The notes beneath the pieces were generated by a model. It ran no database searches and was not told where the DNA came from. It saw only the letters and a list, made by a program, of their open reading frames with translations. Of a stretch of 31,114 nt of DNA, positions 1 through 31,114 are shown in pieces. A program made the position numbers and the translations under genes. Origin of the DNA: Sphingobium sp. (lineage in GTDB: Bacteria > Pseudomonadota > Alphaproteobacteria > Sphingomonadales > Sphingomonadaceae); NCBI GenBank assembly GCA_017745115.1, contig JAGIAA010000034.1:1-31114 (forward strand), given 5' to 3'. The stretch's first letter is position 1, and each line of letters starts with the position of its first letter.

Positions 1-106
1 TCATCACGGCATGGGCTTCGAGCAGGCGGGCCTGGCCCGCACCCCCTATTTCCTTGAGGACGATATGGCGCGCATAGCGCTCGAGCTGGGCATCGGTCAG
101 GGCCAT
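1..106 (-). CDS. MoeB/ThiF/HesA-family adenylyltransferase, N-terminal fragment
   Basis: The gene is cut by the left window edge; only the first 35 codons are present, read leftward from the ATG at 106. The peptide begins MALTDAQLERYARHIVLKEI and continues GGAGQARLLEAHAVM. The pattern LxRYxRHIxLxEIGGxGQxxL is typical of the start of E1-like enzymes (MoeB, ThiF, HesA), which adenylate the C-terminal glycine of a sulfur-carrier protein for molybdopterin or thiamine synthesis. The ATP-binding GxGGLG loop and the zinc-binding cysteines would lie outside the window, so MoeB, ThiF and HesA cannot be told apart. Family assignment is strong; exact function is open. Confidence 0.8.
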   Translation of the reverse strand, partial: MALTDAQLERYARHIVLKEIGGAGQARLLEAHAVM

Positions 107-167
107 GACCGCCTCATTAGACGATCCCGCGCCACGGCTCCAGCCGTGAGGGGGCCGCAAATGCGAT

Positions 168-197
168 GAGGGCGCCGGTCGTTGGACCGGCGCCCTC
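168..197 (-). terminator. Hairpin downstream of the OmpA-like gene
   Basis: A perfect 13-bp inverted repeat (arms 168-180 and 185-197, loop GTTG) lies just beyond the stop of the OmpA-like gene at 236 and before the moeB-like start at 106. Only a weak U-run follows on the minus strand. A smaller 7-bp hairpin (132-138 / 142-148) follows. Together they probably end the OmpA transcript. Confidence 0.6.
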
Positions 198-235
198 TCG
201 CTTGAAGTGACCGTCCGGGGACGGCCGGCAACCCC

Positions 236-1318
<1,083 letters not shown>

Positions 1319-1421
1319 TGGAAACCCCTTCTTATTGACACAACCCGACCTTCTGTCGGCGCATGCGGTGCCGTCATAATAGCCACCTAAAAGGCGCCCA
1401 TGTGGGTCTGGTCGGCCATGC

Positions 1422-1447
1422 AACTCCTGCAAGGCGCCTTCGGTTCC
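1422..1447 (-). promoter_or_regulatory. Possible EcfG promoter of the OmpA-like gene (one mismatch)
   Basis: On the minus strand GGAAC (1447-1443) is followed after 17 nt by AGTT (1425-1422), one base off the CGTT consensus. A sigma-70-like TATTAT lies nearer the gene (about 1380-1375), so the gene may have both a housekeeping and a stress promoter. A second GGAAC at 1458-1454 has no matching -10. Confidence 0.35.
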
Positions 1448-1526
1448 CGAAGAGTTCCCGTTTCCGACTTTTCTTTGTTTTTCGGTCCGGATCAGTTGCT
1501 TTTCAGCACAATGCAGCGCGTGATTT

Positions 1527-3041
1527 TCATCTGTTGGAGACGAGAATTTCCACGCGCAGTCCGTCTTCTTCCCAATGATGCGTCACGGCGCCCAGCTGGC
1601 GCGCGGTAGCGGCCATCAGCTTGCTGCCGAAGCCGTCTCCCGCAACGGCGCTGTCGACCGGTGGTCCGCCAAGTTCCTTCCAGCTGAGGGCCAGCCCGTC
1701 TGGACCCGTGCGCGAGCCAATGACGATGCGTCCATCCGCCTCCGAAAGGCCGCCATGCTTCACGGCATTGGTGGCGAGCTCATAAAGAAGGAGTGCAAGG
1801 GGTGTGACCAGATCGTCCGGCAGGTCGGTATCGTCGCCGCTGATGGTGATGCGCTCGGTCTGGTCGGATGCCCAGAACGGCTCGAGAATCACATTGATGA
1901 GGGCGTGCAAGGCATGTTTCGAATCCTCTACGTGCGCGCCGCCGGACATCGTCAGCGAATGCGCGCGCGACAGGGTCGTCAACCTGCTGACGACGGATTG
2001 CGCCAGATCGGCCGCCGTTTCCGCGTTTCGGGCGCTCAGCTGGACGATGCTTGCGGCCAGCGCGAAGAGATTCTTCACGCGATGATCCATTTCGCGCAAC
2101 AGGAGCGCCTGCCGGTCCGCTGCCCGCCGCCGCTCGGTCACGTCGCGCGCGATCTTGGAGGCGCCGATCACGACGCCTGCCCGGTCCTTGAGCGGTGAAA
2201 CCGTCAGCGACACATGGATGGCCTCGCCGCCCTTGCGCAGGCGGATGGTCTCGAAGGATTCGACACGCTCCCCCGCCCCGATCCGGGCGAGAATGCGCGC
2301 CTCCTCTTCCAGGCGATCGGGGGGAAAGAGCACCGTCACATTGCGGCCGATCATTTCCTCCGCCGCGTAGCCGAACAGCCGCTCCGCTGCCTGGTTCCAG
2401 CTGGTGATCGTGCCGTCGAGCGTCTTCGAGATGATCGGATCCTCGGAAGAGTCGACGATGGCGGCCAGCTGCCGTGCCGTGCTTTCGCCGATTTCCCGCT
2501 CGATCGCGAATCCGAGCTGTCGCGCAATGGTGAGTGCCAGCTCGCGTTCCCGGTCGGTGAACAGGCGGGGCATGTCGTAATAGACCATGAACTTGCCGGC
2601 GAGCGCGCCATTCACCGTGATGGGGATGAATGCGAGCCCGCAGATGTTCTCGCGCGCCACGGTTTGCTTGATTTCGTCGGACTCCGCCGAGAGCATGATG
2701 TCTTCGATGCAGATCGGCTGGGCATCGCGTTCGTCGGGTCGCAAGGGCGAATGGCCCTCGACCGCGATGCGGTAGGCGGCGGAAAGGCCGCGCCAGGCAG
2801 CGAAGCGCATGACGCCGGCCGCGTCGGCCCGCAAGATCGAGGCCCGCGCGCAACCGAGGCCTTCGCAAATCGTATCGAGCGCCGCTTCGTAGATTTGGCT
2901 CACGCTGCGCGCGCGATAGAGTGCGTCGGTATAACGGAAGAGCAAGCTGCTTGGATTGGCCGACCACGTCTCGGGCAGGGCCTTCGAACCCGCCTGATGA
3001 TCCAACAGTCCCGAATCGGACGATGCCCGCACTCGCTTCAT
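1527..3041 (-). CDS. Soluble GAF-PAS HWE-family sensor histidine kinase
   Basis: A 504-residue kinase. The start ATG at 3041 has GGAG at 5-nt spacing and matches where homology begins, although the frame is open to 3083. Order: GAF domain (about 40-185), PAS domain (about 188-303, with SSEDPIISKTLDGTITSWN), then an HWE kinase core with phosphoacceptor H320 in REMDHRVKN, an N box YELATNAVKHG, and the W-x-E signature as SWKELGGP. No membrane segment is visible, so it senses a cytoplasmic signal. HWE kinases are the typical phosphodonors of PhyR in sphingomonads, so a role feeding the nearby PhyR is likely but inferred. No convincing promoter was found; the GGAAC at 3072-3068 is too close to the start. 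The 291 bases between this start and the topoisomerase gene show no gene or clear structure. Confidence 0.9.
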   Translation of the reverse strand: MKRVRASSDSGLLDHQAGSKALPETWSANPSSLLFRYTDALYRARSVSQIYEAALDTICEGLGCARASILRADAAGVMRFAAWRGLSAAYRIAVEGHSPLRPDERDAQPICIEDIMLSAESDEIKQTVARENICGLAFIPITVNGALAGKFMVYYDMPRLFTDRERELALTIARQLGFAIEREIGESTARQLAAIVDSSEDPIISKTLDGTITSWNQAAERLFGYAAEEMIGRNVTVLFPPDRLEEEARILARIGAGERVESFETIRLRKGGEAIHVSLTVSPLKDRAGVVIGASKIARDVTERRRAADRQALLLREMDHRVKNLFALAASIVQLSARNAETAADLAQSVVSRLTTLSRAHSLTMSGGAHVEDSKHALHALINVILEPFWASDQTERITISGDDTDLPDDLVTPLALLLYELATNAVKHGGLSEADGRIVIGSRTGPDGLALSWKELGGPPVDSAVAGDGFGSKLMAATARQLGAVTHHWEEDGLRVEILVSNR

Positions 3042-3332
3042 GGCATCTCCGTCTGGCAAGAGCGATCGGTTCCGAATCCGCACAATCCGGAACTCGAATG
3101 CATCTTACGCGCAGGCGCGCGTTTCATGCGTGCAAAAGTGACGTTACGGCCCAAGAACGGGACCAGCCGCATGGAACGAGCGACCGACACCGTTCCCGGC
3201 CATCCCCTCTCGGACATGCCAGACAGTTTTCCCACCGTTCAAGGTCACGAATGCACGTGCTTCGTCACCCTTCCTCCATCGGAAACACATGCGTTCACGC
3301 GGCGATTGGTTCCCCGCCCGACCGCGCCATCG

Positions 3333-4454
3333 TCAATTTTTCTCATCCTCGAGGAAAGCGATCAGGCCGCGCTCGTACCGGCTTAGCCATTTCGTCCGCC
3401 GGGGCAGGGGAAGCAGCGCTTCGATCGCGTCCCCCTCGGCCTTTGCGAGTGAGACCAGATCGGGGTGGACATAGGACTTCCGCACGATGGCTGGCGTGTT
3501 GCAGAGTTCGCTCGCGACGAAGTCCAGCATGGGCCGCAATCGTGCATGCTCGTGCGTGGCGAGCCATTCGAACGCCAGCGCGCTCGCGCGCCAGGTCCGG
3601 AAATGCTTCGCGGTGAAATCGCCGCTCTCGCCCTGGCTCCCCATCGTTTCGCGGATATAGGCGTTGACGTCGCTCGAGCCGATCGCCCCGATCGCGCCAT
3701 CGTCATCGACATATTGAAAGAGATGTTGTCCGGGCAGATCCTGCATCTGCTTGACGAAGCGCACCAGTCCACGGTCGCTGACCTTGAGCGTGCAGAGCTT
3801 GCCGGACTTCGCCTTGAAGCGGAGCATGAGCTTGCCGTGATCGAGCTTGGCATGACGCATCCGCAGCGTCGTCGCGCCGAAGCTGCCGTTCGCGCGGACA
3901 TAGGCCTCGTTGCCGACGCGGATGCGGCCGGTGTCGAGCAGCCGCACGACAGAGGCGAGAGCCCGCTCACGGGACAGGCTTCGCTTCGCCAGGTCGTGCG
4001 CTACGCGCTCCCGGAGCCGCGGCAGCGCCCGTCCGAAAGCCGCACAGCGCCCGAACTTGCCGGCGTCGCGGCTGGCGATGAAATCGGGATGATAGCGATA
4101 TTGCTTGCGGCCGCGGGCATCGATCCCCGTCGCGAGGATGTGCGCGTCGGGGTCGGGTGCGAACCAGGCCGCTTCATAGGCGGGCGGCAGGCCAATATGG
4201 TTGAGCCGGTCGATCTCGTCCCGATCGACGATCCGCGCGCCGTCGGCGTCGAAATAGGCCCAGTGCCCGCGCACGAGACGACGGCCGATGCCGGCACTCT
4301 GTTCGTCGACAAAAACAATCCGCCGGTCTGGAACCGTCTTCGCCGACGCGCGTTCTCCCTCTCGTCTGGCACCCGCGACCCGTCCAGATGTTGAGGAGGC
4401 CGAACGCGATGTGCGTCCGGCCTCCTCATTCTTTTGCACCATTTGCAGGTCCAT
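3333..4454 (-). CDS. DNA topoisomerase IB (poxvirus-like)
   Basis: A 373-residue type IB topoisomerase, which relaxes supercoils by nicking one strand through a 3'-phosphotyrosine. Visible catalytic residues are R179 in RVGNE, K214/K216 in LRFKAKSGK, the KHFRTW motif (R286) and nucleophile Y328 in RKSYVHP. The N-terminal domain (about 45-140) has the family pattern GLPPAYEAAWFAPDPDAHI. The first 45 residues are low-complexity and basic and may be a tail, or the true start may be further in. It is the third gene of a tight operon: its ATG is 2 nt after the stop of the small upstream gene, which follows hemerythrin by 8 nt. That links it to the stress-type promoter at 5315-5340. Bacterial copies of this enzyme are scattered and are not the main relaxing enzyme of the cell. 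Confidence 0.93.
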   Translation of the reverse strand: MDLQMVQKNEEAGRTSRSASSTSGRVAGARREGERASAKTVPDRRIVFVDEQSAGIGRRLVRGHWAYFDADGARIVDRDEIDRLNHIGLPPAYEAAWFAPDPDAHILATGIDARGRKQYRYHPDFIASRDAGKFGRCAAFGRALPRLRERVAHDLAKRSLSRERALASVVRLLDTGRIRVGNEAYVRANGSFGATTLRMRHAKLDHGKLMLRFKAKSGKLCTLKVSDRGLVRFVKQMQDLPGQHLFQYVDDDGAIGAIGSSDVNAYIRETMGSQGESGDFTAKHFRTWRASALAFEWLATHEHARLRPMLDFVASELCNTPAIVRKSYVHPDLVSLAKAEGDAIEALLPLPRRTKWLSRYERGLIAFLEDEKN

Positions 4455-4456
4455 GT

Positions 4457-4759
4457 TCAGCTTGTTGCCTTGATATTGATGGCAGCGGCCAACGGGTTCG
4501 CGCCATGGGCGTCCTCATGACCGTCGATCGCCGCCGTGATCATCGCGCGCCAGACGTCGACGTCGCCGGCCTCCGCCATGTTGGCATCCGGCTCGCGCAT
4601 GGTCCGCAGGATAGCGACGGCATCGGCGATGCGGTCCTTCCACTCCATGTCGACCGAGGTGCCGGCATGCGCTTCGAGGCCAGCGGCGTTGCCGCTGAGC
4701 TGCCGCCCAGCCAGCACCCGTGCGATGCGCTCGACGACGGCTGTTTCGGAGACGGGCAT
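4457..4759 (-). CDS. Small protein of unknown function in hemerythrin-topoisomerase operon
   Basis: A 100-residue acidic, mostly helical protein with no membrane segment or signal peptide. I chose the ATG at 4759 (MPVSETAVVERIARVLAGRQ) because it lies 8 nt after the hemerythrin stop and the upstream part of the frame overlaps hemerythrin codons. The body contains AVAILRTMREPDANMAEAGD and a Trp followed by a helical end. It resembles small conserved proteins of sphingomonads that I cannot assign to a named function. Its place between hemerythrin and topoisomerase IB, with gaps of 8 and 2 nt, shows that it is co-expressed with both. Confidence 0.75.
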   Translation of the reverse strand: MPVSETAVVERIARVLAGRQLSGNAAGLEAHAGTSVDMEWKDRIADAVAILRTMREPDANMAEAGDVDVWRAMITAAIDGHEDAHGANPLAAAINIKATS

Positions 4760-4767
4760 GGCGCGCC

Positions 4768-5280
4768 TCAGACCTCGACGAGTTGGACGACGCTTGTCTT
4801 GGCAGCAGGAAGGCCGCCGGCCTTCGCCTGGCTGAGCAGATCCTGCTTGCGCGTCCACATCGCTTCGCCGAGTGCGACGAGGTCGACATCGGTTTTGCGG
4901 CATTGCGCGAACATGCCTTCGGTAGGAGCTTCTTCCTCCTTCACGTGATGCTTGATCTCTTCGGACAGCACATGGACCTTGGCGTCATAGAAATCATCTT
5001 CCGGTCCGCCCGCCTCGATGTCGTTGATGAGCACCTTGGCGCCGTCATGTTCGACATAGGCCTCATCGAGCGTGTCGTCCTCGATCTTGCCGCGGAAGGC
5101 CGGATAGAAGATCTCTTCCTCGATCATCGTGTGAACCTTGAGCTCAGTGCATATTTCGTGCGCAAGCGCTTGCTTCCGGACTTCCGCCCGAGCCTTTTCG
5201 AACATCTCGAAAAGCTCTTCGACCTTGCGGTGATCGTCCTTGAGAAGTGCGATTGCGTCGGTGGGTTTCTTGCTTGCCAT
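4768..5280 (-). CDS. Hemerythrin (HHE) domain protein
   Basis: A 170-residue four-helix-bundle protein. The ATG at 5280 follows a strong GAGGAGG site. The frame is open to 5316 but that part covers the promoter. Likely diiron ligands are H17 (KDDHRKVEE), H50 and E54 (HTMIEEEIFYPAF), H78, and the HH pair 111-112 with nearby glutamates (HHVKEEEAP). Family members bind O2, NO or iron and protect against redox stress; the precise ligand cannot be read from sequence. It is the first gene of an operon with the 100-residue protein and topoisomerase IB, about 28 nt downstream of an EcfG-like start. Confidence 0.9.
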   Translation of the reverse strand: MASKKPTDAIALLKDDHRKVEELFEMFEKARAEVRKQALAHEICTELKVHTMIEEEIFYPAFRGKIEDDTLDEAYVEHDGAKVLINDIEAGGPEDDFYDAKVHVLSEEIKHHVKEEEAPTEGMFAQCRKTDVDLVALGEAMWTRKQDLLSQAKAGGLPAAKTSVVQLVEV

Positions 5281-5314
5281 GGCTGGGGGCCTCCTCGGTT
5301 TGTGGCTCAACTCC

Positions 5315-5340
5315 AACCGGCGAGACCGATCATTGGTTCC
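5315..5340 (-). promoter_or_regulatory. EcfG-like promoter of hemerythrin-topoisomerase operon
   Basis: Minus-strand GGAAC (5340-5336) and GGTT (5318-5315) are separated by 17 nt. This is one base off CGTT (or CGGT at 16 nt). The predicted start near 5308 leaves a short leader containing the GAGGAGG site of the hemerythrin gene. Confidence 0.6.
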
Positions 5341-5361
5341 GTTGCCTTACGTTGATCGAGA

Positions 5362-5787
5362 TCACTCGACGGCCGTGCCTGAACGCCGCGATTGCAGCCT
5401 TTTGACGGCCTCCTCGGATGGGGCGCGATTCGGACCTGGGCCCTCGTCCTGTTCCAGCCGCTCGCGGATTCGCTCGATCTCCACATCGGTCAGATGTTCG
5501 ATCCCGATGAAGTCCTGTCGCGCGGTCTCGACCGCCCGCAACAACTCGTCGAGCTTGGCCTGCATGGCGGCGGCATCGCGGTTCTGGGTGTTCTGGACCA
5601 GGAAAACCATCAGGAAGGTGACTATGGTCGTGCCGGTGTTGATGACGAGCTGCCAGACTTCGGAGAAGCCGAACATCGGCCCGGTCAGCGCCCAGACGAT
5701 GACCAGCGCCAGTGCAATAATGAAAGTCAGGGGCCTGCCGGATTGCCCGGCAATGGCCCCTGCAATTTGCGTGAAATATTTGTTCAC
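5362..5787 (-). CDS. Low-affinity iron permease family membrane protein
   Basis: A 141-residue protein starting at a GTG (5787; MNKYFTQIAGAIAG). Two hydrophobic segments (about 20-40 and 48-70) are joined by a short loop carrying GPMFGFSEVWQLVINTGTTI. They are followed by VQNTQNRDAAAMQAKLDELL, a signature of the small family annotated as low-affinity iron permease (PF04120). The C-terminal half is charged, coiled and cytoplasmic. The family name is inherited and iron transport has not been shown for most members. The gene follows the 62-residue membrane peptide by 15 nt and shares its EcfG promoter. Its weak ribosome site suggests translational coupling. Confidence 0.88.
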   Translation of the reverse strand: MNKYFTQIAGAIAGQSGRPLTFIIALALVIVWALTGPMFGFSEVWQLVINTGTTIVTFLMVFLVQNTQNRDAAAMQAKLDELLRAVETARQDFIGIEHLTDVEIERIRERLEQDEGPGPNRAPSEEAVKRLQSRRSGTAVE

Positions 5788-5802
5788 TCGGGGCTAGTCG
5801 CG

Positions 5803-5991
5803 TCAGCCTACCCGGACGTTGTTGAGCGAACCGAGGATGCCGAACGCCTGGAGCAGCCAGAGCACCACGATGATCACGACGACTGCGTTCAATATGCCGC
5901 GAATCTTCGAGTCCATCGGAATGTAGGTGTTGACGAGCCAGAGCAGCAACCCGACCACGATCAGGACGATGATGATAGTAAGAAGGGGCAT
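5803..5991 (-). CDS. Thivi_2564-type small membrane protein
   Basis: A 62-residue protein with two membrane spans (about 3-22 and 34-54) around the hinge NTYIPMDSKIRGILNAVV, the pattern of proteins named Thivi_2564 family. Function is unknown; similar two-span peptides are common in stress-induced membrane sets. AAAGG sits 7 nt before the ATG at 5991. A perfect EcfG promoter lies about 60 nt upstream, making this the first gene of a two-gene stress operon with the iron-permease-like protein. Confidence 0.85.
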   Translation of the reverse strand: MPLLTIIIVLIVVGLLLWLVNTYIPMDSKIRGILNAVVVIIVVLWLLQAFGILGSLNNVRVG

Positions 5992-6052
5992 GTTTTGGCC
6001 TTTCGATCCTCTGGTTCAGGGCTGGGACGCTTGTTGTTCGTCCCTTGGATCA

Positions 6053-6078
6053 AACGGTCGGTCGACCACACGGGTTCC
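6053..6078 (-). promoter_or_regulatory. EcfG promoter (perfect) of the Thivi_2564-iron permease operon
   Basis: Minus-strand GGAAC (6078-6074), 17-nt spacer, CGTT (6056-6053). It lies in the short gap between the stop of the GH130 gene (6090) and the start at 5991, so the small operon is transcribed independently of the glycosyl genes. Confidence 0.8.
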
Positions 6079-6089
6079 CGCCGGACTCG

Positions 6090-7469
6090 TCAGCTCATGC
6101 GGCCGAGGAGGTCCGGCAAATCGGCAAAGGCGAAGGTGATCGAGCTGTCGGCCAGGGCGTAGGGCAGGAACAAGGTGGAGCCGAGGCGCAGCCCGCCGCA
6201 GGTATAGACGACGTTGGGCACATAGCCCTCGCGCTCATGGTCCGCGGCGGTCAGCAGCGGCTCGGCGGTACGGGCGAGCACCTTGGACGGGTCCTTCTTG
6301 TCGAGCAAAGCCGCGCCCAGCGCATATTTGCGCATCGGCCCGACACCATGGGTGAGGAGGAGCCAGCCTTCGTCCAGCTCGATGGGGGCGCCGCAATTGC
6401 CGATCTGGATGAATTCCCATGGAAAGGCCGGCTCCATGATCTTGACGCCGCCCGACCATTCGGTGAGCTGGTCGGAGGTCAGCAGGTAGAGATTCTTGCC
6501 GTCCTGCCGACCGATCATGAGATAGCAGCCGCCGATCTTGCGGGGGAAAAGTCCCATGCCCTTGTTCACCGCGGCTGAGCCGGCCAGCGGCGTGAGCGCG
6601 AAGCTGCGAAAGTCCTTGGTGCGGATCATCTCCGAGCGGATGGCCTGGCCGCTATAGGCGGTATAGGTACCGAGCCATTCCACTTCGCCGTCATCATGCT
6701 CGAAGCGCGTGAGCCGGAGATCCTCGAGGCCGTTGGATTGCGCGGGCGTCACCGGGAAGATGACGGTGCCGGAGAGCGTGCTGTCGGGGTCGCGCTCGAC
6801 GATGACCGTGCCATCGGGATCTCTCGTCCAGGAGCTTTGCGCGATTGCCGATGTGGCGATACGCGGCTCTGCCACCAGCTCGAGCTTGCCGTCCTCGCTC
6901 ACCAGGCCTTCGCGAAAAGCGATGGAGCTGACATGGCCTTCGCCAACGGCTCGCAGCGACAGGACGAAGCGGACGGTCTTTCCGTCGAGGCCGGATTGGT
7001 CCGGATGCGGCACGATCGATGGGTTCATGAGCGCCGCCGCCGCGAAACTATATTCGTGACAGAAATAGGCGCCGATCAACAGACGGCGTTCTGCCTCTAG
7101 CCGCTCAGGGTCCATTCGCATCGACTGGACCACTTCGCGGCAGCGCGTTTCGAAGACGCGCTTGATCTGCCAGTGACGCTGGTCGAAATCGTGGAACACT
7201 TCTTCCAAGGCCCGTTCCACTGCTTCTGGGCTCATGTCCAATATGTCTTGGACCAGCTTGCTGGAGCGTCCGGAGGCAAGGCCGGACGCCTGCCAGGACA
7301 GGTGAAAGGGCCGCACGACCACGCGGCCGGGATCGGCCTTCAGATGCTGGTCGACACGGCGAAAGATGGGCTCGGCTGTCCGTCCCTCGTCGATGAGGCC
7401 TTGATTGCGCTCGGCCGCCTCTGCCCGGGCGAGCGCGTCCGCGCCCGGGCGCTTAGCGGATAAAGGCAA
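6090..7469 (-). CDS. GH130-family glycoside phosphorylase-like protein
   Basis: A 459-residue protein starting at TTG 7469, with GGAG about 10 nt upstream; it overlaps the end of the glycosyltransferase gene by 17 nt. A helical N-terminal part (1-130) precedes a five-bladed propeller. The segment IGNCGAPIELDEGWLLLTHGVG followed by YALGAALLDKKDPSKVLAR (about 352-400) is the hallmark of GH130, whose members phosphorolyse or build beta-mannosides from mannose-1-phosphate. Substrate cannot be read from the sequence; beta-1,2-mannoside is a reasonable guess because several long GH130 members act on it. The overlap with the GT4 gene implies coupled translation and a shared pathway, probably a storage or stress-protective mannose polymer. 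Confidence 0.82.
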   Translation of the reverse strand: MPLSAKRPGADALARAEAAERNQGLIDEGRTAEPIFRRVDQHLKADPGRVVVRPFHLSWQASGLASGRSSKLVQDILDMSPEAVERALEEVFHDFDQRHWQIKRVFETRCREVVQSMRMDPERLEAERRLLIGAYFCHEYSFAAAALMNPSIVPHPDQSGLDGKTVRFVLSLRAVGEGHVSSIAFREGLVSEDGKLELVAEPRIATSAIAQSSWTRDPDGTVIVERDPDSTLSGTVIFPVTPAQSNGLEDLRLTRFEHDDGEVEWLGTYTAYSGQAIRSEMIRTKDFRSFALTPLAGSAAVNKGMGLFPRKIGGCYLMIGRQDGKNLYLLTSDQLTEWSGGVKIMEPAFPWEFIQIGNCGAPIELDEGWLLLTHGVGPMRKYALGAALLDKKDPSKVLARTAEPLLTAADHEREGYVPNVVYTCGGLRLGSTLFLPYALADSSITFAFADLPDLLGRMS

Positions 7470-9717
7470 GTTGGGGGATCTCCGCGGCTTCCTCGGCGAA
7501 CTGGTTCATGCTGTGTCGAGCCATCTGCAGGGCCAGCATGGACTCCGCGCCGGTATTGAGATTGACGCCGAAGGGTGTGAGGCCGTCATGGCATATCGTG
7601 CCCTCCTCGTTCGTTAGCGAGGCTCCAAGGTCATTGTCGCCGCCGAACCAGCCATAGGCCGTCTCTGCTGCTTCGACCCAGTGCTCCGCGCCATCCACGC
7701 GCCAGGCCGCGAGGCAGGCGTCGATGGTGGCGACGGCCTCCAGCGGCTGCTGATCGAAGGGCGCCGGCTGGGTATAGGGCAGGCCGAAGCTTTCCGTGCC
7801 GACTGGACGGAAATGGCCGGCGGGCGCCTTCTGCATGTCGAGCAGCCAGCGCAGCGTGGAGAGGCCGAGTTCGACCGCCTCCTGGTCATCCATGGCGCGT
7901 CCGGCCTCGATCATGGCCTGCGGCAGTCGGGCATTGTCATAGGAGAGCATGATTTCGAACCACGACCAGTCGGGCCGCTGTGCGTCGGAGGTCAGCAAGC
8001 GAAACAGCGTGAGCGATGAATCCAGCAGGCGGCGGCATCGCTCATGCGTAGGATCGACATCGAGCATGGCTGACATCCCGAGCATCGAAAAGGCGATCGA
8101 GCGCGGCGCGTGCATTTTCTCGACCATCGGCAGAGCATCGTTGAATCTGTCCGTCGCCCAGTCGCGCAGATAAGCCTGCGGCGCCGAACGGGCGACGCTG
8201 CCCAGCGCCCACAGCGTGCGACCATTGGAATCTTCTGAACCAACCTCTTCGAGCCAGCGGCGGTCATAGCCCATGAAGTTGCGGAATTTACCGGCTTCCT
8301 CGTGCCAGGCATGTTCCACGAACGACGCATAGATGCGCGCGAGATAGTCGCGCTCCTGTGCGCTGCCCGCGTGGGTGGCACAGACCAGCATGAGCGCCCT
8401 TGCATTGTCGTCGATGCAATAGCCGTGGCGCCGGTCTGGCACGCCCCTCGTGCAGTGCTGCATGATGCCGACATCGTCGGTGATGGCGGCGATGCCCGCA
8501 AGCTTCACCCTGATTTCAGCGCTTGTCGGTTGCCCGTCGCGCGGCGCGGCGGGGCCCTTCGCATTGGCCTCGGAAAGAACGGTCATCACAGCCCTCGCAT
8601 TCTGTTTCCAGATCGTCTTGCGTGCAGCTTGCCAGACCCGCCGCGACTGTTCCTTCAGCGCTTCGGGATCGGCAAGAAGTTCGGAAATAGCTTCGGAAAT
8701 GGCGGCGCTGTCGCCGAACGGCACCAAGGTGCCGATGCCGTTCGCCAACGCTTCCTCGGCATGGAAATAGGGTGTCGAGACCACAGGACGGCCCATGGCC
8801 AGGGCGTAGGCCAGAGTGCCCGAGGTGACTTGGTTGCGGCCCGGATAGGGGGTCAGATAGACGTCCGCAGCCTGGAGATAGTCCAGCAAATCCTCATTAT
8901 CGAGGAAACGGTCCACGAAGCGGATATGAGTCTCGACGTCCAGCTCGGCCGCAAGCTTTTGCAGCGAATCCCGATAAGTCTCGCCGTCGCGTGCCTTCAC
9001 GGCGGGATGGCTGGCGCCGACGATGAGATAGAGGAGATCCGGCTGCTCCTCGACGATGGCGGGCATTGCGCGAATGGCCGTCTCGATGCCCTTGCCGGGC
9101 GACAGCAGCCCGAAGGTCATCACGGTTGGGCCCGGACCCAGGCCGAGCCGTTCCTTCCAGGGCGCCGTATCGGACAGCGGCCGGTCCGGCGCGCCATGCG
9201 GAATGATGTCGATGATCTGCGCCGGCGTCCGATAGACTGTCTGCAACAGAAGCGCGGCGCGCTCGGCCATCACGATCACGCGCTTGGCCCGCGCCAGGAT
9301 TGTCCGCATCACCCGCATCTGGTCGGCATTGGGGTCCGGCAGCACGGTGTGGAGCGTCACGACCAGCGGAATATCGATCTGAGCGAGCAGCGCGAGCACA
9401 TGGTCGCCGGCACTGCCACCGAAGATACCGAACTCGTGATGCAGCCAGAGGAGGCGCGCGCCGGACTGGCGGATGGCGTTGCCGGCGCTCACATAGGCTG
9501 ACAGGTCATCGGCCGGGATCGTCATGGCCACATCGCGGCCGTAGGCCACGCCGCTGCCGTCATCCATGGCATAATGATCGATCGCGATTTCGGGATATTC
9601 GGCGCGCAGGGCTTCGACGCTGTGGCTGGTATAGGTGGCCAGGCCGCATTGGCGAGGCAGGGCGTTTCCGAGGACGGCGATGTGACGAAGTGCAGGACGA
9701 AGCGATTGTAAAAACAT
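7453..9717 (-). CDS. GT4-family glycosyltransferase fused to a six-hairpin-like domain
   Basis: A 754-residue two-domain protein. Residues 1-380 are a GT-B glycosyltransferase of family 4: N-terminal fold with GNALPRQCGLATYTSH, a nucleotide-binding half with TFGLLSPGKGIETAIRA, and the donor site YPGRNQVTSGTLAYALAMGRPVV with HAEEAL. After a linker rich in A, P and G (about 380-400) comes an all-helical domain with RRHGYCIDDNARALML and several aromatic-rich helices, which looks like an (alpha/alpha)6 glycosidase-type barrel. The ATG at 9717 has a GGGA site. It overlaps the GH130 gene by 17 nt. Donor and product are unknown; a GDP-mannose-dependent transferase paired with a phosphorylase is plausible. 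Confidence 0.87.
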   Translation of the reverse strand: MFLQSLRPALRHIAVLGNALPRQCGLATYTSHSVEALRAEYPEIAIDHYAMDDGSGVAYGRDVAMTIPADDLSAYVSAGNAIRQSGARLLWLHHEFGIFGGSAGDHVLALLAQIDIPLVVTLHTVLPDPNADQMRVMRTILARAKRVIVMAERAALLLQTVYRTPAQIIDIIPHGAPDRPLSDTAPWKERLGLGPGPTVMTFGLLSPGKGIETAIRAMPAIVEEQPDLLYLIVGASHPAVKARDGETYRDSLQKLAAELDVETHIRFVDRFLDNEDLLDYLQAADVYLTPYPGRNQVTSGTLAYALAMGRPVVSTPYFHAEEALANGIGTLVPFGDSAAISEAISELLADPEALKEQSRRVWQAARKTIWKQNARAVMTVLSEANAKGPAAPRDGQPTSAEIRVKLAGIAAITDDVGIMQHCTRGVPDRRHGYCIDDNARALMLVCATHAGSAQERDYLARIYASFVEHAWHEEAGKFRNFMGYDRRWLEEVGSEDSNGRTLWALGSVARSAPQAYLRDWATDRFNDALPMVEKMHAPRSIAFSMLGMSAMLDVDPTHERCRRLLDSSLTLFRLLTSDAQRPDWSWFEIMLSYDNARLPQAMIEAGRAMDDQEAVELGLSTLRWLLDMQKAPAGHFRPVGTESFGLPYTQPAPFDQQPLEAVATIDACLAAWRVDGAEHWVEAAETAYGWFGGDNDLGASLTNEEGTICHDGLTPFGVNLNTGAESMLALQMARHSMNQFAEEAAEIPQLAFIR

Positions 9718-9768
9718 GAGGTTCCCTTTGAATGAGGTTAACTATGATCGCCTCGGCTCGTATGAGGG

Positions 9769-9794
9769 AATGCGGGATTGGCCCGATTGGTTCC
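9769..9794 (-). promoter_or_regulatory. Weak EcfG-like promoter of the GT4-GH130 operon
   Basis: Minus-strand GGAAC (9794-9790), 17-nt spacer, CATT (9772-9769), one base off consensus at the otherwise well conserved G. It lies about 50 nt upstream of the GT4 start. It is the best candidate in the gap but weaker than the other sites. Confidence 0.3.
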
Positions 9795-9899
9795 GTCGCG
9801 GGTGGCTGCGTTTTTCGCAGGCGCAGCAATTGGAACCTTCCGCCTTCGTAGCGATTTTCTGTCGGAAGCCGCGGCTGCGCGCGGCGATCGGGAGACTGA

Positions 9900-10178
<279 letters not shown>

Positions 10179-10195
10179 GGAGCACATGGCAAAGG

Positions 10196-10228
10196 AAAGG
10201 GCGGCTTCGGAAGAGGCCGCCCTTTTTT
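10196..10228 (+). terminator. Intrinsic terminator between the small protein and the PRC-barrel gene
   Basis: Stem arms AAAGGGCGGC (10196-10205) and GCCGCCCTTT (10216-10225) are followed by a run of six T (10223-10228). The opposite strand also ends in a T-rich stretch, so it probably also stops the PRC-barrel transcript that converges from the right. Confidence 0.85.
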
Positions 10229-10249
10229 CGTCACTCGCTGAAATGCCCG

Positions 10250-10630
10250 TCACATCATCGGATACGGCACGTCCCAATAGCCATAGACCTGGCGGCCATA
10301 GTCTGTGCTGAAGTCGGGCGGGGTATCGCGCTCGTAGCGCGGCGCCTTCTCGAGGCGCGACTTGTCGATATCGACGACATAGCCGCCCTGGTTGACGTCA
10401 TAGTCGAGCAGTTTCCAGGGGATCGGATAATAGTCGCTGCCAAGGCCGAGGAAGCCGCCGAATTCGAGCACGGCATACTCGACCTTGCCCGAGCGCTTGT
10501 CGACCATGAAGTTCTGGATGGTGCCGAGCCGGTCGCCGGCGCGGCTGTACACTGCTGTGCCTTCGACCTTGGTCGAGGAGATGAGGCGGCTGGTTTCGTC
10601 GATTTCGTCGCGGGTCAGTGTGTCGGGCAT
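10250..10630 (-). CDS. PRC-barrel domain protein
   Basis: A 126-residue protein from the ATG at 10630, preceded by GGAGAG. The frame is open to 10777, but the upstream part covers the promoter, so the short form is right. One PRC-barrel covers most of the chain: LISSTKVEGTAVYSRAGDRL, then GTIQNFMVDKRSGKVEYAVL and the loop DYYPIPWKLLDYD. The tail is rich in Tyr and Pro and ends YGYWDVPYPMM. PRC-barrels serve as protein- or RNA-interaction folds; stand-alone copies are common stress-induced proteins with unknown partners. A perfect EcfG promoter lies about 80 nt upstream. Confidence 0.9.
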   Translation of the reverse strand: MPDTLTRDEIDETSRLISSTKVEGTAVYSRAGDRLGTIQNFMVDKRSGKVEYAVLEFGGFLGLGSDYYPIPWKLLDYDVNQGGYVVDIDKSRLEKAPRYERDTPPDFSTDYGRQVYGYWDVPYPMM

Positions 10631-10711
10631 ATCGTCTCTCCATGTCCGGTGAGTATTGAAGCGGGCGCCGCCCGATCGCCCGCAGAAACACGCGGCGACG
10701 CTCACACCTTC

Positions 10712-10737
10712 AACGATGGGCGCCCATGGAGGGTTCC
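10712..10737 (-). promoter_or_regulatory. EcfG promoter (perfect) of the PRC-barrel gene
   Basis: Minus-strand GGAAC (10737-10733), 17-nt spacer, CGTT (10715-10712). The predicted start near 10704 gives a leader of about 75 nt with GGAGAG before the ATG at 10630. Confidence 0.8.
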
Positions 10738-10758
10738 GACTGCGAGGCTGCAGCATGT

Positions 10759-10778
10759 CGTGCGGAAACATCCGCACG
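10759..10778 (-). terminator. Possible terminator hairpin of the nepR-ecfG-receiver operon
   Basis: A 7-bp stem CGTGCGG/CCGCACG with a 6-nt loop lies just past the receiver stop at 10790. No U-tract follows, so termination is only suggested by position. Confidence 0.3.
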
Positions 10779-10789
10779 TCGCGCGCCGA

Positions 10790-11182
10790 TTATTCGACGC
10801 CGGGCACGGAGCGTACGGTCCGTTCGAGGTCTGCGAGCAGATACGGCTTTCTTAGTATGGGATAATGGCCGAGGGTCGCCGGCAGCTGCCCGCGGTCGTC
10901 GAGCCCGCTGGCGAACGCGAAGGGAACATTGGCGTCCTGCAGCCGGTTGGCGACGCTGATGCTGGTCTCGTTGCCGAGATTGAGGTCGAGCAGCGCGAAG
11001 TCGAACTCATACTCGTCGCAGCGCGACTGCGCCTCGGCGACGGTCTTCGCCACGATGACTTCCTTGGCGCCGATCTCCAGCAGCAGCTCCTCGGCATTGA
11101 GTGCAACGATAGCATTGTCCTCAACCAGGAGGATACGGGATGGCATGGGACCGAGCTTTTCGGAATTCGTCTCAAACGCCAT
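10790..11182 (-). CDS. Single-domain response regulator of FAT GUY type, SdrG-like
   Basis: A 130-residue stand-alone receiver; an alternative ATG at 11146 gives MPSRILLVEDN and 118 residues. Acidic pocket E21-D22, phosphoacceptor D66 in FALLDLNLG, and K112 in ILRKPY are present. In beta-4 the segment is VPFAFASGLDD (86-96), close to the PFxFATG motif that defines FAT GUY regulators; Ser replaces the usual Thr at residue 92. SdrG, a regulator of this type, is needed for full GSR output in Sphingomonas. The gene lies 94 nt after ecfG on the same strand with no promoter found between, so it is probably part of the nepR-ecfG transcript. Whether it modulates the kinases or acts as a phosphate relay is not visible. 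Confidence 0.88.
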   Translation of the reverse strand: MAFETNSEKLGPMPSRILLVEDNAIVALNAEELLLEIGAKEVIVAKTVAEAQSRCDEYEFDFALLDLNLGNETSISVANRLQDANVPFAFASGLDDRGQLPATLGHYPILRKPYLLADLERTVRSVPGVE

Positions 11183-11276
11183 GTCGTCGTTCCATCGCTC
11201 CGGGCGCGTGATGCGCCGGTTCAGGCGTTATGCCCCTGATCACTGCGTTTGACGAGGAGGCGTATCGCAGAGCCCG

Positions 11277-11903
11277 TCACGCCTTGTCGCGAGAAGACAT
11301 CAGGTCGACGACCTTATCCATGTCTTCGAGAATTTCCTCATGGGAGACGAAGGTGGGCGCGCTGCCCTCCTTTCGCCCTTCCGTCCCTTCGAGGATCGCC
11401 TCGAGATGGCGCCGGCCGCGCGAGACGCGGCTCTTCATGGTGCCCACCGCGCACTGGACGATATTGGCCGCTTCTTCGTAGCTGAGGCCGCCGGCGCCGA
11501 CGAGCAGCAGCGCCTCGCGCCGCTCGAGCGGAAGCCGCATCATTGCGGACTTGAGATCGCCCATGTGGATGCCGCCTTCCTGGTCGCCCGGCCGGCTGAG
11601 CAGGCGCTCCGCCGCATCGGGATCATATTCGCCATGGAAGCGGTTTCGCCGAACTTCGCTTAAATAGACGTTCCTCAGAATGACGAACGTCCAGTTCTTC
11701 ATGCTGGTGCCCGGCTGGAACTTCTCACGCGCCGTCCAGGCACGGAGCAATGCTTCCTGCACCAGGTCGTCCGCGAAATCGGCTCGCCCGCAGAGGCCAC
11801 GCGCAAAGGCGCGCAGGTGCGGCGTGACGCGTGTCAGCTCAGCCCGAAAATCGAAATCCGGATGGGGGTCCGCCTCGCGCGGCTTGACGCTATTTTGAAT
11901 CAC
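11277..11903 (-). CDS. ecfG: EcfG-type sigma factor of the general stress response
   Basis: An extracytoplasmic-function sigma factor of 208 residues if started at GTG 11903, a choice that overlaps nepR by 14 nt as is usual. The ATG at 11972 would overlap nepR by 83 nt and is unlikely. Sigma region 2 (about 26-90) carries HLRAFARGLCGRADFADDLV and MKNWTFVILRNVYLSEVRRN. Region 4 (about 118-170) carries LPLERREALLLVGAGGLSYE and CAVGTMKSRVSRGRRHL. These match EcfG, which directs RNA polymerase to GGAAC-N16/17-CGTT promoters and is held inactive by NepR. Eight perfect sites of this kind lie in the window, including one before nepR, so the operon is autoregulated. A C-terminal extension of about 38 residues is specific to this copy. 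The precise start is uncertain. Confidence 0.93.
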   Translation of the reverse strand: MIQNSVKPREADPHPDFDFRAELTRVTPHLRAFARGLCGRADFADDLVQEALLRAWTAREKFQPGTSMKNWTFVILRNVYLSEVRRNRFHGEYDPDAAERLLSRPGDQEGGIHMGDLKSAMMRLPLERREALLLVGAGGLSYEEAANIVQCAVGTMKSRVSRGRRHLEAILEGTEGRKEGSAPTFVSHEEILEDMDKVVDLMSSRDKA

Positions 11904-12063
11904 CGGCCTGATCCAGCTTCCTGAGAAGGCTCTCGATCTCGTCGGGAACGTCTTCTCCAACCACGGAGTCATACATGCGCTTCAGGCTCTCGGCCCATAC
12001 CGGCTTATGCTCGGTGGCCGACGCGCGCCGCGATGCCTTCCTCAAATCGGGCTTGCTGGACAT
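11890..12063 (-). CDS. nepR: NepR anti-sigma factor
   Basis: A 57-residue protein from the ATG at 12063, which has an AAGGGG upstream at long spacing (11 nt). An ATG at 12090 would add nine residues but lacks a ribosome site. The core SLKRMYDSVVGEDVPDEIES followed by LLRKLDQ is the two-helix NepR signature with the family spacing (LxxxYxxVxxExVPDxxxxLLxxL). NepR binds EcfG in unstressed cells and is taken over by phosphorylated PhyR. It precedes ecfG with a short overlap, so the two are coupled, and it is transcribed from an EcfG-type promoter about 150 nt upstream. Confidence 0.93.
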   Translation of the reverse strand: MSSKPDLRKASRRASATEHKPVWAESLKRMYDSVVGEDVPDEIESLLRKLDQAGDSK

Positions 12064-12214
12064 GGGAGTATTTGCCCCTTGCGCACGCATGTTGTCGAGA
12101 ACAGAATCATCGATCACTTTCGCTTCGTCCCTGTTCGACCTGCTGGAGAAAGCAGCCCCCGCGCGGCATGATGTGATAAGACCATCGATGTTTTTCCAAG
12201 ATTCCACCAACGCG

Positions 12215-12239
12215 GGAACGATTGGGATGCACGGAAGTT
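12215..12239 (+). promoter_or_regulatory. Overlapping divergent EcfG-like promoter of the CHASE-HWE kinase
   Basis: Plus-strand GGAAC (12215-12219), 16-nt spacer, AGTT (12236-12239). It is almost the mirror image of the nepR promoter: each -10 element sits inside the -35 element of the other strand. One base differs from consensus. Confidence 0.5.
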
Positions 12240-12241
12240 CC
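12217..12241 (-). promoter_or_regulatory. EcfG promoter (perfect) of nepR-ecfG
   Basis: Minus-strand GGAAC (12241-12237), 16-nt spacer, CGTT (12220-12217). It makes the operon autoregulated. The leader to nepR is about 147 nt, unusually long, with no gene in it that I can recognise. Confidence 0.85.
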
Positions 12242-12351
12242 CGTGTCGATACTGGAGACGCAAAATAGACGGTCAGGGGATTCTGCTTTTCAACCGCCGC
12301 GCCAAAGATCGCTTCGACAGGTGGCTGAGAGATTATCCTCGAGCTACGCCT

Positions 12352-13944
12352 GTGGCGGTATTTTGCGTGGCGCTTGTGCTCGTCTTCATGGCGGCCTGGT
12401 CGGTCGAGCTGGCCGAGCGCCGGATTTGGGTCGCCCAGCAGCAGGCCAAGGTCGATGAGATGGCTTCCACCTTGCAGCGGCAAGCGGCGACGGACTCTGC
12501 CTATCTGGCAGCGATGGGCTCCCTCCTCGGCAATGTCGGCAGTCCCTCGCCGCAGATTTTTCGGAGCTACGTCGGCCAGCTGCGTGGCATCTCGGATCTG
12601 AATGGTGTCGTCGGCCTCGGCTGGATCGAACGTTTCGGTCCGGAAGATCTTGCCGACCTCAAGCGGCGTTTCGCATTGCCGTCGGGCAATGCGGGGAAAG
12701 CGGAGGCGCCCGCATTCTCAACACCGGAAAAATGGCCGGTCTATCTCACCGGCATGTTGACGGACGGACCGGGAGGCAGCCTGTGGTCGACTCGACTCGA
12801 CGACGGTCGTGAGGATCCCTGGGTCGGCGCGATGGACCGGGTTCTGAAGAGCGGCACCATCGCCACGGCCGACTGGACCGAGGACGCGCAGGCGGGAAAT
12901 GCTCACCAGCCGCCCGCCTTCGTCGTAATGGCTCCTGCGCCAAGTCCGCGCGGGGGAGCGGGCTTTGAGGGCGTCGCCTTCGGCCTCGTCCATGCCAACG
13001 ATTTCGTGGCGGCGGCGGTCGATCCTGCCATCATGAAAAGCGGGCAGGTCGAGATTCTCCGGCAGGCGCCCGGCGGCGCGAGACGGATCTTCCAATCGGG
13101 CACCGCCGGCCGGCGGCTTGCGGCACCGCTCGCCAAGGATATCGACGTCTTCGAACAACGCTGGACACTACGCTATTGGCCACCCGCCCGTGCCGGGCTC
13201 TCCATGCTGAGCCTGGTCATCCTGATGGGCGGCGCGGCATTCGCTTTGCTGCTCCTCGCATATGTGCTTCTCGTCCAGCGCCGAACCAGCGATCTGCATG
13301 CATTGCTCGATGCGCAGATGCTGCAGGAGCGGGAGCGCACGGCATTCGTCCGGGAATTGAACCACCGGGTGAAGAACACATTGGCCAATGTCACCTCGAT
13401 CATATCCCTGACGCGCCATCGCACGACCGATGTCCAGTCGTTCGCCGACATGCTTCTGCAGCGGGTGCGGGCGCTCGCCGCCGGACATTCGCTGCTCGAA
13501 GGCGGGCAGTGGGGGCCCGCCGATCTGCGCGCCATTTTCGCCACCCAGCTGTCGGCGCATGACAAGGCCGGTGGCCAGGGTGACCGCATCGCACTTGAAG
13601 GTCCCGACGTGGCGGTCGTGCCGCAGGACGCGCTGACGATCGGACTTGCCGCTCATGAGCTGACGACCAATGCAGTGCGCTTTGGCGCTCTGTCCACCGA
13701 TGAAGGGCGGATCGCGATCCGCTGGCAGGTCGTCGAGGGCAATTGGGTGCAGGTCGACTGGGTCGAAAGCGGTGGGCCGGTCGTGGCTCCCCCGGAAAAG
13801 CTGGGCTTCGGGCTGACGCTGGTGCAGCGCGCGCTGGCGCATGAACTGCACCGGCCGATCGAACTCAATTTCGATCCGGCCGGTTTCCGGTGCCGCTTCT
13901 TCTTTCAGCTCCGCGAGCAGCGATCCTTCCAGCTGCGCCGCTGA
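12352..13944 (+). CDS. CHASE-domain HWE sensor histidine kinase of the GSR locus
   Basis: A 530-residue membrane kinase as counted from GTG 12352. TM1 (about 2-18), a periplasmic CHASE domain (about 50-260), TM2 (about 283-307), then an HWE core with H338 in RELNHRVKNTLANV, N box AAHELTTNAVRFG, the W-x-E signature in VDWVESGGPVV, and GFGLTLVQRAL. Kinases of this build beside phyR-nepR-ecfG act as phosphodonors or phosphatases of PhyR (PhyK, PhyP, Pak proteins); which one applies is inferred. The start is doubtful: the frame stays open upstream and encodes FDRWLRDYPRATPVAVF, which looks like the usual cytoplasmic N-terminus, but no ATG exists there. A CTG at 12283 (or ATT at 12280) follows an AGGGG. 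It converges on phyR, with a shared terminator between them. Confidence 0.88.
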   Translation: MAVFCVALVLVFMAAWSVELAERRIWVAQQQAKVDEMASTLQRQAATDSAYLAAMGSLLGNVGSPSPQIFRSYVGQLRGISDLNGVVGLGWIERFGPEDLADLKRRFALPSGNAGKAEAPAFSTPEKWPVYLTGMLTDGPGGSLWSTRLDDGREDPWVGAMDRVLKSGTIATADWTEDAQAGNAHQPPAFVVMAPAPSPRGGAGFEGVAFGLVHANDFVAAAVDPAIMKSGQVEILRQAPGGARRIFQSGTAGRRLAAPLAKDIDVFEQRWTLRYWPPARAGLSMLSLVILMGGAAFALLLLAYVLLVQRRTSDLHALLDAQMLQERERTAFVRELNHRVKNTLANVTSIISLTRHRTTDVQSFADMLLQRVRALAAGHSLLEGGQWGPADLRAIFATQLSAHDKAGGQGDRIALEGPDVAVVPQDALTIGLAAHELTTNAVRFGALSTDEGRIAIRWQVVEGNWVQVDWVESGGPVVAPPEKLGFGLTLVQRALAHELHRPIELNFDPAGFRCRFFFQLREQRSFQLRR

Positions 13945-13967
13945 TCCGGCCATGGCCGGTCAACGAA

Positions 13968-13998
13968 AAAGGCCCCGATCGGATGGATCGGGGCCTTT
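13968..13998. terminator. Bidirectional terminator between the CHASE kinase and phyR
   Basis: A perfect 13-bp stem (AAAGGCCCCGATC / GATCGGGGCCTTT) with a 5-nt loop sits between the two convergent genes. T-runs flank both ends: TTT on the plus strand and TTTTT on the minus strand. Confidence 0.9.
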
Positions 13999-14022
13999 CG
14001 CTATCAGCGCTGAACGTCCGTG

Positions 14023-14817
14023 TCAGACAAGATAGGCCGTCGAGCCGAAAAACATCACCTGGCCGACCGTCGCGCGGACGTAGTCGTCGCTGAACGGCTT
14101 GGTGATGAGATAGGTCGGCTCGGGGCGCTCGCCCGTCAGAAGGCGCTCGGGGAAGGCCGTAATGAAGATCACCGGCACGTCGGCGCCGGCCATGATCTCA
14201 TTCACCGCGTCAATTCCGGAGCTGCCGTCGGCAAGCTGGATGTCGGCCAGGACGATGCTGGGCTGACGCTCCTTGAACAGCGCCACCGCTTCCTCATGGG
14301 TCGTGGCAATACCGACGACACGGTTGCCCATGCCGGTGATGATTTCCTCGAGCTGGTAGGCGATGAGCGGCTCATCCTCGATGATCAGCACATCGGTCCG
14401 GCCGCCTGCTTCGACGGCGCCGGCGGCTTCCTCGATCATTCCGGAAACATCGTCTTCGTCGATGTCGAGAATCTCGGCGATCTCGGAAACGGAGAAGCCT
14501 TCGACGGCTTCGAGGAGCAACGCCTGGCGGGCGAGAGGCTTGGCCTCGCCCAGCCGGTTGTTCACGGTCTCCTGTTCAGCGCTTCGCCAGTCGCCATCGG
14601 CAGGAAGGGCCTTGCCGACGGAATTCCAGATCCGCGTGAACGCAGCATACAGGCCGGCGCGTGACTTCGAAAGATCGGCTCGCAGACTGGCGTCGGCGAG
14701 GGCTGCTTCAAGAAGCTCGCGCACCAGGCCGTCGCCGAGCTGTTGTGAGCCCGCGAGGATGCGCGCGTAGCGACGCAGATAAGGGATTTCACGGGCGACG
14801 AGATCGGACATGGGCAT
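14023..14817 (-). CDS. phyR: PhyR anti-anti-sigma response regulator
   Basis: A 264-residue protein from the ATG at 14817, which has AAGGGAG upstream; an ATG at 14811 is possible. The frame runs on to 14964 but that part crosses the promoter region. The N-terminal sigma-like domain (about 1-135) has the helices IPYLRRYARILAGSQQLGDG and SVSEIAEILDIDEDDVSGMI. The receiver (about 141-260) has E147-D148, phosphoacceptor D192 in VLADIQLADG, T220 and K240 in LITKPFSD. On phosphorylation the sigma-like domain is freed and binds NepR, releasing EcfG. This is the standard alphaproteobacterial switch; all key residues are present. A sigma-70-like promoter lies upstream and no GGAAC site on this strand, so basal expression may be constitutive. 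Confidence 0.96.
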   Translation of the reverse strand: MPMSDLVAREIPYLRRYARILAGSQQLGDGLVRELLEAALADASLRADLSKSRAGLYAAFTRIWNSVGKALPADGDWRSAEQETVNNRLGEAKPLARQALLLEAVEGFSVSEIAEILDIDEDDVSGMIEEAAGAVEAGGRTDVLIIEDEPLIAYQLEEIITGMGNRVVGIATTHEEAVALFKERQPSIVLADIQLADGSSGIDAVNEIMAGADVPVIFITAFPERLLTGERPEPTYLITKPFSDDYVRATVGQVMFFGSTAYLV

Positions 14818-14890
14818 AGCGCCACTTTCTCCCTTCACTTCAGCAAACGACTCCCCGACCCATCGGGTGATGGGGAGGAAAAGCAGCGCA

Positions 14891-14918
14891 ATTCTAGGAT
14901 TTTCCCCGCTCTCCTCAA
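14891..14918 (-). promoter_or_regulatory. Candidate sigma-70 promoter of phyR
   Basis: Minus-strand TTGAGG (14918-14913), 16-nt spacer, TAGAAT (14896-14891). A short hairpin (CCCATC/GATGGG, 14859-14874) lies in the leader. Confidence 0.4.
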
Positions 14919-14942
14919 AGAAATTTATTTTTTGCGTGTCCG

Positions 14943-14967
14943 GGAACTTCTGTCGACGCCGCACGTT
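14943..14967 (+). promoter_or_regulatory. EcfG promoter (perfect) of the small RNA
   Basis: Plus-strand GGAAC (14943-14947), 16-nt spacer, CGTT (14964-14967). It faces away from phyR. The next coding start on this strand (15183) has its own perfect promoter at 15110, so this one most likely serves a separate short transcript. Confidence 0.8.
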
Positions 14968-14973
14968 TCAGCA

Positions 14974-15060
14974 TCGTCGGTGTACCCACCCCCCAGAGGG
15001 CACCGGCGCCGTTAAGGTCGGCTCCCGTACACCCCCCAACCCGCAATGCGGGAGCCGACC
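14974..15060 (+). ncRNA. Putative GsrN-like EcfG-dependent small RNA with two C-rich loops
   Basis: No reading frame fits this stretch, yet it follows a perfect EcfG promoter by about 7 nt and ends in a strong hairpin. The 5' hairpin pairs 14976-14982 (GTCGGTG) with 15001-15007 (CACCGGC); its 18-nt loop holds CCCACCCCCCAGAG. The 3' hairpin has a perfect 12-bp stem, GGTCGGCTCCCG (15016-15027) with CGGGAGCCGACC (15049-15060), and a 21-nt loop with ACACCCCCCAACCC. The loop motif GTAC..ACCCCCCA thus occurs twice. GsrN of Caulobacter is an EcfG(SigT)-dependent sRNA with a C-rich 5' loop and a 3' terminator-like hairpin, so the layout and location agree. No U-tract follows the hairpin, so the 3' end is uncertain. 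Both the RNA and its function are inferred. Confidence 0.6.
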
Positions 15061-15109
15061 ATATCTCCGTCATCGTCACTTTCGGTCATTCGGCGGCCTC
15101 GCCGAATGG

Positions 15110-15134
15110 GGAACCGCGCGTGCACCGCGACGTT
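15110..15134 (+). promoter_or_regulatory. EcfG promoter (perfect) of the 15183-ku-ligD operon
   Basis: Plus-strand GGAAC (15110-15114), 16-nt spacer, CGTT (15131-15134). The predicted start near 15141 rules out the GTG at 15120 as start of the next gene and leaves about 42 nt of leader. Confidence 0.85.
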
Positions 15135-15182
15135 CTCTCTGCATCCGCCGGGGAGACCGGAAGCCAAATCGAGAGGCACGTC

Positions 15183-15755
15183 ATGATCGGTAGCACTATC
15201 GCAAAGTCGAATCCGCAGCTGGTTGAGGATCTCCAGCGCATGCCCGAAAAGGGGCTGCGCCTTGTTTCCGAGAACCTCCCGAAATTCGCCAATGCCGCGC
15301 GCGAGACCGGACGGTCGGTGAAAGCGTCGGTGAGCGATCTGGCGAGCACCGCCAGCGACAATCTTCAGCAAGTCCTGCCCAGCCGGGATTCAATCCGGAC
15401 CGCGGGCGCTGCCGTTGCATCGGCAGCGGCGCTCCAGGCAGCGGAGCGTGGCATTGTTCGTTTCGCAACGCGGCGGCCGCTTCTGGTGCTGCTGGGCGGT
15501 CTCGCGATTGTCGGCGGTATCGCGCTCGCGCGTCGCCAGCGGAAGCGTGCCGGCGCGGAAACCTCGGGCGACGAGGTCGGCGAAGGCAGCTATGAAGGGG
15601 CGCGCGACTATCGCGAGCGCACGGCGCAGTTCCTGAAGTCGGAAGGCAAGCAAGTGGCCGCACGTGCCCGGCAGGCCAAAAAGGCCATCGAAGGCGATGA
15701 GCGGGCGGAGCTGGAAGCGGCCGAGGCGGAAGGCCGCAGCCGCGCGCGCAGCTAA
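15183..15755 (+). CDS. Membrane-anchored stress protein of unknown function heading the NHEJ operon
   Basis: A 190-residue protein; ATG 15183 with a GAGAGG site. A helical, amphipathic N-terminal half with many A, S and N residues is followed by one membrane span (about 99-115, PLLVLLGGLAIVGGIALARR) and a basic stop-transfer. The C-terminal tail contains GSYEGARDYRERTAQFLKSE, then EGDERAELEAAEAEGRSRAR. This DYxxxTxxF...AEAEG pattern recurs in small alphaproteobacterial stress proteins, but I know no function for it. The gene is 10 nt upstream of ku and shares its EcfG promoter. A link between an inner-membrane protein and end joining is not obvious; co-expression under stress is the safe reading. 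Confidence 0.82.
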   Translation: MIGSTIAKSNPQLVEDLQRMPEKGLRLVSENLPKFANAARETGRSVKASVSDLASTASDNLQQVLPSRDSIRTAGAAVASAAALQAAERGIVRFATRRPLLVLLGGLAIVGGIALARRQRKRAGAETSGDEVGEGSYEGARDYRERTAQFLKSEGKQVAARARQAKKAIEGDERAELEAAEAEGRSRARS

Positions 15756-15765
15756 AGGAGGCTGA

Positions 15766-16674
15766 ATGGCCGCGCGGGCATATTGGCAGGGGCAGATTCG
15801 TCTGGCGCTCGTCTCGATCCCGGTCGAGGTCTACCCCGCCACCCGCTCCGGCACCTCGATCAGCTTTCACCAGATTCACGAGCCGAGCGGCAAGCGTATC
15901 CGGTACGAAAAAGTCGCGCCGGGCATCGGCCCGGTCGACCGTGACGAGATCGTGAAGGGTTACGAGCTGTCGAAGGGCAATTATGTCCTGCTCGACGAGG
16001 AAGAGATCGAGGCGGTCAAGATCGAGAGCCGCAAGACGCTCGACCTCGTCCAGTTCGTCGAGGCGAGCGAGATCGACGTTCTCTATTATGAGAAGCCCTA
16101 TTTCGTGGTGCCTGCCGACGACCTCGCCGAGGAAGCCTATGTGGTGCTGCGCGATGCGCTCCGGCAGACCAGGAAGGTGGGACTCGGCCAGCTTTCGGTG
16201 CGCGGGCGCGAGCAGTTGGTCTCGCTGAAGCCGTGCGGTCGTGGCTTAATCATGGAGGTCCTGCGCTACGCCGACGAGGTACAAAAGGCTCAGGGCTATT
16301 TTCGCGGCATCGGTGAAAAGGACCCCGATCCCGAACTGCTCGATCTTGCGGCGACCCTCATCGACAAGAAGACGGCGCCCTTCGAACCCGGCGAATATCA
16401 TGACCGCTATGTCGACGCGCTCCACAAGCTCATCGACAAGAAAGCCAAGGCGAAGGGCAAACGCATCCTGGAGGATGTCGAGGAGCCCACGCGGCCGAGC
16501 GGCGCCAATGTCATCGATCTCATGGCTGCCCTCAAGAAGTCGGTGACCACGGGCGGCGGAACTGCGACGACGGCCCGGAAGCCGGCGGCGGGCAGCAAGA
16601 CCAAGGCAGAGGGCAAGACCAAGGCTCCGGCAAAGCCAGCGAAAGCACCGGCCAAGCGCCGCAAGAGCGCCTGA
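15766..16674 (+). CDS. ku: Ku DNA end-binding protein
   Basis: A 302-residue bacterial Ku. ATG 15766 has an excellent AAAGGAGG site. The start AARAYWQGQIRLALVSIPVE and the following SFHQIHEPSGKRIRYEKVAP are the canonical N-terminus; the ring-forming core spans about 5-255, with GYELSKGNYVLLDEEEIEAV. The tail (about 256-302) is rich in Lys, Ala and Pro, as in Ku forms whose C-terminus binds DNA and aids end bridging. Ku forms a homodimeric ring on double-strand ends and recruits LigD. The ligD start follows after 1 nt, so the two are coupled. The operon has an EcfG promoter at 15110-15134. Confidence 0.97.
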   Translation: MAARAYWQGQIRLALVSIPVEVYPATRSGTSISFHQIHEPSGKRIRYEKVAPGIGPVDRDEIVKGYELSKGNYVLLDEEEIEAVKIESRKTLDLVQFVEASEIDVLYYEKPYFVVPADDLAEEAYVVLRDALRQTRKVGLGQLSVRGREQLVSLKPCGRGLIMEVLRYADEVQKAQGYFRGIGEKDPDPELLDLAATLIDKKTAPFEPGEYHDRYVDALHKLIDKKAKAKGKRILEDVEEPTRPSGANVIDLMAALKKSVTTGGGTATTARKPAAGSKTKAEGKTKAPAKPAKAPAKRRKSA

Positions 16675-16675
16675 G

Positions 16676-19201
16676 ATGGCGCGAAAGGGTGCTCTCGCCA
16701 CCTACAACGAGAAGCGCGATTTCGCGCGGACGCCTGAGCCCGCCGGGAAGGCCGAGAGCAGTCCGAGCGGCAATCTCTTCATCGTGCAGAAGCATGAGGC
16801 GACGCGGTTGCATTGGGACTTCCGGCTCGAACTGGACGGCGTGCTCAAAAGCTGGGCGGTGACGAAAGGACCGAGTCCCGATCCCGATGACAAGCGCCTG
16901 GCCGTGCGCACGGAGGATCATCCGCTGTCCTATGCCCAGTTCGAGGGGACCATTCCCAAGGGCGAATATGGCGGCGGCACGGTGATGCTGTGGGACAAGG
17001 GGACCTGGGCACCGATCGAGGGCAAGAGCGCGAAGGACCTTGAAAAGGGCCATCTCCATTTCCGGCTCGATGGCGAGCGGATGAAGGGCGAGTGGCTGCT
17101 CATCCGTCTGCGGCCTCGTCCCGGCGAGGGCAAGCGTGAGAACTGGCTGCTGCGCAAGATCGACGACGCCCACGCCGGCGTCGGTGATACGCTTGTCGAA
17201 ACGGCGCTGACCAGCGTTCTCACGGGTAGGACCATGGCCGAGATCGCGTCCGACAAGCGCGGCACGCAATCGCTTTCCGGAAAGAAGGGCGCTGATTTCG
17301 TCGCCGTCATGGAAAAAGCCGCGCGGCATAATGCCCGTGCCGCCAAGCCCACGTCCCGGACCAAAGCTAAGACGGCTGCTCCACCGCGCTTCGAGACACC
17401 GCAGCTGGCGACCCTGGTCGACCATGTGCCGGCGGGGAACGGCTGGATGCACGAGATCAAGTTCGACGGCTATCGCGCGCTCGCTGCGGTCTCGGGCAAG
17501 GACGTCGCCATCTACACGCGCTCCGGGCTCGACTGGACCGATAAATTCAACCCACTTATCAAAGAGTTGAGAGGTCTGGATCTCCCCTCCTGTCTCATCG
17601 ACGGTGAGATCGTCGCCTACGGCAAGGACGGCAACCCGGACTTTTCCGCCCTCCAAGGGGTATTAAAACGGGGTCATGGCTCCCAGAAGCCATTGGATTT
17701 GCTGGCCTTTCATGCCTTCGACTTGTTGAGGCTCAATGGCGAAGATCTGAAACCCCTCCCCAACATCGAACGCAAGGAACGCCTCGAAGCCCTTCTCGCT
17801 AATGCTGCGCCCCCCATCCACGTCGCCGACCACGTCATCGGCGCCGGCGAGAAGCTGTTCGCGGCGATGTGCAGCGCCGGACAGGAGGGCATCATCTCGA
17901 AGCGCATCGATGCGCCCTATCGCGGCGAACGGACGCGCAACTGGGTGAAGGTCAAGTGCACGCTGCGCCAGGAATTCGTGATCCTCGGCTGGAGCAAGAG
18001 CAACACCAAGATCCGGCCATTCCGCTCGCTGCTGCTCGGCCAGCGCGAGAGCGGAAAGATGGTGTACAAGGGCAAGGTGGGCACCGGCTTCGACACGGAC
18101 ACGCTCGGCATGATGGCCCGCAAGATGGCGCCGCTCGCCCGGGACAAGCCCCCGGCGGAGGTGCCGCGTACCGAGGCGCGGGGGGCGCAATGGCTCGAGC
18201 CGCAGCTGGTCGCGGAAATCGCCTTTGCCGAGTTCACGGCCGATGGTCATGTTCGCCATGGCAGTTTCATTGGCCTGCGCGAGGACAAGGAGGCGACGTC
18301 CGTGACACCGGAAAAGGCAGAGGCGGCGCCCCAGTCACAGGATGATGCAATCGCGATCACCCATCCGGATCGCGTCATCTTCGAGGGCGGGCATACCAAG
18401 GGCGAGCTGGCGGACTATTACCGCGCGGTCGGAGGGCTCATGCTGCCTTTCGCTGCAAACCGCCCCGTCAGCCTCGTCCGCTGCCCGCAAGGACGAGCGA
18501 AGCGGTGCTTCTTCCAGAAGCATGATAGCGGCACATTCGGTGGTCACGTGCATCATGTGCCGATTGTCGAAAAGGACGGCGGGGCGGAGGACTATCTCTA
18601 CATCTCGGATACGGACGGCATCCTCTCCTGCGTGCAAATGGGCACGATCGAGTTCCATGGCTGGGGAGCCAAAGTCGAGGATGTGGAGCGGCCGGACCGC
18701 ATGATATTCGACCTGGATCCGGATGAGGGCCTCGATTTCGACGACGTCAAACAGGGCGCGCGCGATATCCGAAAGCGGCTTGCCGATCTTGGTCTCGTGA
18801 CCTTCGCAATGCTGTCGGGCGGCAAGGGCATCCATGTCGTCGCGCCGCTGACGCCCGGTCATGACTGGGAGACGCACAAGGACTTTTCCAAGCGTTTCGC
18901 CGAGGCGCTGAGCATCGCGGAGCCGGATCGCTACGTGGCGAACATGAGCAAGGCCAAGCGCAAAGGCCGCATCTTCATCGACTATTTGCGCAACCAGCGC
19001 GGCAGCACAGCGGTGCTGCCCTATTCGGCGCGCGCGCGAGCCGGTGCGCCGGTGGCCGTTCCCATTGCATGGGATGAGCTTGACGACATGCAGAATGCCC
19101 ATCCGTGGTCGATTGCCGATGCCGAGATGTTGCTTGCCCGCTCGCGTGACAAAGGTCTGCGCGGCTGGGGCTTTGCCGCGCAAGCCTTGCCGACGGCCTG
19201 A
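16676..19201 (+). CDS. ligD: ATP-dependent DNA ligase D (phosphoesterase-ligase-polymerase)
   Basis: An 841-residue three-domain end-joining enzyme. The order is 3'-phosphoesterase (about 30-190; FIVQKHEATRLHWDFRLELD, with TIPKGEYGGG), ATP ligase (about 235-535; adenylated lysine K262 in EIKFDGYRAL and the OB-fold to about 535), then primase-like polymerase (about 555-835; metal ligands D679 and D681 in FDLDPDEG, and SGGKGIHV at 714-721). This is the full LigD set, enough with Ku to trim, fill and seal blunt or damaged ends. The ATG at 16676 is 1 nt after the ku stop, with a weak ribosome site, so translation is coupled to ku. The SDR gene follows but has its own promoter. Confidence 0.97.
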   Translation: MARKGALATYNEKRDFARTPEPAGKAESSPSGNLFIVQKHEATRLHWDFRLELDGVLKSWAVTKGPSPDPDDKRLAVRTEDHPLSYAQFEGTIPKGEYGGGTVMLWDKGTWAPIEGKSAKDLEKGHLHFRLDGERMKGEWLLIRLRPRPGEGKRENWLLRKIDDAHAGVGDTLVETALTSVLTGRTMAEIASDKRGTQSLSGKKGADFVAVMEKAARHNARAAKPTSRTKAKTAAPPRFETPQLATLVDHVPAGNGWMHEIKFDGYRALAAVSGKDVAIYTRSGLDWTDKFNPLIKELRGLDLPSCLIDGEIVAYGKDGNPDFSALQGVLKRGHGSQKPLDLLAFHAFDLLRLNGEDLKPLPNIERKERLEALLANAAPPIHVADHVIGAGEKLFAAMCSAGQEGIISKRIDAPYRGERTRNWVKVKCTLRQEFVILGWSKSNTKIRPFRSLLLGQRESGKMVYKGKVGTGFDTDTLGMMARKMAPLARDKPPAEVPRTEARGAQWLEPQLVAEIAFAEFTADGHVRHGSFIGLREDKEATSVTPEKAEAAPQSQDDAIAITHPDRVIFEGGHTKGELADYYRAVGGLMLPFAANRPVSLVRCPQGRAKRCFFQKHDSGTFGGHVHHVPIVEKDGGAEDYLYISDTDGILSCVQMGTIEFHGWGAKVEDVERPDRMIFDLDPDEGLDFDDVKQGARDIRKRLADLGLVTFAMLSGGKGIHVVAPLTPGHDWETHKDFSKRFAEALSIAEPDRYVANMSKAKRKGRIFIDYLRNQRGSTAVLPYSARARAGAPVAVPIAWDELDDMQNAHPWSIADAEMLLARSRDKGLRGWGFAAQALPTA

Positions 19202-19207
19202 AGCGAC

Positions 19208-19232
19208 GGAACTGCTCACGCAACCGGCCGTT
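19208..19232 (+). promoter_or_regulatory. EcfG promoter (perfect) of the SDR gene
   Basis: Plus-strand GGAAC (19208-19212), 16-nt spacer, CGTT (19229-19232), within the 53-nt gap after ligD. The predicted start near 19239 gives a very short leader holding the GGAAGG site. The reverse strand shows a near-match too (GGAAC-N16-AGTT), again almost a palindrome. Confidence 0.75.
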
Positions 19233-19254
19233 CCGTTCATGGAAGGAAAAAGCC

Positions 19255-20106
19255 ATGAGCGATGCCATCGAAATGATCCACGAGGACGCGCTGCCGGGGC
19301 ATGAGAGCGAGCTGGAGCCCAAGCCCGACTGGCAGCCGCGTTATCCGGGCTCCGGCCGCCTTGCGGGAAAAGTCGCTCTCATCACGGGCGCAGACAGTGG
19401 CATCGGGCGCGCTGTGGCGGCGCTCTTCGCTCGTGAAGGGGCAGACATCGCTATTGCCTATCTCTGCGAGCATGATGATGCCGCCAAGACCGCCGACATC
19501 GTTCGCGCCGAGGGGCGCAAAGCAATCACGATTGCGGCAGATCTGGGTGAGAAGAGTGCCTGCGATAATATCGTGCGCCAGACGGTCGACGCCTTCGGCC
19601 GCATCGACATCCTTGTGAACAATGCCGGCGAACAGCATCCGGACAAGGACATTCGCGATATCACCGAAGAGCAGCTTCGCCGTACATTTCAGACGAATAT
19701 TTTCGCGATGTTCTTCCTGACGCAGGCAGCCCTGCCTCACCTTGGCAAGGGCGCTGCCATCATCAACTGCACTTCGGTCACCATGTATCAAGGCTCTAAA
19801 GAGCTCCTCGACTATTCCAGCACCAAAGGGGCGATCACCGCATTCACGCGCTCCCTCAGTGAGAACCTCATCGAGCAGGGAATTCGGGTGAATGGCGTCG
19901 CGCCGGGGCCGATCTGGACGCCGCTCAACCCGTCAGGCGGCGCTAGCAAGGAGAAGCTGGCACATTTCGGCGAGAGCACGCCGATGGGCCGTCCGGGACA
20001 ACCCAACGAAGTAGCGCCCAGCTTCCTGTTCCTCGCCTGTGACGACTCGAGCTATATGAGCGGACAGGTGCTCCACCCAAATGGCGGGACGATCGTCGGC
20101 AGCTAA
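19255..20106 (+). CDS. SDR-family NAD(P)-dependent oxidoreductase (YghA / general stress protein 39 type)
   Basis: A 283-residue short-chain dehydrogenase. The cofactor loop is TGADSGIG (44-51), NNAG is at 122-125, and the catalytic set is S174, Y187 and K191 (YSSTK). The N-terminal extension of about 35 residues (PKPDWQPRYPGSGRLAGKVA) and the segment GEQHPDKDIRDITEEQLRRT place it in the subgroup of stress-induced dehydrogenases that includes YghA and Bacillus GSP39. Substrates for this subgroup are mostly unknown; sugars or aldehydes have been suggested. It starts at ATG 19255 with GGAAGG, has its own EcfG promoter, and may also receive read-through from ligD. It converges with the kinase gene at 20115. 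Confidence 0.93.
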   Translation: MSDAIEMIHEDALPGHESELEPKPDWQPRYPGSGRLAGKVALITGADSGIGRAVAALFAREGADIAIAYLCEHDDAAKTADIVRAEGRKAITIAADLGEKSACDNIVRQTVDAFGRIDILVNNAGEQHPDKDIRDITEEQLRRTFQTNIFAMFFLTQAALPHLGKGAAIINCTSVTMYQGSKELLDYSSTKGAITAFTRSLSENLIEQGIRVNGVAPGPIWTPLNPSGGASKEKLAHFGESTPMGRPGQPNEVAPSFLFLACDDSSYMSGQVLHPNGGTIVGS

Positions 20107-20114
20107 AGGGTTGA

Positions 20115-22129
20115 TCAGCGCAAGATGCGCGTAAGGGCTCGCGTCGACACCGGCTTTTGCAGCACATCGACACCGCCGCCGTTCATGTCGAACTGCTCGT
20201 CCATATAGCCGGTCATCAACGCGACACGGATGTCCGGGCGAAGTTCGCGCACTTTCTCTATGGTGCGCAGACCGTTGAAATGCGGCATCGCATAGTCGGT
20301 GAGCATGAGGTCGAAGTTTCCGTCTTCGACGGCAACAATGTCGAGGGCTTCCAGGCCGCCCGTGGCCTCGACCACTGTCAGACCGAGATCGCGAAGCTGT
20401 GCCGCAAGGACGGTGCGAACCATCTCGTCGTCGTCGACCAGCAGGATCGACCGCACGGAAGGCGGCGCGTCCTCTTCTTGAGGCGTTCGTTGATCCGTGA
20501 CAGCCTCATGGTCGGCGGACGGCAGTAACAACTCGACGATTGTCCCCCGGCCTTCCTCGCTCTCGATGAAGAGTTTTCCGCCGGATTGCTGCACGAAGCT
20601 CATGACCATCGAGAGACCGAGACCCGTGCCTTTGCCGACCTCCTTCGTGGTGAAGAAGGGCTCGGTGATGCGCTCGATGATGGCGGTCGGAATGCCGCTG
20701 CCTGGGTCTTTGATTGTAATGCAGAGATATGGGCCGTCGGCCAATTTGGCTCGCGCCAGCCGCTCGCTATCGGCTTCTGAAATTGCCACTTCAATGATGC
20801 CGCCGTCGGGCATCGCGTCGCGCGCATTGATGATGATGTTGAGCAGCGCGAGTTCGAGTTGCACGCGGTCGACGAAGAAGTTCCGGCCCAGCTGTGGGCA
20901 GGTCCAGTCGATCGTGACCGTGCCGCCGAGCGTCTGTTCCAGCAGACCTGCCAGCGCTTCGCAGATGGCAGAGGGCGCGATGCTGACCGGTGTCAGATCC
21001 TGCTTGCGTGCAAACGCCATCATTCGGCGGATGAGATCCGCGCCCTTATTGGCCGCGAGCCGCATCTGCTCGACGATCGCCTGTTCGTTGGGACCGAAGC
21101 TGATGCGTCGTTCCAGGACGTCCAGCCCGCCCAGGACTGCGGCCAGCAGGTTGTTGAAGTCGTGGGCGACGCCGCCGGTCAGTTTACCGATGGCGTCCAT
21201 CTTGCCGGCCTGCAGCAGTTGCGCTTCCAACTGCTTGCGGTCGGTGACATCGATCAAGGTCCCGGCCCAGCGGGAGCGGTTCTTCGTCGCCTGGACGAGA
21301 ACGATCTGTTCGTTGAAGTGATGAATCGTGCCGTCACTTTCGCGCCAGCGATATTCGCGCGAGAGCTTTTGATTGGGCGAGGGAGACGAGGGGACCTTGA
21401 GCGTTGCGGCATCATCCACGTGGATGCGCTCCTCCCAGTTTCCGCTGCCATCCTCGATGAGCGCTGCATCATCGCCGATAATTCTTGCGAGATTGCCGCC
21501 GACGAAACGCCGCACGAGCTGGCCTGAATCCTCCGCGCTCGCCTCGAACAACGCGAGTGGCAGGGCGTCCAGCATGTTGGCGAGGCGTGCCCGGCTTTCG
21601 TGAAGCTCCGCCTCCAACCGTAGCCGGTCGAGCTCGGCCGTGAACCGGGCTTCCCGGGATTCCTGTTCCGCCCGGTTGGTTGCCTCGATCTGGGTCCGCA
21701 TCTGATAGAGGTCGACGAAGACGCTGACTTTGGACTTGAGCACGATCGGATCGACCGGCTTGAACACATAGTCGACCGCGCCCATCGAATAGCCGCGCAT
21801 CAGATGATCTGTTTCCTTGTTGATGGCGGAGAGGAAAATAATGGGAATACGGGCCGTCTGCTCGCGCTGACGAATAAGGCCGGCAACCTCATAGCCGTCC
21901 ATGCCGGGCATGTAGACGTCGAGCAAAATGACGGCATAGTCGCCGTTCAGCAGCTCCCGCAGCGCGCCCCTCCCCGAGGTCGTCGTGACGATCTCGGCGA
22001 TGTCGCGCAACGCGTGAGATAGTGCGAGCAGGTTGCGCTCGTCATCGTCGACGATCAGAATCCTGGCGTTGGATTGCGCCGCCGAAGACGTCCGGCCGAG
22101 CGGTTCCTCGGCCAGCACCTGCCTGTCCA

Positions 22130-22130
<1 letters not shown>
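20115..22130 (-). CDS. Hybrid histidine kinase (REC-PAS-HisKA-HATPase-REC)
   Basis: A soluble kinase of 671 residues from ATG 22130; a GTG at 22133 is equally placed. Order: receiver 1 (about 18-140, phosphoacceptor D71 in ILLDVYMPGMDG), a short coiled coil (about 140-190), a PAS-like domain (about 195-310), HisKA with H323 in GGVAHDFNNLLAA, HATPase (about 425-535, GKGTGLGLSMVMSF), and receiver 2 (about 555-670, D612 in LMLTDYAMPHF). The N-terminal receiver suggests it takes phosphate or a signal from another kinase. Its start overlaps the stop of the poly-HAMP kinase (TGATG), so both are made together from the EcfG promoter at 25866-25890, and a phosphorelay between them is plausible. It has no DNA-binding output domain. 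Confidence 0.93.
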
Positions 22131-25828
<3,698 letters not shown>

Positions 25829-25865
25829 TTCCGCACCCCCAGAGAGCCACACATCCCCGTTGGCA

Positions 25866-25890
25866 AACGTATTGAAGGCCAATTGGTTCC
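25866..25890 (-). promoter_or_regulatory. EcfG promoter (perfect) of the hybrid-kinase operon
   Basis: Minus-strand GGAAC (25890-25886), 16-nt spacer, CGTT (25869-25866). The predicted start near 25859 leaves a leader of about 31 nt before ATG 25828, carrying a G-run just upstream of the ATG. Confidence 0.85.
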
Positions 25891-25982
25891 ATTGGGCGGC
25901 GAGAATTTATCCGCCCCAATAACAATTGGAGAATCCAGGCAGATTTTGCCTCGCTCTGCCGCGGTTCATGCGACTGGAGATC

Positions 25983-26007
25983 GGAACCTTTGGTGCGGCA
26001 GGTCGTT
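25983..26007 (+). promoter_or_regulatory. EcfG promoter (perfect) of the DUF4142 lipoprotein gene
   Basis: Plus-strand GGAAC (25983-25987), 16-nt spacer, CGTT (26004-26007). It stands back to back with the kinase promoter, 92 nt apart. The ATG at 26062 follows a leader of about 48 nt with GGAGAT. Confidence 0.85.
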
Positions 26008-26061
26008 GTCTGTGCCAGCCGCGCGCCACCAGAATGCACGCCCCTTCGTTGGAGATACGAA

Positions 26062-26655
26062 ATGAATCCTGCCTGGAGACATGTTGCCGTCCTGTCCGTT
26101 TTCGCTCTCGCAGCTTGCGGGCAGAAGACGCAGAACAGCGCGGAGAACGCCGTCAACGCCACGGAGAATGCATTCTCCAACGCGGCCAACGCGACCGGCA
26201 ACGTCATTGACAATGCCAGCCTTGCCCTCACGCCCACGCCTACGCCGCAGGAATTCATCGACAAGGCCGCGAAGAGCGATGCGTTCGAGGTGGCTGCGGG
26301 CCAGCTGGCCAAGGCCAACGGCAGTTCGGCGGGGGTCAAGGAGTTCGGTCAGATGATGATCGACGCGCATACCAAGTCGACCGCCGACCTCAAAAAGGCT
26401 GCTGGGACGCTCAAGCCCGATCCGGTGCTGACCAGCGATCAGAAGGATAAGCTGTCGGACCTGGGCAAACTCAAGGGCGCGGATTTCGACAAGGCCTATA
26501 TCGATGGTCAAATCGACGCGCACGAAGACGCGCTCTCGCTCATGAAGAAATATGCGGCCGACGGCACGGACGCTTCGCTCAAGACGGCTGCGGGAACGAT
26601 GGTGCCCGTCGTGCAGACGCATCTCGACCATGCGAAGGAATTGAAGGGCGAATAA
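26062..26655 (+). CDS. DUF4142-domain lipoprotein
   Basis: A 197-residue lipoprotein. ATG 26062 has a GGAGAT site; the frame is open from 25990, but that is promoter. The signal peptide ends in LSVFALAACG, a lipobox with Cys at about residue 19. A low-complexity stretch of NA/EN repeats (about 20-55) precedes a DUF4142 four-helix domain (about 63-196), which has FIDKAAKSDAFEVAAGQLAK, then FGQMMIDAHTKST and DAHEDALSLMKKYA. DUF4142 is a ferritin-like bundle of unknown activity, common in envelope stress proteins. It is expected in the periplasm on a membrane. It has a perfect EcfG promoter and converges with dut, 2 nt between the stops. Confidence 0.93.
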   Translation: MNPAWRHVAVLSVFALAACGQKTQNSAENAVNATENAFSNAANATGNVIDNASLALTPTPTPQEFIDKAAKSDAFEVAAGQLAKANGSSAGVKEFGQMMIDAHTKSTADLKKAAGTLKPDPVLTSDQKDKLSDLGKLKGADFDKAYIDGQIDAHEDALSLMKKYAADGTDASLKTAAGTMVPVVQTHLDHAKELKGE

Positions 26656-26657
26656 GG

Positions 26658-27110
26658 CTATCTGAAGCCGGTGGACCCGAAGCCGCCGGCGCCCCTTATG
26701 GTCTCGTCCAGTTCGGCCACCTCTGTCATGAGTCCGATCTGGACCGGCGCAACCACGAGCTGGGCGATGCGGTCGCCGCGCCGGATTTCGAACGGCTCCG
26801 AGCCCAGGTTGATCATGATGCACTTCAGTTCGCCGCGATAATCGCTGTCGATGGTGCCGGGCGTGTTGGGCAGGGTGATGCCGTGCTTCAGCGCAAGGCC
26901 GGAACGTGGGCGAACCTGGATTTCGAAGCCCTCGGGAATGGCGAGCGCGAGGCCCGTGGCGACGGCATGGCGTGCCATGGGGGCGAGAGTCACATCTTCG
27001 GCTGAGACCACGTCCATGCCGGCTGCGCCATGAGTGGCATAAGTCGGAAGTGGCAATCCCTCGCCATGGGGCAGGCGTTTCACTTCGATATCAACGGCCG
27101 GCAAGGGCAT
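26658..27110 (-). CDS. dut: dUTP diphosphatase
   Basis: A 150-residue trimeric dUTPase, which hydrolyses dUTP to dUMP and pyrophosphate and keeps uracil out of DNA. All five motifs are visible: HGAAGMDV (27-34), PRSGLA (68-73), [14 protein letters not shown] (82-95, catalytic D88 and Y91), RGDRIAQLV (111-119), and the C-terminal [10 protein letters not shown]. The start at 27110 overlaps the coaBC end by 20 nt. coaBC-dut coupling is common in sphingomonads and other alphaproteobacteria. Confidence 0.97.
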
Positions 27111-28365
27111 CCGCGATCCTTTCGATGAGCCGCGCGGCGACGGCGGATTTTGTCATTTCGGGCCAGTCTTCGATCCCGGCCGCCGTGACGAGATGCACTT
27201 CATTGGTCGCACCGCCCATCACATCTCCGGAGACGTCATTGGCGACGATCCAGTCCGCGCCCTTGCGGGCACGCTTGGCGCTCGCGTGGTCGAGGACATT
27301 CTCGGTCTCTGCGGCAAAACCGATCAGGAGGCCGGGCCGCTTCCCGTGTCGCGACAGGGTTGCGAGAATGTCGGGATTCTCTTCGAGCACGAGAGGCGCG
27401 GGCGTCTTGCCGTCCTTCTTGATCTTCTGAGAAGCTTCATCCGCTGCGCGCCAGTCCGCGACGGCGGCGACGAGGATCGCGACATCGGCCGGGAGCGCGG
27501 CTTCGACGGCGTCGAGCATCTCGCGCGCGGTTTCGACGTCGATGCGGGTCACGCCGGCCGGCGTCGGCAGCATCACCGGCCCGGCGACGAGTGTCACCGT
27601 CGCGCCGGCACGGGCGGCGGCGGCGGCGATCGCGAAGCCCTGTTTTCCGGAGGAACGATTGGCGATGTAGCGCACAGGATCGATCGGCTCGTGGGTGGGG
27701 CCGGCGGTGACGAGGACGTGCTTGCCGAACAGATTGTGCTCGGAGAGATCGGGCGCATTGATCGTGCGTGTCGTGTCGGTGAGCAGGGGGTGCTCATCGG
27801 CCGTTTGGGCCTCAACAAGAAGTCGTTCTATTTCGGCAAGGATTTCAGTAGGTTCGGGTAGTCGACCCTTGCCCCATTCGTTACAAGCCATGGCCCCGAC
27901 GCCCGGTTCGAGGATGTTGATGCCATCCTCCTTCAATTTCAATATGTTACGCTGCGTCGCCTTGTGGTGCCACATGCGCACGTTCATCGCGGGGCAGGCG
28001 AGCACCGGCTTGTCGGTCGCGAGCAGGATCGTGGTCGCCAGATCGTCGGCGATACCGCCCGCCATCTTGGCGAGGATATTTGCGGTCGCGGGCGCGATCA
28101 CGATGAGGTCGGCCTCGCGCGACAGCTGGATATGCCCGATCTCGCGCTCTTCCTTGAGATCGAACATATCGCCATAGACATGATCCTCGGTAAGCACGCC
28201 GAGCGACAGCGGCGTCACGAATTCCTTGGCGCTCTCCGTCATCACGGCGCGCACCGCCATGTCCTTCGCCTTCAGGAGGCGGACCAGCTCCAGCGACTTG
28301 TAGGCGGCGATGCCACCCGAGACGATGAGGAGGATGCGAGGCTGAGTCATGACCGGCGCGTTCAT
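27091..28365 (-). CDS. coaBC: Bifunctional phosphopantothenoylcysteine decarboxylase/synthetase
   Basis: A 424-residue CoA-pathway enzyme. I chose ATG 28365 because GGGAG lies 6 nt before it; ATGs at 28377 and 28350 are alternatives. The N-terminal CoaC flavoprotein (about 1-190) has H78 in [20 protein letters not shown], the PAMNVRMW clamp (125-132) and C161 in [10 protein letters not shown]. The C-terminal CoaB (about 215-424) has [20 protein letters not shown] with the following SGKQGFAIA. CoaB joins cysteine to phosphopantothenate using CTP and CoaC decarboxylates the product. It is housekeeping, in an operon with dut. Confidence 0.97.
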
Positions 28366-28396
28366 AGCCGCTCCCATCCAGTGCGGCTAGCTATGG

Positions 28397-28846
28397 TTAG
28401 AAGGTCATGACCTTCCGTGCGACGAGCGCGCAGACGAGACCCGTTGCTGCGCCGCTGATCGCGGTCCCCGGCAGCTCGAAGCCGAACGTCACGATCTCCA
28501 GCGCGGGCGCCGTTCCCGTAACCGCCCCGATGGCCACGCCGGCAAGGGCCCACGCCCAGAGCGTTTTCGCGGCAGGCTTCGTCCTGCCCAGGCCGGTGAA
28601 GCCGAAGACGACGACGGCAAGCGCAAGTGTCGCCAGCAACACCGACATGGGGGCGATGAAGGGGCCGACGAACAGGCCGATCAGCGGCGCGACGAACAGC
28701 GCGAAGGCCGGTCCGATCGGTCCTCCCCAAAAGAGCAGGCGCGGCAGCAGCGTAAAGACCGGCATGAGGATGAGGGCGCACGCCAAGGCAAGGGCGATAG
28801 CGAGCAGCGCACGCCACACAGGGATGGAGAGGTCGGGCTCGGTCAT
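28397..28846 (-). CDS. Small polytopic membrane protein, function unknown
   Basis: A 149-residue protein from ATG 28846 (MTEPDLSIPVWRALLAIALA). The frame is open to 28951, but that part overlaps the end of ubiB and lacks membrane character. Four hydrophobic segments are visible (about 11-31, 35-60, 64-85, 95-147 as one or two spans) with small residues (A, G, L) dominating. No motif was recognised. It lies between ubiB and coaBC on the same strand, 46 nt after ubiB and 31 nt before coaBC, so it is probably co-transcribed with them. Confidence 0.75.
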   Translation of the reverse strand: MTEPDLSIPVWRALLAIALALACALILMPVFTLLPRLLFWGGPIGPAFALFVAPLIGLFVGPFIAPMSVLLATLALAVVVFGFTGLGRTKPAAKTLWAWALAGVAIGAVTGTAPALEIVTFGFELPGTAISGAATGLVCALVARKVMTF

Positions 28847-28892
28847 GACGGCAACTTGCCGGAAAGAGGATGCGCTTGCCAGTGCCGTGCGC

Positions 28893-30437
28893 TTAGTGTG
28901 CGAAGCCCCACATTGCCGCCGCGCCCAGCGCCGCAGCGACGATCGCCACACTCATATAACGCAGCAAGCGGCCGCTGTGTTCGATCTGGATGAGCTTGAC
29001 CTCGGGGAGGGGCAGCGGCGGCGGGGCGCCGCCGGGCGGAGGGTAATCGTCCTCCAGCCGCTTGAGCAGGCCGGGGAGCCGTTTCAAAGTTTCGAGCCCG
29101 TCGAAAATGGCATCGGCGAGCTTGGCCTCGGGGCCGAGTTCGTCGCGCAGCCACGCCTTCACATAGGGACCGGAGACGTCCCACATGTTGATCTCGGGAT
29201 CCAGCATCGTCGCGACGCCCTCGACCATCACCATGGTCTTCTGCAGCAGCAGCAGGTGCGGCTGGGTCTGCATGTCGAAATCGCGGGTGATGGCGAACAG
29301 TCCGTCGAGCATCTGGCCGACCGACAGCTCGCTGACCGGCTTGCCGCGCATCGGCTCGCCGACCGCGCGCAGGGCCGTGGCGAATTCGCCGACATTGTGA
29401 TGGGCGGGCACATATTGCGCCTCGAAATGGATCTCGGCGACGCGGCGGTAATTGCCGGTGATGAGGCCGTAGAGGATCTCGGCGAGCCAAAGCCGCGCCC
29501 GCCGGTCGATGCGGCCCATGATGCCGAAATCGATCGCGACGATGTCGCCCGCCGCCGTCACGAACAGGTTGCCCTGGTGCATGTCGGCGTGAAAGAAGCC
29601 TTCGGCGATCGCCTGCTTGAGGAAGGTGTTCACGAGCCGCGCGGCAATGGCCTTGAGGTCATGGCCCGCAGCGATGAGGGCCTCGCGGTCGCTCACCTTG
29701 ATGCCGTCGACCCAGTCGAGCGTCATGACGCGGCCGTTGGTCCGGTCCCAGTCGATGCCGGGGACGATATAGCCTTCGACCGCCGTCATCGACTCAGCGA
29801 GTTCGGACGCCGAAGCCGCTTCGCGGCGCAGGTCCAGCTCGCGCGCGGTCCAGCGCTTGAGGTTTTCGATCACCAGGCGAGGGCGGAGGCGCGCAGCCTC
29901 ACCGCCGAGCTGCTCGAGGTGCGCGGCGCCCCATTCATAGGTCTCGATGTCGCGGGCGAAGCGCTCACGGATCTTGGGGCGCAGAACCTTGACGGCGACC
30001 TCGCGCCCGTCGGTGGTGACGGCGCGGTGCACCTGTGCGATGGAGGCAGCGCCGACGGCCTGTTCGTCGAAGCGCGCATAAATTTCCTCGAGCGGCCGGC
30101 CGAAGCTGGTCTCGATCTCCTCGCGGATGAGCGCGAAGTCGACCGGCGGCAGCGCGTCCTGCAGCATGAGCAGGTCGTGCGCGGCTTCCTCGCCGACGAT
30201 GTCGGGACGCGTCGCCAGGCTCTGGCCGAGCTTGATCGCGGCCGGCCCGATGGCCTGGAAAGCCTCGGCATAACGCGGCTTCTTCGGCACGCGTGCGCCG
30301 AAGCGGGCAAGCCGAGCCAGGCGGCGGACCGGCGCGGGCGTGTTGCGGTCCTGCTCGATGCCCCTGAGCGCGCCATGACGGGCGAGCGTGCGGCCCCATT
30401 TGAGGATCCGCCAGAGGTGGGTGGCGTGGGAGGTCAC
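28893..30437 (-). CDS. ubiB: UbiB atypical kinase/ATPase of ubiquinone synthesis
   Basis: A 514-residue protein of the UbiB/ADCK family, starting at GTG 30437 with AGGGG 10 nt upstream. The KxGQ motif (K69-Q72, in KLGQSLATRPDI), the ATP site with VAVKVLRPKI, EGFFHADMHQGNLF and IAIDFGIMGRI mark the fold. A C-terminal hydrophobic helix pair (YMSVAIVAAALGAAAMWGF) anchors it in the membrane. UbiB supports the ubiquinone-synthesis complex, probably by helping extract lipid precursors. It is next to ubiE with a repeat element of about 100 bp in the gap. Confidence 0.96.
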   Translation of the reverse strand: MTSHATHLWRILKWGRTLARHGALRGIEQDRNTPAPVRRLARLARFGARVPKKPRYAEAFQAIGPAAIKLGQSLATRPDIVGEEAAHDLLMLQDALPPVDFALIREEIETSFGRPLEEIYARFDEQAVGAASIAQVHRAVTTDGREVAVKVLRPKIRERFARDIETYEWGAAHLEQLGGEAARLRPRLVIENLKRWTARELDLRREAASASELAESMTAVEGYIVPGIDWDRTNGRVMTLDWVDGIKVSDREALIAAGHDLKAIAARLVNTFLKQAIAEGFFHADMHQGNLFVTAAGDIVAIDFGIMGRIDRRARLWLAEILYGLITGNYRRVAEIHFEAQYVPAHHNVGEFATALRAVGEPMRGKPVSELSVGQMLDGLFAITRDFDMQTQPHLLLLQKTMVMVEGVATMLDPEINMWDVSGPYVKAWLRDELGPEAKLADAIFDGLETLKRLPGLLKRLEDDYPPPGGAPPPLPLPEVKLIQIEHSGRLLRYMSVAIVAAALGAAAMWGFAH

Positions 30438-30445
30438 GTTTGAAG

Positions 30446-30540
30446 CCCCTCCCTTTCAAGGGAGGGGCAGATTGTGGGTGGTGAGCGAAGCGAACTTAGT
30501 GCGCTGCCCCCACCCCAACCCCTCCCCTGAAGGGGAGGGG
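30446..30540. repeat. Palindromic intergenic repeat (REP/MITE-like)
   Basis: Two hairpins frame a 51-nt core: a 10-bp stem CCCCTCCCTT/AAGGGAGGGG (30446-30467) and a 10-bp stem CCCCTCCCCT/AGGGGAGGGG (30519-30540). The core has GTGGGTGGTGAGCGAAGC and GCTGCCCCCACCCCAACC, which can partly pair. This C-rich pattern resembles elements scattered between genes in many sphingomonad genomes. It lies between ubiE and ubiB and could form a strong transcript hairpin there. Confidence 0.75.
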
Positions 30541-30558
30541 CTATGTCGTGGAGCATCC

Positions 30559-31114
30559 TCACACCTTCCAGCCCGAATGGATCGCGACGAGGCCGCCGAG
30601 GATCGGCTCGGCCTTGACCTGCACGAAGCCGGCCTCGCCGATCATCTTTGCGAAGCGCGGCATGTCGGGGAAGCGGCGGATCGATTCGATGAGGTAGCGG
30701 TAGCTCTCCTCGTCATGGGCCAGCAGCTTGCCGAGCTTGGGCACGAGCTTATGCGAATAGGCGTCGTAGACGTCGCCGAAGCCGGGCCAGGTGGTGGTCG
30801 AGAATTCGAGGCAGAAGAAGCGGCCGCCGAACTTGAGCACGCGATGCGCCTCCCTGAGGGCCGCCGGGATGTCGGTCACGTTGCGGATGCCGAAGGCGAT
30901 CGTATAGGCGTCGAACTGCCTGTCGGCGAAATCGAGCTTCTCGGCATTTTGCGGCTTCCACGTCAGGCCCTCGATGCCGCGCTTCTTTGCGCGCTCCTGG
31001 CCGACGCCGAGCATGTCCTCGTTGATGTCGCTGACCGTGATCAGCGCGCCCCTGGCGGCCATGCGGAAGGCGATGTCGCCGGTGCCGCCCGCCATGTCGA
31101 GGATCGCCTCGTCC
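30559..31114 (-). CDS. ubiE: UbiE, ubiquinone/menaquinone methyltransferase, C-terminal part
   Basis: The gene is cut at the right edge; 185 codons to the stop at 30559 are present. The SAM-binding motif LDMAGGTGDIAFRMA, motif II TIAFGIRNVTDIPAALREAH and RVLKFGGRFFCLEFS are those of UbiE, the C-methyltransferase of ubiquinone synthesis. The C-terminus ends GGLVAIHSGWKV, typical for the family. About 60 N-terminal residues lie outside the window. Confidence 0.96.
   Translation of the reverse strand, partial: DEAILDMAGGTGDIAFRMAARGALITVSDINEDMLGVGQERAKKRGIEGLTWKPQNAEKLDFADRQFDAYTIAFGIRNVTDIPAALREAHRVLKFGGRFFCLEFSTTTWPGFGDVYDAYSHKLVPKLGKLLAHDEESYRYLIESIRRFPDMPRFAKMIGEAGFVQVKAEPILGGLVAIHSGWKV

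Follow-up and report, generated by a model that had tools for sequence, protein, structure and literature searches.

The window, by which we mean the whole 31,114-nt stretch of DNA analysed, contains a general stress response (GSR) locus in which Pfam identifies a sigma factor, NepR, an HWE kinase and PhyR together. The sigma factor gene (11277-11972, minus strand; Sigma70_r2 and Sigma70_r4_2) adjoins nepR and was taken as ecfG. The open reading frame (ORF) at 11890-12483 on the same strand encodes the anti-sigma factor NepR in its 3' part (Pfam NepR, residues 161-193), and its real start probably lies further in. The sensor kinase of the locus (HWE_HK) is encoded at 12352-13944 on the plus strand, and phyR, with PhyR_sigma2, PhyR_sigma-like and Response_reg domains, lies at 14023-14817 on the minus strand. 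Divergent from phyR, on the plus strand, are an EcfG-type promoter (P1), an inferred small RNA of ~88 nt (14973-15060), a second EcfG-type promoter (P2) and a gene for a small protein (15183-15755) with no Pfam match and, by eye, one hydrophobic stretch. Directly downstream of the GSR locus, positions 15766-19201 encode Ku and LigD, which belong to non-homologous end joining.

Promoter and fold of the putative small RNA

A motif scan of the window found P1 as GGAAC-N16-CGTT at 14943-14967 on the plus strand, exactly where it had been predicted; the 31 kb contain ten matches to GGAAC-N15-17-CGTT, compared with 0.55 expected from shuffles. Immediately before P1, at ~14923-14934, lies a AAATTTATTTTT tract that may be an element of the UP type or belong to the phyR promoter, and a similar tract occupies the same place in several of the relatives described below. 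The 5' end of the small RNA was assumed to lie a few nucleotides past the -10 element, so that position 14973 is inferred, as is the 3' end at 15060.

The region 14965-15070 folds with an energy of -45.8 kcal/mol (z = -5.3; 0 of 200 shuffles were as good) and forms two hairpins. In the fold of lowest energy, the first copy of ACCCCCCA (14988-14995) coincides exactly with the apical loop of hairpin 1 (14975-15008); in the centroid fold this loop opens wider. Hairpin 2 (15016-15060) consists of 12 Watson-Crick pairs, one G-U pair and one A-U pair, in agreement with the perfect 12-bp hairpin of the original prediction, and its 17-nt loop holds the second ACCCCCCA copy, so that both loops expose CCCCCC. 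The prediction had placed this motif in both loops and located the first copy correctly, but the second lies at 15031-15038 and not at 15029-15036. Two ACCCCCCA copies anywhere in the 31 kb arose in 9 of 100 shuffles and are hence not rare; two copies at most 60 nt apart on the same strand arose in none of 1,000 dinucleotide shuffles of the window. No Rfam family reached its cut-off in a search of the whole window.

Conservation of the element in relatives

We searched an order-wide sample of 296 genomes, reached via genome G146; the order was taken for Sphingomonadales because the PhyR of a Sphingomonas parapaucimobilis plasmid is 80-89% identical to the PhyR of 4 of 54 genomes drawn from it. 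PhyR matched in 196 of the 296 genomes at E <= 1e-60, with an identity to the window PhyR of 69-70% in three genomes and of at most 57% in the other matches listed. In all three of these genomes the same site has two successive C-loop hairpins, with an EcfG box on either side and the next ORF after the second box. A covariance model, R1, built from six sequences including the window, gave matches of 72-99 bits in 9 of the 94 genomes of one genus (five supplied training sequences and four were independent of training) and scored the window RNA, itself a training sequence, at 73.5 bits. We refer to the form shared by the window and these nine relatives as type A.

Across the 296 genomes of the order, where Infernal's stricter filters, used for all large covariance searches, cause weak matches to be lost, R1 gave three strong matches, all among the same nine genomes, and five further genomes at 30-38 bits. 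These five (L107-L111) were rejected as other C-loop hairpins, and none was preceded within 150 nt by an EcfG-like box of matching orientation; they lie at ~1500-1600 of their loci, with sequences such as GGCCGGUCCUGACA..CCCCCCCUCCCCC..GUCAGGGCCGGCC, and L108-L111 look like one further small RNA family. BLASTn with the 127-nt region was likewise discarded: 263 of 396 genomes of the order matched at E <= 1, the six matches inspected were unrelated sequence, and none of 30 loci taken from the matches contained PhyR.

In all ten members (the window plus nine relatives), 119-171 nt separate the type A core from phyR, and the two are divergent. A GGAAC box stands 31-35 nt upstream of the core in every member (33-35 nt in the nine relatives) and is followed in the relatives by CGTT (five) or CATT (four). 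The original prediction had proposed that compensatory stem changes be sought across relatives, and these were found: in the ten-sequence alignment, which was fitted to the model and therefore leans towards the structure, 97.5% of 200 cells are paired and 12 of 20 pairs have two-sided changes (6 of the 7 modelled pairs of hairpin 1 and 6 of the 13 of hairpin 2). Cells with two-sided changes numbered 18, compared with 4.8 in shuffles (0 of 500 as high), and structures slid along the same alignment were only 16-44% paired; 'further pair types' showed no excess over shuffles among the ten sequences (161 of 500 as high). A model-free MAFFT alignment of six sequences gave two-sided changes in 10 of 20 pairs, using a structure written by hand after the folds had been seen.

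While the stems of the nine relatives vary by compensation, their loops hold an invariant CUGCCCCCGA in hairpin 1 and CUCCUCACCCCCC in hairpin 2; the window loops share only the C-runs with them, the remaining loop sequence being different. These runs comprise 5-6 C in loop 1 (five in each of the nine relatives) and 6-7 C in loop 2 in all ten members, and the second C-rich loop, anticipated as a new feature, is fixed in this form (10 of 10). The near-identical loci L105 and L106 have six and seven C, respectively, in the second run, a possible slippage site. Because nine more genomes keep both hairpins and the C-runs, we consider the observation settled: the type A stretch is a real, conserved RNA element.

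Two other readings of the stretch bear on these data. A short coding gene might overlap it, given that a 127-aa plus-strand ORF spans the region in the window and that three of the ten type A members have no stop in any plus-strand frame; however, the stops of the other seven fall in differing frames, loop lengths change by a single base and the stems change on both sides. Single-C length changes together with stops in varying frames leave little sign of coding, and we give this reading almost no credence. The inverted repeats might also act as DNA, binding a protein between the divergent promoters or blocking transcription from one side, as the divergent intergenic location and the strong stems would allow; yet in all ten members the C-rich loops belong to the strand that P1 would transcribe, and such loops would be superfluous in a DNA site. 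We consider a DNA-level element very unlikely.

The original prediction had described the 3' hairpin as terminator-like, which did not hold: a U-tract after hairpin 2 is absent, the longest T-run in the next 20 nt being 1-3 in all ten type A members, and hairpin 2 is therefore not a canonical intrinsic terminator. The type A 3' end would thus arise by Rho, processing or read-through; C outnumbers G in the 30 nt after hairpin 2 in 10 of 10 members, which would suit Rho. The missing U-tract was one of two features that went beyond the prediction, the other being the second EcfG box, P2 (15110-15134, plus strand), which is assigned to the downstream gene. A corresponding box lies 32-61 nt past hairpin 2 in 9 of 9 relatives; counting the window, all ten members have an EcfG box that separates the RNA from the next gene, which argues for the RNA as a separate transcript.

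The lack of a U-tract in all ten members would also fit a cis-acting leader, in which transcripts from P1 continue into the gene at 15183 and the hairpins form a structured 5' untranslated region that controls or stabilises that mRNA. Several relatives do have a related small protein downstream: tblastn (E < 0.01, composition correction off) matched the protein at 15183-15755 in three of nine, the ORFs picked for L112 and L113 being in the wrong frame, and a likeness by eye extends to most of the relatives beyond these three. Nevertheless, the gene has its own EcfG box after the RNA in 10 of 10 members, the loops are the best conserved part in the nine relatives, and a second form of the RNA in the same place (type B, described below) has an intrinsic terminator at its end in most cases (72 of 79); a leader is therefore rather unlikely, and a separate small RNA is the more probable reading.

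A sister form and its PhyR lineage

In 126 phyR loci, 20 of them class-wide and the rest found by searching the order and the genus, we looked upstream of the gene for a C-loop hairpin preceded by an EcfG-like box. Nine loci were positive, four of them type A; a looser box/hairpin scan gave 24 positives, not all alike, and revealed a common second form, type B. A covariance model built from ten type B sequences, R2, matched 107 of the 296 genomes of the order at E <= 0.01, 92 of them at no less than 68.5 bits, with the next match at 42 bits. By coordinates, the RNA is divergent from phyR in all 92 strong genomes; for 13 of these, both nearness and divergence were judged on coordinates alone. 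Among the non-type-A phyR loci from the order search, 79 of 86 had type B, a share that is not random because these loci come mostly from the top of the PhyR ranking; 92 of 296, obtained under strict filters, is the fairer figure. In a class sample of 190 genomes, reached via a named Tabrizicola metagenome-assembled genome, R2 gave five matches at E <= 0.01, of which one was strong (G146, a member of the order). An Rfam search of 12 type B loci returned no relevant match.

In all 79 loci, type B lies upstream of and divergent from phyR, at a distance of 147-1573 nt, with a GGAAC/T box before the RNA, whose predicted length is ~95 nt. The spacer of this box is 16 nt in 72 loci, leading to CATT (67) or CGTT (5), and 17 nt to GGTT in one; six fit no such pattern. 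The C-run of loop 1 comprises at least six C in 78 of 79, and a T-run of at least five near the 3' end in 72 of 79 indicates an intrinsic terminator. Across the 79 sequences, pairing reaches 98.8% and 11 of 21 pairs have two-sided changes (0 of 500 shuffles as high), nine of the 11 being in the terminator stem; hairpin 1 shows little variation, so that the case for its pairing comes mainly from folding. Between hairpin and terminator runs a linker, ACGAUCCCG, that is conserved almost as strictly as the C-loop (79 loci; L119, L168, L066 and others) and may be a second pairing site.

R2 scores the window RNA at only 18.4 bits, and type A and type B sequences do not align. A PhyR tree with 71 rows groups all eight type A rows in a single clade (100/100); its sister clade (98/84) comprises the 27 type B rows and L004, and the two together are supported at 100/95. 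L004 carried a 'class' label in the tree, and its genome, G146, has the type B RNA. The window row is on a long branch, and its exact place within the type A clade is unsure. Since the place, direction, box and C-loop are common to these sister lineages, common descent of the two forms is likely.

Many genomes of the order show neither form, and type A is limited to 9 of the 94 genomes of one genus plus the window. The PhyR of sixteen other members of that genus falls outside the type A clade, and their genomes gave no R1 match and, in the scan, no boxed C-loop hairpin beside phyR. The Sphingomonas parapaucimobilis PhyR is 77-81% identical to thirteen of these sixteen (those listed) and 49% identical to the window PhyR, and its phyR locus gave no strong R2 match (best 16.8 bits). 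The PhyR of S. melonis may belong to this other lineage. As the RNA-less genomes have other PhyR proteins, the RNA goes with one PhyR lineage and not with the whole order. The type A genus (L088-L103) thus holds two distant PhyR lineages, with the RNA beside only the window-like one; in L097-L102, a C-run, CAACCCCC, recurs on the strand opposite to phyR, ~90-117 nt ahead of the gene, and is not part of any clear hairpin loop.

Proposed action and comparison with known systems

The promoter box, the covarying hairpins, the kept C-runs and the constant place beside phyR suggest that 14973-15060 probably encodes an EcfG-activated small RNA that serves the general stress response and binds G-rich stretches of mRNAs through its C-loops; from these sequence features we infer its transcription, its EcfG dependence and its pairing with mRNAs. 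PhyR would release EcfG, and RNA polymerase with EcfG would start at P1 to yield an RNA of two stable hairpins. In both loops the C-runs would then serve as seeds for pairing with target mRNAs at G-rich (Shine-Dalgarno-like) segments, and this pairing would alter the translation or stability of these mRNAs.

By analogy with GsrN and 6C RNA, the window RNA most likely acts on mRNAs through its C-rich loops. In the GsrN study, pairing via the C-rich 5' loop was predicted for 32 of 67 enriched RNAs, and G-rich sequences occurred in 31 targets (PMC5869019); a further paper cites mycobacterial 6C RNA as an mRNA binder through C-rich loops (PMC9569102). Two C-loops per RNA would also suit titration of a G-rich RNA or an RNA-binding protein with no direct action on mRNAs, and alphaproteobacterial small RNA sponges do exist, CrfA and SisA-D being named in PMC12559287; type B, however, has a single C-loop and no partner for titration is known, and we consider a sponge or protein-binding RNA improbable.

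Returning to direct pairing, we compared the loops with the leader of katG, a GsrN target, in 27 of 30 katG matches (L240-L242 left out); with 150-nt leaders, assigned starts of which some are doubtful and mononucleotide shuffles, this is a weak test. The leaders of seven of eight type A genomes were within shuffles, and that of one (G640, loop 1 only) was at or below the 5% level of shuffles, as were 2 of 19 with type B loops (G312, G416). With no consistent complementarity, katG was rejected as a conserved target shared with GsrN. The katG leaders L235 and L236, from two type B genomes, hold GGACGGGAG, nine bases complementary to CUCCCGUCC of the type B loop.

Types A and B belong to a wider set of putative stress-linked small RNAs, apparently not yet described, that by the same analogy probably tunes other genes by pairing with their messages. 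To our knowledge, GsrN is the only small RNA with a central role in the alphaproteobacterial general stress response; a phyR-linked, EcfG-boxed C-loop RNA across much of the order would widen post-transcriptional control in this response, and the type B RNA is the larger result of our analysis. Open-licence literature yielded no sphingomonad phyR-linked small RNA of this kind. At the level of term look-ups, PMC6599016 and PMC7083833 describe no small RNA, one of them citing SuhB in its references, and a Zymomonas small RNA paper contains neither phyR nor EcfG. The two-loop form indicates that such an RNA can change its seed number and 3' end and yet keep its place and promoter. We tentatively suggest, as a scenario somewhat short of even probability, that one large sphingomonad phyR lineage has its own core stress small RNA that Rfam does not list (type A, together with type B in 92 of 296 genomes), and that in the window's clade a second C-rich seed arose from the terminator hairpin; the RNA would then grip two G-rich sites, and its 3' end would lack an intrinsic terminator. 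The two covariance models and the coordinates are provided for testing.

Erythrobacter litoralis is a member of the Sphingomonadales. It was the out-group of the GsrN study, which names it as lacking an apparent gsrN-like gene and reports BLASTn matches to gsrN only in Caulobacteraceae (PMC5869019). GsrN is a sigma-T-dependent small RNA of Caulobacter (PMC5869019), and likeness to it was judged on its description (promoter, place, loop and terminator). Like the window RNA, it has an EcfG/sigma-T promoter directly upstream; it is near GSR genes in most Caulobacteraceae examined, as the window RNA and those of 9 of 9 relatives are divergent from phyR, and its ~100 nt include a 5' hairpin that exposes six cytosines predicted to pair with G-rich targets (PMC5869019). 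The six tandem cytosines are present in the window, whereas the nine relatives have five. GsrN is also marked by cleavage to a stable 5' isoform and by an effect of Hfq. Unlike GsrN, with its 3' intrinsic terminator, the window's form has no such terminator in any of ten members, carries a second C-loop inside the 3' hairpin and does not evidently target the katG leader. The link to GsrN that had been predicted from architecture thus stands for promoter, phyR linkage and exposed 5' C-loop but not for terminator, katG pairing or an Rfam match. The window RNA resembles GsrN in its promoter, its place and its 5' loop, a likeness of design and not a demonstrated homology; as it also lacks a defining feature, the terminator, we did not file it as GsrN.

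6C RNA (RF01066, Actinobacteria) is defined by a pair of hairpins whose loops each contain about six cytosines, an arrangement that the window RNA shares. It was the best Rfam match of the region by bits (26.1, the cut-off being 47); the E-value of ncS035 was slightly lower, but this family too stayed far below its own cut-off. We know of no report of an EcfG promoter or a phyR link for 6C RNA, and its hosts are actinobacterial, whereas PhyR, NepR and an EcfG-type sigma factor give the window host an alphaproteobacterial system; the likeness is likely convergence.

The Cuckoo RNAs (CcsR1-4), whose loop motif is CCUCCUCCC, and alpha-r8 (SisA-D, MmgR) resemble the window RNA in having C-rich anti-Shine-Dalgarno-like segments and are partly stress-linked. 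CcsR has an RpoH promoter and a DUF1127 neighbour (PMC10253847), and alpha-r8 a single-stranded UUUCCUCCCU and a terminator (PMC12559287). Neither CCUCCUCCC nor the 10-mer UUUCCUCCCU occurs in any of the ten type A RNAs, which have an EcfG box and not an RpoH promoter; none of the seven window proteins scanned with Pfam contained DUF1127, and alpha-r8/suhB (RF00519) was absent from the Rfam matches to the window stretch up to E = 10.

The closest kin of the window RNA is the type B RNA. The two differ in that type B has a single C-loop followed by an intrinsic terminator; they agree in their place and direction beside phyR, in the EcfG box, in the C-rich loop on hairpin 1 and in the sister PhyR lineages of their hosts.
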